DNA from: Aliiglaciecola sp. LCG003
GTDB taxonomy: Bacteria; Pseudomonadota; Gammaproteobacteria; Enterobacterales; Alteromonadaceae
Length of the DNA: 64,000 nucleotides
Assembly (NCBI RefSeq): GCF_030316135.1
Contig: NZ_CP128185.1
Location: 1,984,001 to 2,048,000, forward strand
Direction of reading: 5' to 3'
Shown: one piece after another, positions 1 through 64,000 of the stretch
Numbering within the stretch: position 1 is the stretch's first letter
How the letters are laid out: every line of letters starts with the position of its first letter
Notes under the pieces: generated by a model
The model's database searches: none
What the model was told of the DNA's origin: nothing
Seen by the model: the letters and a program-made list of their open reading frames with translations, nothing else
Made by a program: the position numbers and the translations under genes

Positions 1-1
1 T

Positions 2-859
2 GCGAGCCAAATGGACTCAGATGTGCACGTATTAGTCGCAGGTCATAACTGCGCTGACATTGCTAAACAGGCCGCAGCCATCTCTGGCGTTAGCAAAGTA
101 TTATTAGCAGACAACGGTGTTTATGAGCATCAACTTGCAGAAAATATTGCCGACTTGGTGGTAGATTTGGCCGGTGGCTATAGCCATATCACAGCAGCGG
201 CTACGACAACTGGCAAAAATTTCATGCCGCGAGTTGCAGCCTTGTTAGATGTAGCACAAATATCTGATGTGATTGGTGTTGTAAGCGCAGATACCTTTGT
301 ACGTCCAATCTATGCAGGAAACGCCATCGCGACTGTACAAAGTAGTGATGTCAAGAAAGTACTTACTGTAAGAGCATCTGCCTTTGATGCAGCGCAAGAA
401 AGCGGTTCGGCGCTAGTTGAAAATGTTGATGATGTTAAAAACTCAGATAAGTCCAGTTTTGTCAGCGCAGAATTGACGGTTTCCGAGCGCCCTGAATTGA
501 CTGCTGCTGAGGTGATAATCTCTGGTGGGAGAGGGATGCAAAATGGCGAAAACTTCAAGTTACTTGAGGGTATTGCAGATAAATTGGGTGCGGCCATTGG
601 TGCCTCTCGTGCTGCGGTAGATGCAGGCTTCGTTCCTAACGATATGCAAGTAGGACAAACCGGTAAAATCGTTGCACCTCAATTATATATCGCTGTGGGC
701 ATATCTGGCGCCATTCAGCATCTCGCTGGAATGAAAGATTCGAAAGTCATTGTTGCTATCAACAAAGATGAAGAAGCCCCTATATTCCAGGTAGCCGATT
801 ACGGTCTAGTCGGCGATTTGTTTGATGTGTTACCAGAGCTAGAAGCTGCACTATCCTAG
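2..859 (+). CDS. etfA: Electron transfer flavoprotein alpha subunit, 5' partial
   Basis: This is the alpha subunit of the FAD-containing heterodimer that accepts electrons from acyl-CoA dehydrogenases and passes them to ETF-ubiquinone oxidoreductase. The reading frame is open to the window edge. The first in-frame ATG is at 11, but the residues around it (SDVHVLVAG) match an internal stretch of the family, about 25 residues into the usual protein of some 308 aa, so the true start lies upstream. The C-terminal FAD domain is complete: GGRGM near residue 171, then [14 protein letters not shown] and [10 protein letters not shown], ending in [15 protein letters not shown]. etfB is expected just upstream, outside the window. 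It could serve the acyl-CoA dehydrogenase at 12 kb (inference). Confidence 0.95.
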
Positions 860-883
860 TCTAGTCAAATGTATGAATTTAAT

Positions 884-911
884 AAGCAGTCTATTAGGGC
901 TGCTTTTTTAT
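884..911 (+). terminator. Rho-independent terminator after etfA
   Basis: The arms AAGCAGTC and GGCTGCTT form an 8-bp stem (one G-U pair) around a 6-nt loop, followed by a run of T. It sits 25 bases after the etfA stop. Confidence 0.8.
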
Positions 912-1006
912 TATTTAAACCAGCGACAGGGACGGCTCGATTCAGCATATTTAAACGTTGACGTTAAGCAGCCCTACTTACTTCTTCGTCGATATAGCAG
1001 AGCAAT

Positions 1007-1084
1007 CGTCATCAATTACCGATGACGGGCAATCGGTGAGAGTTTGGCACACTGATTATTCAGGCAAAGGCGTGAACCTTTGCC
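1007..1084. other. Two unexplained intergenic hairpins
   Basis: In the gap between etfA and the CBM48 gene there are two perfect inverted repeats. At 1007-1027 the arms are CGTCATC and GATGACG with a 7-nt loop. At 1063-1084 the arms are GGCAAAGG and CCTTTGCC with a 6-nt loop. The heptamer GCAATCG occurs directly at 1002-1008 and again at 1029-1035. Neither hairpin has a T tract on either strand, so they do not look like ordinary terminators. They could be a small structured RNA or a REP-like element. Confidence 0.4.
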
Positions 1085-1135
1085 CGATGCAATGATTATA
1101 ACCAGTTGTTTAGGCAGAAGATGCCGCACGGGTTA

Positions 1136-1444
1136 TTAAACTGACACTACTGAATTGTCGTCGAAAGATACGGGTGAGGTGATATAAGCATCTGCATGCC
1201 AATCATTTTCCCACTCATGGTCGTCCAACAGGTAACGAAATTGATATTCTGCACCTTTAGGCAAATCAATGGTTGACGAAAACCCACCATTTTTTAATTT
1301 TTTCATCGGTGAAGCAGATAAATTCCATTCATTGAAGTCTCCTACAACACGCACTTTCTGTGCGTTTTTGGCTTCTTCTTTGGATAATTTGAAGGTAACC
1401 TTGCAAACAGGTTTGGATTTTAGATAAGTTTTTTTGAAGCTCAT
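1136..1444 (-). CDS. Small CBM48 (isoamylase early-set) glycogen-binding protein
   Basis: This 102-aa protein is essentially one carbohydrate-binding module of the AMPK-beta/isoamylase N-terminal type. VVGDFNEWN (about residues 33-41), a GGF turn and YQFRYLLDD (about 66-74) are the hallmark strands of CBM48; the DFNxW and FRY/LLD residues normally contact alpha-glucan. There is no catalytic domain and no signal peptide, so a cytoplasmic glycogen-associated or regulatory role is inferred. An in-frame ATG upstream would give 117 aa, but the ATG at 1444 is preceded by a strong AAGGAGG Shine-Dalgarno and starts the conserved MSFKK segment, so I use it. Two HexR-like palindromes lie directly upstream. 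No glycogen synthesis or breakdown genes are nearby. Confidence 0.85.
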   Translation of the reverse strand: MSFKKTYLKSKPVCKVTFKLSKEEAKNAQKVRVVGDFNEWNLSASPMKKLKNGGFSSTIDLPKGAEYQFRYLLDDHEWENDWHADAYITSPVSFDDNSVVSV

Positions 1445-1462
1445 AAGCTCCTCCTTAGTGAT

Positions 1463-1477
1463 GGTAATAATATTACA
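1463..1477. promoter_or_regulatory. HexR-like operator, proximal site before the CBM48 gene
   Basis: GGTAATAATATTACA matches the known HexR pattern TGTAATnnnATTACA at 11 of 12 arm positions. It lies 19-33 bases upstream of the CBM48 start codon at 1444, within the likely 5' untranslated region, which would suit repression. Confidence 0.55.
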
Positions 1478-1524
1478 TGGTGTGGTCAATAATACAGCGT
1501 TTTTAGCCCTGCTGTCATTGTTAA

Positions 1525-1539
1525 TGTAATTAAATTACA
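1525..1539. promoter_or_regulatory. HexR-like operator, distal perfect site before the CBM48 gene
   Basis: TGTAATTAAATTACA is a perfect palindrome and an exact match to the HexR consensus of gammaproteobacteria. It has the same arms as the site at the pyk-hexR intergenic region in this window. It is 81 bases upstream of the CBM48 start and 62 bases (about six helical turns) from the proximal site. The divergent efflux operon starts about 300 bases away on the other side. Confidence 0.65.
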
Positions 1540-1834
1540 GAATATCAAGTGCTAATTATCCTTCTTGTTGCTCAGGTTTTGGGCATTCAATGCTCATATT
1601 CTAAGATTGTGCACCTTAACGGTGAGGAACCGATATTATAAGGATAGACGATAAGCCTTTTATTGCCTAAGCTAACAATAGTTGATTATTGTGCAAAATT
1701 TGTTCCGCCGTTAGCTTGTTGAAAATATCCTATTGAGCTTTGAAACCTCTTGAAACACTTTTTATTGTATTGTTACAAGCCATAAGTTAAACATCCTCGT
1801 AAACTACATGCAGCAAAACGTTCAAGGACAAACC

Positions 1835-3052
1835 GTGGCTAGTAAAACAACAAAAATAATTCTTCCTCTAGTAATTGTGGCAATAGCAGTTGTTATATTG
1901 GTGCTGTTAGTCGGTAGTAAAAAACCTCCCGAGCAAGCCGCAAAGCCAAAAACTGCTTTTTTAGTGCAAGTGGAGGCAGCGCAACTACAAGATCTCAATT
2001 TTATTGTTAAATCTCAGGGCAGTGTTCAACCCAAAGTTGAGACTAAGTTAAGTGCTCAAGTCAGCGGTAAAGTTGAATGGGTGTCCGATAATTTTATTGA
2101 AGGAGGCTTCTTCAATAAAGGTGATGTATTGGTTCGTTTGGAAAAATTCGATTACGCCACTGAGTTGAAATTAGCCGAAGCTGAGCTAGCTCGAGCCCAA
2201 GCGGCATTAGAGGAAGAAATAGCCCGTGGTAAAGTAGCAGAACAAGAGTGGCGTTCGGTAAAAAATAGCATAGCGCCAGAATTAGGTTTGCGTAAACCAC
2301 AACTTGCCACTGAGAAAGCAAATGTTATTGCTGCTCAGGCGCAGCTAGCTAGGGCAGAGCGCAACTTACAAAGAACTATGATCACAGCGCCCTATGATGG
2401 CTTGGTAAAGTCTAAGCAAGTTGATTTAGGTCAATTTGTCCCTGTGGGGGCTGAAATAGGTCATGTGTACGCAACTGATGTAGCCGAAGTTAGAATGCCA
2501 ATGAGTGACAATGATCTAGCTTTTATGCAAGACACATCTAGGGGCAGTGTAGCAGCTGATGTGACACTTTCTGCTAATGTCGCTGGGCGACAAACCCAAT
2601 GGATGGGTAAATTAGTTAGAGATGAAGGCATTCTGGATGAACAACGTCGGGTTATTTATGCGGTGGCTGAAATTGAAGACCCTTATATGCGCCTTAGTGA
2701 TCAGCAACAAACCACCCTTAAATTCGGTCGTTTTGTACAAACTGAAATTATTGGCCAGCGAGGCGAGGGATTAGTTATTTTACCGCGCCAAGTTTTACGC
2801 CTAGATGGCACTATCTTAACCGTCGATAAAGACAGAACACTGAGGATCAAAAGTGTAGATGTGCTGCGCAGTGACAATAATAATGTATATATACGTAGCG
2901 GTATAAAAGCCGGCGAATGGGTAGTGACTAGTGCCGTGCCCAACCCATTCGATGGAATGAGAGTTAGGTTGCCCGGCGAAAAAGGCGACATTTCAGATAT
3001 CGACAAACAAGATGAAAGCAATACCCAAATCGATATTTCGGGAGATAACTAA
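1835..3052 (+). CDS. RND efflux periplasmic adaptor (membrane fusion protein)
   Basis: This is the adaptor that links an inner-membrane RND pump to an outer-membrane channel. One N-terminal transmembrane segment (about residues 8-27, very rich in V, I and L) is followed by a lipoyl-like half motif (VSGKVEWV), a coiled-coil hairpin rich in A, E and L (AEAELARAQAALEEE), the second lipoyl half (ITAPYDGLVKSK) and beta-barrel/C-terminal domains. An in-frame ATG at 1808 has no Shine-Dalgarno. The GTG at 1835 has AAGGA six bases upstream, so I prefer it (405 aa); the longer form is 414 aa. It overlaps the pump gene by one base (TAATG), so the two are translationally coupled. The substrate is unknown. 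Confidence 0.9.
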   Translation: MASKTTKIILPLVIVAIAVVILVLLVGSKKPPEQAAKPKTAFLVQVEAAQLQDLNFIVKSQGSVQPKVETKLSAQVSGKVEWVSDNFIEGGFFNKGDVLVRLEKFDYATELKLAEAELARAQAALEEEIARGKVAEQEWRSVKNSIAPELGLRKPQLATEKANVIAAQAQLARAERNLQRTMITAPYDGLVKSKQVDLGQFVPVGAEIGHVYATDVAEVRMPMSDNDLAFMQDTSRGSVAADVTLSANVAGRQTQWMGKLVRDEGILDEQRRVIYAVAEIEDPYMRLSDQQQTTLKFGRFVQTEIIGQRGEGLVILPRQVLRLDGTILTVDKDRTLRIKSVDVLRSDNNNVYIRSGIKAGEWVVTSAVPNPFDGMRVRLPGEKGDISDIDKQDESNTQIDISGDN

Positions 3053-6000
3053 TGAGCCACATCGATACTGAAAAAGGGCTGATAGCCTGGTTTGCTAGAA
3101 ACAGTGTCGCGGCTAACCTGTTAATGTGGATATTGATTTTTGGCGGTATTCTAGCTAGTTACACTATTCATAAACAGGTTTTCCCAAACTTCACCTTTAA
3201 TAATATCGTAGTGCGAGTTCCTTACTTGGGTGCGGCTCCCCAAGAAGTTGAAGAAGGGGTCGTTAGAAAAATTGAAGAGGCGATTAAAGATATCGAGGGG
3301 ATCAAAAAAATCACCTCAACCGCGGTCGAAGGAATGGCAACGGTAAATGTTGAGATTGAAGAAGAATATGACGTTCAACTTGCACTAGATGAAATAAAGG
3401 TCCAGGTCGACGCCATCCCCAGCTTTCCTGCCAATACTGAAAAGCCAATAGTGTATCGTCAAAAAGCTACTCAAGATGTCCTTTGGGTGTCTATTTATGG
3501 CGATGCATCAGAGCGTGAACTAAAGGAGTTCGCCAAACAGATGCGGGATGAAATCGCGAACCTCCCTGGCTTATCCGCGGTGCAAGTGATAGGCGCGCGA
3601 GACTATGAAGTTTCAATAGAGATATCAGAAGCCAAGCTACAGGAATATAGCCTCACTTTTTCCGAATTGGTGAACGCAGTTAGACGCTCATCAATCGATC
3701 TACCTGGTGGCTCTATTCGATCGGAAAATGGCGACATATTGTTGCGTGCCAAGGGACAAGCCTATAATGCCTATGACTTTTATCATTTGGTTTTATTGAC
3801 CAGAACCGATGGCACCAGATTGGTATTAGGCGATATCGCTACGATTCGTGATGGTTTTGTAGAAGATAACAATTACGCGTTATTCGATGGTAAGCCAGCG
3901 GTTAACCTTCAGATCCAAGCTGTAGGTGATCAAAATGCGTTAAAGATTTCCGAAGCTGTTAATGCATATTTAGATAACACAAGAGCTGACTTACCCGGCA
4001 ACATTAAGGCAGATACCTGGGGAGACAGTTCGTTCTATTTGGCTGACCGACTGAGTATGATGCTGACCAATATGTTTTTTGGGGCACTGTTAGTTTTCTT
4101 AGTCTTGTCACTATTTTTAAAACTACGCTTAGCCGCGTGGGTTATGGTCGGGTTACCGGTTTGCTTTTTAGGTGCCTTGCTAGTGATGCAAGCAGAAGTT
4201 TTCAACATATCTATTAATATGATCAGCCTGTTTGGCTTCATACTAGTGCTGGGTATTGTGGTCGATGACGCGATCATAATGGGGGAATCAGCTTACTCTG
4301 AAATTAGTCAAAAAGGTCATAATGCTGAAAATGTTATCCGTGGAGTGAAGCGGGTAGCGATGCCAGCCACCTTTGGTGTGTTAACTACCATCGCAGCTTT
4401 TACGCCAATGCTAATGGTGCCTGGTACCTTTGGAGTGATCTGGAAAACCATAGGTTGGGTTGTCATCATATGCTTGATTTTTTCCTTAATAGAATCAAAA
4501 TTAATTCTGCCTGCGCATTTGGTTCATATGAAAGACAAACCATATGACCCAAGTAAAGCTAATGCCCTACAACGCTTCAGAGATTTCTTCAGCGAAGGTA
4601 TCAAGCGCTTTATAGACCGCAAATATGCGCCATTTTTAGCTAAAGTGATCCGCAATCGATATACTACTTTAGCCTGCTTCTTTGGAATATTGATCATCAC
4701 CATAGGTCTGTTTATGGGAGGGATTGTTCGTTTTGTGTTTTTCCCAAATATTCCCAGTGATTTCATTATGGGGACGGTTGAAACCGAAGCGGGCTCATCG
4801 ATTGTGCATCGTGATAAAGCGATAGATTCGTTGTTAATTGCATTGGAAGAAATGGATGAATCTTTTAAAAACGAATATGGTCAGCCAGTGGTCAAACATT
4901 CAATTGCATTTAATCAGGGCAACTTAGGTGGCCAAGTATTTGTTGAGTTGAGTAAAGGTGAAACCAGAGAGTTTGATGCCTTTGCAATTCAACAACGGTG
5001 GCGGGATTATATGCCTGAAATCGCGGGCCTGAGAAAGATAGACATTGGCTCTCCCGGAGGCCCTGGCGGTGGTGCGGATCTGACCTTTGAGTTCAGTGGC
5101 AAGAACCTCGATGAGTTGAAACAAGCTACTGATAAGTTAAAGCTTCATCTACAAAGCTTCGATGGGGTGGCTGATGTTAATGATACTTTTAGTGGGGGCA
5201 GCGACGAAATTAGACTCAGTATCAAACCACAGGCAGAAGCCCTTGGATTGAGTTTAGATACTTTGGCGACGCAGGTTCGTTATGGCTTCTACGGTGCAGA
5301 AGCACAACGGATCCAGCGCGGCGATGAAGAAGTTAAAGTTATGGTGCGCTACCCCAAAGAGCAGCGCAGTTCAGTAGGGCATTTGGAAAATATGCGCATC
5401 AGAACAGCAGACAATCAAGAAATACCTTTCTCGGAGGTCGCTGATATAGAATTAGCACAGGGTTATGGGTCTATTGTCAGGGTCGATGGCAATCGCTCTA
5501 TTACTGTCACGGCCAAAGCGGATAAGAGCAAAATTGATCCGCAGGAAGTGGCCAGCAATGTCGAGAAAAATTTTATTCCTGGTCTGTTGCAGCAGCATCC
5601 CAGCGTAGAATTTCGTCTGGAGGGTGCCTCTAAAGAGCAAGGCGACGCGTTATTTAGTTTACTGCAAGGATTTTTATTTGCGCTCTTTGCTATCTATGCT
5701 CTGATGGCCATACCGCTAAAATCTTATTCACAACCCTTTATCATTATGTCAGTGATCCCCTTTGGCATCGTGGGGGCAATATTCGGTCATTTGCTGTTGG
5801 GTCATGCCGTTAGTGTACTCTCTATATGTGGGATCATTGCACTTACCGGTGTGGTGGTGAACGATAGTCTCATATTGGTTGATTTTGTTAATCGCGCTCG
5901 AGCGGAAGGTCACCCTCTAATCGATGCAGTCATACAATCGGGTAGAGAACGCTTCCGGGCCATAGTATTGACTTCGTTAACCACTTTCATGGGCTTGATG

Positions 6001-6213
6001 CCGATAGTCTTCGAAAAAAGTTTACAAGCACAGATTGTTATTCCTATGGCGATATCTTTGGCATTTGGAATTTTATTCGCAACCGTAATTACCTTGTTGC
6101 TGGTGCCGTCACTTTATTTAATATTGGACGACTTTAAATCGCTGTTTAGATCTAAGAAATCTACTGGTAAATTCGATAGTAATTATGCTTTTGATGATGG
6201 TTCAAGTGATTAA
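3052..6213 (+). CDS. RND efflux transporter permease (AcrB/MexB superfamily)
   Basis: This 1053-aa proton-driven inner-membrane exporter has the standard RND duplication: a transmembrane helix at about residues 20-38, a large periplasmic loop, helices 2-6 (about 340-500), a second helix and loop, and helices 8-12 (about 870-1030). The proton-relay aspartates are visible in helix 4 (GIVVDDAIIMGE). Helix 10 carries GVVVNDSLILVD rather than a lysine in that stretch. The start overlaps the adaptor stop. No TolC-type gene is adjacent. Exact drug or metabolite specificity cannot be read from the sequence. Confidence 0.95.
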   Translation: MSHIDTEKGLIAWFARNSVAANLLMWILIFGGILASYTIHKQVFPNFTFNNIVVRVPYLGAAPQEVEEGVVRKIEEAIKDIEGIKKITSTAVEGMATVNVEIEEEYDVQLALDEIKVQVDAIPSFPANTEKPIVYRQKATQDVLWVSIYGDASERELKEFAKQMRDEIANLPGLSAVQVIGARDYEVSIEISEAKLQEYSLTFSELVNAVRRSSIDLPGGSIRSENGDILLRAKGQAYNAYDFYHLVLLTRTDGTRLVLGDIATIRDGFVEDNNYALFDGKPAVNLQIQAVGDQNALKISEAVNAYLDNTRADLPGNIKADTWGDSSFYLADRLSMMLTNMFFGALLVFLVLSLFLKLRLAAWVMVGLPVCFLGALLVMQAEVFNISINMISLFGFILVLGIVVDDAIIMGESAYSEISQKGHNAENVIRGVKRVAMPATFGVLTTIAAFTPMLMVPGTFGVIWKTIGWVVIICLIFSLIESKLILPAHLVHMKDKPYDPSKANALQRFRDFFSEGIKRFIDRKYAPFLAKVIRNRYTTLACFFGILIITIGLFMGGIVRFVFFPNIPSDFIMGTVETEAGSSIVHRDKAIDSLLIALEEMDESFKNEYGQPVVKHSIAFNQGNLGGQVFVELSKGETREFDAFAIQQRWRDYMPEIAGLRKIDIGSPGGPGGGADLTFEFSGKNLDELKQATDKLKLHLQSFDGVADVNDTFSGGSDEIRLSIKPQAEALGLSLDTLATQVRYGFYGAEAQRIQRGDEEVKVMVRYPKEQRSSVGHLENMRIRTADNQEIPFSEVADIELAQGYGSIVRVDGNRSITVTAKADKSKIDPQEVASNVEKNFIPGLLQQHPSVEFRLEGASKEQGDALFSLLQGFLFALFAIYALMAIPLKSYSQPFIIMSVIPFGIVGAIFGHLLLGHAVSVLSICGIIALTGVVVNDSLILVDFVNRARAEGHPLIDAVIQSGRERFRAIVLTSLTTFMGLMPIVFEKSLQAQIVIPMAISLAFGILFATVITLLLVPSLYLILDDFKSLFRSKKSTGKFDSNYAFDDGSSD

Positions 6214-6383
6214 ATTGTCAGTGATTTTTACATCTATTGGAAATGCTAGGTTTGGGTGAAATTAACCCATTGAAATATAGATACATTATTTTTGCGGCAT
6301 GATTTATGCTGATGTTCTAGCATTGATATGATTAATGTGATTAACTGCCTGATTAATACAATGGCGACAGTTGGAGTACCACA

Positions 6384-6911
6384 ATGAAAAAATTGCTACT
6401 TGCTTTAGGGTTATTAAGCGCTTCGTTAACTGCGAACGCGACATTAGTTGGCACCGAGGTCAGCTGTAACATTGAACCTTCAGCCATATATTTTTGTCAC
6501 CAACCGACTGAAACGGTTGCTGAAGGTGCTGCAGAGTTCTTTATTGATAGCTTGTTTTCATCTGAATTCGCCCTCGATTTTGATGCAACATCGCTGCAAA
6601 TTGAATATTTAGGCATTGAGCTGTTAGCAGAAGCAGGTGAGTTTTTAAGCTTAACTATTATGCCTGGTCTGTTTGATTCTTTAGCCTTTAATGTGGTTTC
6701 TGGTGTGACTGGAGTGGAGTTGTCTGATTTCTCATTTGATGGAGAAACCTTAGAATTCGATTTCAACAACACACTGTGGTCTGAAGGATCTGTTGTGATA
6801 ATTGATCTTATCGAAAATGCTGGACCAGATCCTGTACCTATGCCGAATGCACCCACTGCATTATTAATGCTGGCAGGTTTAGTTGGCCTAAGACGCTTGG
6901 CTAAAAAATAG
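6384..6911 (+). CDS. Secreted PEP-CTERM-like protein of unknown function
   Basis: This 175-aa protein has an N-terminal signal peptide (MKKLLLALGLLSASLTANA). Its C-terminal tripartite tail has the layout of PEP-CTERM sorting signals: a short proline motif (VPMPNAPTA), a hydrophobic helix (LLMLAGLVGL) and a basic end (RRLAKK). The middle is acidic, beta-rich and low in cysteine (two Cys near the N-terminus). Proteins with this tail are normally cut by exosortase and tied to exopolysaccharide. The proline motif here is MPNAP rather than PEP, a variant. GGAG lies ahead of the ATG. No exosortase gene is present in the window. It stands alone and ends in its own terminator. Confidence 0.75.
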   Translation: MKKLLLALGLLSASLTANATLVGTEVSCNIEPSAIYFCHQPTETVAEGAAEFFIDSLFSSEFALDFDATSLQIEYLGIELLAEAGEFLSLTIMPGLFDSLAFNVVSGVTGVELSDFSFDGETLEFDFNNTLWSEGSVVIIDLIENAGPDPVPMPNAPTALLMLAGLVGLRRLAKK

Positions 6912-6929
6912 AGTTCATTGTTTGATTAA

Positions 6930-6957
6930 ATCCCGCACAGGTTGTGGGATTTTTTTT
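6930..6957 (+). terminator. Rho-independent terminator after the PEP-CTERM-like gene
   Basis: An 8-bp stem (ATCCCGCA with TGTGGGAT, one wobble) and a 5-nt loop are followed by eight T. The T tract ends seven bases before the left end of the insertion sequence. Confidence 0.85.
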
Positions 6958-6964
6958 GCCTGAA

Positions 6965-6993
6965 TGGGGTCAGAGTCTGAGGGATCCCCACGA
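6965..6993 (+). repeat. IS left terminal inverted repeat
   Basis: The repeat begins TGGGGTCAGAGTCTGAGG and ends ATCCCCACGA. It matches the reverse complement of 8282-8310 except at two positions. It also holds an internal inverted repeat (TGGGG with CCCCA, and CAGA with TCTG), so the tip could fold into a hairpin. Confidence 0.9.
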
Positions 6994-6997
6994 ATAT

Positions 6998-8191
6998 TCA
7001 ATCATTAAAATTGTCTGCTATCATAGTTCTGATATTTAATGCAGCAGTTTCAAATTGCTCGCTGAGCAATTTGAAATGCTTATCTACGAAGCCTCTCAAT
7101 CCTAAATAGTGAAACGATAATACTCGTCTAACCTTAACTGTGTTCGCTTGATAGCGACGGTGTAAACCAGCCGTGAACATTGCTAGACCTATAATGTTGG
7201 CCAGAATACTGGCAAGTGTAGCGATAAGGATGAGTACTGCAATGCGGTGTATACATCGGCTTTTATGGTGTTCAAAACCCAATCCAAATAAACTGCTTTT
7301 GATATCTCTAAACTCTTCTTCAATTTGCATACGCAGTCGATAAATAGCGACTATTTTTTTACCTAAACTTTTGGTGCGAGGAAGTGATGTGGCAATTAAC
7401 CAAGGGTCTGTAGCACCTCTTGCATGGACCTTGGAACACTTAGATTGGCGGGCAATGTTATGTTGCGTTAAGCTATGTCGGCCTTTGCTTTTTCCTTTAA
7501 ATAACACCAAGGTACATGCTAAAGGTTGGCTGCGGCAAATATGGCTAGTAAACCCTATAGGTTGACTGGTAGCTCGCTTATATAACTCAGAGGTATGCTC
7601 CCAGTCTTCTTTTTGATTAACATACATCATAGGCTTGCGGACTCTTCCTGCAAAGTCCCACCCCAGAGCAATGACCTCTTTAAACCAAGGGGTTTTATAG
7701 CCAGCATCTGTCACAATTATCGGTTTAGCATCGTCATCGATAATCGTCTTTAATTTTGCTAAAAACGCCTTGTGCGTGCACCGTTTTTCTTTCGTGCTCA
7801 TATCATGAACTTCTTGATAAATAGCCACTCCTCGGCCATTAAAAGCTACCGAAGCCCTTAGCAAAAAACAGCCTTTATGCGTATCTAATAAGTCAGACCA
7901 GTCAATCAGAATAATAGGGCGTGATGAAGCATTCGTATATTGCGTATAGATGGCTTGATAGATAGGTAATTGTTCATTAATAATGTGTTTATTAGACAAC
8001 AAGCGGTCCGCTTGTTTAATGCGATGTTTTTCATATGCTGAAGATGAAATACCGCGTCCCATGCTGGTAACACTGGCTTTAGCTCCATTTAGCAAACTGC
8101 TCACACAACTCGTTAATGACGCTCGTCTAACTTTATGCATTTTGGGCGTGACAGCTCTAAGGAACTTCTTCAAAATAACAACTTCATTCAT
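6998..8191 (-). CDS. IS4-family DDE transposase
   Basis: This 397-aa transposase catalyses cut-and-paste movement of the surrounding element. The three acidic catalytic regions are visible: LIDWSDLL (about residue 98), IVTDAGY (about 158), and the IS4 signature Y-x2-R-x3-E-x6-K in YRLRMQIEEEFRDIK (about 285-299). The N-terminal region is basic and holds the likely end-binding domain. The frame is uninterrupted, so it is probably functional. Its stop is only five bases inside the left terminal repeat. Confidence 0.93.
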   Translation of the reverse strand: MNEVVILKKFLRAVTPKMHKVRRASLTSCVSSLLNGAKASVTSMGRGISSSAYEKHRIKQADRLLSNKHIINEQLPIYQAIYTQYTNASSRPIILIDWSDLLDTHKGCFLLRASVAFNGRGVAIYQEVHDMSTKEKRCTHKAFLAKLKTIIDDDAKPIIVTDAGYKTPWFKEVIALGWDFAGRVRKPMMYVNQKEDWEHTSELYKRATSQPIGFTSHICRSQPLACTLVLFKGKSKGRHSLTQHNIARQSKCSKVHARGATDPWLIATSLPRTKSLGKKIVAIYRLRMQIEEEFRDIKSSLFGLGFEHHKSRCIHRIAVLILIATLASILANIIGLAMFTAGLHRRYQANTVKVRRVLSFHYLGLRGFVDKHFKLLSEQFETAALNIRTMIADNFND

Positions 8192-8281
8192 GGTATTGGT
8201 CTTTAGTGATGTTTGGCGATTGATCTGATCACCAAGTACCGTGAATGTTCCAAATTATTTTAAATTACTTCTCTGTTTATT

Positions 8282-8310
8282 TCGTGGGGATACCTCAGAC
8301 ACTGACCCCA
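8282..8310 (-). repeat. IS right terminal inverted repeat
   Basis: Reverse-complemented, it reads TGGGGTCAGTGTCTGAGG followed by TATCCCCACGA, matching the left repeat with two differences. The TGGGG and CCCCA arms are again present inside the repeat. Confidence 0.9.
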
Positions 8311-8325
8311 AGTTAATTCAGCGGC

Positions 8326-8359
8326 ATAAAAAAGGCGACACCTAAAGGGTATCGCCTTT
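8326..8359 (-). terminator. Terminator of the TonB receptor gene
   Basis: Read on the minus strand, AAAGGCGA(TA)CCC and GGTGTCGCCTTT form a stem around a short loop, followed by a T run. It lies 24 bases after the receptor stop codon. Confidence 0.8.
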
Positions 8360-8382
8360 ATCTGCTCGTAATGATTATAAGC

Positions 8383-10686
8383 TTAAAAGAAGCTTATTTT
8401 ACCTTCGATTCCGAAAATTCTAGGTTGATTTACAATCCCTGTCAGGTTGTTGAAATCAATTGCCCCTTTAACATTTTCTTCGTCAGTAATGTTGCGGCCA
8501 AACAATGCTATGGTGTAATTATGTTGATAGTTTTCATAACCAATTCTTAGACCACCTTCCATATTGTTATCAGTTTTGAATTCCACCGAGTCATATAAGA
8601 ACAAGCTTGTTTCACCTTGGAATGCCCAATCAGTGAATGCAAAAAACTCCCCATCATCACCCATAGGCACAGCGTAGCGGGCGGTGAATGTGAATATTGT
8701 TTCTGGCGCTTGTGGGAATGGGTTGCCATCAATACTAACTCGATTACCCGGTAAGCTTGGATCTAATACAGTACAATTTGGACCAAACTCAGCACTGGCA
8801 CCACACGGCAGTACGCTTAGTGAGTCATCTTTTATTTCGGTGTTATTGTAACTGTAGCCAGCAGTAAGGGTTAGATAGTCACTGGCAAGATACTGAGCAT
8901 CAATTTCAAAACCATATCCAACACCTTTATCAGCGTTAATTAAGGCTGTATTGTTGGCCGCGCCACCAATAGCTGAGAATTGAATATCGTCGATTTGATA
9001 ATAAAACATAGCCGCATTTAGACGTAAGGTGTCATTTAATAAATCTGACTTAAATCCTACTTCAAAGGAATTAATGGTTTCTGCATCAGCGACCGAAGGA
9101 GCCCCTTCAAAGGCAACATCACGGCCCTGTATAGTTTGAGCACGGAAACCATTGGCTAAGCGAGTAAATACAGAGGTATCTGAGTTAACTTTATAATTAG
9201 CGCTTAATTCCCAGCTAAGTTGTCCATCGTCGACATTTATATCGTCATAATCTTGGATAGAAGCTGCGCCAATAACTAATGCAAATCCATTCACGTTTTG
9301 TTGACCAACTACTAGCGTTTTATCATCTTTGGTATAGCGCAAGCCACCAGTAACATTTAAACGATCGTTAATTTCATAGGACGTTTGACCAAATACTGCC
9401 CAAGTAGTGTTTTCGTGATACACAGTTGTCGCACCATAGAAGCCATCGATGCTAGTCACATTGAATGAAGAATCGTAGTAGAAGGCACCCACTTGCCAAC
9501 TTAGCGGATCGTTAGTTTGACTGGCCAGACGAATTTCCTGGGTGTATTGAACCAAGTCGTCTAATTTATCTTGTGTCACTGCACTAAATGCAATAAAACC
9601 AGGGTAGGTGGTTTCAGTTGTTCCGTCACCGTTTATATCTGCAGGCTCACTTAACGTTACGCCACCATCAATATCACCGAGACTGTATCCTTCGGCTTGT
9701 TCGTGGGCAGTAATAGACGTCAAAGACATGTCGCCCAAATCAAACTCAAGTTTCAATGAAAAACCATAGTTTTCATATTCTTGTGGATTGTTATCAGCAC
9801 CATTACCGTCAATATCGCCATCATAATAGACTAGATCACGGTCGAAGTTTGCATTTAAATCGTTGCTACCTTTGGTGAATATATTGGCGCGAAACATTGA
9901 AGATGTGGCGTTTAATTCTCGGCCATGGACACTTAACAATGCAGAAATATCATCTGTTGGAGTGAAGAGTAATTGCCCACGCCACGCTTTTTCATCGAAT
10001 CCACCCATTGCATCGGCTTGGCCGGTGTATGCATTGTCTATCCAGTCATCTCGGTCTTGAGATAATACTGAGAAACGTCCGGCTAGATTATCGGCTAATG
10101 AGCCACCAACGGCTGCTTCAAGATTCATTGTACCTAAATTACCCACACCTAATTTCACATAAGCGTCGAAGTCATCTCGCGGTTTGACTGAATCAAATTT
10201 GACAATGCCTGCTGTGGTATTGCGACCAAATAAGGTGCCTTGGGGGCCACGAATAACTTCAACTTGTGCGATATCAAACAGTGGGAAGCTCTTGAGTATT
10301 ACGTTTTCTTTAACGATGTCATCCATCACTATGGATACAGGTTGTGAAGCGGCTAAATCAAAATCAGTATTCCCCAAGCCTCTTATATAAAAACGTGGCG
10401 CAACTCTGCCGTTTGAAGATTCAGCATACAAACCGGGCACACGAACAGCTAATGCCATTATATCTTCACCGCCGGCAAACATACTTTCAAATTGCTCGCC
10501 ACTTAAAGTCGCGATTGAAATAGGGACTTCTTGAATACTTTGTGTGCGTTTTTGAGCGGTGACTGTGATTTGCTCTAATTCCCGTTCATGTTTTTGTGCA
10601 GCTTTATTTTCTTGAGCAACTGCAACCTGGCCAAATAGGGCCGTTTGGACACAAAGTGCCAAAGCCGCTTTTTTTATCGTTTTCAT
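8383..10686 (-). CDS. TonB-dependent outer-membrane receptor
   Basis: This is a 767-aa energised outer-membrane importer. It has a signal peptide (about 1-24, ending AVAQ), a candidate TonB-box region before the plug (EQITVTAQKR, about 37-46), the plug domain (EVPISIATLS through QVEVIRGPQGTLFGRNTTAGIV, about 50-165) and a long 22-strand type barrel ending in an aromatic residue (GIEGKISFF). GGTGA precedes the start. The phrase GPQGTLFGRNTTAG is typical of receptors in marine and sphingomonad catabolic loci rather than classic siderophore receptors. The neighbouring regulator and oxidation enzymes suggest uptake of a hydrophobic or acyl-type carbon source, but the ligand cannot be told. Confidence 0.93.
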   Translation of the reverse strand: MKTIKKAALALCVQTALFGQVAVAQENKAAQKHERELEQITVTAQKRTQSIQEVPISIATLSGEQFESMFAGGEDIMALAVRVPGLYAESSNGRVAPRFYIRGLGNTDFDLAASQPVSIVMDDIVKENVILKSFPLFDIAQVEVIRGPQGTLFGRNTTAGIVKFDSVKPRDDFDAYVKLGVGNLGTMNLEAAVGGSLADNLAGRFSVLSQDRDDWIDNAYTGQADAMGGFDEKAWRGQLLFTPTDDISALLSVHGRELNATSSMFRANIFTKGSNDLNANFDRDLVYYDGDIDGNGADNNPQEYENYGFSLKLEFDLGDMSLTSITAHEQAEGYSLGDIDGGVTLSEPADINGDGTTETTYPGFIAFSAVTQDKLDDLVQYTQEIRLASQTNDPLSWQVGAFYYDSSFNVTSIDGFYGATTVYHENTTWAVFGQTSYEINDRLNVTGGLRYTKDDKTLVVGQQNVNGFALVIGAASIQDYDDINVDDGQLSWELSANYKVNSDTSVFTRLANGFRAQTIQGRDVAFEGAPSVADAETINSFEVGFKSDLLNDTLRLNAAMFYYQIDDIQFSAIGGAANNTALINADKGVGYGFEIDAQYLASDYLTLTAGYSYNNTEIKDDSLSVLPCGASAEFGPNCTVLDPSLPGNRVSIDGNPFPQAPETIFTFTARYAVPMGDDGEFFAFTDWAFQGETSLFLYDSVEFKTDNNMEGGLRIGYENYQHNYTIALFGRNITDEENVKGAIDFNNLTGIVNQPRIFGIEGKISFF

Positions 10687-10915
10687 ATTTTCACCGAAAA
10701 GTAGGATAATATTAGTTGTGTGTTCGCTTCACCCATAAATTACTCATGGGCGATTTGCATCCTGTATAATAAGCGTCTTGTAAAAAGTAGAAAGGCAAGC
10801 TACTTGTAGGTTAAGTGTAAGATTTTGTTGTATAAAAAGCAAATTTGACAGGTCAAAAATAGCTATTTAAATGCGTTGGGTATGTCATTGTCTAGCTTAG
10901 TCGACCAATCTGCTA

Positions 10916-11890
10916 TTAACGAATGAACTTCTTACGGTATTGGCTTGGAGAAAGTCCGGTAACTGATTTAAATAAACGGGTAAATGAGCTGAGATCTTCA
11001 TATCCTACCAATCCAGTGATAGTTTCTAATGAGTGACTCTCAGTTTCTAATAGTTTTTTGGCAGCCTCCACCCGAATGGATTGTAAATAGGAAAAAGGGG
11101 TTTGTTCAGTGGCAATTTTAAAACGGCGCAACAAAGTTCTAGTGGTTAAGCTCACCTGTTCAGCGAGTTTATTCAGAGTAATTACCTGATAATAATGGTT
11201 CTCTAACCATTCTTGAACCACTAACACCTCGCTATCTTGATGGTATTTTTTACTGCGCAATTGGGCATATGCCGCTTGATTGCCGCGGGATAGATCCAGT
11301 ACATGGGCTTTAGCTGTATCTGTGGCAACGTCGTGACCACAGTACCTTTCTATTAGTAACAGTGCTAGGTCAAACCAGGCCATACCACCACCAGAACAGT
11401 ACAAATTGCCATCTTGGGTAATAAGTTGATTAGGTTGTAGCTTCACCTGCGGATAACGCTGGCTAAACAGGTCTGCGTAGCCCCAATGGGTAGTGGCTGT
11501 GCGCTCGTTGAGTATACCAGCCTCAGCAAGGAAAAATGCACCACTACAATTACTCGCTATGTCCGCCCCAGCACGGTAAAAATGTTGAATAAATGGCAAT
11601 AGATTGCGGTTGTTATCTAATACATTCTCCACTTTGCCGCCAATTGTCGGAATGATAAGTAGATCTGTAGTGTTTACATCCTCTATAGCTATATGACTTT
11701 TTAAGGTAAGTTGATTAATACATTCAATATCTTTTCCTCCCACAGAGGCAAGCTGTACAGAAAAACGTTGTTGTGGAGGTAAGCCTTGCATTCGCTGGCA
11801 AGTTACTCCAGCCAAAGCGAATAAATCTAAAGCGCCAGTAATGGCACTGGCGTAGGCCTGAGAGTAGCCTAGTATAGTTACTGTATTCAT
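10916..11890 (-). CDS. AraC-family regulator with DJ-1/PfpI (GATase1-like) sensor domain
   Basis: This 324-aa regulator is of the GlxA/FtrA type. Residues 1 to about 185 form a DJ-1/PfpI-like domain with the nucleophile-elbow sequence ASNCSGAFFLAEAG (Cys near 114). The C-terminal 100 residues carry two helix-turn-helix motifs typical of AraC proteins (LAEQVSLTTRTLLRRFK and VGYEDLSSFTRLFKSVTG, ending LSPSQYRKKF). It is divergent from the acyl-CoA dehydrogenase gene across a 149-base gap containing direct repeats, so it probably controls that operon and perhaps the TonB receptor gene (inference). The effector is unknown. Confidence 0.92.
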   Translation of the reverse strand: MNTVTILGYSQAYASAITGALDLFALAGVTCQRMQGLPPQQRFSVQLASVGGKDIECINQLTLKSHIAIEDVNTTDLLIIPTIGGKVENVLDNNRNLLPFIQHFYRAGADIASNCSGAFFLAEAGILNERTATTHWGYADLFSQRYPQVKLQPNQLITQDGNLYCSGGGMAWFDLALLLIERYCGHDVATDTAKAHVLDLSRGNQAAYAQLRSKKYHQDSEVLVVQEWLENHYYQVITLNKLAEQVSLTTRTLLRRFKIATEQTPFSYLQSIRVEAAKKLLETESHSLETITGLVGYEDLSSFTRLFKSVTGLSPSQYRKKFIR

Positions 11891-11954
11891 AGCGCTGCGT
11901 TATATAAATTGTAGTTTTAGGACTTTATCACATTTGTGAATGTGTGGCGATATA

Positions 11955-12003
11955 GACCATAAATATGTCAATAATGACAATTAGTCTAGCTGACCAAATA
12001 TGT
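11955..12003. promoter_or_regulatory. Direct repeats between the AraC regulator and the catabolic operon
   Basis: GACCATAAATATGT (11955-11968) and GACCAAATATGT (11992-12003) are imperfect direct repeats spaced 37 bases start to start. A short inverted repeat, TGTCA-ATAA-TGACA, lies between them (11966-11979). AraC proteins usually bind direct repeats, and the second copy ends 36 bases before the dehydrogenase start, so this is a candidate operator pair. Confidence 0.45.
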
Positions 12004-12039
12004 GATGCTAATTGTTGAATTGTTGCGAGGAACGAACAA

Positions 12040-13839
12040 ATGAATCAACACTTATTGCACCCTAAAGAATTACCTTTTCAATTATATGAACTGCTCAACA
12101 CCGAAGAGTTGTTGGATAGAGAACGTTTCCAAGAGCATAACAAAGACACCTTTGATGCGATATTAGCTACTGCGGATAAAATTGCGACAGATAAGTTTGC
12201 TAACCATAATGCTAAAGCTGATGCCAATGAGCCAAAATTCGACGGTACTACGGTACACATGATACCCGAAGTAAAAGAAGCCTTTGACGCCTATTGTCAA
12301 GCGGGTTTTATGGCTGGGCGCTTTGATTTCAATGTCGGAGGCATGCAACTTCCTGAATCTATTATGATGGCCTGTTCGGGTTATTTTATGGCAGCTAATC
12401 CCTCTACCGCAGGTTATCCATTTTTAACTGTGGCAGCGGCTAACGTAATCAACAATTTTGCGGTTGATGAGTTAAAAGACAAATTCGTCGAGCGCATGTT
12501 GACGGGGGAGTTTACTGGCACCATGGCGCTAACTGAGCCCCATGCAGGCTCCTCTTTAGCAGATATCAGAACCAGTGCAGTCAAAACCCAAGATGGAAGT
12601 TACCGTCTAAAGGGCAGCAAACTATATATATCAGCGGGGGAGCATCAGTTATCGGACAATATAGTTCACCTAGTGTTGGCTAAGATCCAAGGTGCACCTG
12701 CGGGTGTGAAAGGCATTTCGTTGTTTGTAGTACCTAAATATCGCCTTAATGAACAAGGCGAACCAGATAAACGAAATGATGTGGCATTGGCTGGTTTAAT
12801 TCATAAAATGGGCTATCGAGGCACGACTTCTACTGCATTAAGCTTTGGTGAAAACGATGATTGCCATGGTTATATCGTTGGCGAAGAGCATCATGGCCTT
12901 AAGTATATGTTCCTGATGATGAATGAAGCCCGCATCGGTGTAGGCTTTGGCGCAGCGATGATTGGCTATAGTGGTTACCAGTATTCACTGGCCTACGCAA
13001 AAGACCGTACACAAGGCAGGCTGCCACCGAATAACAAACCCACTGACCCGGCTACTGAAATTATTAATCACGGTGACGTGAAGCGCATGTTACTGGCGCA
13101 GAAATCTTACGTCGAAGGGGCCATGTCCCTTTGTTTGTATGCCGCCAGATTAGTCGATGACATTAATAGTGCTGAATCATCTGAGCAAAAACAGCAAACG
13201 GAAGAACTATTAGACTTACTCACTCCCATTGCGAAGGCTTGGCCATCGGAATTTGGTGTTAAGGCCAATGATTTAGCCATTCAAGTATTAGGCGGAGCAG
13301 GTTATACCCGTGAATATCCAGTGGAACAATGTTGGAGAGATAACCGTCTGAATCCAATTCATGAGGGGACCAACGGAATACAAGCGCTTGATTTACTAAC
13401 GCGAAAATTATGGCAGGCTAAAGGTGCGGGTTTGAGGGTATTGAATAAGCGCATCGCCGATGACTTTGGATTAGCGACCGGATCTGAATGTCAAAAAATG
13501 ATTAACACTACGTTGCCGTATCTTGGTCAATTAGGTGAACTGATCCCCATGCTAGGACAGGCGATTCAAACAGATAAGTTAGCCAATGTTTTAACCAATG
13601 CACATTGCTTTATGAACGTATTTTCAAGTGTGGTTATGAGCTGGATATGGATCCGTCAAGCCAATGCAGCTGAACAGGCATTACAACATTGCAGTTCAGC
13701 CGATAAAGCTTTCTATTTGGGTAAAATCCAAGCGGCAAAATATTACGTAAACTGGGAGTTGCCTTTAATACAGCGCGATATCACCCTGTTAAAAGAATTC
13801 GATCAAAGTTGTTCAGACATGCAACCTGAATGGTTTTAA
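12040..13839 (+). CDS. Acyl-CoA dehydrogenase
   Basis: This 599-aa flavoprotein is of the longer acyl-CoA dehydrogenase class with an extra C-terminal domain. It oxidises an acyl-CoA at the alpha-beta bond and hands electrons to ETF. Visible landmarks are the substrate/FAD segment GTMALTEPHAGSSLADI (about 163-179), the middle beta domain, and the C-terminal catalytic segment with RDNRLNPIHEGTNGIQALD, whose Glu is the expected base. It is the first gene of a four-gene cluster on the plus strand and lies opposite the AraC-type regulator. The gap to the next reading frame is nil, indicating one operon. Chain-length preference is not readable. Confidence 0.93.
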   Translation: MNQHLLHPKELPFQLYELLNTEELLDRERFQEHNKDTFDAILATADKIATDKFANHNAKADANEPKFDGTTVHMIPEVKEAFDAYCQAGFMAGRFDFNVGGMQLPESIMMACSGYFMAANPSTAGYPFLTVAAANVINNFAVDELKDKFVERMLTGEFTGTMALTEPHAGSSLADIRTSAVKTQDGSYRLKGSKLYISAGEHQLSDNIVHLVLAKIQGAPAGVKGISLFVVPKYRLNEQGEPDKRNDVALAGLIHKMGYRGTTSTALSFGENDDCHGYIVGEEHHGLKYMFLMMNEARIGVGFGAAMIGYSGYQYSLAYAKDRTQGRLPPNNKPTDPATEIINHGDVKRMLLAQKSYVEGAMSLCLYAARLVDDINSAESSEQKQQTEELLDLLTPIAKAWPSEFGVKANDLAIQVLGGAGYTREYPVEQCWRDNRLNPIHEGTNGIQALDLLTRKLWQAKGAGLRVLNKRIADDFGLATGSECQKMINTTLPYLGQLGELIPMLGQAIQTDKLANVLTNAHCFMNVFSSVVMSWIWIRQANAAEQALQHCSSADKAFYLGKIQAAKYYVNWELPLIQRDITLLKEFDQSCSDMQPEWF

Positions 13840-13863
13840 TTGCAACAGATAGGAAAAATGAAT

Positions 13864-14871
13864 ATGCAAAGTAGACAGTATTTACTCGCCTCAAGACCAA
13901 TTGGAACGCCGAACAGCGAAAATTGGAATTTTGTGAAAACTGATTTGCCGCCGTTAGGGGCAAATCAGATAAAAGTGAAAGTACTTTATATTTCACTGGA
14001 CCCGGCTATGCGAGGTTGGATGAATGAAGGCAAATCTTATATTCCCCCCGTTGGGATTGGAGAGGTGATGCGAGCCGGTGGCGTCGGCCAAGTGACTGAA
14101 TCAACCGATCCCAAATTTAAAGTCGGCGACAACGTCTATGGTACTTTTGGGGTGTGCGATTACGCCGTTGTCTCTACTCAAGGTATCCACAAGGTTGATG
14201 CAAACTTAGCGCCATTAGAGCGCTATTTAGGGGTACTTGGAATGCCTGGTATGACCGCTTACTTTGGCCTTCTGGATACCGGCAAACCTAAGGCTGGAGA
14301 AACCGTTGTAGTGTCCGGTGCTGCGGGAGCGGTAGGTACGGTAGTTGGTCAAATTGCAAAAATCAAAGGATGTCGCGTAGTTGGCATCGCTGGCGGCGAA
14401 GAAAAATGTAAATACCTAGTAGATGAACTGGGGTTTGATGCAGCAATTGATTATAAAAATAGCGATGTAAAACAAGGTCTGAAAGAGCATTGTCCAAAGG
14501 GCGTTGACGTGTTTTTCGACAATGTCGGCGGTGATATTCTTGATGATGTGTTAACTCGAATCAATATGAAGGCCCGCATCGTTATTTGTGGGGCGATTAG
14601 CCAATACAATAATACTACCCCGGTAAAAGGCCCTTCTAATTACCTAACCCTTTTGGTTAATCGAGCTAAGATGGAAGGGATAGTCGTGTTTGATAATATT
14701 GATAACTACGGAAAATCAGCGGCCGAAATGGCGGGCTGGATCGGGGAAGGTAAATTGATCGCCAAAGAGCATATAGTTGAAGGGCTAGAGACCTTTCCAG
14801 ATACACTTTTGATGTTGTTCCGCGGTGAGAATTTTGGCAAGTTGGTAATTAAAGTGGACCATCAAAAATGA
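13864..14871 (+). CDS. Zinc-free MDR NADP-dependent oxidoreductase (CurA/LTB4DH-like)
   Basis: This enzyme of the medium-chain dehydrogenase/reductase superfamily typically reduces the alkene of alpha,beta-unsaturated ketones using NADPH. The nucleotide-binding motif is VVSGAAGAVGTVVGQ (about 145-160), preceded by GMPGMTAYFGL. It lacks the structural zinc cysteines. The frame is open back to a TTG at 13840, but AGGA at 13851-13854 is nine bases before the ATG at 13864, which begins the conserved SRQYLLASRPIG segment, giving 335 aa. The ATG at 13858 is too close to the AGGA. It overlaps the next gene by ATGA. Confidence 0.9.
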   Translation: MQSRQYLLASRPIGTPNSENWNFVKTDLPPLGANQIKVKVLYISLDPAMRGWMNEGKSYIPPVGIGEVMRAGGVGQVTESTDPKFKVGDNVYGTFGVCDYAVVSTQGIHKVDANLAPLERYLGVLGMPGMTAYFGLLDTGKPKAGETVVVSGAAGAVGTVVGQIAKIKGCRVVGIAGGEEKCKYLVDELGFDAAIDYKNSDVKQGLKEHCPKGVDVFFDNVGGDILDDVLTRINMKARIVICGAISQYNNTTPVKGPSNYLTLLVNRAKMEGIVVFDNIDNYGKSAAEMAGWIGEGKLIAKEHIVEGLETFPDTLLMLFRGENFGKLVIKVDHQK

Positions 14872-15632
14872 TAGCAGCAGATGTAACAGCAAAACATATT
14901 GTCATTACCGGCGGGGCTTCAGGTATTGGTGCTGAGACTGCTAGATTACTGGCTAGTAGAGGCGCTAAAGTAAGCATTGGTGACAGAAATATTGAGTTAG
15001 GCCAACAGGTTGCTCGAGAACTTACAGAGCTTGGTTATTCTGCACAGTTTACCGTGGTAGACGTCACGGATGTAGATTCTGTGAACGAGTTTTATAGACA
15101 AGCAGTAAACCATTTTGGTGACATGCATGTGGCATTAAACAATGCTGGGGTAGACCACAACCCCGCTCGCATGCTGGATGTCCCTGATGAAGAATTTCAC
15201 CGGAATATTGCAGTCAATTTAACCGGCGTCTGGTATTGCATGAAGCAAGCCCTGCATTATATGACCCAATCCGGCGGCGGACATATTATTAATTTAGCCT
15301 CTATTGCGGGAACTTCTGGTGCACCGATGATTTCTGCATACGGTGCAGCCAAGCATGGCGTCATAGGTTTAACCAAGTCTGTAGCTATTGAATATGCACG
15401 GTCTAACATACGTGTCAATGCGGTCTGCCCAAGCTTTGTCAAAACCCCGATGGTAGAGCACGTCATGTCTGGCTTAAATGACAAACAGAAAGCGTCTTTG
15501 ATAAACGCCAATCCAATGAAGCGTCTGGGCGAACCACATGAAATAGCAGGAGCGATTGCTTGGCTATGTAGTGATGAATCCAGCTTTATGACTGGGCATT
15601 CTGTGGTCTTAGACGGTGGCTTAACCGCATAA
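14868..15632 (+). CDS. Short-chain dehydrogenase/reductase (first)
   Basis: This 254-aa classical SDR has a Rossmann motif TGGASGIG (about 15-22), NNAG (about 90-93), a catalytic Ser in NLASIAG, the YxxxK pair in SAYGAAKHG (about 157-163) and the C-terminal VLDGGLTA. It oxidises or reduces a hydroxyl or ketone with NAD(P). It is translationally coupled to the upstream MDR gene through an ATGA overlap. A beta-hydroxyacyl or ring-alcohol dehydrogenase step in the cluster's pathway is plausible, but the substrate is unknown. Confidence 0.92.
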   Translation: MIAADVTAKHIVITGGASGIGAETARLLASRGAKVSIGDRNIELGQQVARELTELGYSAQFTVVDVTDVDSVNEFYRQAVNHFGDMHVALNNAGVDHNPARMLDVPDEEFHRNIAVNLTGVWYCMKQALHYMTQSGGGHIINLASIAGTSGAPMISAYGAAKHGVIGLTKSVAIEYARSNIRVNAVCPSFVKTPMVEHVMSGLNDKQKASLINANPMKRLGEPHEIAGAIAWLCSDESSFMTGHSVVLDGGLTA

Positions 15633-15656
15633 CAAAAATTGAATAGGAAATTAAAA

Positions 15657-16421
15657 ATGAATAAAAATTTGTTTGATCTGACTGGTAAAGTTGCGCTTGT
15701 TACCGGCGCGAGTAGGGGGATTGGCGAGTCGATTGCTAGATTACTAGCTGCCTACGGCGCTGAGGTGATCGTTTCGAGTCGTAAAATTGATGGCTGTGAA
15801 GCGGTGGCTAACAGTATTAATGAGCAAGGTGGAAAAGCCCATGCTTTGGCCTGCCACGTTGGTGAAATGGCACAAATAAAACAAACCTTTGAGCACATAA
15901 AAGAAAAGTTTGGGCGCTTGGATATTCTAGTTAATAACGCTGCGGCGAATCCCTACTTCGGTCATATTTTGGATACCGATTTAGCTGCATTTGATAAAAC
16001 TGTTGACGTAAATATTCGAGGTTATTTTTTCATGTCAATTGAGGCTGGTAAAATAATGAAAGAGCAGGGCGGTGGCGTGATATTGAACACCGCTTCGGTT
16101 AATGCCCTTTCTCCTGGAGATATGCAAGGCATTTATTCCATCAGTAAAGCTGCCGTAGTCAGTATGACAAAATCATTCGCCAAAGAATGTGGGAATTTAA
16201 ATATAAGAGTGAATGCTTTATTGCCAGGTTTAACTGATACCAAGTTTGCATCGGCGTTAACAAGTAACGAGAACATCTTGAAGCAGGCATTAAAGATCAT
16301 TCCCCTTGGTCGAGTGGCTGAACCTGATGAAATGGCTGGAACGGTATTGTATTTAGTGTCAGATGCGTCAAGTTATACGACCGGAACTACCGTCGTGGTA
16401 GACGGCGGAATGATGGCTTAA
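15657..16421 (+). CDS. Short-chain dehydrogenase/reductase (second)
   Basis: This is a second classical SDR, 254 aa from the ATG at 15657. An upstream TTG would lengthen it, but AGGA eight bases before 15657 decides the start. Motifs are TGASRGIG (about 16-23), NNAAANP, NTASVNA with the catalytic Ser, and YSISKAAV (Tyr and Lys). The NNAAANPYFG pattern resembles the DHRS4/FabG-like branch. It closes the acyl-CoA dehydrogenase, MDR, SDR, SDR cluster, 24 bases after the previous stop. Two different SDRs side by side suggest sequential oxidation steps or different stereoisomers. Confidence 0.92.
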   Translation: MNKNLFDLTGKVALVTGASRGIGESIARLLAAYGAEVIVSSRKIDGCEAVANSINEQGGKAHALACHVGEMAQIKQTFEHIKEKFGRLDILVNNAAANPYFGHILDTDLAAFDKTVDVNIRGYFFMSIEAGKIMKEQGGGVILNTASVNALSPGDMQGIYSISKAAVVSMTKSFAKECGNLNIRVNALLPGLTDTKFASALTSNENILKQALKIIPLGRVAEPDEMAGTVLYLVSDASSYTTGTTVVVDGGMMA

Positions 16422-16502
16422 GGTTTTTCACTAGCCTATTGAATCACCCTGTTCCGGCAAGTTACGAACGGGGTTCCATTTATGTAGCGCTGAGATAGAA
16501 AT

Positions 16503-16542
16503 CAAGGCCAAGGATGGTTGCAGTTAAATATCCTTGGTCTTG
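16503..16542. terminator. Hairpin between the SDR operon and purB
   Basis: CAAGGCCAAGGAT and ATCCTTGGTCTTG form a 13-bp stem with one wobble and a loop of about 14 bases between two convergent genes. No good T tract follows on either strand, so termination efficiency is doubtful. Confidence 0.4.
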
Positions 16543-16564
16543 ACAGATACAATGGGCTGTTTAG

Positions 16565-17944
<1,380 letters not shown>

Positions 17945-18577
17945 CTATATAGAATGTTGCGTAAGTTGTTGCAGTTCCAGAGCGCTGGCTACAATTTTCT
18001 TGCGATTAAATAAAATTTGACGGCGTTGGCCACCCAGTTGGCGCCATAGCACGGCCGCGCGCACCCCAGCCAATAATAGGGCTCTAATTTTGTGTTGAGT
18101 ACCAGTTTGTTTCAATAATGAAGGCGTACCGGCTACTTGTATTTTAGCGCCTAGTGGGCTGACCACATCAACATAAACACTGGCCAGATTGCTTACCATT
18201 TGATCTTCAAACAAACTCACATGCTGCACTTGACGCTGTATTTGTGTCATTCTTTGCGACAATTCTTGCATCTTTTTGGGATGTTTTTTGAGCTTTCGTT
18301 CAAGGCCAAGAATGCTAGCGATGTAGCGGGTGATTTCAGCATCTTTTTCGATTGGCGCGCTACCAAGTTGGCTGATCAACGTATTAAAGCCAACTCGTAG
18401 GTTGTTAACTTCACCAAATACCGCAAGGGTACTTTCCGGCTCGGTTAGGATTATACTGTTTAAACTTGCTTCAAATTCTTGTTGCGGAACGTTACCTTTG
18501 CGGGCAATCATTTGTACCAGTGCTGCTGCTTGACAAACACCTGCAAGAGCAATGTTTTTTTCCATTTCAGTGTTCAT
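17945..18577 (-). CDS. hflD: High frequency lysogenization protein HflD homologue
   Basis: This 210-aa, mostly helical, membrane-associated protein matches the HflD family, whose E. coli member binds the lambda CII protein and affects the lysis-lysogeny choice; its host role is poorly understood. Recognition rests on its length, its invariant position between mnmA and purB, and the family segments LAGVCQAAALVQMIAR near the start, ERKLKKHPKKM, and RALLLAGVRAAVLWRQLGG near the end. It starts four bases after mnmA stops. Confidence 0.92.
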   Translation of the reverse strand: MNTEMEKNIALAGVCQAAALVQMIARKGNVPQQEFEASLNSIILTEPESTLAVFGEVNNLRVGFNTLISQLGSAPIEKDAEITRYIASILGLERKLKKHPKKMQELSQRMTQIQRQVQHVSLFEDQMVSNLASVYVDVVSPLGAKIQVAGTPSLLKQTGTQHKIRALLLAGVRAAVLWRQLGGQRRQILFNRKKIVASALELQQLTQHSI

Positions 18578-18581
18578 TCAA

Positions 18582-19706
18582 TTACCGTAAATAACGTTCA
18601 ATTATGCCGCCACCTAAACACTCGTCGGCTTGATAGAAAACAGCAGATTGGCCAGGTGTGACAGCTTTTTGGGGAGCATCAAATAGGACTCTTACACTAT
18701 TATTCTCAGTGGGTACCAGTTTACATGGAATGTCTTGTTGACGATATCGGGTCTTCACCATACAGTTTATTTCTCCAGTTGGCCCTTTGCGATCAACCCA
18801 GTGAAGTTGATTCGCAATTAAGCCATCTGAATATAAAGCTGGATGATCCGCTCCTTGACCGACGATGAGTACGTTGCGCGCGACATCTTTATCGACCACG
18901 TACCATGGCGCCTCACCAAACTCTTTCAAACCACCAATATGCAAGCCTTTGCGTTGACCTAAGGTATGATACATTAACCCTTCATGCTCCCCTATGGGTA
19001 ATCCCTCAGAGGTTTCAATGATGCCAGGCTGAGCGGGTAAATATTGCGCCAAAAAGTCTTTGAATTTGCGTTCACCGATGAAGCATATGCCAGTGCTATC
19101 TTTTTTATCATGGGTGATTAAGCCTTGCTGCTCGGCAATTTCCCTTACTCTAGGTTTTTCTATGTCACCCACCGGGAACAAGGTTTTGGCAATATGCTCT
19201 TCGCCTAGGGTATACAGGAAATAACTCTGATCTTTATTGTGATCATCGCCTCTTAACAGCTTCCAATGTCCATCAACAAATGCTCTTTTAACATAATGCC
19301 CGGTGGCAATATAATCTGCGCCTAAATCTTCGGCGGCAAATTCTAGAAAGGCTTTGAATTTGATTTCTTTATTACACATGATATCAGGGTTGGGTGTACG
19401 TCCCGCTTTGTATTCCGCCAAAAAGTATTCAAACACATTGTCCCAATACTCGGCTGCAAAGTTGATCGTATGTAATTCTATGCCAAGCTTATCAGCAACT
19501 GCTTGTGCATCTGCCAAATCTTCTGCTGCAGCACAATATTCGTCATTGTCGTCTTCTTCCCAGTTTTTCATAAACAGGCCTTCGACCTGATATCCTTGCT
19601 CTAAAAGCAAATATGCAGAAACGGATGAATCAACCCCCCCAGACATACCAACAATGACTTTTTTGTTAGCGTTTTGTAAAGCAGATGTAGAGATAATGTC
19701 GGACAT
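18582..19706 (-). CDS. mnmA: tRNA-specific 2-thiouridylase MnmA
   Basis: MnmA thiolates U34 of tRNA Lys, Glu and Gln using sulfur relayed by the Tus system. It is 374 aa. The PP-loop SGGVDSS sits near residue 21. The two catalytic cysteines are in [12 protein letters not shown] (about 109) and [12 protein letters not shown] (about 205). TLGQRKG, the conserved family segment, is also present. It is the first gene of mnmA-hflD-purB, with GGGAAA before the start codon. Confidence 0.97.
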
Positions 19707-19867
19707 ATTTCCCGAGTTTTAAGTGGTAGTAAATTGGGTGCCAAGTCTAGCAAATTAAACTACTTTATTAAACTAATCCCTGTCATTAAGCTGATTAGAA
19801 ATAATCGGGAATAAAGAAAATTGAGAAACCAACTAGGAAGCTTGTCGAAGCCCTCTTTGCAACAGGG

Positions 19868-20452
19868 TTAATCAACTACACGATATTCACCGCTGTCCAG
19901 TCCATCTAGCGTCCAGGAGCCGATTCGGTAGCGTATTAGTCGAAGCGTAGGAAAGCCTACCGCAGCGGTCATTCGGCGTACCTGCCGATTACGGCCTTCG
20001 GTAATGGTTAACGAAATCCAGCTTGTAGGTATTTCTGCGCGAAATCTTACTGGCGGTGTACGAGGCCAAACTTGAGGCGGTTCGATGATACTAGCTTTAG
20101 CCGGTAAGGTTTTGCCATCTTTCAATACAACACCGTTTTGTAATTGTTCTATTTGAAGTTGGGTAATTTGCCCATCTACTTGAACCCAATAGGTTTTACT
20201 GGTCTTGTTGCGGGGATCGGCAATCTTATGTTGTAATTTACCATCATTGGTTAAAACTAATAATCCTTCACTGTCTCTATCTAAGCGCCCAGCGGCATAA
20301 ACCTGGGGGATATCAATATAATCTTTTAAGGTTTTACGGCCCTCTTGATCGGTAAACTGGGTCAACACATTAAAGGGTTTGTTAAACAACAAAGTGGTCG
20401 TACTAGCTGGTCTAGGGGGCTTGGTAGCGGCAGTTCTACGGGGCCTTTGCAT
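19868..20452 (-). CDS. rluE: 23S rRNA pseudouridine synthase RluE
   Basis: RluE isomerises U2457 (E. coli numbering) in 23S rRNA. This 194-aa protein is of the small RsuA/RluB/E/F type without an S4 domain. The catalytic Asp is in [18 protein letters not shown] (Asp near 59). [13 protein letters not shown] at the N-terminus and [22 protein letters not shown] near the C-terminus are family hallmarks. It stands opposite the isocitrate dehydrogenase gene, with a gap of about 240 bases. Confidence 0.93.
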
Positions 20453-20655
20453 TTTTTGTCAGACCTTTTTATGATTAGCGAGGGACATTACTGGTAATAA
20501 GAGTTTACCCCATATATTATTGAAAATTAAAGTGATTAAAAAAATTGCTGTCGAAGTTCGTATGATTGTCTAAAATTGCTCTGTATGACTCGGGTGTCAT
20601 CGCAGAGCCGTTTTGTGCATATTAATCTAAGTGTTTTATCGAAAATGACGTTTAA

Positions 20656-22911
<2,256 letters not shown>

Positions 22912-22935
22912 TCGAGTTTTTTCGAAGCAAAAAAT

Positions 22936-22965
22936 AAAAAAGCAGGCTAAAAGCCTGCTTTTTTT
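22936..22965. terminator. Bidirectional terminator between icd and cspD
   Basis: AAGCAGGC and GCCTGCTT pair around a 5-nt loop, with an A run before and a T run after, so it can serve both converging genes. Confidence 0.9.
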
Positions 22966-23024
22966 GATTGGTTACATTTTAAAATAACTGTGTTTCATTT
23001 TTCTAGAATCTAAGTCTGGCCTAA

Positions 23025-23243
23025 CTATCTTTCAGGTTCGTCACTAATACCAATATTTTCAGCATGTAAGCCTTTTGGGCCTTGCTGAACTTCATAAGTC
23101 ACTTCCTGTCCCGCTTTCAGGGAACGGTAACCATCCATTTTGATAGTAGAGTAGTGGGCAAAAATGTCCTCACCACCATCATCAGGAACAATAAAACCAA
23201 AGCCCTTTGCATTGTTAAACCATTTGACTTTTCCAAGCGCCAT
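23025..23243 (-). CDS. cspD: Cold-shock-like protein CspD
   Basis: This is a 72-aa single cold-shock domain with RNP motifs KGFGFIV (about 14-20) and DIFAHYS (about 26-32). The position next to clpS and the C-terminal extension (ENIGISDEPER) match CspD, a stationary-phase inhibitor of DNA replication in E. coli, rather than CspA. It is divergent from clpS over about 200 bases. Confidence 0.92.
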   Translation of the reverse strand: MALGKVKWFNNAKGFGFIVPDDGGEDIFAHYSTIKMDGYRSLKAGQEVTYEVQQGPKGLHAENIGISDEPER

Positions 23244-23448
23244 ACATCTGCTTCCTTTTAATCCCTTGAACTAACACCTCAAAGTCCCCACAATATATTC
23301 ATAGAGACTAGACAAACGACAACACAACGATTTGCCTTACATAAAATGTAGATATTTTAACCTATGAATGTCAAGGTCAATTTAAATTAATCGACAAATT
23401 TTCGTTAAAACACGACAATTAATGTCATAACAACACTAAAATTCCAAT

Positions 23449-23769
23449 ATGAGCAAAGATAATATAATTAGTATCGACCACGAAAAGCAAAAGGAAGCGG
23501 TCAAAAAGAAAGTCGAACCGCCGCCAATGTACAAGGTTTTACTAAATAATGATGATTACACGCCGATGGATTTTGTTATTGAAGTATTGATGCGTTTTTT
23601 CAACGCTGACGCGGAAAAAGCCAATCAGTTGATGTTGACAGTGCACTATCGCGGTAAAGCTGTTTGTGCTATTTATACTGCACAGATAGCTGAAACTAAA
23701 GTCATGCAGGTCAATCAATATGCCCGTAAACATCAACATCCATTGATGTGTACAATGGAACAAGCATAG
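23449..23769 (+). CDS. clpS: ClpS adaptor (N-recognin)
   Basis: ClpS binds proteins with bulky N-terminal residues and delivers them to ClpAP. It is 106 aa. The flexible acidic and basic N-terminal tail is followed by the substrate-pocket segment [17 protein letters not shown] (about 29-45) and the [19 protein letters not shown] segment, whose His helps hold the alpha-amino group. It lies 30 bases before clpA. Genes for the transferases that create N-degrons (bpt, aat) are on the other side of clpA. Confidence 0.97.
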
Positions 23770-23799
23770 TGTTAGTTTAATCAGACAGAGGGTGAAAGT

Positions 23800-26067
23800 A
23801 TGTTAAATAAAGATTTAGAGCAAACCCTTAACGAAGCGTTCATCTTCGCCAGAGAGCATCGTCATGAATTTATGACAGTCGAACACTTGCTGCTCGCGCT
23901 AGTTGATAATAAAGCCGCTAGAGAGGCGCTTAAGGCCTGTGGAGCTAATATTGACTCGATCAAAGCTGAGTTAATTGACTTCGTCAAAGATACCACGCCC
24001 TTGATAATGGACGACCAAACTACAGACCGAGAAACCCAACCGACACTTGGCTTTCAGCGAGTCTTGCAACGTGCTGTATTTCATGTTCAATCTTCCGGTA
24101 AAGAAGAAGTCACAGGTGCCAACGTTTTGGTGGCGATTTTCAGTGAGCAGGAGTCGCAAGCGGTTTATATATTGAAAAAAGCCGACGTGACCCGCTTGGA
24201 TGTGGTTAACTTTATTTCTCACGGCGTGAGTAAAAATGAAGATGAGTCTGCAGATATCGACAATCACGATGAAAGCGTTGAAGGGGAAGAGAATACTTCT
24301 ATTTTAGAAAAGTATTCGTCGAACTTAAATGTGCTGGCCAAAGAAGGTAAAATTGATCCTCTTATCGGTCGTGATGCAGAATTAGAAAGAACCATTCAGA
24401 TCCTATGTCGTCGGCGTAAAAATAATCCACTGCTTGTGGGTGAAGCTGGGGTGGGGAAAACCGCTATTGCAGAAGGACTGGCTTACAGAATCGTTAATTC
24501 TGAAGTGCCAGAAGTGATAGCCTCAGCGACGGTATATTCACTTGATTTAGGTGCATTATTGGCGGGTACTAAATACCGTGGGGATTTCGAAAAACGCCTT
24601 AAAGGTATTTTGAAAGAACTCAGCAAAGATGAAGAAGCGATTTTATTCATTGATGAAATCCACACTATCATAGGGGCAGGCGCCGCTTCTGGTGGTGTCA
24701 TGGATGCATCTAATTTACTTAAGCCCAAGTTGAGTAGCGGTGAATTGCGCTGTATTGGCTCTACTACCTATCAAGAGTATCAAGGCATATTTGAAAAAGA
24801 TCGTGCCTTAGCAAGACGTTTCCAGAAAATAGATGTTGCCGAGCCTAGTGTGCTAGATACCACTAAAATTTTGATGGGATTGAAAAGTCGCTATGAAAAA
24901 CATCATAACGTCCGGTATACAAATCAAGCAATAAAAGCGGCCTCTGAACTGTCAGCTAAATATATTAACGAGCGACATCTACCAGACAAAGCAATCGATG
25001 TGATTGATGAAGCGGGGGCAAGCCAACAGCTATTGCCATCATCGAAGCGTAAAAAAACCATAGGTTTAAACGATATTGAGCATGTTATTGCCAAAATGGC
25101 GAGGATCCCTGAGAAGTCCGTATCGGCTTCTGACAAGGAAACGCTGAAGAATCTGACCCGAGACCTTAAGTTAGTAGTATTCGGTCAAGACGAAGCGATA
25201 GAGACCCTCTCGGATGCTATCCGCTTGTCTCGCTCCGGTTTGGGTAATGAAACTAAGCCAATCGGTAATTTCATGTTCGCTGGTCCTACGGGTGTAGGTA
25301 AAACTGAAGTTACTCAACAGTTAGCCAAAATTATGGGCGTTGAGTTAATTCGATTCGATATGTCCGAGTATATGGAAAGACACGCTGTTAGTAGATTGAT
25401 AGGTGCACCGCCAGGATACGTTGGTTTTGATCAGGGTGGTTTACTAACTGATGCCGTGATTAAAAATCCGTATTGCGTGGTGTTATTGGATGAAATAGAA
25501 AAAGCCCATAGCGATATTTATAATATCTTATTGCAAGTGATGGATCATGGAACCTTAACCGATAATAACGGCCGTAAAGTTGATTTTCGAAATGTGGTAT
25601 TAGTCATGACCACCAATGCTGGCGTGCAAGAGACAGTGCGAAAATCAATTGGCTTTAAACAACAAGACCATAGTCATGATGCTAAGAGTGAAATCAATAA
25701 AATATTCACGCCTGAGTTTAGAAACCGTCTAGATGCGACCATTTGGTTTAATCATTTGGAGTCAGATGTGATTTTACAAGTTGTTGATAAATTCTTTGTG
25801 GAATTACAAGTTCAGCTTGATGCCAAAGGTGTCTCTCTTGAAATAGATGCCGAAGCTAGAGCTTGGTTAGCGGAAAAAGGTTATGACAGGTCAATGGGCG
25901 CTCGTCCAATGGCTAGAGTGATGCAAGAGCATGTTAAGAAAGAGTTGGCCAATGAATTATTGTTTGGCAAGCTGATGAAAGGCGGTAGTGTGAAAATCAC
26001 CTTGTCTGAAGATAAGTTGAACTTTAAATATACTAATGCCGACAGTAAAGAGCCTAGTGAAGCCTAA
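23800..26067 (+). CDS. clpA: ATP-dependent Clp protease ATP-binding subunit ClpA
   Basis: This AAA+ unfoldase feeds substrates to ClpP. It is 755 aa with an N-terminal ClpS-binding domain (about 1-145), AAA1 with Walker A GEAGVGKT (about 213) and Walker B LFIDEIHT, and AAA2 with GPTGVGKTEV (about 493) and VVLLDEIEKAH. The ClpP-docking loop is visible as IGF near residue 614 (E. coli has IGL). A GAGGGTG Shine-Dalgarno precedes the start. clpP is not in the window. Confidence 0.97.
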   Translation: MLNKDLEQTLNEAFIFAREHRHEFMTVEHLLLALVDNKAAREALKACGANIDSIKAELIDFVKDTTPLIMDDQTTDRETQPTLGFQRVLQRAVFHVQSSGKEEVTGANVLVAIFSEQESQAVYILKKADVTRLDVVNFISHGVSKNEDESADIDNHDESVEGEENTSILEKYSSNLNVLAKEGKIDPLIGRDAELERTIQILCRRRKNNPLLVGEAGVGKTAIAEGLAYRIVNSEVPEVIASATVYSLDLGALLAGTKYRGDFEKRLKGILKELSKDEEAILFIDEIHTIIGAGAASGGVMDASNLLKPKLSSGELRCIGSTTYQEYQGIFEKDRALARRFQKIDVAEPSVLDTTKILMGLKSRYEKHHNVRYTNQAIKAASELSAKYINERHLPDKAIDVIDEAGASQQLLPSSKRKKTIGLNDIEHVIAKMARIPEKSVSASDKETLKNLTRDLKLVVFGQDEAIETLSDAIRLSRSGLGNETKPIGNFMFAGPTGVGKTEVTQQLAKIMGVELIRFDMSEYMERHAVSRLIGAPPGYVGFDQGGLLTDAVIKNPYCVVLLDEIEKAHSDIYNILLQVMDHGTLTDNNGRKVDFRNVVLVMTTNAGVQETVRKSIGFKQQDHSHDAKSEINKIFTPEFRNRLDATIWFNHLESDVILQVVDKFFVELQVQLDAKGVSLEIDAEARAWLAEKGYDRSMGARPMARVMQEHVKKELANELLFGKLMKGGSVKITLSEDKLNFKYTNADSKEPSEA

Positions 26068-26087
26068 CTCTATAGGGTAAATTAGCA

Positions 26088-26118
26088 ACAAAAAAGCCCA
26101 GCATTTGCTGGGCTTTTT
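26088..26118. terminator. Bidirectional terminator between clpA and infA
   Basis: An AGCCCAGC stem with GCTGGGCT and an ATTT loop is flanked by an A run and a T run. It lies between two converging genes. Confidence 0.92.
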
Positions 26119-26131
26119 AGTCTTTTAGGTA

Positions 26132-26359
<228 letters not shown>

Positions 26360-26424
26360 TTACCTCAAATAAGTGTCAAAATTGCCGCGCAGATTTTGCC
26401 CAATAAGGCAGCGAGTGTAAAGGA

Positions 26425-27135
26425 TTACCTGCTATTTTTTTTGATTAAGTGCCATTTATGCTCAATAAAGCGTTCGTGGGGGTGAAAATTCGCCTTATAG
26501 TTCATTTTTTGACAGGCATCGACTTGATAGCCTAAATACAAATATTGCTTATCACGTTTTTTTGCCAGCTCAAGCTGATGAATAATCGCCAAAGTGCCTA
26601 ACGAACGATGCTCATATTCAGGCTTAAAGAATGTGTACAGAGCGGATAAACTATTGGGAAGTTCATCGGTGACTGCAATAGCGATCAGCTCTTGGTTTAA
26701 AAAGAATTCAACATAGATGACATTTAACCAATCACTACTGGTGAAACTTTCATATTGATGGGGTAGAGCAGGGTACATACTCCCATTTGCATGGCGTTGG
26801 TTAATGTATTGTTGGTAGATAGAAAAATATTCAGGTTTGTTATCAAAGCTGGCAAAAACCTGTATGTCGCTATTTTTATTAATGATGCGCCTTTGGCTCT
26901 TGGAAGGCTTGAAATCCTTGACCGGTAGCCGTATGGATTGACAAGCATCGCAAGCTGCACAATGTGGGCGATAAATTTGCTCTCCACTGCGCCGGAATCC
27001 GGCATCAAGTAGGGCGTCGTATTCAGTGGGTGTTGCCGTAGTATTTTGACTAGGGACCAAAACTAATAACTGTTCTAGTTGATCAGCAAGGTAACTGCAT
27101 TCGAATCTATCCGTGATACCAAATTTCATTTTCAT
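26425..27135 (-). CDS. bpt: Aspartate/glutamate leucyltransferase (Bpt; arginyltransferase family)
   Basis: This enzyme transfers Leu from Leu-tRNA to N-terminal Asp or Glu, making N-degrons read by ClpS. It is 236 aa from the ATG that overlaps the aat stop (ATGA at 27132-27135). An upstream TTG in frame is less likely. The cysteine cluster YRPHCAACDACQSIRLPV (about 53-70) and KPEYEHRSLGTLAIIHQLELA are characteristic. It belongs to the ATE/Bpt fold; bacterial members of this length generally use leucine, not arginine, so the old name is misleading. Confidence 0.93.
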   Translation of the reverse strand: MKMKFGITDRFECSYLADQLEQLLVLVPSQNTTATPTEYDALLDAGFRRSGEQIYRPHCAACDACQSIRLPVKDFKPSKSQRRIINKNSDIQVFASFDNKPEYFSIYQQYINQRHANGSMYPALPHQYESFTSSDWLNVIYVEFFLNQELIAIAVTDELPNSLSALYTFFKPEYEHRSLGTLAIIHQLELAKKRDKQYLYLGYQVDACQKMNYKANFHPHERFIEHKWHLIKKNSR

Positions 27136-27830
27136 AACGTCAATTGTTGGGCGAGCCAAGGTATTTGGATTGGTTGTTTATTATATTTCTTTAAATAGCT
27201 TAAAAACTGCTTTCTGGCAACTGTGACACAGCCCAAGGTGGCTAAGTGCGGGTTTTGCATCTGGCAGTCTATAAGTTTGACTTTAAAACGTGCTAGATAC
27301 TGCACTAAATAATGCAGTGCTATTTTAGAACCATTTGTCTGCTTACTAAACATTGATTCACCACAGAACACACTGTTGCTATAAACACCATAAAGCCCAC
27401 CAATAAGCTCATTATCGAGCCAAACCTCTACAGAGTGGGCGTGACCGCTTTTGTGCAAGTTTTTATAGCCTTGGATCATCTCTGCCGTGATCCAGGTGCC
27501 ATTGTCAGTACGAGGTATATGGGCACAAGTATCGATCACCTGATCAAAGGCTAAGTTAATGGATACTTGTGGTTTAATTCTACGGATGTGTTTCAGCAGA
27601 CTTTTGCTGGGATGATAATCATCCACAAATATTACGCCTCTAGGGTCTGGCGACCACCAAAGAATTGGCTCGCCTTCTCCAAACCAAGGAAAGATCCCTG
27701 AGGCATAAGCACTTAACAGCCTTTCTACTGATAAATCCCCTCCGAAGGCGAGTAATCCGTTAGGGTCGACAAGTGCATTTTCTACATCAGGAAACGTTGA
27801 GGTATGGTCTAATTTAGGTAGCGAAATCAT
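27132..27830 (-). CDS. aat: Leucyl/phenylalanyl-tRNA-protein transferase
   Basis: Aat adds Leu or Phe to proteins starting with Lys or Arg, creating ClpS substrates. It is 232 aa with the family core NGLLAFGGDLSVERLL (about 25-40), GIFPWFGEGEPILWWSPDPRGVI, and GLYGVYSNSVFCGESMFS. It is translationally coupled to bpt by an ATGA overlap, so both branches of N-degron formation are made together. Confidence 0.97.
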   Translation of the reverse strand: MISLPKLDHTSTFPDVENALVDPNGLLAFGGDLSVERLLSAYASGIFPWFGEGEPILWWSPDPRGVIFVDDYHPSKSLLKHIRRIKPQVSINLAFDQVIDTCAHIPRTDNGTWITAEMIQGYKNLHKSGHAHSVEVWLDNELIGGLYGVYSNSVFCGESMFSKQTNGSKIALHYLVQYLARFKVKLIDCQMQNPHLATLGCVTVARKQFLSYLKKYNKQPIQIPWLAQQLTL

Positions 27831-27923
27831 AATTTACTATGCTTACTTTATTAGACTTATAATTGCGACTAAGCCACTCAAAATTAATCATCCTCAACAT
27901 TTTAACAGACAAACACTCTCCGA

Positions 27924-29235
<1,312 letters not shown>

Positions 29236-29682
29236 ATGTCTCAGACAGTTACAGATATGTTTCGTGATGGTCAGGAGTATATGAAAACTTGGCCAATGCA
29301 AAAAGAACTTTATGCACTTTTCCCTGAGTGCCGAGTGATTTCGGCTACAAAATTCTCAATTACTGTGATGCCACCTTTGGCGGTGATCACCGCTGCATTG
29401 CTGATTGGTCAAAATGGTACCGCTTTTATTCCTCAATCTATCGCTATGGGCGCCTTCTTTCTAAGTTTACCCATGCAAGGCTTGATGTGGTTAGGTTTCC
29501 GCTCAAATCAAACATTACCTCCAGCGATGAAAGCCTGGTACTTGGACATCCATCAAAAGATGGCATTGGAAGGGGTCAGGGTTGCAGAATTACGGGCGAA
29601 ACCTCGCTACAAAGAACTAGCCAGACTATTGAAAACTGCCTTTAGCGAACTTGATAAAGTCTTTACCCAACGTTGGTTCTAA
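29236..29682 (+). CDS. yfbV: UPF0208 membrane protein YfbV
   Basis: This 148-aa inner-membrane protein of the DUF412 family has two transmembrane segments (about 43-62 and 68-88, the latter SIAMGAFFLSLPMQGLMWLG) between soluble ends. Conserved features are the N-terminal DGQEYMKTWPMQKEL and the segment FRSNQTLPPAMKAWY. In E. coli YfbV helps insulate the Ter macrodomain with MatP. Its last 20 bases overlap the 3' end of the converging sprT gene. Confidence 0.9.
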   Translation: MSQTVTDMFRDGQEYMKTWPMQKELYALFPECRVISATKFSITVMPPLAVITAALLIGQNGTAFIPQSIAMGAFFLSLPMQGLMWLGFRSNQTLPPAMKAWYLDIHQKMALEGVRVAELRAKPRYKELARLLKTAFSELDKVFTQRWF

Positions 29683-30187
29683 CTATCGCCTCAGACAAGC
29701 TTTGTCGGCATACTCTGCAGATATAGCTTTGTTTGTGACGAATCACTTTATTGTGGCGACGAATACTTAGCGCCACAGGTCCACACTCGCATCGATACTC
29801 TACAGTTTGGCCTTGAGTCTTGGTTGTATCCATTTTATGGGTGGTCTTGGCTGGCTTTTTAAAAACATGCTGCATGATGTGGCGCCACTCAGGACCGTGG
29901 GGTCTGACCTTACCGAACAAGTGAAATGTCACTATATGTGCCACTTCATGGGCTATAACTTCATCATGGAAGCTTGCCTCATTGTCTTTTAATAGCACAG
30001 GATTTAACTTAATCAGATGTTTGTGTAAATGTGCCGTTCCGGCTATTTTGCCCCTTTGATTAAAGGCCAAGTCAGGGTAATTCAATTTTATTGACAAACT
30101 ATTGTTCGCCAGATCAATAAACTGATTAACGGTCAAACGCGCAGCCTGTTTTTGTTCAAAACTGAGAATGGATGATAATGTTGGCAT
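29663..30187 (-). CDS. sprT: SprT-family zinc metalloprotease-like protein
   Basis: This 174-aa protein carries the zincin motif HEVAHIV (about 81-87) with HGPEWR downstream, and a C-terminal zinc ribbon (CECG, then CRVC). SprT homologues resemble the protease domain of Spartan, which removes DNA-protein crosslinks, but the bacterial role is not settled. It overlaps yfbV tail to tail by 20 bases. Confidence 0.92.
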   Translation of the reverse strand: MPTLSSILSFEQKQAARLTVNQFIDLANNSLSIKLNYPDLAFNQRGKIAGTAHLHKHLIKLNPVLLKDNEASFHDEVIAHEVAHIVTFHLFGKVRPHGPEWRHIMQHVFKKPAKTTHKMDTTKTQGQTVEYRCECGPVALSIRRHNKVIRHKQSYICRVCRQSLSEAIVRTNVG

Positions 30188-30289
30188 TGCACAAGGGTAC
30201 TCAATATTCTAATTACAACACGCTAGTTAAACTAGACGGGGTAAGGATGGATAACGAGATAGTAAATCGTCGCTATCCATCTATTATTA

Positions 30290-32152
30290 CTACTTTATTT
30301 CACAAGCTAAACAGTGTGCGTAAACACCTTTAGGATCATTAAACTTAGCAACAGTGTCTAATTGTTTAACAAAATGTTTCACCACGCCCATTAATTTAGA
30401 CTCATCTTGTTGGATATTGGTTTCGCCAACCATCATTGATGCTTGTCCGAAGAACTCTTTCCAAAAACGTTCGCTAGCGCTCATATCGCGCTGAACATAT
30501 TGAGTGTCATATTCTTCTAAGCCTGCTAATGTCGCGGCACTTTCCACAGCATCATCAATATAGCCTAAGCTATCCACCAAGCCTAAATCAAGCGCCGTCT
30601 CGCCTATCCAAACGCGACCTTGAGCAATACTGTCAACCGCTTCTAAACTCATATTGCGCTCTTCAGCCACCAAACCAATAAATTGCTTATACCCATGATT
30701 AATACTCATTTGTATTAATTGACCGACTCTAGGATCCAGTTCACGGGTGGCGCCTATTCCAGCAAAATCAGTGGTACCAACCCCATCGGTATGAATACCT
30801 AGGTAATCGAGGGAATTCTCGTAGGTCATAAACATCCCAAAGATTCCGATTGACCCAGTAATAGTGCTGGGCGCTGATATTATTTTATCTGCGCTGGCCG
30901 AGATCCAATACCCACCCGAAGCGGCATAGGTACTCATTAGTGCTACAACAGGTTTATTGGCCACTTTGAGGTTTTCAATTTCTTGGCGGATAATTTCTGA
31001 GGCGAATGCGCTGCCACCTGGAGAATCAACGTATAACACTACGGCTTTGACTGTTTCATCAAGGCGTGCTTTGCGCAACAACTCTGCAGTACTATCGCCG
31101 CCCACATCACCTGCTTTTTGTGTGCCATTTAAAATAGCGCCCTTGGCAACTACGATGGCAACTTTATCAGTCTCTATATTAGGCAGTTTAAAGGGGGTTT
31201 TGATGACGCTTAGATACTGGTCTAAGTTAATCTGCTTAAAAGATTTTTCATCTTTATCTGGACCCACTAAGGCAAGCATTTCCTGGCGGATTTCTTCACG
31301 GGTCTTAAGACCATCAACCCAACCATTGTCTAAAGCATACTTAGCAAAGTCTGCATCAACCTGCTCAAACTTACTTAAGAAGGTTTCAATCTCTTCATCA
31401 AAATTTTCTTCAGAAAGATTTCGAGCTTTAGCGACATCTTGCTTATATTGCTGCCACAAGGAAGATAACCAAGCTTGGTTAGCCTCTTTTGCCGCATCAG
31501 ACATATCATCTCTAATGAAGGGTTCAATGGCTGATTTATAGGTACCCACCTTAAATATATGAGTAGTCACTTTTAGCTTATCTAGTGCTGCTTTGAAATA
31601 GGTACGGTAACGACCATAACCTTCAAACATCATTGCACCCATAGGGTTTAGGTAAACCTTATCGGCACGACTGGCTAAGTAATATTGATTTTGCGAATAA
31701 AAATCACCAAACGCGTAAACTGGTTTGCCGCTTTCTTTAAAACTATCAATTGCAGTTGCTATTTGATGTAATTTATCCATCCCAGCACTGCCCATGCCCT
31801 GTAGCTGTAAAACTAATGTTTTGATGCGCTTATCATGCTTAGCATTCTCTAGCACAAATAAAACATCTTGCAATAGGACTTCCGGATTATCATCTTTTTG
31901 TCCTAGGGCTTGGACTAAGAATTTATCCAAAGGGTCGACATAGCGCTTTTCGATGACTACATCACCCTCTAGGTTGAGTACCAAGGCACTATCATTCGGT
32001 ACTATAATTTTACCGTCATCTTTCAACAGAACGAATATTAGACCGATTGCTAACACTATAAATATAATGTTGAAAAACAGTTTCCTGCTAAAATTTAATA
32101 CTGACCAGATTCCCGTAAAGAAAGATTTGGTCCAACTTGTTCCATTTGCCAT
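30290..32152 (-). CDS. sppA: Signal peptide peptidase SppA, 67K type
   Basis: This inner-membrane serine protease degrades leftover signal peptides. Counting from the ATG at 32152, preceded by AGGTGAGAG, it has 620 aa. A longer frame start 17 codons upstream lacks a ribosome site. One N-terminal membrane segment (about 24-46) is followed by tandem SppA domains. The catalytic pair is visible: Lys near 206 in VGTYKSAIEPF and Ser near 412 in TYAASGGYW, close to positions 209 and 409 of the E. coli enzyme. DSPGGSAF (about 376) is also conserved. Confidence 0.95.
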   Translation of the reverse strand: MANGTSWTKSFFTGIWSVLNFSRKLFFNIIFIVLAIGLIFVLLKDDGKIIVPNDSALVLNLEGDVVIEKRYVDPLDKFLVQALGQKDDNPEVLLQDVLFVLENAKHDKRIKTLVLQLQGMGSAGMDKLHQIATAIDSFKESGKPVYAFGDFYSQNQYYLASRADKVYLNPMGAMMFEGYGRYRTYFKAALDKLKVTTHIFKVGTYKSAIEPFIRDDMSDAAKEANQAWLSSLWQQYKQDVAKARNLSEENFDEEIETFLSKFEQVDADFAKYALDNGWVDGLKTREEIRQEMLALVGPDKDEKSFKQINLDQYLSVIKTPFKLPNIETDKVAIVVAKGAILNGTQKAGDVGGDSTAELLRKARLDETVKAVVLYVDSPGGSAFASEIIRQEIENLKVANKPVVALMSTYAASGGYWISASADKIISAPSTITGSIGIFGMFMTYENSLDYLGIHTDGVGTTDFAGIGATRELDPRVGQLIQMSINHGYKQFIGLVAEERNMSLEAVDSIAQGRVWIGETALDLGLVDSLGYIDDAVESAATLAGLEEYDTQYVQRDMSASERFWKEFFGQASMMVGETNIQQDESKLMGVVKHFVKQLDTVAKFNDPKGVYAHCLACEIK

Positions 32153-32229
32153 ACTACTCTCACCTGAAATTAAAACTCTGCATATCCTAAACAAATTCAC
32201 CAATTAAGCCATGTAACAAATGTAATTTT

Positions 32230-32412
32230 TTATGAATTTGAGGGTTTATCGCGTTGTTTCTGTAAATCCTGCTCTAGCCATTTTTTGATTAAACTGACAA
32301 ACAAAGCTAAATCATCGTCCGCGAAGGTTTTGATTAAAGCTGCTTTTCGCGCACTTTGCTTAACCTTAGGCTGCTGTCGATTGAATAATCGTGACAGGGG
32401 GGTGGTGTTCAT
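32230..32412 (-). CDS. Small protein of unknown function upstream of sppA
   Basis: This is an open frame of about 60 aa: a basic N-terminal half (LSRLFNRQQPKVKQSARKAAL), a predicted amphipathic helical half (DDDLALFVSLIKKWLEQD) and a polar tail. It is 77 bases upstream of sppA and divergent from the DoxX gene. An ATG three codons earlier (32421) and a longer frame to 32529 exist, but the longer form would run into the DoxX gene start. No clear Shine-Dalgarno. The helical segment is protein-like, so I think it is real, but I do not recognise the family. Confidence 0.55.
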   Translation of the reverse strand: MNTTPLSRLFNRQQPKVKQSARKAALIKTFADDDLALFVSLIKKWLEQDLQKQRDKPSNS

Positions 32413-32488
32413 CAGAAACATCAATCGTATTGAAATATTATTACCCCGAAGTCTATCTATTCTAAAAACTAACTTAAAGAGATAATTG

Positions 32489-33106
32489 ATGGGATTACTG
32501 GATAAATTTAAAACCAGCCAAGATCTCATGGCTCGGATACAAATTATGGACGGATTAGCGCCATTGTTAATTCGAATTTACCTCGCACCTATATTTATTC
32601 AAGCTGGTTGGGGGAAGTTAGCCTCAGTGGAAGACACGGCTGCCTATTTTGGCAATGCCAACTGGGGATTGGGATTACCTTTTCCTGACATTTTAGCCGT
32701 GTTGGCAGGCGGGGCGGAGTTCATCGGTGGATGGTTTTTGTTATTCGGATTTTTAACTCGGTTAATTGCCATTCCTCTGATGGTGACAATGTTGGTTGCC
32801 GCGCTAACTGCCCATTGGCAATATGGTTGGCATGCCTTACCGGAGACTACTTTAACTGTGCCATGGGAGTGGCGTATGGATCTCATTGAAGGAGCAGTTG
32901 AACGTAAAGAAGCAGCTAAAAATGTGTTACAACAATATGGCGACTATGCTTGGCTGACAGAGCATGGCAATATCACCATACTGAAGAACGGTGTCGAATT
33001 TACTGCGACCTATTTCATAATGTTATTGGTATTATTTTTCAGTGGTGGTGGTCGATTCACTAGCCTAGATTACTTTGTGCAAAAATTTGTTAGGCAATCA
33101 TCTTAA
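32489..33106 (+). CDS. DoxX-family integral membrane protein
   Basis: This 205-aa protein has four hydrophobic segments and the DoxX pattern RIYLAPIFIQAGWGKL (about 30-45) followed by LAVLAGGAEFIGGWFLLFG and LIAIPLMVTMLVA. The family is widespread and poorly defined; members have been tied to redox or quinone functions and detoxification. An insert between helices three and four (about 105-165) is longer than in minimal DoxX proteins. AGAG precedes the ATG at 32489; a TTG is directly upstream. A nitroreductase gene follows, so both may be co-transcribed. Confidence 0.87.
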   Translation: MGLLDKFKTSQDLMARIQIMDGLAPLLIRIYLAPIFIQAGWGKLASVEDTAAYFGNANWGLGLPFPDILAVLAGGAEFIGGWFLLFGFLTRLIAIPLMVTMLVAALTAHWQYGWHALPETTLTVPWEWRMDLIEGAVERKEAAKNVLQQYGDYAWLTEHGNITILKNGVEFTATYFIMLLVLFFSGGGRFTSLDYFVQKFVRQSS

Positions 33107-33172
33107 ACTCGGGTTGTAGTCAACCTATAAAGTTTGCATAATTTAATCATTAATAAAATTAAAGGTGTAAGT

Positions 33173-33724
33173 ATGCAAGCCATAGATCTGCTCCTAAACC
33201 GTCGCTCTCAACCACGTCTAGCTGAACCTGCTCCCCAAGGTGAGGCTTTAGACAATATCATGCAGGCAGCGTTGCGTGCGCCGGATCATAAATGTTTAAC
33301 CCCTTGGAAATTTGTCGTCTGTCAGGGTAGGGGGTTAACTAAGCTCGGCACCATTTTCGAGCAAGCTGCAATTAACTCAGATTTAGATGACAAACAGGTA
33401 GAGCGCGCTCCCCAATTACCTTTGCGAGCCCCCATGGTCATAGTCGCAATTGCAAAATATCAACAGCATGACAAAGTACCTTGGGTCGAACAAGTTGCAT
33501 CTGCAGCTTGTGCGGTACATGCCATGCAAATGGCTGCAGTCGCTCAGGGCTTTGGAGGTGTCTGGCGCACCGGCGATTATGCGCAAAATGACGAGGTGAA
33601 GTGTGCATTTTACCTCGAAGAAAAAGATGAAATTTTGGGTTTCTTATACTTGGGAACCCCCGTCAATGAGGCCATGCCGCCTCCTAGTCGAAATGCTCCA
33701 GACTATTTTGAATTTTGGGATTAA
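33173..33724 (+). CDS. ydjA: YdjA-type NAD(P)H nitroreductase
   Basis: This small FMN flavoprotein has 183 aa from the ATG at 33173, exactly the length of E. coli YdjA. An AAAGGTG Shine-Dalgarno decides that start over one 13 codons upstream. Segments include LLNRRSQPRL (FMN phosphate contact), ALRAPDHKCLTPWKFVV (about 32-48), and a C-terminal GFLYLGTP. It probably reduces nitro or quinone compounds; the physiological substrate is unknown. Confidence 0.92.
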   Translation: MQAIDLLLNRRSQPRLAEPAPQGEALDNIMQAALRAPDHKCLTPWKFVVCQGRGLTKLGTIFEQAAINSDLDDKQVERAPQLPLRAPMVIVAIAKYQQHDKVPWVEQVASAACAVHAMQMAAVAQGFGGVWRTGDYAQNDEVKCAFYLEEKDEILGFLYLGTPVNEAMPPPSRNAPDYFEFWD

Positions 33725-33748
33725 TGTTCCATAAAATGATTTGAATCC

Positions 33749-33778
33749 AAAAGGCAGCCAAATATAGGCTGCCTTTTT
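33749..33778. terminator. Bidirectional terminator after ydjA
   Basis: AAAGGCAGCC pairs with GGCTGCCTTT around a short AT loop, with A and T runs outside. It serves the converging genes on both sides. Confidence 0.88.
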
Positions 33779-33803
33779 GTTTTAGTACTTACGGTTGCCA
33801 ACC

Positions 33804-34973
33804 TTATTCTACATTAAAAGACATTCCTGCATTGGCCTTGAGACGCTCAATCAATTTGTTGCCTAACAGCGGAGCAGTTGTCCAAATTCCACCTTTGACT
33901 TGTATGTCGTCTTGCACAAGACAAACTGCTGATTCGGCAATCATTTTAGAGGTTGTGCCATAGCCCGGATCCATAGTGCCTTTAACTGACACTGTGAGCG
34001 ATTCAGCCCCCTCACTGCCGACAAAAATGAGATCAAAAAAACCAGCTTCCCGTTCTGTTTTGCTCGGCCCCTCACCTGGTATAGGACCCTTATCACCAGA
34101 CATACTTTTATCATTAGCAACTGCGTTGGCAGTGGCTTCTCCTTTTTCACCAGGTCCGGTAAACATCATTTCATCATAGACAAATTCTTCACCATATTGG
34201 TGGTCTAATAGAAAATTCGAGCGATGAATATTGCGAGTATTAATTGCAGCCATAATAAAGGGTGCTGACCAACTATTAAACTCCTGTTCAAACAATGGTT
34301 TATTACCTAGAGGTTGTGTTGGCCCAGTAAAGCCTGGCGTCAATGAGAAAGGATTGAGTAACACCTGCATTACTTTAGGGTCTTTATGGGCTGCTACCAT
34401 GGTGGCCTTTAGGCTGGCTGCCGTGCCCCCTGAAAATGTCCCTTTCATGCCTCTAACTCGACCTTTAATGCGAGCAAAGGTGTGGCCGAATTTTTCTAAC
34501 CCGTGCTGTTGTAAAAAGTACACACCAAGGTCAAAAGGGATGGAATCAAAACCGCAGGAAAATACTATTCTGGCGCCAGATTTTTCAGCAGTCTGTTGAT
34601 GTGCTTCAATCATTTGATGCATCCATGCAGGTTCTCCGCACAAATCTACGTAGTCAGTACCGGTTTGGGCACACAGGGCAACTAGTTCATTGCCATAGTG
34701 CTGGTATGGACCCACAGTGGTAAGCACGACTTTGGTGCTGTCTACCATCTTTTGCAGACTGTCAATATCAGTAGCATCGGTATGGATACAATCTACTGAA
34801 TCATGAATATTTAAATCCTTTTTGACCTGTTTTAACTTGTCCAGACTTCGTCCGGCTAACGCCCAACGTAAACCGCTAACGCTCGGATATTGGCTCGACA
34901 TGTATTCTGCGACTAATTGACCGGTAAATCCTGTTGCGCCATAAACGATGACATCATATTGGTTGTTTGACAT
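33804..34973 (-). CDS. Saccharopine dehydrogenase-like / trans-acting enoyl reductase family protein
   Basis: This 389-aa protein has an N-terminal Rossmann NAD(P) motif VYGATGFTGQLVAEY (about 10-24) and the family segments TVGPYQHYGNELVALCAQTGTDYVDLCGE (in pieces) and SCGFDSIPFDLG. Related proteins include mycobacterial trans-acting enoyl reductases and the human saccharopine dehydrogenase-like oxidoreductase. A role in lipid metabolism is plausible but not shown. It stands alone between terminators. Confidence 0.85.
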   Translation of the reverse strand: MSNNQYDVIVYGATGFTGQLVAEYMSSQYPSVSGLRWALAGRSLDKLKQVKKDLNIHDSVDCIHTDATDIDSLQKMVDSTKVVLTTVGPYQHYGNELVALCAQTGTDYVDLCGEPAWMHQMIEAHQQTAEKSGARIVFSCGFDSIPFDLGVYFLQQHGLEKFGHTFARIKGRVRGMKGTFSGGTAASLKATMVAAHKDPKVMQVLLNPFSLTPGFTGPTQPLGNKPLFEQEFNSWSAPFIMAAINTRNIHRSNFLLDHQYGEEFVYDEMMFTGPGEKGEATANAVANDKSMSGDKGPIPGEGPSKTEREAGFFDLIFVGSEGAESLTVSVKGTMDPGYGTTSKMIAESAVCLVQDDIQVKGGIWTTAPLLGNKLIERLKANAGMSFNVE

Positions 34974-35073
34974 CTGTTTTCTCTGTGTTGAATGAAGGTA
35001 GTCGATATATTAGCGACTATGTTGGTAAAAAAAGAGTTTAGTAGATGAATGGGAAACTATACAAAGGATTAAT

Positions 35074-35102
35074 ATTGCTGACGACAGGGCGCCGTCAGCA
35101 AT
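35074..35102 (-). terminator. Hairpin after pyruvate kinase gene
   Basis: ATTGCTGACG and CGTCAGCAAT form a 10-bp stem with a 9-base loop, starting ten bases beyond the pyk stop. The following T content on the minus strand is modest. Confidence 0.5.
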
Positions 35103-35111
35103 TAGGGTAGG

Positions 35112-36548
35112 TTAAGGAACCGTAACTATTTTACATGCATTGGTAGAGCCTATGGTTTCCATTTCATCACCGTAGGTCATCACAAAACAGTCGCCGCTTT
35201 CCAAAATACCTTTATCTTTCAGTACTTTAATCACGTCGAGTTTAAGTTTTCCTGGCTCACTTCCTCTAGAATCAAAGTATAATGGTTTAACGCCACGATA
35301 TAATGCCATTATGTTAAGGGTGCTTTCATGTCGTGAAAATGCATAAATGGGTAAAGACGACGTTATACGAGACATCAATTTAGATGTGTTGCCACTTTCT
35401 GTCAGGGCGACTATAGCTTTAACAGAAGATAAATGGTTTGCCGCATAAACCGCGGAAAGTGCGACAGTTTCGCTAATTGAGGTAAATTGTTCATCGACTC
35501 TATGTTTAGATATTTTTACGCTAGGGTGAGTCTCAGCTCCTTCACAAACCCGAGCCATTGCTTCTACGGTTTCTACCGGATAGTCACCAGCAGCCGTCTC
35601 AGCTGATAGCATGACGGCATCTGTCCCATCTAATACAGCATTTGCCACATCCATTACTTCTGCACGAGTTGGCATAGGGCTATTGATCATCGACTCCATC
35701 ATTTGAGTTGCGGTGATAACCACTCTGTTGAGTTGTCTTGAACGGGCAATCAGTTTCTTTTGCACCCCAACTAATTCTGCGTCACCTATTTCAACACCCA
35801 GATCGCCACGAGCAACCATAACCGCATCAGAGGCTTCAATAATATCATCGATAGCCGCATCACTTGCTACTGTCTCTGCTCTTTCAACTTTGGCACATAT
35901 CAATGCGTTACAACCTGCAGCCACGGCTAGCTTGCGGGCATAGTGCAGATCAGCCCCTGAGCGGGGGAAGGAAACCGCTAAATAATCCACCCCCATAAGC
36001 GCTGCTGTTTTGATATCTTCCTTGTCTTTTTCAGTGAGGGCTTCAGCAGATAAACCACCTCCTAAGCGATTAATCCCTTTATTATTAGACAGCTTACCAC
36101 CAACGGATACTAGGGTATGGACTTTGCGGCCCTCAACGCTAGTAACTTTTAACTGTATGCGTCCATCATCAAGTAACAATAAATCATCTTTGAATACGTC
36201 ATCCGGTAAGGCCTTGTAATCAATGCCTACAGCAGTTTGATTGCCATCGTCCTTACCCATTTCAGCATCAAGAACAAATTTGTCACCAACCTTGAGATGA
36301 ACAGCGCCTTCGGCAAATTTCGAAACGCGGATTTTCGGGCCTTGTAAATCACCGAGTATAGCGATGTATTTACCCAATTTCTTAGCTACTGCACGGACTA
36401 TTTTCGCACGATTGATATGATCTTCAGCTGTACCGTGAGAGAAGTTCATTCGGACAACATTGGTACCCGCTTGAATGATTTGTTCAATTTTTTCAGGAGT
36501 GTTGGTCGCAGGACCAAGGGTGGCGAGTATTTTTGTGCGTCTTAACAT
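35112..36548 (-). CDS. pyk: Pyruvate kinase
   Basis: This converts phosphoenolpyruvate and ADP to pyruvate and ATP. It is 478 aa, PykA-like in length. The active-site signature is present: [11 protein letters not shown] and [15 protein letters not shown] (about 240-254), with MNFSHG near residue 35 and [14 protein letters not shown]. It is read away from hexR, and a perfect HexR operator lies 105 bases before its start, matching the known control of pykA by HexR in this order of bacteria. Confidence 0.97.
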
Positions 36549-36652
36549 GATTTATTATCCGACAGAGTTAATGAATAGGGCTAATTCCGATGTAAATTTG
36601 CGAATAAATAACGGGATCCTTCATTCACAAAGCAACATGGGAATCTATAAAC

Positions 36653-36667
36653 TGTAATTTTATTACA
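36653..36667. promoter_or_regulatory. HexR operator upstream of pyk
   Basis: TGTAATTTTATTACA has perfect TGTAAT and ATTACA arms. It lies between pyk and hexR, upstream of pyk on the minus strand. Confidence 0.8.
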
Positions 36668-36753
36668 AAATAGTAGTCTATAGATCACTAAATGTGAATT
36701 CATTTAACAAATAATTCATTTACCTTTGGATTCAATTTGCAATAATTTGTCTA

Positions 36754-37605
36754 TTATTCATTACGTTTTTCGAATCTTGAGCCTCTAAGCGTGTCTTTGA
36801 CACGCTTTAAGTTTTCTCTAAATTTGCCACCCCGTCGAAGTGTGAAGCCAGTAGCCAATATATCGATTAAAGTTAATTGAGCTATTCTTGATGCCATCGG
36901 CATATACATGTCAGTATCCTCGGGCACTTCAAGGGATAATACGAGGTTGCATTCCTTGGCTAAGGGACTATTTTTTGATGTTATACCTACGACAGTGGCA
37001 TCATTTGCCCTGGCAATATGAGCTATTTCAACCAAACTTTTGGTTCGACCTGTATGGGAGATTAGCACCACAACATCGTCTTCATTACTGTTCATACAAC
37101 TCATGCGCTGCATTAGAATATCTTCGAAATAGACCACAGGTACATTAAACCGAAAGAACTTATTTAGGGCATCATGGGCGACAGAGGCGGATGCACCTAG
37201 ACCAAAAAATGAGATTTTCTGTGCCTGAGTAAGCAAATCAACAACGCGATTGATAGCACCAATGTCAACTGATTGGCGGGCGACTTCTAATGAGGCCATA
37301 GTAGATTCGAAGATTTTTTTAGTGTATTCCTCGGGCCCGTCATTTTCCTCTACGTGCCGGTTTACATAAGGTGTGCCATTTGCAAGACTCTGGGCTAAAT
37401 GTAATTTGAAATCAGGAAAGCCTTTGGTATCGAGGCGGCGGCAGAATCGATTTACGGTCGGTTCACTGACATCTGACATTTTGGCCAATGTCGCTATACT
37501 AGAGTGGATGGCAGTTTGCGGGTTGTCCAAAATCACATCAGCAACTTTTCTTTCAGACTTACTAAAGGCTGCTTTATTTTGGGTTATTTTTTCAAGTATA
37601 TTCAT
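36754..37605 (-). CDS. hexR: HexR, RpiR/MurR-family transcriptional regulator
   Basis: HexR controls central carbon genes and is released from DNA by 2-keto-3-deoxy-6-phosphogluconate, the Entner-Doudoroff intermediate. It is 283 aa from the ATG at 37605 (a TTG two codons upstream is less likely). The N-terminal RpiR helix-turn-helix (SIATLAKMSDVSEPTVNRFCRRL, in pieces, about 38-60) is followed by a SIS sugar-phosphate domain (FFGLGASASVAHDA near 135; SHTGRTKSLVEIA near 185). It is divergent from zwf. The location and target sites make the assignment firm. Confidence 0.95.
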   Translation of the reverse strand: MNILEKITQNKAAFSKSERKVADVILDNPQTAIHSSIATLAKMSDVSEPTVNRFCRRLDTKGFPDFKLHLAQSLANGTPYVNRHVEENDGPEEYTKKIFESTMASLEVARQSVDIGAINRVVDLLTQAQKISFFGLGASASVAHDALNKFFRFNVPVVYFEDILMQRMSCMNSNEDDVVVLISHTGRTKSLVEIAHIARANDATVVGITSKNSPLAKECNLVLSLEVPEDTDMYMPMASRIAQLTLIDILATGFTLRRGGKFRENLKRVKDTLRGSRFEKRNE

Positions 37606-37774
37606 GGGCAAAAAATCTTATTGTTTTTTATCAACTCTCGCCAATAACATGGTTGGGGAGGCAAATTCGATGTATAAACAATTGTTGTAATTTTTTAACG
37701 AATTAGCCAGCATTTTTTCTATGCTTTGGTAAAATAACTGTTAACAAGATACACAGATAGATTACTTAAAAAGT

Positions 37775-37789
37775 TGTAATTTTACTACA
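37775..37789. promoter_or_regulatory. HexR operator upstream of zwf
   Basis: TGTAATTTTACTACA matches the HexR pattern at 11 of 12 arm positions. It lies 101 bases before the zwf start, in the divergent hexR-zwf gap. Confidence 0.72.
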
Positions 37790-37889
37790 TTAGGTGTTAG
37801 ATTTTAGCATAATTATGAAAATAGAACGTAATTAGTTCGGTATAATTACAGACAACTATATATTATTCTCTACATTACAGGTTATTAAA

Positions 37890-39380
37890 ATGGTGTTGGA
37901 AAATTCGTTCGAACCCTGCGACTTCGTCCTTTTTGGCACAAAAGGGGACTTAGCAAGACGCAAGTTACTTCCTTCTCTTTATCAGTTGGAAAAAGCCAAT
38001 TTGGTGCATGCTGATACACGGATCATTGGTGTGGCTAGACAAGAAATCAGTCAAGAAGACTATGTGACATTGGTCAAAGAGAACATTGTATCCTTTGGTG
38101 GCGAAGAATTATGCGAAGACACGTGGCAACGTTTCTCTGCTAAATTGGATTATGTCTGCGTCGATATGAAAGATATCGACAGTTACGATGTGTTCAAAGA
38201 GCATGTAAATAAAACCCGCACTATGGTTTGTTATCTTGCGACACCGCCATCTATCTTTGGCGATATTTGTCGTGGTCTAAATGCAGCGGGCATAATTGAT
38301 CCTACGGTTAGAGTGGTGCTAGAGAAGCCCCTTGGACATGACTTAGCCTCATCTAAAGTCATCAACAATCAAGTGGCTGAGTTTTTCAGCGAACGACAGA
38401 TCTATCGTATCGATCATTATCTTGGTAAAGAAACGGTTCTCAACCTCATTGCTTTGCGCTTTGCAAATTCGATTTTTGCGACCAATTGGGATCACAATTG
38501 TATTGACCATGTGCAAATTTCCGTTGCTGAGTCGGTTGGAATAGAAGGTCGCTGGGGATATTTTGATGAAGCAGGTCAAATGCGTGACATGGTCCAAAAC
38601 CACTTACTGCAAATACTCACTCTTATTGCCATGGAACCCCCAGCAATCCTTGATGCAGACAGTATTCGTGATGAAAAACTAAAAGTACTCAAGGCCTTAC
38701 GCCCGATTACGCCAGCGAATGTAGAGAGTGATACTGTCCGCGGTCAATACATTAGCGGTTTTGTTAAAGGCAAAGAAGTGCCAGGGTATTTAGAAGAAGA
38801 AGATGCCAATACCCAATCCAAGACCGAAACCTTTGTTTCGCTGAAAGTTCACATCGATAACTGGCGTTGGGCAGGGGTACCTTTCTACTTAAGAACCGGT
38901 AAACGTCTGCCGAGTAAAACCAGTGAAGTGGTGATTTTCTTCAAACGCCAGCCACATAATTTATTTGGTGAAAGTTTTGCTCAATTACCACCGAATAAAC
39001 TCACCATCAGGCTTCAACCTGATGAAGGGGTTGAAGTCACTGTTATGAACAAAGTCCCGGGCTTGACGGCCGGCGGCGCAATGGACCTTCAAAAGTCAAA
39101 GCTGAATTTAAGTTTTTCTGAAGAATTTAAAGATGCCCGTATAGCCGATGCCTATGAAAAGCTGTTATTGGAAGTGATGAAAGGCAATCAATCACTATTT
39201 GTAAGACGAGATGAAGTAGAACAAGCTTGGACGTGGGTTGATGGCATATTCCGCGCATGGGGAGCGAACAACAATACGCCAGAGCCTTATCAAGCTGGTA
39301 CCTGGGGTCCAGTAGCATCAATTGCTATGATGGCACGTGACAACCGAGCGTGGTATGAATCAAGAATAGGGAAGAAGTAA
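37890..39380 (+). CDS. zwf: Glucose-6-phosphate 1-dehydrogenase
   Basis: This oxidises glucose 6-phosphate to 6-phosphogluconolactone, making NADPH. It is 496 aa. The nucleotide-binding segment FGTKGDLARRKLLPSLYQL (about 14-32) and the active-site motif RIDHYLGKE (about 173-181) are intact. It heads zwf-pgl-edd-glk-eda, and its stop abuts the pgl ATG directly, so translation is likely coupled. Confidence 0.98.
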   Translation: MVLENSFEPCDFVLFGTKGDLARRKLLPSLYQLEKANLVHADTRIIGVARQEISQEDYVTLVKENIVSFGGEELCEDTWQRFSAKLDYVCVDMKDIDSYDVFKEHVNKTRTMVCYLATPPSIFGDICRGLNAAGIIDPTVRVVLEKPLGHDLASSKVINNQVAEFFSERQIYRIDHYLGKETVLNLIALRFANSIFATNWDHNCIDHVQISVAESVGIEGRWGYFDEAGQMRDMVQNHLLQILTLIAMEPPAILDADSIRDEKLKVLKALRPITPANVESDTVRGQYISGFVKGKEVPGYLEEEDANTQSKTETFVSLKVHIDNWRWAGVPFYLRTGKRLPSKTSEVVIFFKRQPHNLFGESFAQLPPNKLTIRLQPDEGVEVTVMNKVPGLTAGGAMDLQKSKLNLSFSEEFKDARIADAYEKLLLEVMKGNQSLFVRRDEVEQAWTWVDGIFRAWGANNNTPEPYQAGTWGPVASIAMMARDNRAWYESRIGKK

Positions 39381-40073
39381 ATGGCATTGGTAGAAAATAT
39401 TTTTGATTCGGTCGATCAATTGAATGTCAATTTCGCCAATAAAATAGCCACTATTCTGAGTGCCGGAATTGAGCAAAATGGTCGCGCTAGCTTGGTGGTT
39501 TCAGGAGGTCGAACCCCTGCTGCTATGTTCAATATATTGTCCCACCAGGACATTCAGTGGCAGAAGGTTGATATCACTCTTGCAGATGAGCGCTGGGTTG
39601 ATAGTGATGATGCCGCCAGCAATGCCGCTATGGTGGCAAGGGAGTTATTAGTCAATAATGCTAAAGCAGCTAACTTTATTGGTCTTAAAACTGCGCATAA
39701 AGATGCTAACGATGGCGTAGCTATTTGTGAAGCGAATTTGCAGAAGATCAAAACCCCTTTTGACGTACTTATTCTCGGCATGGGCGAAGATGGGCATACA
39801 GCCTCTTTATTTCCTTGTTCAGCGCAAATAAGAGCAGGTTTAGATACCACTGCAAGCGCCAATTATATTGCAGTTCAACCCACCACAGCGCCTAATCAGA
39901 GAATGTCATTAACATTGAAATCTATATTGGCGAGTGAAAATATATTTTTGCACCTTACCGGCGAAGGTAAGAAGCGTGTACTCGATCAAGCCATGGCAAG
40001 TGATGACGCATTAGAAATGCCAATTCGTGCTGTACTTAACAACGCAAGCGTCGCGCTATATTGGGCTGCGTAG
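39381..40073 (+). CDS. pgl: 6-phosphogluconolactonase
   Basis: This 230-aa enzyme hydrolyses 6-phosphogluconolactone to 6-phosphogluconate. Motifs are [12 protein letters not shown] (about 34-45), LADERWV (about 66-72) and [14 protein letters not shown] (about 132-145). It starts one base after zwf ends and stops nine bases before the edd start codon. Confidence 0.97.
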
Positions 40074-40081
40074 GAGAAAAT

Positions 40082-41917
40082 ATGAATTCAGTTATTCAAG
40101 AAGTAACGAATCGGATCATTGAACGAAGTCGAAAGTCTCGTCAACAGTATCTTGATAAAATCGAAACGGCAAGACGAAACGGACCTCACCGGGGCGTACT
40201 TTCTTGTGGTAATTTGGCTCATGGTTTTGCCGCTTGTAGTACAGAAGAAAAAACCGATTTAACGAGTTTAGTAAAATCCAATATAGCTATAGTTTCTTCA
40301 TACAACGATATGTTATCAGCTCATCAGCCATATGAGCATTATCCGGCCATAATGAAACAAGCCATCAAAGACGTTGGCGGTGTGGCACAATTTGCCGGCG
40401 GCGTTCCAGCGATGTGTGACGGCGTCACTCAAGGTAACCCTGGTATGGATTTGAGTTTAATGAGTCGCGACGTCATTGCCCTATCTGCAGCTGTGGGTTT
40501 ATCCCACAACATGTTTGATGGTGCGTTAATGCTGGGTATCTGTGACAAAATAGTTCCAGGGTTGTTGATCGGTGCATTAAGTTTTGGTCATTTGCCAACG
40601 GTTTTTGTCCCAGCCGGCCCTATGCCTTCAGGTCTACCGAATAAAGAAAAAGCTCGGGTCCGTCAAGCTTATGCCCAAGGTAAAGTGGGTCGAAAAGAGT
40701 TACTAGAAGCAGAGTCAAAGAGCTATCACTCTGCAGGAACCTGCACATTTTATGGTACTGCTAACAGTAACCAGTTAGTCGTTGAGGTTATGGGACTGCA
40801 TTTACCTGGATCATCGTTCGTCAATCCGGGCACTGAATTGCGTGATGCCCTGACAAAAGCCGCATCTAGGCAAGTAACTCGCTTAACCGACTTAGGTGAT
40901 AACTACACGCCAATTGGGCACATTGTCGATGCAAAATCTATTGTCAATGGCTTGGTCGCATTATTAGCTACCGGCGGTTCGACCAATCACACCATGCATT
41001 TAGTCGCCGTTGCCCGAGCAGCAGGCTACGAAATTAATTGGGATGATTTTTCGGATATTTCTAATGCGGTTCCTCTGCTAACTCGAATCTATCCCAATGG
41101 CTCAGCGGATATTAACCATTTCACTGCCGCAGGCGGCATGGCCATGCTGTTTAAAGAATTGCTAGGTGCAGGTTTACTGCATAATGACGTTAAAACAATC
41201 TGTGGTGATGGTTTAGAACGTTACACCCAAGAACCCTTTATGCAAGATGGTGAATTAAGCTGGCGCGATGGTCCTAAAGAAAGTTTCGACACTGATGTGC
41301 TCGCAACGGTTGCTAAACCTTTCAAACCCGATGGCGGATTGTCGGTACTGCACGGTAATCTAGGGCGGGCAGTGATGAAAACCTCTGCACTTCGAGAAAC
41401 TCATTGTCGCATTAAAGCTCCCGCAGTGGTCTTTGAAGATCAATTCGAGCTGGCTGATGCGTTTAAAGCCGGTGACTTGGATAAAGACTGTATCGTTGTG
41501 GTGCGCTTTCAAGGACCGGCTGCCATTGGTATGCCTGAACTTCACAGTTTAACGCCGCCGCTAGGGGTGCTTCAAGATAAAGGCTTTAAAGTGGCTTTGG
41601 TTACTGACGGTAGAATGTCGGGCGCGTCTGGAAAAGTTCCAGCCGCCATCCACGTCACCCCTGAAGCTTATCATGGTGGATTGCTGGCTAAAGTTAACAC
41701 CGGCGACATCATTGAAATCAACACTGAAACCGGTGAAATGTGTTTGCATGTTGATAATGACGTATTGGCCCAAAGGAAACCTAGGAAGGCCAACACAGAT
41801 AAGCATCAAATCGGTATGGGACGAGAAATGTTTGCCGGTATGCGTAACTCGTTAACCGGGGCCGAGCAGGGAGCCTGTTCACTGTTTGCTGGTCAGGGGA
41901 ATCAACATGACGGTTAA
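40082..41917 (+). CDS. edd: Phosphogluconate dehydratase
   Basis: This Fe-S dehydratase of the IlvD/Edd family turns 6-phosphogluconate into KDPG. The start at 40082 has GGAG upstream; a longer frame overlapping pgl is unlikely. It is 611 aa. Cluster cysteines are in [18 protein letters not shown] and [38 protein letters not shown] near the C-terminus (in pieces) is the usual closing signature. The gene overlaps glk by 11 bases. Confidence 0.97.
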
Positions 41918-42860
41918 ATTCGTTGCTGATGTAGGTGGTACTAATATTCGTCTAGCCACAGTTGATAGTGGTGGTTTGACTCGAGTCAAAAAATATTTAT
42001 GTGATGATTTTGAAAATATTGATGTTGCCATTCAACATTACTTTTCTGAGCATCCTGACCTAGTTTACGCCTATGGATGTATTGCAATTGCATGTCCTGT
42101 ACAAGGTGATTGGGTGAAGATGACTAATCACAGTTGGGAGTTTTCAATTGAGCATTTAAGCAAAACCCTCGGTTTAAAGTGGTTGGGGGTGATCAATGAC
42201 TTTACCTCGGTCGCATTTTCGTTGCCCGGGCTAAACGATGGTCAAAAAATACAAGTAGGCCCTGGTACAGTAAAACCTCAGGGAAATATCGCGGTATTCG
42301 GGCCAGGTACTGGACTCGGCGTTGAACATTTAACTTTTACCGATAAAGGCTGGAAGGCGTTAGATGGTGAAGGTGGACATGTGGATTTTGCTGCTCAAGA
42401 TGAAAATGAGTTCGCTATTTGGCATTACCTGAAGAAAAAATTAGGACATGTATCAGCCGAAGAAGTGCTATCTGGTCGCGGCATCGTGCATATTTATGAA
42501 GGTTTGGCAGAACATAATCAACAAGCACCAGTGTTGAATGATCCCGCCGTAATAACCGAAAAAGCGCTGAATAAAGAATGTGAATTGTGTATGGCAACTT
42601 TGCAGCAGTTTTGCAAAATTATGGGCAGTTTTGCCGGTAACTTAGCACTAAATTTGGCGACTACCGGAGGCGTATACATCGGTGGTGGAATTGCTGCTAG
42701 ATTTGTTGATTTTATCAAGACCAGTGATTTTCGTGCTCGCTTTGAAGATAAAGGTCGGTTTAGACATTACGTCGCCAATATTCCTACGTTCATTATAACT
42801 GAGCCTGATCATGGCTTGCTAGGCGCTGCCGCCTACCTAGAATTAAATTACAAGGGTTAA
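41907..42860 (+). CDS. glk: Glucokinase
   Basis: This ATP-dependent glucokinase of the E. coli Glk type has 317 aa from the ATG at 41907, with AGGGGA upstream. [11 protein letters not shown] (about 6-16) is the phosphate motif. VINDFTSVA and [12 protein letters not shown] follow, then DGEGGHVDF with substrate-contacting residues. Its first 11 bases lie inside the end of edd. Inclusion within the operon means free glucose enters the Entner-Doudoroff route under the same control. Confidence 0.95.
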
Positions 42861-42865
42861 AAAAT

Positions 42866-43519
42866 ATGTCATCAAATTGGAAAGTGACTTCAGAACAGGT
42901 ATTCAAGCAAGGTCCTGTAGTTCCTGTACTCGTAATCAAAGATGTGGCCCATGCAGTGCCTTTAGCCAAAGCATTGATTAAGGGTGGTATTAACGTGCTT
43001 GAAGTTACCTTGCGCTCAGACGCTGCCCTTGAAGCCATTCGTAAGATTGCAGATGAAGTGCCTGAAGCTATGATTGGTGCGGGGACAGTGACTAATGAAG
43101 AACAACTTAAGCAGGTTGTAGCTGCAGGCGCGAAGTTTGCCATCAGTCCAGGATTGACCACTAGCCTGTTGGAAGCCGGAAATCGGTCAAGTGTTTGTTT
43201 GATACCTGGGATTTCGTCTATTTCTGAACTTATGCAAGGCTTAGATTTAGGTTATACCCATTTTAAATTTTTCCCTGCTGAGGCTTCAGGCGGGATAAAG
43301 GCCCTTAAGTCTATCGGCGGCCCTTTCCCAGACGTTATTTTTTGTCCTACAGGTGGAATAGGTCCTAACAACTACCTAGATTATTTGGCGCTGCCAAATG
43401 TGATTTGTGCAGGAGGCTCTTGGTTAGCACCTGATGATGCCGTCATAGCAGGCGACTGGGATAGAATAACCGAATTGGCCAAGCAAGCTGTACTTGGAGC
43501 GGCTTCGTTAGAAAAATAA
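42866..43519 (+). CDS. eda: KDPG aldolase
   Basis: This 217-aa class I aldolase splits 2-keto-3-deoxy-6-phosphogluconate into pyruvate and glyceraldehyde 3-phosphate. [15 protein letters not shown] with the catalytic Glu (about 45-59), [11 protein letters not shown] and the Schiff-base Lys in [14 protein letters not shown] (about 129-142) are all present. It follows glk by five bases and ends the operon. Confidence 0.97.
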
Positions 43520-43541
43520 TCTGACCTTCAGGATTCTATTT

Positions 43542-43590
43542 GGTTGCCGCATTAATTTGCAAATATTTGCGGCAATCATTTAATTTTAAA
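43542..43590 (+). terminator. Probable terminator of the Entner-Doudoroff operon
   Basis: GGTTGCCGCA and TGCGGCAATC form a 10-bp stem (one wobble) with a long loop, followed by a T-rich but interrupted stretch. Confidence 0.5.
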
Positions 43591-43622
43591 TCAAATGATT
43601 GATGTTACATCCACTTCAATAT

Positions 43623-44060
43623 TTAAATTATCGAAAACTTATCGCCTAGTTTAATCTCGCCAGACTTAGTCACTTTACAACAAACGCCGCCTCGCCAATC
43701 AGGTGTTAAAGCTTGACGCAAACCATGATGCTGTTGATCCATTTTGTGGCAAGGCTCTGTTTCCAAGCAAATTAGCAATTCCAGGCTGTCGCCTATTTTT
43801 AATGTCTTGCCCACATGCTCCTGCTTGAAAATGATATTATCTAGCAATAAATTAGCTCTTCTGATTGTCCACGGCAACGCCAGATTAATATCATCACATG
43901 CTTGTTGCCATTGCTGCTTGCTAAGTACTGTCACCTGACGGCGTCCAGGTTTACGCCTAAAATCATGCTCAATACCCTCTGAAAGTGTAACAGTTGCCAT
44001 TTGAACTAACTGCATGGGGTGTTGATTTTTATCTCTGGTGGCAATGCCGAGTAACTTCAT
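43623..44060 (-). CDS. MOSC-domain protein
   Basis: This 145-aa single MOSC domain (the C-terminal fold of eukaryotic Mo-cofactor sulfurases) is like E. coli YiiM in kind but shorter. The segment LICLETEPCHKMDQQ holds the conserved Cys, and RRANLLLDNI and GDSLE are typical. The start at 44060 has AAGGA upstream; the longer frame overlaps the MATE gene. It is downstream of moeA and a MATE gene on the same strand, so a molybdenum-cofactor link is supported by context. Confidence 0.87.
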   Translation of the reverse strand: MKLLGIATRDKNQHPMQLVQMATVTLSEGIEHDFRRKPGRRQVTVLSKQQWQQACDDINLALPWTIRRANLLLDNIIFKQEHVGKTLKIGDSLELLICLETEPCHKMDQQHHGLRQALTPDWRGGVCCKVTKSGEIKLGDKFSII

Positions 44061-44083
44061 GGGCTGATCCTTTACATAACTTT

Positions 44084-45448
44084 TTAAGAGAGTTGGACTG
44101 ATAAGCATTCCAAACGTTTTTGCGTGATCCTTAGGCGAATGCCAAGCATGACTGCTGCACTGGTCAAACCGAAGATAAACCCCATCCAGAATCCTCTTGC
44201 GCCTATTGCGGGGACGATAACATCAGTCAGCGCGAGTAATACGCCGACCGGCAGGCCGATTAGCCAATATGCGATAAAGGTAATAATAAACATCGCGCCG
44301 GTATCTTTGTAGCCCCTTAAAGCCCCTGCAGAAATGGCTTGAATAGAATCAGATATTTGGAACATCGCGGCCAACATCATTAAACTCATGGCTAAATTAA
44401 CCACTTCAGGGTTGTTACTATATAGGAGTGATATTTGTTCCCGAGCCAGAATAGTGGTAGTGGCACTGATGGTTGCGATTACCAACCCTAATATAATTGC
44501 CGTTTTACTGGCTAACTTGGCCGCGGCATAATCTTTTTTACCGATGAAAAAGCCGACGCGGATTGTGGTTGCCATGCCAATGCTTAACGGAAACATAAAC
44601 ATTAATGATGAAAAGTTAAGGGCAATCTGATGGGATGCTAGAGTAAGTGGGCCGAGTGGAGAGAGCAGCAAGGCAACGACTCCAAATAAGGTCACTTCGA
44701 ATAAAATAGTCAGTGCAATCGGTAAGCCCAAGTTAAAAGTAGAGATGATTTTTGACAACTGAGGGGCGTATAACTCAGAAAACAAATGATTGTCTTTCAT
44801 CCGTTTGGATAGTGCTATATAGGTTACCGTACTCACTAACATGGCAACATAAACTAGGGCCGTAGCGACTCCGCAGCCAGCGCCACCCATGGCTGGTAGT
44901 CCAAATTCGCCGTAAATTAGCACATAATTGGCCGGGATATTAACCAACAAGCCAATTGCCATAATGATCATAGTCGGTTTGGTGTTTGATAACCCTTCAC
45001 AGTAATTTCGCAGCACTTGGTAGACTCCGAAAGCTGGGGCGGAATATAAAATATATTGCACATATTCAACGGTTACACGACGCAGTTCGGTTTCCATATC
45101 AATAAGTGAAAACCAGTAAGGTACAAATACACTGGCTAAACTAATCAACAAACAAATTGGCAGCACCAAGTAGAAGGTTTGCTGAGTTGCATCTGAGGTG
45201 AAATGGTTTTCTCCAGCCCCGTGTAACTTGGAAATAATCGGGGGCAAGGCCATTGCAAGACCTTGCACGAAACACAAGATTGGAATAGTAATACTAAATC
45301 CAATTGCGACTGCTGCCATATCAATCGCTGAAAAGCGACCGGCCATAATGGTATCTGCCACACCCATCAATGTCTGAGTTACTTGAGCCACCAGAAGTGG
45401 CCACGTTAACTTGCTCAGGTTGAGCAATTCTTGCTTAAATGTTTTCAA
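44084..45448 (-). CDS. MATE-family multidrug/Na+ antiporter (NorM-like)
   Basis: This inner-membrane exporter has 12 predicted hydrophobic helices in two bundles, 454 aa. The N-terminal part shows LLVAQVTQTLMGVADTIMAG and the repeat mark LASHQIALNFSSL in the second half. No ATG exists near the N-terminus; the best start is a TTG at 45448 that overlaps the moeA stop codon, with AGAG ahead. A frame extending to 45517 would lie inside moeA. The unusual start suggests translational coupling to moeA. Substrate unknown. Confidence 0.9.
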   Translation of the reverse strand: MKTFKQELLNLSKLTWPLLVAQVTQTLMGVADTIMAGRFSAIDMAAVAIGFSITIPILCFVQGLAMALPPIISKLHGAGENHFTSDATQQTFYLVLPICLLISLASVFVPYWFSLIDMETELRRVTVEYVQYILYSAPAFGVYQVLRNYCEGLSNTKPTMIIMAIGLLVNIPANYVLIYGEFGLPAMGGAGCGVATALVYVAMLVSTVTYIALSKRMKDNHLFSELYAPQLSKIISTFNLGLPIALTILFEVTLFGVVALLLSPLGPLTLASHQIALNFSSLMFMFPLSIGMATTIRVGFFIGKKDYAAAKLASKTAIILGLVIATISATTTILAREQISLLYSNNPEVVNLAMSLMMLAAMFQISDSIQAISAGALRGYKDTGAMFIITFIAYWLIGLPVGVLLALTDVIVPAIGARGFWMGFIFGLTSAAVMLGIRLRITQKRLECLSVQLS

Positions 45449-46674
45449 AATAACTCTATTTTTACTTCTGCGCCCTGGGGGACATTGCCTTGTTCTTGCT
45501 CTAAGAGAATATAACAATTAGCGTTTGCCACCGATGTCATAATACCTGAGCCCTGTTTACCGTTAAGTTTTACCCACAAAATACCATTATTATCTTGGTA
45601 AGCTATACCTCTTTGAAAATCGGCACGGCCAACTCGTTTATTGATTTTTTCTGCACATAACGCAACTTGTGGAATGCTTCTAGGGGGTTTACAACCCATT
45701 AAATTGTTCAATACGGGGGCAACTAGTTTTTCAAAGGTGACGTAAGATGAAACTGGATTTCCTGGTAAACCACAAAATATGGCGTCTTGGATTTTCCCAA
45801 AAGCAAAGGGTTTACCAGGTTTAATCGCCACCTTCCAAAAATTAATTTCACCAATTTGTTGCAGTACTTGTTTAACGTAATCGGCTTTGCCCACCGAAAC
45901 ACCACCACAGGTGATCACCACATCGGCATTATTGGCCGCATCTAATAGTGATTTTTTTAGGGCGTCAGGTTCATCAGCGATAATGCCATAATGTATAATG
46001 TCAACATTCAATTGTTGTAACAAGCCATGCAAAGCAAAGCGATTACTTTCATAAATTTGACCATCGTTGAGTGAGTCACCTGCTTCAACCAGTTCATCTC
46101 CGGTAGCAATGATAGCGACTTTTAATTTCGGCGTAACCTCAATCTTAGCAAGGCCTAAAGAAGCAATTAACGCTAAATGAGCAGGGGTTAACTTAGTGCC
46201 TTTTGTGATCACTTTATCGCCTTTACGAATATCTTCGCCGCGGCTACGAACGCTGTTGCCTGGTCTTACCGTGGTGTTTAGAATTATCTTTTGCGCTTCT
46301 GTGCTGACATTCTCCTGCATCACGACTGTGTTGGTTCCTGCGGGCAAAATGGCGCCTGTGGTGATCAAGACACAATGCCCAGGTTTAACTTCTGATTCAA
46401 AAGGATTCCCCGCCAACGCCTGACCTTGCACACATAACTCCGTGTCTGCAGCTAGGGTTACATCGCAAAAAAACGCATAACCATCCATCGCAGAATTGTC
46501 AGAAGGTGGAACATTTACCTCTGATACAATTGTGCTGGCCAGCACACGATTAAGGCCTTCAAGCAGATCTATAGTTTCAAAATCTGTAAGGGCTGGTGCC
46601 TGCTTTAACATTTTCGCCAATGCATGTTGTATTGGCAGTAGATCAGGAGAGTCACAATGCTCGTTCATAGACAT
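45445..46674 (-). CDS. moeA: Molybdopterin molybdenumtransferase MoeA
   Basis: MoeA inserts molybdenum into adenylylated molybdopterin. It is 409 aa with PPSDNSAMDGYAF (about 55-67), the MoCF-biosynthesis segments IATGDELVEAGDSLNDGQIYESN and ITCGGVSVGKADYVK, and IFCGLPGNPVSSYVTF. The nitrate reductase encoded downstream at 51 kb needs this cofactor. An upstream perfect inverted repeat (46731-46748) may be an operator. An alternative ATG lies two codons in. Confidence 0.95.
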   Translation of the reverse strand: MSMNEHCDSPDLLPIQHALAKMLKQAPALTDFETIDLLEGLNRVLASTIVSEVNVPPSDNSAMDGYAFFCDVTLAADTELCVQGQALAGNPFESEVKPGHCVLITTGAILPAGTNTVVMQENVSTEAQKIILNTTVRPGNSVRSRGEDIRKGDKVITKGTKLTPAHLALIASLGLAKIEVTPKLKVAIIATGDELVEAGDSLNDGQIYESNRFALHGLLQQLNVDIIHYGIIADEPDALKKSLLDAANNADVVITCGGVSVGKADYVKQVLQQIGEINFWKVAIKPGKPFAFGKIQDAIFCGLPGNPVSSYVTFEKLVAPVLNNLMGCKPPRSIPQVALCAEKINKRVGRADFQRGIAYQDNNGILWVKLNGKQGSGIMTSVANANCYILLEQEQGNVPQGAEVKIELF

Positions 46675-46730
46675 TAAATATCACTTTTTGAAAAATTTGG
46701 ATTGAAATATCAAAGGCTGTTTTAATCTAT

Positions 46731-46748
46731 ACTAGTCTGCCGACTAGT
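46731..46748. promoter_or_regulatory. Perfect inverted repeat upstream of moeA
   Basis: ACTAGTC-TGCC-GACTAGT is a perfect 7-4-7 inverted repeat, 57 bases before the moeA start codon. It looks like an operator for a dimeric regulator; I do not recognise the family. Confidence 0.4.
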
Positions 46749-46790
46749 CCCTTGAACCCATGGCTACAGAATGAAATAATCTGTTTGGAA

Positions 46791-47648
46791 TTATAGTTTT
46801 TCGATTTGGTAGCCTTTATTTTTTAACATTGCTAGCACACTGTCTTCGCCGACCAAATGCAAGGCTCCAACGAGGACAAGTTCAGTGTGTTGATTATTAA
46901 ATAATGCCTCTATTTTGGGTAGCCACTTTTGATTCCTATCGACTAATAAATCATGATACAAATTCGGATAATCAGCTTTAAAGTCGGTTATACCTATATT
47001 ATTCAAAGCTTGGGTATTTCCTGAGCGCCAAGCTGCAATCATTTTTGGCATCACTTGCTGTATTTCTTTAATATCACTTAGTGCGTATGCGATCATTTGA
47101 TCTTCTCGCCCCGCACCCATGTTGGCTAGCAATGTTAACTGCTCTTCGGGTTCTTCTAGCCAACTGTTTGATTTCCCATCAATTGTTCCTTTAGTGGCGT
47201 AGTACATGTCGACACCAGTATTACTTATACCCATTTGTTGTAGTTCTAGTAAGGTCAGGGTAATCGCAAGAAAACTGGGTTTAAACGGTAAAAAGTTATT
47301 GATTGGAAGGTTGCGACTCTCAAAGTGGGCTTCTAATTGCTTAAATGTATCAGCAGAAATCATATCTTTGATTGTTTTTCCATCAGCTAACAACATGTAG
47401 CCCATATTTTTTTGCTTGAACTCGACGGAATTCATCGTCGATATATCAGTTTCGAAGACCAGTGTATCAGCGGCGTCGTAAGCTGTTTCATATTCTTTAG
47501 GTAACGGATAATCAGATTTGCTCAGTAGGTGAATCGTGCCGCCAATGAAGACTTTATCGCCATTTTTTGACACCTTCCAAACCGATGCCGCGTGACAAGT
47601 TAGGGTTAATGTAATACCTAGACTCGCCAGCAATATCTTATTAAACAT
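46791..47648 (-). CDS. TraB/GumN-family protein
   Basis: This 285-aa secreted protein has a signal peptide (MFNKILLASLGITLTLTCHA). The fold core resembles TraB/GumN proteins: FIGGTIHLLSKSDYPLP (about 35-51), a C-terminal LVLVGALHLVGEDSVL and the acidic segment LVFETDIS. The family is thought to be metal-dependent proteases related to TIKI, but its role in bacteria is not established. AAGGA lies nine bases before the ATG at 47648, so I prefer it over the ATG two codons upstream. Confidence 0.9.
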   Translation of the reverse strand: MFNKILLASLGITLTLTCHAASVWKVSKNGDKVFIGGTIHLLSKSDYPLPKEYETAYDAADTLVFETDISTMNSVEFKQKNMGYMLLADGKTIKDMISADTFKQLEAHFESRNLPINNFLPFKPSFLAITLTLLELQQMGISNTGVDMYYATKGTIDGKSNSWLEEPEEQLTLLANMGAGREDQMIAYALSDIKEIQQVMPKMIAAWRSGNTQALNNIGITDFKADYPNLYHDLLVDRNQKWLPKIEALFNNQHTELVLVGALHLVGEDSVLAMLKNKGYQIEKL

Positions 47649-47769
47649 ACACATTCTTCCTTATTATTTGCCAAATGATTTTATCTGCTAACAATGTGTG
47701 TTGCGATTGTATTATGCTTTGAATTAAGGCACCACTGAAGTCTGTTTTTTTGCGCCATTTTAGCTATTT

Positions 47770-47786
47770 CGCACTCTTGTGGTGCG
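47770..47786. promoter_or_regulatory. Candidate NtrC binding site upstream of nirB
   Basis: CGCACTCTTGTGGTGCG aligns with the NtrC consensus TGCACYAnnnTRGTGCA with the core GCACY and RGTGC arms intact and three outer mismatches. It is about 260 bases before nirB and 63 bases ahead of a sigma-54-like element. Confidence 0.55.
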
Positions 47787-47848
47787 AGTAAGTCAAGGGG
47801 CACGTTATACCATATTTGTAAGACACTGTTTTTATTGCTTATTTAATA

Positions 47849-47864
47849 TGGCATTAATATTGGA
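47849..47864 (+). promoter_or_regulatory. Weak sigma-54-like promoter element
   Basis: TGGCATTAATATTGGA fits the spacing of TGGCACnnnnnTTGCA, but the usually invariant GC of the -12 box is GG. It is placed correctly between the NtrC-like site and the leader hairpins. Treat as tentative. Confidence 0.3.
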
Positions 47865-47907
47865 TACCTTCTTGTAGATAGACAAATACATAACAATTGA
47901 AATGGTT

Positions 47908-47924
47908 GGTGCGCTAAAAGCACC
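47908..47924 (+). other. Leader hairpin 1 (possible ANTAR P1)
   Basis: GGTGC and GCACC form a 5-bp stem with a 7-base loop (GCTAAAA). It stands where the first ANTAR hairpin would be expected, but the loop is not the canonical hexanucleotide. Confidence 0.35.
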
Positions 47925-47947
47925 GGCTGCTTACATAGGTTAGTAAC

Positions 47948-47968
47948 TGCGAGGCAACGAAGCCTGCA
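47948..47968 (+). promoter_or_regulatory. ANTAR-type antiterminator hairpin (P2) in the nirB leader
   Basis: The stem is TGC-bulged G-AGGC with GCCT-GCA, closing the hexaloop AACGAA. Loop position 1 is A and position 4 is G, the two bases known to be required by ANTAR proteins such as NasR and NasT. Its 3' strand shares six bases with the 5' strand of the following terminator, so the two structures exclude each other. Confidence 0.65.
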
Positions 47969-48003
47969 AATGAATTTATAGATTCATTTGCAGGTTTTTT
48001 TTT
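47963..48003 (+). terminator. Leader terminator (attenuator) of the nitrate assimilation operon
   Basis: A perfect 13-bp stem (CCTGCAAATGAAT with ATTCATTTGCAGG), a 6-nt loop and nine T lie 27 bases before the nirB start. A strong terminator inside a leader implies regulated read-through. Confidence 0.88.
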
Positions 48004-48029
48004 GCTTCGTTTTAAATCGAGGAAAAGGC

Positions 48030-50603
48030 ATGACTAGTCAAGCTGGTAATAAAATTGTAGTCGTTGGCAATGGTATGGTTGGACATCATTTTGCTGAGCA
48101 ACTGAGAAGTATTGATGGTGAAGTGCATATTGTGGTTTTATCTGCAGAGCCAAGGCTGGCATATGATCGTGTTCACCTGTCTGAGTTTTTTAGTGGTAAA
48201 ACTGCGCAACAACTAGCATTAACTGATGAGTCGAATTATCGGAAACTGAATATAGAATTTCATCTTAATGCCAAAGTGACCCAAATTAATAAAACCAATC
48301 GTTATGTGATCACCGAGACGGGTTTGCAATTTGATTATGACAAGTTGGTGCTGGCCACCGGATCCTACCCGTTTGTACCACCGATTCCTGGCTTCGACCA
48401 AGAACATTGTTTGGTTTACCGCACTATTGAAGATTTACACGCAATTCAAAACTCGGCAGCAACGAGTAAAACTGGCGTAGTAGTTGGTGGAGGATTATTA
48501 GGTTTAGAAGCGGCCAATGCGCTACGAGAAGCAGGGTTACAAACCCATGTGGTTGAATTTGCGCCACAGTTGATGGGGGTTCAAATTGACGCTCGTGCAG
48601 GTGAGATTTTAAAGCAAAAAATTGAGTCTTTAGGAGTTGATGTCCATGTGCAAAAAGCTACACAGAATATTGTTGCAGGGCAAACACATCGTTATCGGAT
48701 GAACTTTGCCGATGGTGGTCATCTAGAAACTGACATGATCCTATTTTCTGCTGGTATCCGTCCACACGATAGCCTAGCTAAAGAGTTTGAGTTAGCTGTA
48801 GGCGAACGCGGTGGCATTGTTATCGATAACCAGTGCCAAACATCTGATCCTGATATTTATGCCATCGGTGAGTGTGCTCTGTGGAATAATTTTATTTATG
48901 GTCTTGTGGCCCCAGGTTACACCATGGCTAGAGCTGCTGCATCTCACATAACGGGTGGCGCAGATAGTTTTAATGGTGCTGATATGAGCACAAAATTAAA
49001 ACTTATGGGCGTAGATGTAGGCTCAATTGGGGATGCACACGCTAAAACAAGTGGTGCACAAACTTACGTGTATGAAAATCAGCCATTAGGCATTTACAAA
49101 AAGATAGTGGTAGAGCCGCAGAGCAAAAAATTGGTTGGAGCGGTATTAATTGGTGACAACAGCGCCTATGACACGTTACTGCAATATGCATTGAATGGCA
49201 TAGAGTTGCCTGAGTTTCCTGAGCAATTAATCTTACCTAACATTTCGTCAGCCGCGCCTACTTTAGGTAGTGATGCACTGCCAGATAACGCCACTATATG
49301 CTCATGTCACAATGTTACCAAAGGCGACATCATTGACTCTATAGATTCCGGCGTGGTTGATTTCAGTGCTATTAAAACCTGCACTAAAGCCAGCACTGGC
49401 TGTGGAGGCTGTGCAGCTTTACTTAAAAATGTGTTTGATACTGAGTTGCTTAAACGTGGTGTTGAGGTAAGTAAAGATATTTGCGAACACTTTGCTTTTT
49501 CTCGCCAAGATCTATTCAACATCATTAAAATTGAAAAAATTAAAACTTTCCAACAATTACTTACCAAGCATGGAAATGGCGGTGGTTGCGAAGTTTGTAA
49601 ACCAGCCGTTGGCTCAATATTAGCTTCGGTCTGGAACGACTTCATTCTGCAACCCGACCATATTGGTTTACAAGACACTAATGACACCTACTTGGGGAAT
49701 ATGCAAAAAGATGGCACTTACTCAATTATTCCTCGGATCGCGGGGGGAGAAATTACCCCCGCAAAGCTCATTACACTTGGGCAGGTTGCGCAAAAATATA
49801 ATTTGTATACCAAGATAACCGGCGGTCAACGGGTGGATTTATTCGGTGCTAGGGTCGATCAACTGCCGGCAATTTGGCAAGAGCTTATAGATGTTGGCTT
49901 TGAAACAGGGCATGCCTATGCCAAATCGTTACGCACAGTAAAATCGTGCGTTGGTAGCACTTGGTGCCGATTTGGTGTTCAGGACAGTGTTCAACAGGCG
50001 ATCGATATAGAAAACCGTTACAAAGGGCTACGAGCACCTCATAAAATCAAAATGGCAGTTTCTGGCTGTACTCGCGAATGCGCAGAAGCGCAAAGTAAAG
50101 ACGTTGGTATTATCGCCACTGACAATGGTTGGAACCTTTATGTGTGCGGCAATGGCGGCATGAAACCCCGTCATGCAGACTTGTTCGCCACAGATTTAGA
50201 TACCCCAACCTTACTCAAATACATCGACAGATTCTTAATGTTTTATATCCGCACAGCTGACCGACTGCAGCGTACATCTGTTTGGATGGATAATCTTGAG
50301 GGTGGATTGGATTATCTAAAACAAGTCGTCATAGAAGATGCTCTGGGACTTAACCAAGAACTCGAAGTGCAAATGCAACATATAGTAGACAGCTATCAAT
50401 GTGAGTGGAAAACCGCTATTGAAAGTGAGGATTCCAAGCGACGCTTTAAGCAATTTGTAAATAGCAATGGCATTGATTCGAATATTGAGTTTGTAGAAAC
50501 TCGAGATCAAATTAGACCAGCCACCTTTGCAGAAAAACGCGAACGACAACTTCAGGGTTTTCAACCCATCGAAACTCCCGTAATAGCATTGGATAAAGCA
50601 TAG
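48030..50603 (+). CDS. nirB: Assimilatory nitrite reductase (NADH), large subunit
   Basis: NirB reduces nitrite to ammonium in the cytoplasm. It has 857 aa from the ATG at 48030 with GAGGA upstream; a longer frame through the leader terminator is rejected. Domain order: FAD/NAD oxidoreductase (VVGNGMVGHHF near 10; VVGGGLLGLEAANALREAG near 148), a BFD-like [2Fe-2S] region (CSCHN near 423; CGGC near 456; a further CEVC near 517), ferredoxin-like half-domains, and the [4Fe-4S]/siroheme site (CVGSTWC near 639, CTRECA near 679). nirD follows after ten bases. Confidence 0.97.
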   Translation: MTSQAGNKIVVVGNGMVGHHFAEQLRSIDGEVHIVVLSAEPRLAYDRVHLSEFFSGKTAQQLALTDESNYRKLNIEFHLNAKVTQINKTNRYVITETGLQFDYDKLVLATGSYPFVPPIPGFDQEHCLVYRTIEDLHAIQNSAATSKTGVVVGGGLLGLEAANALREAGLQTHVVEFAPQLMGVQIDARAGEILKQKIESLGVDVHVQKATQNIVAGQTHRYRMNFADGGHLETDMILFSAGIRPHDSLAKEFELAVGERGGIVIDNQCQTSDPDIYAIGECALWNNFIYGLVAPGYTMARAAASHITGGADSFNGADMSTKLKLMGVDVGSIGDAHAKTSGAQTYVYENQPLGIYKKIVVEPQSKKLVGAVLIGDNSAYDTLLQYALNGIELPEFPEQLILPNISSAAPTLGSDALPDNATICSCHNVTKGDIIDSIDSGVVDFSAIKTCTKASTGCGGCAALLKNVFDTELLKRGVEVSKDICEHFAFSRQDLFNIIKIEKIKTFQQLLTKHGNGGGCEVCKPAVGSILASVWNDFILQPDHIGLQDTNDTYLGNMQKDGTYSIIPRIAGGEITPAKLITLGQVAQKYNLYTKITGGQRVDLFGARVDQLPAIWQELIDVGFETGHAYAKSLRTVKSCVGSTWCRFGVQDSVQQAIDIENRYKGLRAPHKIKMAVSGCTRECAEAQSKDVGIIATDNGWNLYVCGNGGMKPRHADLFATDLDTPTLLKYIDRFLMFYIRTADRLQRTSVWMDNLEGGLDYLKQVVIEDALGLNQELEVQMQHIVDSYQCEWKTAIESEDSKRRFKQFVNSNGIDSNIEFVETRDQIRPATFAEKRERQLQGFQPIETPVIALDKA

Positions 50604-50613
50604 GAGCAAGTGC

Positions 50614-50955
50614 ATGAACCAGCAGTGGAATAAAATTTGTAGTACTGATGATTTGGTTTCTAATTCAGGTGTGTGCGCTTTAATCGAAGGACGGCAAGTG
50701 GCCATTTTCCAATTAGACCAAATAGATAACAACAAGATAGTCGCAACCAGTAACTGGGATCCAATCGGTCAGGCCAATGTCATGTATAGAGGCTTATTAG
50801 GCAGCACTAAAGGCACAGATTACATTGCATCACCTTTATATAAACAGCGATACAATTTGGATAACGGTGCATGTATCGACGACCCATTACAAAGTCTCAA
50901 AATCCATCAAGTTAAAGTTGAGCAGCATGAAGTGTTCGTAAAGTTGGCTCGGTAG
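50614..50955 (+). CDS. nirD: Nitrite reductase small subunit
   Basis: This 113-aa Rieske-fold protein partners NirB. It keeps GVCALIEGRQVAIFQL near the N-terminus and the late DDPLQSLKIHQVKVEQHEVFVKL segment (in pieces), but lacks the Cys-His pairs that bind a Rieske cluster, as expected for NirD. AGGAG precedes the ATG. Confidence 0.95.
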   Translation: MNQQWNKICSTDDLVSNSGVCALIEGRQVAIFQLDQIDNNKIVATSNWDPIGQANVMYRGLLGSTKGTDYIASPLYKQRYNLDNGACIDDPLQSLKIHQVKVEQHEVFVKLAR

Positions 50956-50969
50956 TCAGGAGCGTGAAT

Positions 50970-53759
50970 GTGTTGTCAAATAAACTAGTTTCAAAATCAT
51001 CGCCAAGCTGCGTGGAAAGTACATGCCCTTATTGTGGAGTGGGTTGCGGCGTTGAAATCGAACTTGGACAAACTGCTATAGGAGGAACGTCTGATCTTGT
51101 GGAGATTTCCGCAGTCAGAGGTATGCCTAGCCATCCAGCGAATTACGGAAAACTTTGTGTGAAAGGTAGCCATTTATTGGAAACCAATGGCATAGACGGG
51201 CGCATGCTGGTGCCCCAAGTTGATGGTGAAGATTGCAGTTGGGAGCACGCGACTGCAAAGGTCGCTTCGGTAATTAGTCAGTCTATTTTGCAACATGGAG
51301 CTGATTCTGTGGCTTTTTATGTTTCAGGCCAACTACTTACCGAAGACTATTATGTAGCCAATAAACTGATGAAAGGCTTTATTGGTAGCGCTAATATCGA
51401 TACCAATTCCCGTTTATGTATGAGCTCAGCCGTAGCATCCTACCAACGGGCCTTTGGTGCAGATGCAGTGCCTTGCAGTTATGATGATTTAGAGCTTACT
51501 GATTTACTGGTATTTATAGGCTCAAATGCCGCTTGGACCCATCCTGTTTTGTTTCAACGAATCGAACGGGCCCGTCAAAAACGGCCAGAAATGCAGATTA
51601 TATTTATTGACCCACGTAAAACAGCAAGTTGCGAAATTGCTGATTTGCACTTACCAATCAAACCTGGTTCAGACGTCGCTTTATTTAATGGTTTATTAAC
51701 CTATTTGCATCAGCATGCTGCCGTGGATTTTGAATATATAAACCAACACACCGAAAACTTTACTGCGACCCTAGATGCTGCTGCAGATATGTCAGTGCAA
51801 ACAGTAGCCGCTATTTGTGAAATTGAACAATCACTCATTTTGGCCTTTTATCGAAGCTTTGCTAAAAGCAACTCGGCAGTGAGTTTTTATTCAATGGGAG
51901 TGAATCAGTCCAGTAGCGGAGTGGATAAAGGAAATGCCATTATTAACTGCCATTTAGCCAGTGGCAAAATAGGTAAGCCCGGTAGTGGTCCGTTTTCTAT
52001 TACGGGGCAACCAAACGCAATGGGCGGAAGAGAGGTGGGCGGTTTAGCAAACATGTTAGCGGCCCACATGGAGTTGACCAACCCTGAGCATCGAGAATGG
52101 GTGCAACAGTTTTGGCAATCGCCACATATTCCTCATCAGGTTGGCTACAAAGCTGTAGATATGTTTGACCAGGTGGCATTGGGCAACATCAAAGTCATTT
52201 GGATCATGGCCACCAACCCTGTGGTTAGTATGCCTAATCGAACAAAAATTGAGGCTGCGTTACGTAAATGCGAGAACGTTATCGTTTCTGACTGTGTGAA
52301 TGACAATGACACTTTACGCTTTGCAAATATCCGTTTGCCCGCCAGTGGCTGGTCAGAAAAAAATGGCACTGTGACCAACTCTGAGCGCAGGATCTCCCGC
52401 CAAAGAGGGGTTTTAGCCCCACCCGGTGAAGCCAAACACGATTGGCAAATTATTATCGATGTGGCCCATGCACTTGGGTTTGGTGAGCATTTTAATTACC
52501 TACACCCTGTGGATATTTTTCAAGAGCACGCTCGATTGAGTGGTCATCACAATAATGGTAAACGATGTTTTGACATATCGGGCATGGCGGATATAAGCCA
52601 AAAAAAATATGATCAATTGAAACCGATACAATGGCCGGTTAACCAAGCAAGTCCTACAGGGACTAAGCGCTTATTCACCAACAATTCATTCTATACAAGT
52701 AATCACAAAGCGCGATTTATTGCGATTAAAGACAAGCTACCTGAACTGCAGCCAAACCATGAATACCCTTTTATGCTTAATTCTGGGCGACTGCGGGACC
52801 AATGGCACTCAATGACCCGAACCGGTAAATCAACGGCTTTACTGGCCCATGCTGACCAAGCTAAGTTACAGATCAGTCAAAAGGATGCTCTGGAGCTAAA
52901 GCTGAGTAATGATCAGTTAGTGGCGGTGTGCTCTGAAATTAATCTTGAAAAACCGGTAGTTTTGCCTATCCAGATCGTCACTGGCCTAGGTGAAAATCAA
53001 TTATTTGTGCCTATCCACTGGGGCGAGACATGGGGATCATCCTGTAGTGTAAGTCGTTTATTTGGTGATACGGTCGACCCGATTTCCGGTCAACCTGAAC
53101 TAAAATATAGCCGGGTAAATTTGCTTAACGTGACAATAACTGAATATTGCGAATTGATTAGTATGAATCCTATTGATTCTGCAAAATTGCAGGAGTATGA
53201 CTACTGGTCGGTCAAAAACGTGGATGATTTGTTTTGCTATTCAATTTGCCTATTTAATGGCGAGTTTGATCTGACTGCACTGCAAGCTTTAACCGATGAC
53301 GAACACAGATGGTTGACATTCAATCAGGACGACATGCGCAGCGCGATAGGGTGGCAGCAACAGCAGATTAGTGCAGCCCTGTATGTATCAAAAGCAGCAA
53401 TTAATATTGTGCATGCCGCCTATAGCAATATATTTAAAAACCCCCAGAAAGAACTACTCGAAGTCGCTGACATTTTGCGTAACAACATGGATGCATCAAC
53501 GGTTACAGGAAATAAGATTTGTAGTTGCTTTGACGTTACTCAGGGGCAAATATGCGAGGCCATACAGTCAGGGCTCAATAGTGTTGAACAACTGGGCAAA
53601 CATTTAAAATGCGGTACTAATTGTGGTTCTTGCAAGCCCGAATTGAAACAATTAATTGAATTGTACTCAATCCAAGCTACTGAATGTGCAGCGACTAATG
53701 AAGAATTAGAAGTGCTCCATATTGAACCTAGCCGGATAGCAATAAAGGAGATCAAATAA
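50970..53759 (+). CDS. nasA: Assimilatory nitrate reductase, catalytic subunit
   Basis: This molybdopterin-guanine-dinucleotide enzyme reduces nitrate to nitrite. It starts with GTG at 50970, seven bases after AGGAG; a GTG two codons earlier is too close to that site. It is 929 aa. The N-terminal [4Fe-4S] motif is CPYCGVGC with a fourth Cys in KLCVKG. The Mo-bis-MGD fold follows, with QPNAMGGREVGGLANML as a typical segment. A C-terminal BFD-like [2Fe-2S] domain (CSCFD near 850, CGTNCGSC near 880) makes this the long Klebsiella-like NasA. No NasB/NasC electron-donor gene is adjacent. Confidence 0.95.
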   Translation: MLSNKLVSKSSPSCVESTCPYCGVGCGVEIELGQTAIGGTSDLVEISAVRGMPSHPANYGKLCVKGSHLLETNGIDGRMLVPQVDGEDCSWEHATAKVASVISQSILQHGADSVAFYVSGQLLTEDYYVANKLMKGFIGSANIDTNSRLCMSSAVASYQRAFGADAVPCSYDDLELTDLLVFIGSNAAWTHPVLFQRIERARQKRPEMQIIFIDPRKTASCEIADLHLPIKPGSDVALFNGLLTYLHQHAAVDFEYINQHTENFTATLDAAADMSVQTVAAICEIEQSLILAFYRSFAKSNSAVSFYSMGVNQSSSGVDKGNAIINCHLASGKIGKPGSGPFSITGQPNAMGGREVGGLANMLAAHMELTNPEHREWVQQFWQSPHIPHQVGYKAVDMFDQVALGNIKVIWIMATNPVVSMPNRTKIEAALRKCENVIVSDCVNDNDTLRFANIRLPASGWSEKNGTVTNSERRISRQRGVLAPPGEAKHDWQIIIDVAHALGFGEHFNYLHPVDIFQEHARLSGHHNNGKRCFDISGMADISQKKYDQLKPIQWPVNQASPTGTKRLFTNNSFYTSNHKARFIAIKDKLPELQPNHEYPFMLNSGRLRDQWHSMTRTGKSTALLAHADQAKLQISQKDALELKLSNDQLVAVCSEINLEKPVVLPIQIVTGLGENQLFVPIHWGETWGSSCSVSRLFGDTVDPISGQPELKYSRVNLLNVTITEYCELISMNPIDSAKLQEYDYWSVKNVDDLFCYSICLFNGEFDLTALQALTDDEHRWLTFNQDDMRSAIGWQQQQISAALYVSKAAINIVHAAYSNIFKNPQKELLEVADILRNNMDASTVTGNKICSCFDVTQGQICEAIQSGLNSVEQLGKHLKCGTNCGSCKPELKQLIELYSIQATECAATNEELEVLHIEPSRIAIKEIK

Positions 53760-54670
53760 TGTTTTATGCATACACCCAAGTGCACTCTAATATATTTCTA
53801 ACTAAGCTGTTTCGCGTGATAAAATCTGCTTTATTTGCAAAGGATTATAACAATAATATAAATACAACGGGTACCGCTGATACTAACGCTTTCACATCGC
53901 CTGAACAGGGCAAGGTCAGTCTAGTAGGAGCGGGACCAGGTGATGCAGAACTCCTAACCTTAAAAGCCTATAACGCTCTGCAAAAGGCAGATGTCGTGCT
54001 TATCGATTGGTTGGTTAATCCAGACATATTGGAGATGATCCCTGCAAATGTAGAACAAATATTTGTTGGCAAGAAGTGTGGGCAGCATTCTATGTCTCAG
54101 CACAGTATTTGTCAGTTAATGGTTAACCTTGCCAAGCAAGGGAAGAATTTAGTGCGCCTAAAAGGCGGAGACCCAGCTATTTTTGCTCGCAGTGCTGAAG
54201 AGTGCGAAGCATTAACTAACCACCATATCGAATTTACAATAATACCTGGTATCACGGCAGCGTCTGGTGCTTCGGCTTATGCAGGGATCCCACTGACGCA
54301 CAGAGATTGTGCTCAATCGGTACGTTTTGTCACGGCGCATTTGAAGCAATTGGATGAAACGAAATACTGGCCGCAACTACAGTGTTTGAATAGCAATGAG
54401 ACTTTGGTGATCTACATGGGCCTGAACAAATTAGCGGATCTGACTCAACATTTATTGAACTTAAATATGCCAGCAAATATGCCTGCTGCCGTTGTGGACC
54501 AAGCGACTTTATCTGCCCAACAAATATGTATCGGTGAACTCGCTAATATAGCTGAGTTGGTCGCCGAGCAAGCTTTTGCTGGTCCGGCAATCATCATTAT
54601 CGGAGATGTGGTAAGTAAAAGGGTTAAGGTGAATAAAAAATTCGATGATATAATGGCCTTAACTGCTTAA
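53759..54670 (+). CDS. cobA: Uroporphyrinogen-III C-methyltransferase (SUMT)
   Basis: This makes precorrin-2, the precursor of the siroheme used by NirB. The methylase core begins near residue 52: GAGPGDAELLTLKA, VRLKGGDPAIFARSAEEC, IIPGITAASGASAYAGIPLTHR, and VIYMGLNKL. It is 303 aa, with a non-conserved N-terminal extension of about 50 residues (hydrophobic and Asn/Thr-rich). The start overlaps the nasA stop by one base, so the two are coupled. No CysG dehydrogenase/ferrochelatase half is attached, so another enzyme must finish siroheme. Confidence 0.93.
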   Translation: MFYAYTQVHSNIFLTKLFRVIKSALFAKDYNNNINTTGTADTNAFTSPEQGKVSLVGAGPGDAELLTLKAYNALQKADVVLIDWLVNPDILEMIPANVEQIFVGKKCGQHSMSQHSICQLMVNLAKQGKNLVRLKGGDPAIFARSAEECEALTNHHIEFTIIPGITAASGASAYAGIPLTHRDCAQSVRFVTAHLKQLDETKYWPQLQCLNSNETLVIYMGLNKLADLTQHLLNLNMPANMPAAVVDQATLSAQQICIGELANIAELVAEQAFAGPAIIIIGDVVSKRVKVNKKFDDIMALTA

Positions 54671-54684
54671 AACATTACAAACCT

Positions 54685-55746
54685 ATGACGCACCAATCTG
54701 TAAAATTTAAAGACTATATTAAAGCCATTGGCCGTGGGCAACGAGCCGGAACGACATTGTCTCAGCAAGATGCTTATCAGGCGATGAAGCTTATTCTGGA
54801 AAATAAGGTCACTCCAGAACAAAAAGGTGCTTTCCTTATGCTTTTGCGGGTTAGGGAAGAAACCCCTGAAGAATTGGCAGGTTTTACCCAAGCGGTTCGA
54901 GAACATAATAACCCTCTTTACAATCAACTCAATATAGATCTAGATATGGGCTGTTACGCTGGCAAGCGTCGTCAATTACCCTGGTTTTTATTATCGGTTT
55001 TAGTCCTTGCGCAGCAAGGCAAGCGTTTATTTTTGCATGGTACCCACGAGCCTGATTCAAACCGTGTTTATTTAGCCGATGTTTTACCCAAACTGGGTTT
55101 GCCCATCGCTAAAAGTGTCGAACAAGCACAATCTCAGTTAAATCAGTTCGGCTTTACCTACAGCAATTTGGTTGAACTCAATCCAAAATTAGAAGAGCTA
55201 ATTCAATTGCGCAGTCAATTTGGGCTGCGTTCTTGCGCCAACACCTTAGCAAGAATGTTAAATCCTAGTGCATCACCAGCTAGTCTGCAGGGGGTGTTTC
55301 ATCGCCATGTCGATCTTAAACATCAAAAGTCTGCTGCATTATTAGCAAGGGAAGATGTACTGTGTTTTAGGGGAGAAGGCGGGGAGCTAGAATATAATCC
55401 TGAGCGTGCAGTTACTCTTTTTATAAGCCGGAAGAACCAGCAAGGGCAACAAATTGAAGTTCCAGCCGCTCAAGAAACTTGGCAGACCAAGCCAAAGGTT
55501 TTAGATCCCACCGAGCTCATCGACGTGTGGAGCGGCGTCGTTAAACATGCCTATGCAGTCAACGCAATTGTAGGGACCTTGGCAATTATGCTGGTATTGC
55601 TTGAAAATTTACCTTGGCAACTGGCGGATGAAAAGGCCCGCGTGCTGTGGCAAAAACGTGATAAAACTTGGCCGTTTCAACTAAGTCATAATACAGATGC
55701 TGTAGAGCAAAAATATCAAACAACCGGTAAGCATTATAGCCATTAA
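54685..55746 (+). CDS. ybiB: TrpD2/YbiB-family glycosyltransferase-fold protein
   Basis: This 353-aa protein resembles anthranilate phosphoribosyltransferase but belongs to the YbiB (TrpD2) branch, which binds nucleic acid in E. coli and is not a tryptophan enzyme. Segments are IGRGQRAGTTLSQQDAYQAM (about 15-34), MLLRVREETPEELAGFTQAVRE (in pieces) and GVFHRHVDLKHQKSAALL. It is 14 bases after the SUMT gene, the last gene of the nitrate operon. Such linkage occurs in other proteobacteria but is functionally unexplained. Confidence 0.88.
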   Translation: MTHQSVKFKDYIKAIGRGQRAGTTLSQQDAYQAMKLILENKVTPEQKGAFLMLLRVREETPEELAGFTQAVREHNNPLYNQLNIDLDMGCYAGKRRQLPWFLLSVLVLAQQGKRLFLHGTHEPDSNRVYLADVLPKLGLPIAKSVEQAQSQLNQFGFTYSNLVELNPKLEELIQLRSQFGLRSCANTLARMLNPSASPASLQGVFHRHVDLKHQKSAALLAREDVLCFRGEGGELEYNPERAVTLFISRKNQQGQQIEVPAAQETWQTKPKVLDPTELIDVWSGVVKHAYAVNAIVGTLAIMLVLLENLPWQLADEKARVLWQKRDKTWPFQLSHNTDAVEQKYQTTGKHYSH

Positions 55747-55762
55747 TTCGATATTAATGGCT
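55738..55762. terminator. Hairpin at the end of the nitrate operon
   Basis: AGCCATTAAT and ATTAATGGCT form a perfect 10-bp stem with a 5-nt loop that includes the stop codon of the last gene. The T tract is weak. It also faces the converging DUF2986 gene. Confidence 0.5.
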
Positions 55763-55775
55763 GCTTCTGTTAACG

Positions 55776-55937
55776 CTATTCTTGTTCTACGGAAACTTCT
55801 TCTGAATCTTTCGCTTCTTCAATTTTTGCCCGTTCCGCCTTGGAAATATAGCCAACCTTGTTTTTGGCATTGCCTTTAGCCTTGGCGGCTTTCAGCCGTT
55901 TCTGGTGTATTTGATATAATTTCTTTTTTCTATTCAT
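55776..55937 (-). CDS. DUF2986-family small basic protein
   Basis: This 53-aa, Lys- and Ala-rich protein starts MNRKKKLYQIHQKRLKAAKAK and contains the family mark YISKAERAKIEEA. The frame extends upstream to 56021, but the conserved part starts at the ATG at 55937. Function is unknown; the composition suggests RNA or ribosome contact, which is only a guess. Confidence 0.8.
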   Translation of the reverse strand: MNRKKKLYQIHQKRLKAAKAKGNAKNKVGYISKAERAKIEEAKDSEEVSVEQE

Positions 55938-56251
55938 GGAAGCTTCATTGATTGTTAAGCGCTGTGTTGGGGCTAAGGTAAGTCTACATGCCTGGCCATT
56001 TTTGACATTATAGCCCATCACCCATTGGCGCTCAGCTGTTATTTATATTTTGAATCAAAATTAATCTGACGTTGCCTTTTTTAGTCGGTTGAAAAAGAGG
56101 TGAGTTTTAAAATATGAGCTAAAATCTAAATTAGACAATCAATTAAAACCCACTCTGGTTATAGCTAAATTTATCTAGCTATTAAGCTGTTTCAGAAAAT
56201 ATTAAATTGAGGACCAATAAGTACAGGTCATTAGAAACAGGGGATAGTTCA
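55938..56251. other. Intergenic region before the DyP operon
   Basis: This 314-base AT-rich gap must hold the promoters for the DUF2986 gene and the DyP operon. Apart from the inverted repeat at 56161-56182 I see no well-formed element. Confidence 0.4.
56161..56182. promoter_or_regulatory. Inverted repeat upstream of the DyP operon
   Basis: ATAGCTA, an 8-base spacer and TAGCTAT form a perfect 7-bp inverted repeat, 70 bases before the first gene of the operon. It is a candidate operator for an unknown regulator. Confidence 0.35.
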
Positions 56252-56944
56252 ATGTCCAATATTGCCGGTAAATCCTACGCAATGAATGTGATTACGCCCA
56301 TCACCGGGTGGGTTTACTACTTAAATAGAATAAAATTTGCTGCGGTCCAATTTTCGGTGTCTAGAAAACTCGGTACAACAGGTTTTTGGGGAAACTTAGT
56401 ACCATTAAAATTAAGCAATTTGATATTTGAACGATTAAATGGATTGTTGACCTTATCACTCATCCATTATGCCCGCTGGGCTATTATTAAAGAATTCCCC
56501 CATTTAGATGAATCCCAACCAAAAGAACAGCTCAAATATCATTACATGCTGTTCTTTAGCAATTTCAATGGCAGTTGGAAGCAATATGTTGATTCATTCC
56601 ATATGGCTATCCCTAATGGCTTAGATTTGCTTTGGTATAAAAATGTTAAATATCCAAATTCGGTGCCGCTGCAGCCGTTTCACAATTATATTACCTATAA
56701 TCAAATTTGGACCAATCATTACTATAACGCCTACCCACTTGCCGCTTCTAACGATATCAAAGGAGCACAGGAGCTAACTGAAGAATTAAGCCATTTTATC
56801 AATGAAAGTGATCTAGACGCTAACCCTGAGCTATTTCAAACACGCTTTGAAAAACTGTTAGACAGCCAACAGCGAAACTTAGGCTTGATGTCTGCAACTC
56901 CAATAATAAGCTTATCCGCCAAAGCGGTAATGGACAGGGAGTAA
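56252..56944 (+). CDS. Unknown protein A of the DyP operon
   Basis: This 230-aa protein starts at the ATG at 56252, which has AGGGGA seven bases upstream; the frame opens 15 codons earlier without such a site. I do not recognise a named family. It shares with the next protein the segment LKxxYxxFxSNFxGxxxxY (residues 94-112 here), then Ala-Ile seven residues later and Phe-x2-Tyr-Ile 31 residues later, with identical spacing in both. A preceding HYARWAII (72-79) matches YLARVFLL in the partner. It is aromatic-rich, with no cysteine, signal peptide or clear membrane helix, so it is probably cytoplasmic. It lies six bases before protein B. Confidence 0.85.
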   Translation: MSNIAGKSYAMNVITPITGWVYYLNRIKFAAVQFSVSRKLGTTGFWGNLVPLKLSNLIFERLNGLLTLSLIHYARWAIIKEFPHLDESQPKEQLKYHYMLFFSNFNGSWKQYVDSFHMAIPNGLDLLWYKNVKYPNSVPLQPFHNYITYNQIWTNHYYNAYPLAASNDIKGAQELTEELSHFINESDLDANPELFQTRFEKLLDSQQRNLGLMSATPIISLSAKAVMDRE

Positions 56945-56950
56945 CCAGAC

Positions 56951-57640
56951 ATGGGAAATCGATTTGGCAATGCCTATGGTTTAACTGTGCTAATCCCAGT
57001 TAAACAAGGCACTGAGAATAATAGATCTTACGATAAGATCATCCGCGACCAATTACAAAAATGGCCTAAGCATGCAGACTCGCCCTTAGCTGCTGTACCA
57101 AATACCTATCTAGCCAGAGTGTTTTTATTGCAAGACGTGTTTTATCAAAGTGCTCCGGCCGTCGAAGAGCATTTAAAGAGTAAATATTTGGTTTTTACCA
57201 GTAATTTTTTTGGTGATCTGGATACTTATTTATATGGTATGTGGGAAGCCATTCATGAGGTTTTAACACCGTTTTTACGCCATTGCGTCGCCTTCGAAAA
57301 AGTAACTACTGCAGCAGGTTTTGTGAGCTATATAAAAAAATGCAAAATAAACAACAGTTTATTTTTCAATGGTGCTAACGATAAACCCCTCCCTGAACAA
57401 CTCAAAGCACTTTATGTAAAACAAGTCTTCATACATTTCGCTTATCTGTCGCAGCAATTTCGTTATCAAGGTGCTGTGGGCGCCGTGAATTTACAAAAGT
57501 CATTTAAAAATTTTGTAGCGTTAATTGATATAGAAAACTTGCAAGGTAAGAGCTGGCCTATCGCCGCAACTCAAGTTCCAGAATACATTGAAACCGATGT
57601 GGAAAATACCATCGTCAGCCACAAGGAGTTGCAGCAATGA
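56951..57640 (+). CDS. Unknown protein B of the DyP operon, paralogue of A
   Basis: This 229-aa protein has no recognised family. It carries the shared motif at residues 75-93 (LKSKYLVFTSNFFGDLDTY), with Ala-Ile at 100-101 and Phe-x2-Tyr-Ile at 124-128, so it is a divergent duplicate of protein A. It has two cysteines (about 112 and 131) that A lacks. GGAG lies ahead of the ATG, and the end overlaps the DyP peroxidase start by ATGA. Tight coupling suggests a heteromeric partner of the peroxidase. An alpha/beta ferredoxin-like fold is my guess from the strand pattern only. Confidence 0.85.
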   Translation: MGNRFGNAYGLTVLIPVKQGTENNRSYDKIIRDQLQKWPKHADSPLAAVPNTYLARVFLLQDVFYQSAPAVEEHLKSKYLVFTSNFFGDLDTYLYGMWEAIHEVLTPFLRHCVAFEKVTTAAGFVSYIKKCKINNSLFFNGANDKPLPEQLKALYVKQVFIHFAYLSQQFRYQGAVGAVNLQKSFKNFVALIDIENLQGKSWPIAATQVPEYIETDVENTIVSHKELQQ

Positions 57641-59262
57641 GCACTGATGAAGCCTTTTTGGATCTGCATGATATCCAAGGAAATATTGTATTTGGCTACG
57701 GCAGGTGGGGTTATCCTTTATCCCGCTATTTGTTTTTTAAAGTACATGATAAGCAGCAAGGTTTGAATTTTGTTGCTGCTCTTGTGCCGCTGATTACCAG
57801 CGCTGCACCACTAGATAAACAAAATAATGGCAACCAACCTGATGCAACAACCAACCTGGCATTTACCTATGCTGGCTTGCGGGAATTAGGTTTGCCTGAC
57901 GAATCCATGCGCAGCTTCCCTGAAGATTTCCGTATGGGAATGAAATCTCGTAAAGATATTTTAGGTGATGACGGCCCAAGCTCTCCCCCAAACTGGGATC
58001 CTATTTGGCATGACAATTACAGTGTTCATATGTTTTTAAGTATTAATGCCTCCTCTGAGCAAAACTTAATAAAACGCTATGATGCCATTTTAGACTTGTT
58101 GAAAGGTGCTGGAGAAGGAGTGGAGTTACTCAGTGGGCATAGCCGTGGCAAGGAAGATAATGACGCTAATTTTCAATCTGGCAACGCAATTATGCTAGAT
58201 GGGAAACCCACCGCAAATGAGCATTTTCATTATACGGATGGGATCAGCGATCCGGTTTTTAAGGGGCAGGGCAGGAATAAAATCGAAACAATCGGCGCAG
58301 GAAAACCAACCCGTGGCTCCGCTGCTACGGAAGATGGATGGGAACCATTGGAAACGGGCGAGTTCATCTTAGGTCATAAAGATGAAAGCGGCGAGTATCC
58401 AATTGCCCCTATCCCGCGACTTTTATCCTACAATGGCAGCTTTATGGTGTACCGGAAATTGCATCAAAACGTGGGAAAATTTAATGCTTATTTAGCACAG
58501 GCGAGCAAAGATTACGGTAAAGGTGACTTATCTGACGATCAAAGAAAAGAGACGATGAAGGCTAAGTTCGCGGGACGTTGGTCCAATGGCGCACCGCTGG
58601 CTACTTATCCAGATTATGCTTCAGCAATGAAATTTGGCCAGCAGTGGCAAGATTCAATTCATACTTTATTCTATGCTCAAAATGCCTCTGGTGAACAGAA
58701 AGCAAAGACACGAGCTACCTACGAAGATTTAAAAATCAAACGTCGTGGGTTTAATTACGACGGTGATATAAAAGGCGCTAGTTGCCCTTTGGGGGCGCAT
58801 ACTAGGCGTTTAAATCCACGAGGCTCGCTGGAATTTGACACCCCTGGTGCATTTGACACGCCCGGGGCTATGGTCAATCGCCGGCGCATACTGAGAAGGG
58901 GATTACCTTACGGCGATTCAACAGACCGAACTGACAATGATGGCGATCATGGCATTATTTTTATGGCGATTAACTGCAGTATCGAACGTCAATTCGAATT
59001 CATCCAACAACAATGGATAAACTACGGAAATGATTTTAAGTTGAGCAATGAAAAAGATGTTTTACAAGGTAACCACGAAATTGATCAAAAGGGTAATCCG
59101 AAGGGCCGCACGGTAATAAATGCCAATCCGGCACTAGGACAGCCAACTCACATGTGTTCAGCGATCCCTCGTTTTATAGAAACCCGAGGAGGGGACTATT
59201 TCTTTATCCCAAGTTTGACCGCTATTAGAATGATAGCCGAAGGAATTATTGACCCCACTTAA
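57637..59262 (+). CDS. DyP-type heme peroxidase
   Basis: This 541-aa heme peroxidase of the dye-decolourising superfamily is of the long class. Visible are the distal motif FHYTDGISDP with catalytic Asp201, the heme-ligand His388 in CPLGAHTRRLNPRG, and the distal Arg region PRFIETRGGDYFFIPSL (about 510-526). The first Gly of the usual GxxDG motif is His here. A tandem hexapeptide FDTPGA-FDTPGA (residues 400-411) sits between the heme-ligand segment and NRRRILRRGLPYG. There is no Tat or Sec signal, so the enzyme is cytoplasmic or compartment-loaded. It overlaps protein B by four bases. Confidence 0.93.
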   Translation: MSTDEAFLDLHDIQGNIVFGYGRWGYPLSRYLFFKVHDKQQGLNFVAALVPLITSAAPLDKQNNGNQPDATTNLAFTYAGLRELGLPDESMRSFPEDFRMGMKSRKDILGDDGPSSPPNWDPIWHDNYSVHMFLSINASSEQNLIKRYDAILDLLKGAGEGVELLSGHSRGKEDNDANFQSGNAIMLDGKPTANEHFHYTDGISDPVFKGQGRNKIETIGAGKPTRGSAATEDGWEPLETGEFILGHKDESGEYPIAPIPRLLSYNGSFMVYRKLHQNVGKFNAYLAQASKDYGKGDLSDDQRKETMKAKFAGRWSNGAPLATYPDYASAMKFGQQWQDSIHTLFYAQNASGEQKAKTRATYEDLKIKRRGFNYDGDIKGASCPLGAHTRRLNPRGSLEFDTPGAFDTPGAMVNRRRILRRGLPYGDSTDRTDNDGDHGIIFMAINCSIERQFEFIQQQWINYGNDFKLSNEKDVLQGNHEIDQKGNPKGRTVINANPALGQPTHMCSAIPRFIETRGGDYFFIPSLTAIRMIAEGIIDPT

Positions 59263-59507
59263 ACATTTCCCAAAAGTAATCTTCAAGGCAACCTAAAAGC
59301 AATATCCTACGCCTGATTAAATAGTTACAGTTGATACTGATTATTTAATTTACCACACAAACAAACCATCTCCGCTGTCTCACCACTCTTGATTAACAGT
59401 CTTGTGGGACTCTATTTATATGACTTGTAGAAACAACTAAATAAATTTGTAATAAATTTCATACCGCTATGACTAATACCTTAACGAATATAAAATTGGA
59501 GTAAGTC

Positions 59508-59786
59508 ATGGAAAATATATTAAGCTATTTTGAGAATGCAAGTGCTTTACAATGGGCTATTGTCGGAACAATATTATTTGCTGTTTGGTTCTTGCCGGCA
59601 GCTGTGGCACTAATATTTAACCGAAAACATTTTAAACTTATTTTAGTCGCATGTGTGCCTGCGGGATTTTCGGTTATTGCTTGGTCAGGTCTGATGATTT
59701 GGGCTACAACAGGTAATATTGTTGATAAGGCTCGCGGTAAGTCAGTTTTAGCATCTAAAGCAGCGGCTGAATCAAAGATAAAGTGA
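59508..59786 (+). CDS. Small two-helix membrane protein, superinfection-immunity-like
   Basis: This 92-aa protein has a GGAG ribosome site and two predicted membrane helices (about 15-37 and 45-68). The segments WFLPAAVALIF, NRKHFKLI and WSGLMIWATTG resemble the superinfection-immunity family (Imm-like, YxxP near the first helix and a GW or AW before the second). In phages such proteins block entry of a second phage, but most bacterial members have no assigned role. The tail is Lys- and Ala-rich. No phage genes are nearby. Confidence 0.7.
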   Translation: MENILSYFENASALQWAIVGTILFAVWFLPAAVALIFNRKHFKLILVACVPAGFSVIAWSGLMIWATTGNIVDKARGKSVLASKAAAESKIK

Positions 59787-59816
59787 TGAATTACCGCAAC
59801 ACCCCTCGGCGTGAAT

Positions 59817-59854
59817 AGGTGCTTGGTCTAATTGTAATATTAGGGTAAGCACCT
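59817..59854. other. Hairpin after the small membrane protein gene
   Basis: AGGTGCTT and AAGCACCT enclose a second inverted repeat (CTAAT with ATTAG). There is no clear T tract, so whether it terminates transcription is uncertain. Confidence 0.35.
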
Positions 59855-60005
59855 TATTGGCCAATTCGATACCGCGATATATCTGTCAATCGAGCCTAGC
59901 CTAATGGTATGAAATCCGACATTACTGACGTAAACAAACTTATAATGTTCGGGTCAAAGATAACTATCAATTTTGCCGACTAATGAAGATCATTTAAACA
60001 GTGGA

Positions 60006-60848
60006 CTATTGCTTTTCTATTGTTAAGGTAGTGAACAGTTGCGATGTTGCACTGCCACGAATACCACCTGAAACGGGCATGGTATTTTCGGGTATCGCAC
60101 TGGATGCAAGAGGGAAGTGGGTATTGCCGGTTAAAATGCCATGGCTAGGATCAAAGCCTAGCCATCCCTTACCCGGTACAAAAACTTCTAACCAAGCATG
60201 CAATTCGTATATTGGTTTTTCCATTTCAAAGTAGAAATAACCGCTAACAAAACTTGCCGCAATGCCGAAATTGCGTAACAAATTAATTTGCATCCATGAC
60301 AAATCACGGCAAGATCCTTTTTTAATCGCGAAGGTTTCTTCGGGGGATAGCGGAGGGCCCTCTTCGCGATATTCAGTGACAAAGTCTTGATGTATTTTTG
60401 TCGTCAGATTAGTTACGAATGCGACGGTGTTAAAATTCGATTGGCTAAGTACTGCTTGGGCGTAACTTACTAATTCCTCAGGAAGCAGTGTTTTTTGTAA
60501 GGATGCATAGAGTATTTGATACTGATGTTCAGAATAGGTGAATGGTATAGTGTTAAAAGAATCAGGATGAATAATAAAATTAAACGGATTATATTCTTTG
60601 GTCTGCAAACTACTCTCTACCAGTATAGTAAGGCTGTTAGTTAATTTTTCAAACCAGCAAAAATCGATAACATTATGTTCCTCATCCTCAATCACACTAT
60701 GCCCCTGTGGCTCAGCCTTAATGCTAATCGAAAAACTGCTGACATCAATACAGGGTGTTTGTTTAGGACGAAACCTCAAATAATGTGGTTCTAAAAACAC
60801 ATCATCACTGAATATATACTTTGTCTCATGGATTATTTTAAAATTCAT
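60006..60848 (-). CDS. Transglutaminase-like family protein
   Basis: This 280-aa protein has an N-terminal beta domain (about 1-90, with ETKYIFSDDVFLEPHYLRFRP in pieces) and a C-terminal transglutaminase/protease-like domain. The catalytic Cys is in KKGSCRDLSWM (about 179), His in ELHAWLEVF (about 217) and Asp in GWLGFDPSHG (about 232). There is no signal peptide, so it is cytoplasmic. Proteins of this type often act as peptidases or amide ligases; the substrate is unknown. GGAGAG precedes the start. Confidence 0.9.
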   Translation of the reverse strand: MNFKIIHETKYIFSDDVFLEPHYLRFRPKQTPCIDVSSFSISIKAEPQGHSVIEDEEHNVIDFCWFEKLTNSLTILVESSLQTKEYNPFNFIIHPDSFNTIPFTYSEHQYQILYASLQKTLLPEELVSYAQAVLSQSNFNTVAFVTNLTTKIHQDFVTEYREEGPPLSPEETFAIKKGSCRDLSWMQINLLRNFGIAASFVSGYFYFEMEKPIYELHAWLEVFVPGKGWLGFDPSHGILTGNTHFPLASSAIPENTMPVSGGIRGSATSQLFTTLTIEKQ

Positions 60849-61206
60849 CTAGCTCTCCATAGTAAAGTGATGAACAGTGTCATGTTTGAGGCTACAAAAC
60901 TTGCTAACTACTTTGGTTGCTTTATCAATACCATTACCCATGCTAGGGCGTGCCATTGGTAAACCTTGCAATACCTCTCGACTATGCGGCAAAACGCTGC
61001 TGAATAATAGTTTTTATACCCTCTGATTTCATTTTATCCTATCGAATATATTGAAATTCACCTTATAAATAAAAGCCAGTGTATTTTCTGCCCATAAATT
61101 ACCTTTTTTAACCCCTTTATTATTTAATCTGCTCAATTGTTGAAAACGTTTTCATGATGAGGTTAAATAAATCACAGGATAAAGAAGCTGACTTTGGAGT
61201 CTGGGC
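60849..61206. other. Intergenic region between transglutaminase and GH9 genes
   Basis: This 358-base gap holds two divergent promoters and the LacI-type palindrome at 61141-61154. I see nothing else in it that I can support. Confidence 0.5.
61141..61154. promoter_or_regulatory. LacI-family operator upstream of the GH9 gene
   Basis: TGAAAACGTTTTCA is a perfect 14-bp palindrome with the central CG typical of LacI-family regulators. It lies 53 bases before the GH9 start. No LacI-family gene is in the window. Confidence 0.6.
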
Positions 61207-62958
61207 ATGAAACAACAATTGCTGGTAATTTGGGGGGCTATAGCAATACTGACAGCCTGCAGTAATGACGATACCTCCATTGCTAACCTTCCACTTAGTT
61301 CGTTAAATGAACCCAGCATAGAGAAGATCAAGTTAAACCAAGTCGGTTTTTTACCTAATGACACTAAAATGGCAGTGGTGCCAAATAGTCAAGAATCAAC
61401 CTTTCATTTATTCAGCGGAAATGACAATACTCAAGTTTTTAGTGGTCAGCTATCTGCCTTAAGTACTTGGCAACCGGCCGGTGAAACCGTCAGCATAGCT
61501 GATTTTTCCAGTGTGAGTACGCCAGGCCAATATTACCTGAAAGTTAATGGATTGGATGATTCCAACCTAGTCACTATTAATAATGAAGCCTACTTAGGGG
61601 CACATGATGCCGCATTAAAGGCCTACTATTTTAATCGAGCCAGTACAGAACTATTGATAGAGCATGCAGGAGCTTGGTCCAGACCCATGGGCCATGCCGA
61701 TGATAAAGTGTTAATTCATGCCTCAGCAGCATCGTATGAACGCCCTTTGGGGATGACTATTTCATCCCCAAAGGGTTGGTATGATGCGGGCGATTACAAT
61801 AAATATATTGTTAATAGTGGTATAAGCGTTTACACCCTGCTTGCCGCCTACGAACATCATCCGCTGTTTTATCGAGAACGTGCTATTGGGATACCAGAGT
61901 CTAGTAATTTCATACCAGATATTTTGGATGAAATTAAATGGAATTTAGATTGGATGATGACAATGCAAGATCCCAACGACGGTGGGGTTTATCATAAACT
62001 CACGACCCTAAATTTTTCGGGCCCGGTGATGCCAAGTGAAGCCACGGCTCAACGTTTTGTGGTGCAAAAATCTACTGCGGCTGCTTTAAACTTTGCAGCT
62101 TCCATGGCAGTTGCCAGTCGAATTTATGACGACTTTGAGCAATTTGCCGGGCATGCCAATGATTATAGACGCGCGGCTGAGTCGGCGTGGCAGTGGGCGC
62201 AAGCCAACCCGTCGATCGCTTATATGCAGCCGAATGACGTGTTAACCGGTGAATATGGGGATACGGAATTTGACGACGAATTCGCTTGGGCAGCCGCTGA
62301 GCTTTACCTTCTAACAACTGACGATAAGTATCTGCAGCAATTCAAGCAACTGAATGTCATGCCTATGGTGCCTGATTGGTCAAATAGTGCGGCGTTGGGT
62401 TATATTTCATTATTAAATAACGCTAAAACAACCTTGAGTAATGAAGATTACAATCAATTCTATGCAAGATATCTTTCTTTGGCAGATTCAATATTAAAAC
62501 AACACCAAGAGTCTGCTTATGCTGTGGCGATGGAGAATTCAGACTTTGTTTGGGGCAGTAATGGAGTGGCGTTAAATAAGGCCTTTATCTTGTTACAAGC
62601 TCAACGCTTGTCTAAAAATGATAAATATAAATCGGCAGTTACGGGTTTAGTTGATTATGTTTTAGGGCGTAACCCAACAGGTTATTCTTACTTAACGGGT
62701 TTTGGTGCAAAAACACCGCTGGATATCCACCATCGACAATCCCACGCCGATAATATAAAGGATCCCGTGCCTGGATTTGTTGCCGGAGGTGCTCAACCAG
62801 GTCAACAAGATAAATGCAACTATCCGTCACAATTACCAGCCAAATCATACCTAGATGACTGGTGTAGCTATGCATCCAATGAAGTCACGATTAATTGGAA
62901 TGCCCCTTTAGTGTATGTTTTGGCAAGCTTACATACCATGCAGTATGACTCTAAATAA
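61207..62958 (+). CDS. Glycoside hydrolase family 9 lipoprotein (endoglucanase or cellodextrinase)
   Basis: This 583-aa protein has a lipoprotein signal (MKQQLLVIWGAIAILTACS, lipobox LTAC), an Ig-like CelD_N domain (KLNQVGFLPNDTKMAVV near 40 through LKVNG near 118), then the (alpha/alpha)6 GH9 domain. GWYDAGDYNKYI (about 188-199) carries the catalytic-base aspartates, YVLGRNPTGYSYLTGFG and HHRQSH the conserved His, and SNEVTINWNAPLVYVLA the C-terminal acid. It probably cleaves beta-1,4-glucan or cello-oligosaccharides at the cell surface or in the periplasm. Control by a LacI-type protein is inferred from the palindrome upstream. Confidence 0.94.
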   Translation: MKQQLLVIWGAIAILTACSNDDTSIANLPLSSLNEPSIEKIKLNQVGFLPNDTKMAVVPNSQESTFHLFSGNDNTQVFSGQLSALSTWQPAGETVSIADFSSVSTPGQYYLKVNGLDDSNLVTINNEAYLGAHDAALKAYYFNRASTELLIEHAGAWSRPMGHADDKVLIHASAASYERPLGMTISSPKGWYDAGDYNKYIVNSGISVYTLLAAYEHHPLFYRERAIGIPESSNFIPDILDEIKWNLDWMMTMQDPNDGGVYHKLTTLNFSGPVMPSEATAQRFVVQKSTAAALNFAASMAVASRIYDDFEQFAGHANDYRRAAESAWQWAQANPSIAYMQPNDVLTGEYGDTEFDDEFAWAAAELYLLTTDDKYLQQFKQLNVMPMVPDWSNSAALGYISLLNNAKTTLSNEDYNQFYARYLSLADSILKQHQESAYAVAMENSDFVWGSNGVALNKAFILLQAQRLSKNDKYKSAVTGLVDYVLGRNPTGYSYLTGFGAKTPLDIHHRQSHADNIKDPVPGFVAGGAQPGQQDKCNYPSQLPAKSYLDDWCSYASNEVTINWNAPLVYVLASLHTMQYDSK

Positions 62959-63464
62959 GCATAAAAATTAGTGATTCTTAGTGAGAAAATTGTACTCTTT
63001 AATCCCCTTAGCTCGGCCCTGAGGACTCTTCATTAGTCGATAAAGCACTATCATGCACTGTGGGTAAACCTGAAATGGCAATACACAAAAGTATGCTATT
63101 CATCTAAGGGACTTTGAATCCCAATATTGGTGTGTAAGGGACACAATCAAGACACCCTTAATAAATTAATTTACTGGCTATTTTATTTTAACTCCGTGCT
63201 TTAATAGAACATTGACTATACTGTCTTAGGCCGAATTAGAATGTAAAGGGTTAGGGGGCTTAGCTATTGCTCTCAACAGCTCAGGTTATATTGCTCCTTA
63301 CTAGGCCGTCCAAAGATCGTAAATTGCGAGCTGCGGTGCAGCACCGTCTTAATTGCATATATTGGCTAGCCAAGGGTGAAATATAAACATCTTACACTCT
63401 CAGAATTGTATATCTTCGCAACTTGCATTTTCCTTATTTACTCTTTAACTACGGATTGGGAAAG
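62959..63464. other. Intergenic region between GH9 and the PAS protein gene
   Basis: This 506-base gap has no convincing gene. It contains a TAAGGG / CCCTTA inverted repeat (63135-63160) and an odd palindrome, CGGTGC-A-GCACCG (63334-63346). Neither is accompanied by a T tract or known operator pattern. Confidence 0.4.
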
Positions 63465-64000
63465 ATGAAGTCTGAGCTGGATAATGCTAAAACACACTTA
63501 AATAAATTAGGTCAATCGCCAGATGATATAGAGATGTATCTCAAGGCTGTTTTCAATGATATAGGAGACCCAATATTCGTAAAGGACCACGAATGCAGGT
63601 TGATAATTGTCAATGACGCTTTTTGCAGCATTTTCGGTCTACCCAGGAAGGATATCATTGGTAAAACCCTGGCCGAAAAAGTTCCGCCTGAAGAGCGTGA
63701 CCACTTTTTATCTATTGATAGAGAGGTATTATCTAAAGGCAAAGAAATTTTATGCGAAGAGACTCTCACTACCAGTGGGGTGCAGACCAAAACAATTTTG
63801 ACCCGAAAAAACAGATTCGTAGATAGCAACGGAAATTACTTTCTGGTGGGGATAATCCATGATATTACCCCTCGCAAGCAAATCGAAGAAAGATTAAAAC
63901 GAGCAGCCAGTGTCGTCAGTCATGCACATGAAGGTATCATGATCACCGATTCCACAGCTACTATTATAGAGGTCAATCAGAGTTTTAGCCGTATTACTGG
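63465..64000 (+). CDS. PAS-domain sensor protein, 3' truncated by the window end
   Basis: The open frame starts at an ATG preceded by GGGAAAG and runs off the window (178 codons seen). After a short helical start there is a PAS domain (about residues 28-138: IGDPIFVKDHECRLIIVNDAF, in pieces; FGLPRKDIIGKT; GIIHDITPRKQIEERL as the PAC end), then the beginning of a second PAS domain (EGIMITDSTATIIEVNQSF). There is no signal peptide or membrane segment in the visible part. The output domain is beyond the edge; GGDEF/EAL or histidine kinase are the usual choices. Confidence 0.88.
   Translation, partial: MKSELDNAKTHLNKLGQSPDDIEMYLKAVFNDIGDPIFVKDHECRLIIVNDAFCSIFGLPRKDIIGKTLAEKVPPEERDHFLSIDREVLSKGKEILCEETLTTSGVQTKTILTRKNRFVDSNGNYFLVGIIHDITPRKQIEERLKRAASVVSHAHEGIMITDSTATIIEVNQSFSRIT

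Follow-up and report, generated by a model that had tools for sequence, protein, structure and literature searches.

In the 64,000-nucleotide window of the marine bacterium Aliiglaciecola sp. LCG003 analysed here, a gene for a stand-alone CBM48 protein is preceded by two palindromes of the HexR type, and hexR itself lies in the same window beside its classic targets. By its layout the CBM48 gene is monocistronic, converging with etfA and diverging from a membrane-fusion/RND operon. The relevant features are as follows, operators being given without strand:

1136–1444, minus strand: stand-alone CBM48 gene, 102 residues (CBM_48, 5.8e-9; AMPK1_CBM, 6.7e-7)
1448–1454, minus strand: Shine-Dalgarno-like GGAGGAG, kept with little or no change across the genus alignment
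1463–1477: inner operator of the HexR type, matching 14/15; roughly +6 to +20 relative to the predicted start
1489–1518, minus strand: predicted sigma-70 promoter, ATGACA-18 bp-TATTAT, 10/12 matches
1525–1539: outer operator of the HexR type, a perfect match; roughly −57 to −43 relative to the predicted start
35112–36548, minus strand: pyk, a classic HexR target
36653–36667: perfect HexR-type box before pyk
36754–37611, minus strand: hexR (NF008451, 531 bits against a cut-off of 296); the listed reading frame starts at TTG, and ATG is its third codon
37775–37789: perfect HexR-type box between hexR and zwf
37890–43519, plus strand: zwf-pgl-edd-glk-eda, the operon making and using KDPG

Motif matching confirmed both palindromes of the original prediction: the outer box, TGTAATTAAATTACA, fits the HexR-type consensus perfectly, and the inner box, GGTAATAATATTACA, fits 11 of the 12 arm bases and 14 of the 15 positions of the full consensus. 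Their claimed separation of six helical turns corresponds to a start-to-start distance of 62 bp, or 5.9 turns of 10.5 bp. The boxes do lie directly upstream of the CBM48 gene, 19–81 bp from its start, and the perfect boxes at pyk and hexR/zwf bear out the presence of hexR and its targets in the window. Across the 4.41 Mb single-contig genome we found six perfect TGTARTWWWAYTACA sites, the outer box among them, versus none for a reversed control pattern. When one mismatch was permitted there were 13 sites versus 14 for the control, so the inner box has no significance taken alone; it gains significance from standing beside a perfect site, from the conserved 62-bp spacing and from its conservation.

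The sigma-70-like match (1518–1489) sits between the two boxes. Since three promoter-like sites were found where 2.5 were expected, this match is weak by itself. With +1 taken seven bases past the −10 hexamer, at approximately 1482, the outer box lies at about −50 and the inner box at about +13. Among the 38 orthologous upstream regions with an inner box of at least 13/15 within 60 bp of CBM48, the best −10-like hexamer ends 11–12 bp before that box in 19, which places the inner box just after the predicted start.

Conservation upstream of CBM48 orthologues

A CBM48 orthologue (E ≤1e-10) was present in 168 of 295 genomes of the family; 131 of these 168 were examined and two were dropped, leaving 129 upstream regions. 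A site of at least 14/15 was found within 150 bp of the gene in 41 of the 129, 18 of them perfect, versus a mean of 0.235 and a maximum of 2 in 200 dinucleotide shuffles that ignore kinship, and versus real-DNA controls of 4 in the interval −420 to −271, 0 within the gene and 6 downstream. Conservation before orthologues was the test named beforehand, and the prediction withstood it in 14 of the 31 genera, though 17, including g17, g45 and g50, have no site of this quality within 150 bp. In the Aliiglaciecola genus itself, all eight upstream regions of testable length carry at least one site of at least 14/15, and six of the eight carry both boxes (at least 13/15) 62 bp apart. Every examined member has a site in genera g14 (five members), g33 (three), g11 (three) and g51 (two), as does the single examined member of each of g6, g16, g37 and g49, while in g24 the site is missing from 12 of 14 upstream regions. 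HexR is nevertheless present in g17, g45 and g50, where the CBM48 site is absent, and in g24, where only 2 of 14 have it. Genera lacking HexR, which would serve as a natural control, are nearly missing from the set; the only group noticed without a strong HexR match among the examined orthologues, g18, has a site in neither of its two upstream regions, too few to count.

The spacing is also conserved. With 55 directional tests per offset, a second box of at least 12/15 was found 5 times at 61 bp, 11 times at 62 bp and 6 times at 63 bp, compared with a mean of 0.24 at other offsets, where the next highest count was 4, at 72 bp. Named carriers include Aliiglaciecola lipolytica, Bowmanella denitrificans, Aestuariibacter salexigens and halophilus, Planctobacterium marinum, Alteromonas salexigens and Marisediminitalea aggregata. 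Outside the family, the CBM48 upstream regions checked in Thiothrix, a Desulfobacteraceae metagenome-assembled genome, Lutibacter and Roseivirga had no site; in all, 35 of 80 named loci were checked.

The stand-alone CBM48 protein

The protein scores 36.6 bits against PF02922 (cut-off 22.4) and 29.9 bits against PF16561 (cut-off 26.8), and its nearest named relatives belong to Aliiglaciecola, at 80–82% identity. Its AlphaFold model (pLDDT 93.6) has the CBM48 beta-sandwich fold, as predicted structures go, and VIA-align superposed 80 residues on the AMPK beta1 carbohydrate-binding module (1z0m) with a Z score of 12.0 and an rmsd of 1.6, a match equalled by amylase CBM48 domains and nearly so by branching enzyme. 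Trp40, Arg70, Trp78 and Asn97 align with the AMPK beta1 sequence, and in alignment A2 the two tryptophans are invariant and Arg70 and Asn97 are conserved at 90% or more. The AMPK counterparts of these four residues are sugar contacts, and by this alignment the carbohydrate-contact residues of CBM48 are present in the protein. The likeness to the AMPK beta-subunit glycogen-binding domain (1Z0N, 1Z0M) extends to the fold and to these aligned residues, whereas the protein here is bacterial, free-standing and 102 residues long, and its chain includes no kinase portion.

PROTEIN TARGETING TO STARCH of plants is a non-catalytic CBM48 protein of storage-glucan metabolism. In contrast, the 102 residues of the protein studied here are taken up by the CBM48 module and leave no space for a partner-binding part, and the two are not known to share any regulation. 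Several bacterial phyla have free-standing CBM48 proteins, for which our literature search found no function. Among 59 genomes, 29 have both CBM48 and glgA, 2 have CBM48 only, 7 have glgA only and 21 have neither (Fisher p = 4e-8, kinship ignored). In distant genera the CBM48 gene adjoins malQ, glgX or glgC, and at some of those loci HexR-like boxes lie about 200–350 bp upstream, in the same gap. The protein is likely a small non-catalytic alpha-glucan binder, serving as a glycogen adaptor or as a modulator of the glycogen surface.

Separately, in g8 and g38 (L142, L146, L147 and L149) two HexR-like boxes approximately 101–102 bp apart were observed at about −235 to −353 of CBM48; in L142 and L146 these lie between CBM48 and malQ, with glgX on the other side of CBM48, another layout of the same elements.

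HexR-type boxes at glgP, Spot 42 and other loci

Further boxes were located elsewhere in the genome:

2976472–2976486 (L006 1501–1515): HexR-type box before glgP; glgP loci are L152–L181
14249–14263 (L001 1501–1515): perfect HexR-type box in the polA-engB gap, ahead of a Spot 42-like small RNA
L001 1457–1390, minus strand: the Spot 42-like small RNA; family loci are L281–L305
767426 and 767601 (L007 1501 and 1676): box pair before a DUF3718-type gene

Among the best-matching 30 of the 46 glgP matches listed, 20 upstream regions have a site of at least 14/15 within 250 bp, versus 0.11 in shuffles, and box pairs (at least 13/15) are spaced by 113 bp in five genomes, by 108–116 bp in four more and by 62 bp in three others. 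The exact 15-base 5′ end of Spot 42 was found in 25 of 59 genomes, and at these 25 loci a box starting at −56 to −60 reaches at least 14/15 in 19 and at least 13/15 in 24; in the genome studied here it starts at −58 and sits at about −51. A match to Rfam RF00021 exceeded the gathering cut-off at one of five Spot 42 loci and fell below it with E ≤5e-7 at three more; the Rfam search returned no RF00021 match at the locus of our own genome. Our literature search turned up no account of HexR controlling Spot 42, HexR with Spot 42 returning Neisseria papers only. The boxes before glgP and Spot 42, a side finding, may matter more than the CBM48 member.

Two other arrangements were observed. A pair of HexR-type boxes approximately 175 bp apart precedes the gene for a small, secreted-looking DUF3718-type protein in this genome and in several members of the genus (L262, L271, L273, L275, L312 and L315); the gene adjoins ilvH wherever ilvH was seen. 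A one-mismatch box (2510561–2510575; L012 1501–1515) lies 34 bp before gapA, which is divergent from malQ-glgB-glgX.

A model of CBM48 regulation and its alternatives

The CBM48 promoter is probably repressed by HexR through the two operators that flank it, KDPG lifting that repression. When KDPG is scarce, HexR at about −50 and +13, with six turns between the two sites and both on one DNA face, would block the promoter as a roadblock, possibly by bridging across RNA polymerase; what suggests bridging is the phase and spacing of the boxes only, and the literature examined, in the portions consulted, describes no looping mode for HexR. With sugar flowing through the Entner-Doudoroff route, KDPG would release HexR, and the CBM48 protein would then be made together with zwf-pgl-edd-glk-eda and pyk and deployed with glycogen phosphorylase (glgP), which has the same operators. 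The analysis establishes the sites, their conservation and spacing, the identity of the gene from sequence models and its predicted fold; from these we infer HexR binding, the sign of the regulation, the KDPG effect, glycogen binding and the adaptor role. In published work HexR responds to KDPG (PMC5507952, as excerpted). According to the available part of one Vibrio study (PMC11906056), HexR sites located downstream of a promoter are considered repressing and those located upstream activating. Since the box kept nearest the gene is usually the one just downstream of the predicted start, repression is the likeliest sign.

That sign could be reversed, as the outer box sits in the position expected of a HexR activator site and Vibrio glgX is activated by HexR. 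Under this unlikely alternative the upstream box, at about −50, would recruit RNA polymerase so that CBM48 is made at low KDPG, and the inner box would only tune expression. The outer box is the perfect one here, the Spot 42 site is placed likewise, and in Vibrio HexR acts positively on glgX from an upstream site, by the same partial account (PMC11906056). Against activation, most loci with one remaining box have kept the inner one, downstream in the repressing position, with exceptions that keep the outer box alone (for example L023, L034, L067 and L074).

Another regulator with a similar palindrome, such as a second RpiR-family protein, is very unlikely to own the boxes, even though the genome encodes a second match to the HexR model, since the same type of box stands before hexR/zwf, pyk and ppsA in this genome and its genus, and the Vibrio HexR consensus as given in the excerpted paper (PMC11906056) is identical, letter for letter, to the outer box. 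The six perfect sites of the genome lie at the Spot 42 slot in the polA-engB gap, ppsR/ppsA, CBM48, pyk, hexR/zwf and glgP. Nine genomes of the genus hold 40 perfect sites versus 7 for the reversed pattern, and 39 of the 40 fall at six loci: hexR/pyk/zwf, ppsR/ppsA, glgP, the Spot 42 slot, the DUF3718 gene and CBM48. Sites were assigned by tblastn on fetched stretches, except that those hexR/pyk/zwf sites whose stretches were not fetched were assigned by hexR coordinates, the CBM48 site in G007 by the CBM48 coordinate and the second site of the DUF3718 pair in G004 by adjacency; one perfect site (L316) was left without an assignment. This near confinement of the perfect motif to HexR-type loci in the genus supports HexR as its natural owner.

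The boxes can hardly serve the divergent membrane-fusion/RND operon (1808 onward) rather than CBM48. They do lie in the intergenic region common to both, and a promoter-like match at 1740–1768 points toward that operon, but its first gene is about 270 bp away from them. Moreover, the membrane-fusion gene is absent from the fetched flank at 21 of the 41 site-bearing loci and present at 39 loci that have no site, so the boxes follow CBM48, and on this comparison of synteny with site presence the efflux operon was rejected as their target. That the palindromes arose by chance in AT-rich DNA is barely conceivable, for although sites allowing one mismatch occur in the genome no more often than the reversed pattern does, conservation and fixed spacing speak against chance, and the shuffles and real-DNA controls led to its rejection.

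The preferred reading, repression from both sides of the promoter, shares with the HexR regulon of Shewanella and Vibrio the regulator family, the consensus and the core targets zwf, edd, eda, pykA and glk (PMC3223726, PMC5343134, PMC11906056). It differs from those accounts, in the portions consulted, in its stand-alone CBM48 and glgP targets and in operators 62 bp apart around a promoter. Our literature search likewise found neither CBM48 nor glgP as a HexR target, in line with the claim that a lone CBM48 gene is an undescribed one; a prior listing is possible in RegPrecise or Leyn et al. 2011, which lay outside its scope. In this genome the proposed link between HexR and glycogen would be wider than foreseen, reaching glgP too, but it is not new: glgX of Vibrio parahaemolyticus is in print as a member of the HexR regulon, on the evidence of the excerpted text (PMC11906056). 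CBM48 would therefore be a new member of the HexR regulon and not a new type of link.

A broader and more doubtful reading is that HexR of the Alteromonadaceae might act as a glycogen and small-RNA switch, in which KDPG would control glgP, a free CBM48 adaptor and Spot 42 through phased, promoter-bridging operator pairs; tentatively, these pairs would be spaced by 62 bp at CBM48 and some glgP genes and by about 113 bp at other glgP genes. The conserved regulator site hints at when, and alongside which pathway, a free-standing CBM48 protein is produced. That many relatives conserve the sites suggests, from sequence comparison, joint switching of glycogen handling and the main sugar-burning route, and if these operators also govern glgP and Spot 42, HexR would link the use of glycogen and regulation by a small RNA to flux through the Entner-Doudoroff route.

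What the first reader, a model, noticed from the sequence alone, without database searches (positions are those of the whole stretch)
56161..59262. Three-gene operon of two uncharacterised paralogous proteins coupled to a DyP peroxidase
Proteins A (230 aa) and B (229 aa) share an ungapped pattern over about 55 residues: LKxxYxxFxSNFxGxxxxY, Ala-Ile at +7 and Phe-x2-Tyr-Ile at +31 from the last Tyr. That makes them an ancient tandem duplication. Spacing is six bases between A and B and an ATGA overlap between B and the peroxidase, so the three are made together. None has an export signal. Known DyP systems pair with encapsulins (cargo) or EfeUO (iron uptake); none of those partners is here. The inference is a novel multi-subunit peroxidase or a peroxidase with two dedicated substrate or assembly partners.
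Basis: partly seen in the sequence, partly recalled or inferred. Interest (0 to 1): 0.78.

Follow-up and report, generated by a model that had tools for sequence, protein, structure and literature searches.

The report
DyP peroxidase with two obligate companion proteins
A heme peroxidase gene is preceded by two related genes of unknown function, and across at least five bacterial phyla this companion family is almost always found beside this branch of peroxidase, often with a second heme enzyme (a P450 or a catalase relative), which points to an undescribed multi-enzyme oxidation system that may act on fatty acids.

Summary
The three genes are real: A (56252-56944), B (56951-57640) and a DyP peroxidase (57637-59262), tightly coupled. 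A and B are true paralogues and match no Pfam or NCBIfam family. B is predicted with high confidence to have a dimeric alpha+beta-barrel fold; the model of A is inconclusive. A-B-DyP recurs in the same order in 75 of 75 relatives with enough DNA. In more distant relatives the same domain occurs singly, as AB-membrane helix-AB, or fused, beside or joined to a DyP in 34 of 35 loci. On the DyP tree these swap at least 10 times while the AB architecture stays fixed, so they look like functional alternatives. Patatin lipases, oleate hydratase and 3-hydroxyacyl-CoA dehydrogenase recur nearby. Best inference: a two-step lipid or fatty-acid peroxide pathway, analogous to dioxygenase-P450 and catalase-related oxylipin enzymes, with a DyP-AB complex as first enzyme. 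The substrate is not shown. The window's genome has no encapsulin, no P450 and no dedicated catalase-like partner.

The parts
56240..56244 (+). ribosome-binding-like GGGGA before A
   Evidence: read from sequence
56252..56944 (+). gene A, 230 aa companion (A-type AB domain), MSNIAGKSYAMNVITP...SLIHYARW...FFSNFNGSWKQY
   Evidence: conserved family A5, 64% mean column identity over 40 rows; no Pfam/NCBIfam match
56936..56941 (+). ribosome-binding-like AGGGAG before B, inside the end of A
   Evidence: read from sequence
56945..56950 (+). six-base spacer between A and B
56951..57640 (+). gene B, 229 aa companion (B-type AB domain)
   Evidence: family A4; AlphaFold2 pLDDT 89; residues 3-143 align to dimeric alpha+beta-barrel proteins, Z up to 7.7
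57623..57628 (+). AAGGAG ribosome-binding-like site for the DyP, inside B
   Evidence: read from sequence
57637..57640 (+). ATGA start/stop overlap, B to DyP
57637..59262 (+). DyP-type heme peroxidase, 541 aa; D201 in HYTDG, distal R273, proximal H388
   Evidence: residue conservation

Best explanation
A and B are companion subunits of a distinct clade of DyP peroxidases and probably form with it one cytoplasmic complex. SHOWN by sequence: A and B are paralogues; the family almost never occurs without a DyP; the DyP keeps its catalytic Asp, Arg and His; B is modelled as a dimeric alpha+beta barrel. INFERRED: A and B pair as a heterodimeric barrel that docks on the DyP and presents or channels a hydrophobic substrate. 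In most relatives a second heme enzyme, either a P450 that usually lacks the oxygen-activating acid or a catalase-superfamily protein, then works on the product; the two kinds are interchangeable. INFERRED with less certainty: the substrate is a fatty acid or other lipid, and the product passed on is a hydroperoxide or similar peroxide-level intermediate, so the system works like the dioxygenase-P450 and lipoxygenase/catalase-related oxylipin enzymes, with a DyP-AB complex in place of the dioxygenase. In the window's genome no dedicated second enzyme was found, so there the complex acts alone or with an unrecognised partner.
For: Order A-B-DyP on one strand in 75/75 loci with enough DNA. AB domain beside or fused to DyP in 34/35 distant loci and beside 18 of 21 DyPs found by DyP alone. 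Natural fusions P450-AB-TM-AB-DyP of about 1,400-1,630 aa, DyP-catalase-like (L155; L216) and DyP-P450 (L168). Partner label changes at least 10 times on the DyP tree while AB architecture needs only 6 changes, the minimum. P450 I-helix reads GxxPT, Pro replacing the acid, in 21 of 26 listed. The catalase-like profile's best solved matches are 3e4w and then coral allene oxide synthase 1u5u, ahead of true catalases. Lipid genes beside modules: patatin in the Vibrio P450-A-B-DyP operon, a homologous patatin beside the trans P450 in Undibacterium, and another in Sphingomonas; oleate hydratase, 3-hydroxyacyl-CoA dehydrogenase and thioesterase on plasmids, 3-hydroxyacyl-CoA dehydrogenase in Acinetobacter and Deinococcus. 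P450 and catalase-related heme enzymes as alternative second steps on fatty-acid hydroperoxides is established biology (PMC5617202, PMC13049297).
Against: No substrate, complex or activity is shown. The lipid genes are beside a minority of modules and mostly in the single-AB clade, not in the window's own clade. The window and its closest relatives have no P450 or catalase-like gene nearby; the genome has no P450 and its one strong catalase-like match is fused to a LodA-type oxidase. DyPs are not known to be dioxygenases. In many Betaproteobacteria the catalase-like gene is on the opposite strand, not in the same transcript. The structure of A is low-confidence.
Confidence: 0.5

Rival explanations
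1. Lipid-hydroperoxide or general peroxide defence: the DyP complex reduces organic peroxides, and the catalase-like protein or P450 is an auxiliary scavenger.
For: Catalase-like partner in 29 of 80 loci; KatG and Fur near the Granulicella module; GST downstream of P450 in 11 loci; a peroxiredoxin-like gene beside L026 (by eye).
Against: Does not explain why a P450 can replace the catalase-like protein, nor oleate hydratase and acyl-CoA genes; the catalase-like family is not matched by Pfam's catalase model in the two members tested, and its distal His is Asn in some members.
Confidence: 0.2
2. A peroxygenase-type system acting on another hydrophobic or aromatic substrate (secondary metabolite, terpenoid, lignin fragment), with A and B as substrate-binding subunits.
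For: DyPs classically oxidise aromatics; the fold matches of B include aromatic polyketide cyclases, 4-methylmuconolactone methylisomerase, EthD and ABM proteins; P450 without the acid fits peroxide shunt use.
Against: No aromatic or polyketide biosynthesis genes recur around the modules; lipid genes do.
Confidence: 0.18
3. A and B are heme-loading or assembly factors for the DyP; dimeric alpha+beta barrels include heme-handling proteins such as IsdG/IsdI.
For: IsdI with heme is among the structural matches of B; A-type and single AB domains keep an (I/L)H-x-x-R-(W/F) motif.
Against: The motif's His is Tyr in B. The companions persist as domains in giant P450-AB-TM-AB-DyP fusions and have membrane linkers, which fits a working subunit better than a loading factor. 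Z values are middling and show no function.
Confidence: 0.1
4. Chance neighbours or a decaying, mobile gene set without joint function.
For: Patchy in the genus: 2 of 9 genus genomes searched; different neighbours in related species.
Against: Conserved order across phyla, natural fusions, strongly conserved A.
Confidence: 0.02

Closest known systems
DyP-type (dye-decolorizing) peroxidases, larger forms such as fungal DyP (2d3q) and Dictyostelium DyPA
   Same: DyP_N and Dyp_perox_C domains, catalytic Asp, Arg, His
   Different: Obligate companion proteins; first Gly of GXXDG is His in the window's subclade (4 of 92; Dictyostelium DyPA has Asp there, PMC8230527 abstract)
Fungal DOX-CYP fusions (linoleate dioxygenase + P450)
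   Same: heme oxidase and self-sufficient-type P450 in one polypeptide or operon
   Different: first enzyme is a DyP with AB domains, not an animal-peroxidase/COX-type dioxygenase; substrate unknown
Coral cAOS-lipoxygenase and catalase-related hydroperoxide lyase
   Same: catalase-superfamily protein as fused or adjacent partner; profile match to 1u5u
   Different: no lipoxygenase; residue before the distal His is Ala or Gly, not the Thr of cAOS; some members lack the distal His
Dimeric alpha+beta-barrel proteins (ABM, EthD, DABB, LsrG/YgiN)
   Same: fold of B residues 3-143
   Different: no sequence match to any Pfam family; extra C-terminal helices
Encapsulin-cargo DyP and EfeUOB
   Same: DyP enzyme
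   Different: no encapsulin in the genome; no Tat-type signal, and TIGR01412 does not match the window DyP

Membership tests
DyP-type peroxidase superfamily | DyP domains above curated cut-offs | tested here: met
   PF21105 56.9 bits (cut-off 27.5), PF20628 24.6 bits (cut-off 20); TIGR01413 85.3 is below its 100.5 cut-off
DyP-type peroxidase superfamily | catalytic Asp, distal Arg, proximal His | tested here: met
   D201, R273, H388 in 92 of 92 aligned
DyP-type peroxidase superfamily | intact GXXDG motif | tested here: not met
   HYTDG in the window, GXXD in 88 of 92; the catalytic Asp is kept, so the superfamily assignment stands
DyP-type peroxidase superfamily | H2O2-dependent heme peroxidase activity | not testable with these tools
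   needs purified protein
Encapsulin-cargo DyP | encapsulin shell gene | tested here: not met
   PF04454 absent from the genome, positive in 3 control genomes
EfeUOB iron uptake | exported EfeB-type DyP | tested here: not met
   no Tat/export signal in N-terminus, no TIGR01412 match
Dimeric alpha+beta-barrel superfamily | ferredoxin-like fold of B | tested here: met
   pLDDT 89; top matches of residues 3-143 almost all of this fold, Z up to 7.7; Z is middling
Dimeric alpha+beta-barrel superfamily | ferredoxin-like fold of A | tested here: inconclusive
   pLDDT 67 and no clear match; homology to B supports it
Two-step oxylipin systems (dioxygenase + P450 or catalase-related) | lipoxygenase or COX-type dioxygenase as first enzyme | tested here: not met
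   first enzyme is a DyP; works-like claim only
Two-step oxylipin systems (dioxygenase + P450 or catalase-related) | P450 or catalase-related second enzyme | tested here: inconclusive
   met in 49 of 80 relatives and by fusion; not found for the window
Two-step oxylipin systems (dioxygenase + P450 or catalase-related) | fatty-acid substrate | not testable with these tools
   only gene-neighbour hints

The most novel reading that the evidence does not exclude
A new class of two-step lipid-oxidising system in which a DyP plus dimeric-barrel companion subunits replaces the lipoxygenase or cyclooxygenase-type dioxygenase, and hands a peroxide intermediate to an interchangeable P450 or catalase-related enzyme, in one case-set as a single P450-AB-TM-AB-DyP polypeptide.
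Probability: 0.4. Interest if true: 0.85.

Novelty: new variant of a known kind. Interest (0 to 1): 0.72.

Why it matters
DyP peroxidases have been known for decades without an agreed natural substrate for most of them. A clade that is tied to its own companion family, to lipid genes and to swappable second heme enzymes gives a concrete pathway hypothesis that can be tested. It also names an uncharacterised protein family absent from Pfam and NCBIfam, and explains giant proteins now annotated only as cytochrome P450.

Tried and rejected
Pfam, NCBIfam and solved-structure searches with A and B, alone and as families, gave only scattered chance matches. The idea that AB descends from the DyP's own N-terminal barrel got no support from profile comparison. 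Foldseek with the A model gave nothing usable, and the VIA second look matched only its C-terminal helices. I looked for an in-trans partner in the window's genome: no P450; a catalase-like domain only inside a LodA-type oxidase fusion, which I do not count as the partner. Literature searches for DyP with oxylipin, oleate hydratase, P450 fusion or gene neighbourhood gave no paper that describes this system; the library lacks most subscription journals. A and B as an encapsulin or EfeUO variant was rejected. Whole-genome laying into the Python box was not available.

Full report
OBSERVATION. The window holds A (230 aa, 56252-56944), B (229 aa, 56951-57640) and a 541-aa DyP (57637-59262) on the + strand, with a six-base gap and an ATGA overlap. 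A's start is 56252; 56161 is upstream sequence. The DyP has DyP_N and Dyp_perox_C domains and its closest solved relatives are large DyPs. It is the only match to this DyP in the 4.41-Mb genome. The closest relatives of A are in Paraglaciecola (90% and 85%). Within the genus the module is patchy, 2 of 9 genomes.

A AND B ARE PARALOGUES OF A NEW FAMILY. Neither matches Pfam or NCBIfam, alone or across family members beyond chance, nor a solved structure by sequence. Profile against profile they align over 176 columns at E 5e-13. A is unusually conserved, mean column identity 64% over 40 diverse rows, against 48% for B. The AlphaFold2 model of B has pLDDT 89. Foldseek finds only weak matches, and a VIA second look aligns residues 3-143 almost only to dimeric alpha+beta-barrel proteins, Z up to 7.7. 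Such Z values are middling, but the list is nearly uniform. The model of A is poor (pLDDT 67) and its fold is not independently established.

THE COMPANION FAMILY IS TIED TO DyP. A scan of 84,980 species genomes with the A alignment gave 216 relatives, of which 80 loci were kept, from Pseudomonadota, Acidobacteriota, a cyanobacterium (Pleurocapsa), Caldithrix and a planctomycete; these are record titles, and MAG assignments may err. In 75 loci with enough DNA the order A-B-DyP on one strand is invariant; the other five contigs end too early. A broader family profile found more distant members in Pseudomonadota (27 of 398 genomes sampled), Cyanobacteriota (3 of 194) and Planctomycetota (4 of 199), and the B profile did so in Acidobacteriota (6 of 247); centre genomes are counted. 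Of 35 such loci read at length, 34 hold the AB domain beside or fused to DyP; the exception, L167, is a weak 22-residue match. The reverse test started from DyP: 18 of 21 plasmid DyP loci checked carry an AB gene and the three without it are distant DyPs. Architectures are a single AB, A+B, AB-hydrophobic linker-AB, and P450-AB-TM-AB-DyP of about 1,400-1,630 aa. In the tandem forms the first half looks B-like and the second A-like, so A+B and the tandem proteins appear to be the same two-domain unit.

A SECOND HEME ENZYME. A P450 (20 loci) or a catalase-like protein (29 loci) lies within the fetched flanks of 49 of the 80 A+B loci. The catalase-like family's profile matches 3e4w (an uncharacterised protein), then coral allene oxide synthase 1u5u, then true catalases. 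It keeps the Arg before the distal His and the proximal R-x3-Y, but the distal His is Asn in some members and Pfam's catalase model does not match the two members scanned. The P450s keep the heme Cys motif in nearly all cases, but the acid of the I-helix acid-alcohol pair is Pro in 21 of 26 listed (12 of 15 in A8 and 9 of 11 others, counting PPQ forms); two Acidobacteriota P450s keep Asp. Fusions join these enzymes to the module directly: DyP-catalase-like (L155, L216), DyP-P450 (L168), P450-AB-TM-AB-DyP. On a 92-row DyP tree the A+B architecture is one clade (support 99), all architectures need six changes, the minimum, while P450 and catalase-like swap at least 10 times (quick tree, some long branches). 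Repeated swapping within a fixed architecture argues that both do the same job. Some modules without a neighbour have a close family member elsewhere in the genome (Undibacterium P450; Undibacterium jejuense catalase-like and Halomonas). In many Betaproteobacteria the catalase-like gene is adjacent but on the other strand.

LIPID CONTEXT. A patatin-like phospholipase follows P450-A-B-DyP in two Vibrio penaeicida genomes, and a homologous patatin (E 1.9e-179) follows the unlinked P450 of Undibacterium macrobrachii. Another patatin and a thioesterase follow the Sphingomonas AAP5 module. Oleate hydratase and 3-hydroxyacyl-CoA dehydrogenase, with thioesterase in three of four, flank modules in Novosphingobium, Roseomonas, Shinella and Agrobacterium; three of these are near-identical copies on mobile plasmids and should not count as independent. 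3-hydroxyacyl-CoA dehydrogenase also sits beside modules in Acinetobacter and Deinococcus.

MECHANISM. Shown: constant linkage, paralogy, conserved DyP catalytic residues, fusions, partner swapping. Inferred: A and B form a barrel heterodimer docked on the DyP, placing a hydrophobic substrate; the second heme enzyme uses the oxidised product without external electrons. The parallel with oxylipin pathways, where either a P450 or a catalase-related protein processes a fatty-acid hydroperoxide and is often fused to the enzyme that makes it, is documented (PMC5617202 and PMC13049297). The step from parallel to substrate is not shown. A defence role against lipid peroxides, or another hydrophobic substrate, remains open.

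THE WINDOW ITSELF. It holds no P450 or catalase-like gene; the genome has no P450 and no encapsulin. Its one strong catalase-like match is the N-terminal part of a 981-aa fusion with LodA-type oxidase domains. The GXXDG motif reads HYTDG, as in four of 92 rows. So the window carries a reduced form of a wider system.

NOVELTY. The parts belong to known superfamilies except AB; the combination was not found in the papers searched. I rate it a new variant of a known kind (DyP systems), with a substantial chance that it proves a new kind of system once its chemistry is known.

Noticed in passing
L215:4255-7200 (window genome C1, about 544254-547199): 981-aa protein joining a catalase-like domain to LodA_N and LodA_C (CTQ-type amino-acid oxidase) domains, an apparent H2O2 maker with its own scavenger.
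   Followed up: partly
L034:11139-12008, L038:8988-9821, L074:7083-7919: A 278-aa protein without a Pfam match sits on the same strand next to A-B-DyP in three loci that lack a nearby P450 or catalase-like gene; possibly a third kind of partner.
   Followed up: partly
L142-L146, L166, L191, L196: Giant P450-AB-TM-AB-DyP proteins; the two with plasmid annotation (L191, L196) are named only cytochrome P450.
   Followed up: yes
L197:4597-5880 and L188:5285-8291: Two single-type AB genes beside one DyP, in Bradyrhizobium and Sinorhizobium; looks like a separate duplication, and L188 also has a NIPSNAP gene (another dimeric-barrel family) next to the DyP.
   Followed up: no
L148, L150, L155 catalase-like proteins: The residue aligned to the catalase distal His is Asn in these members, so they are unlikely to be ordinary catalases.
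   Followed up: partly
L195:4865-12804: Mycetohabitans DyP without AB, in a cluster with a LodA/GoxA oxidase and a tryptophan 7-halogenase.
   Followed up: no
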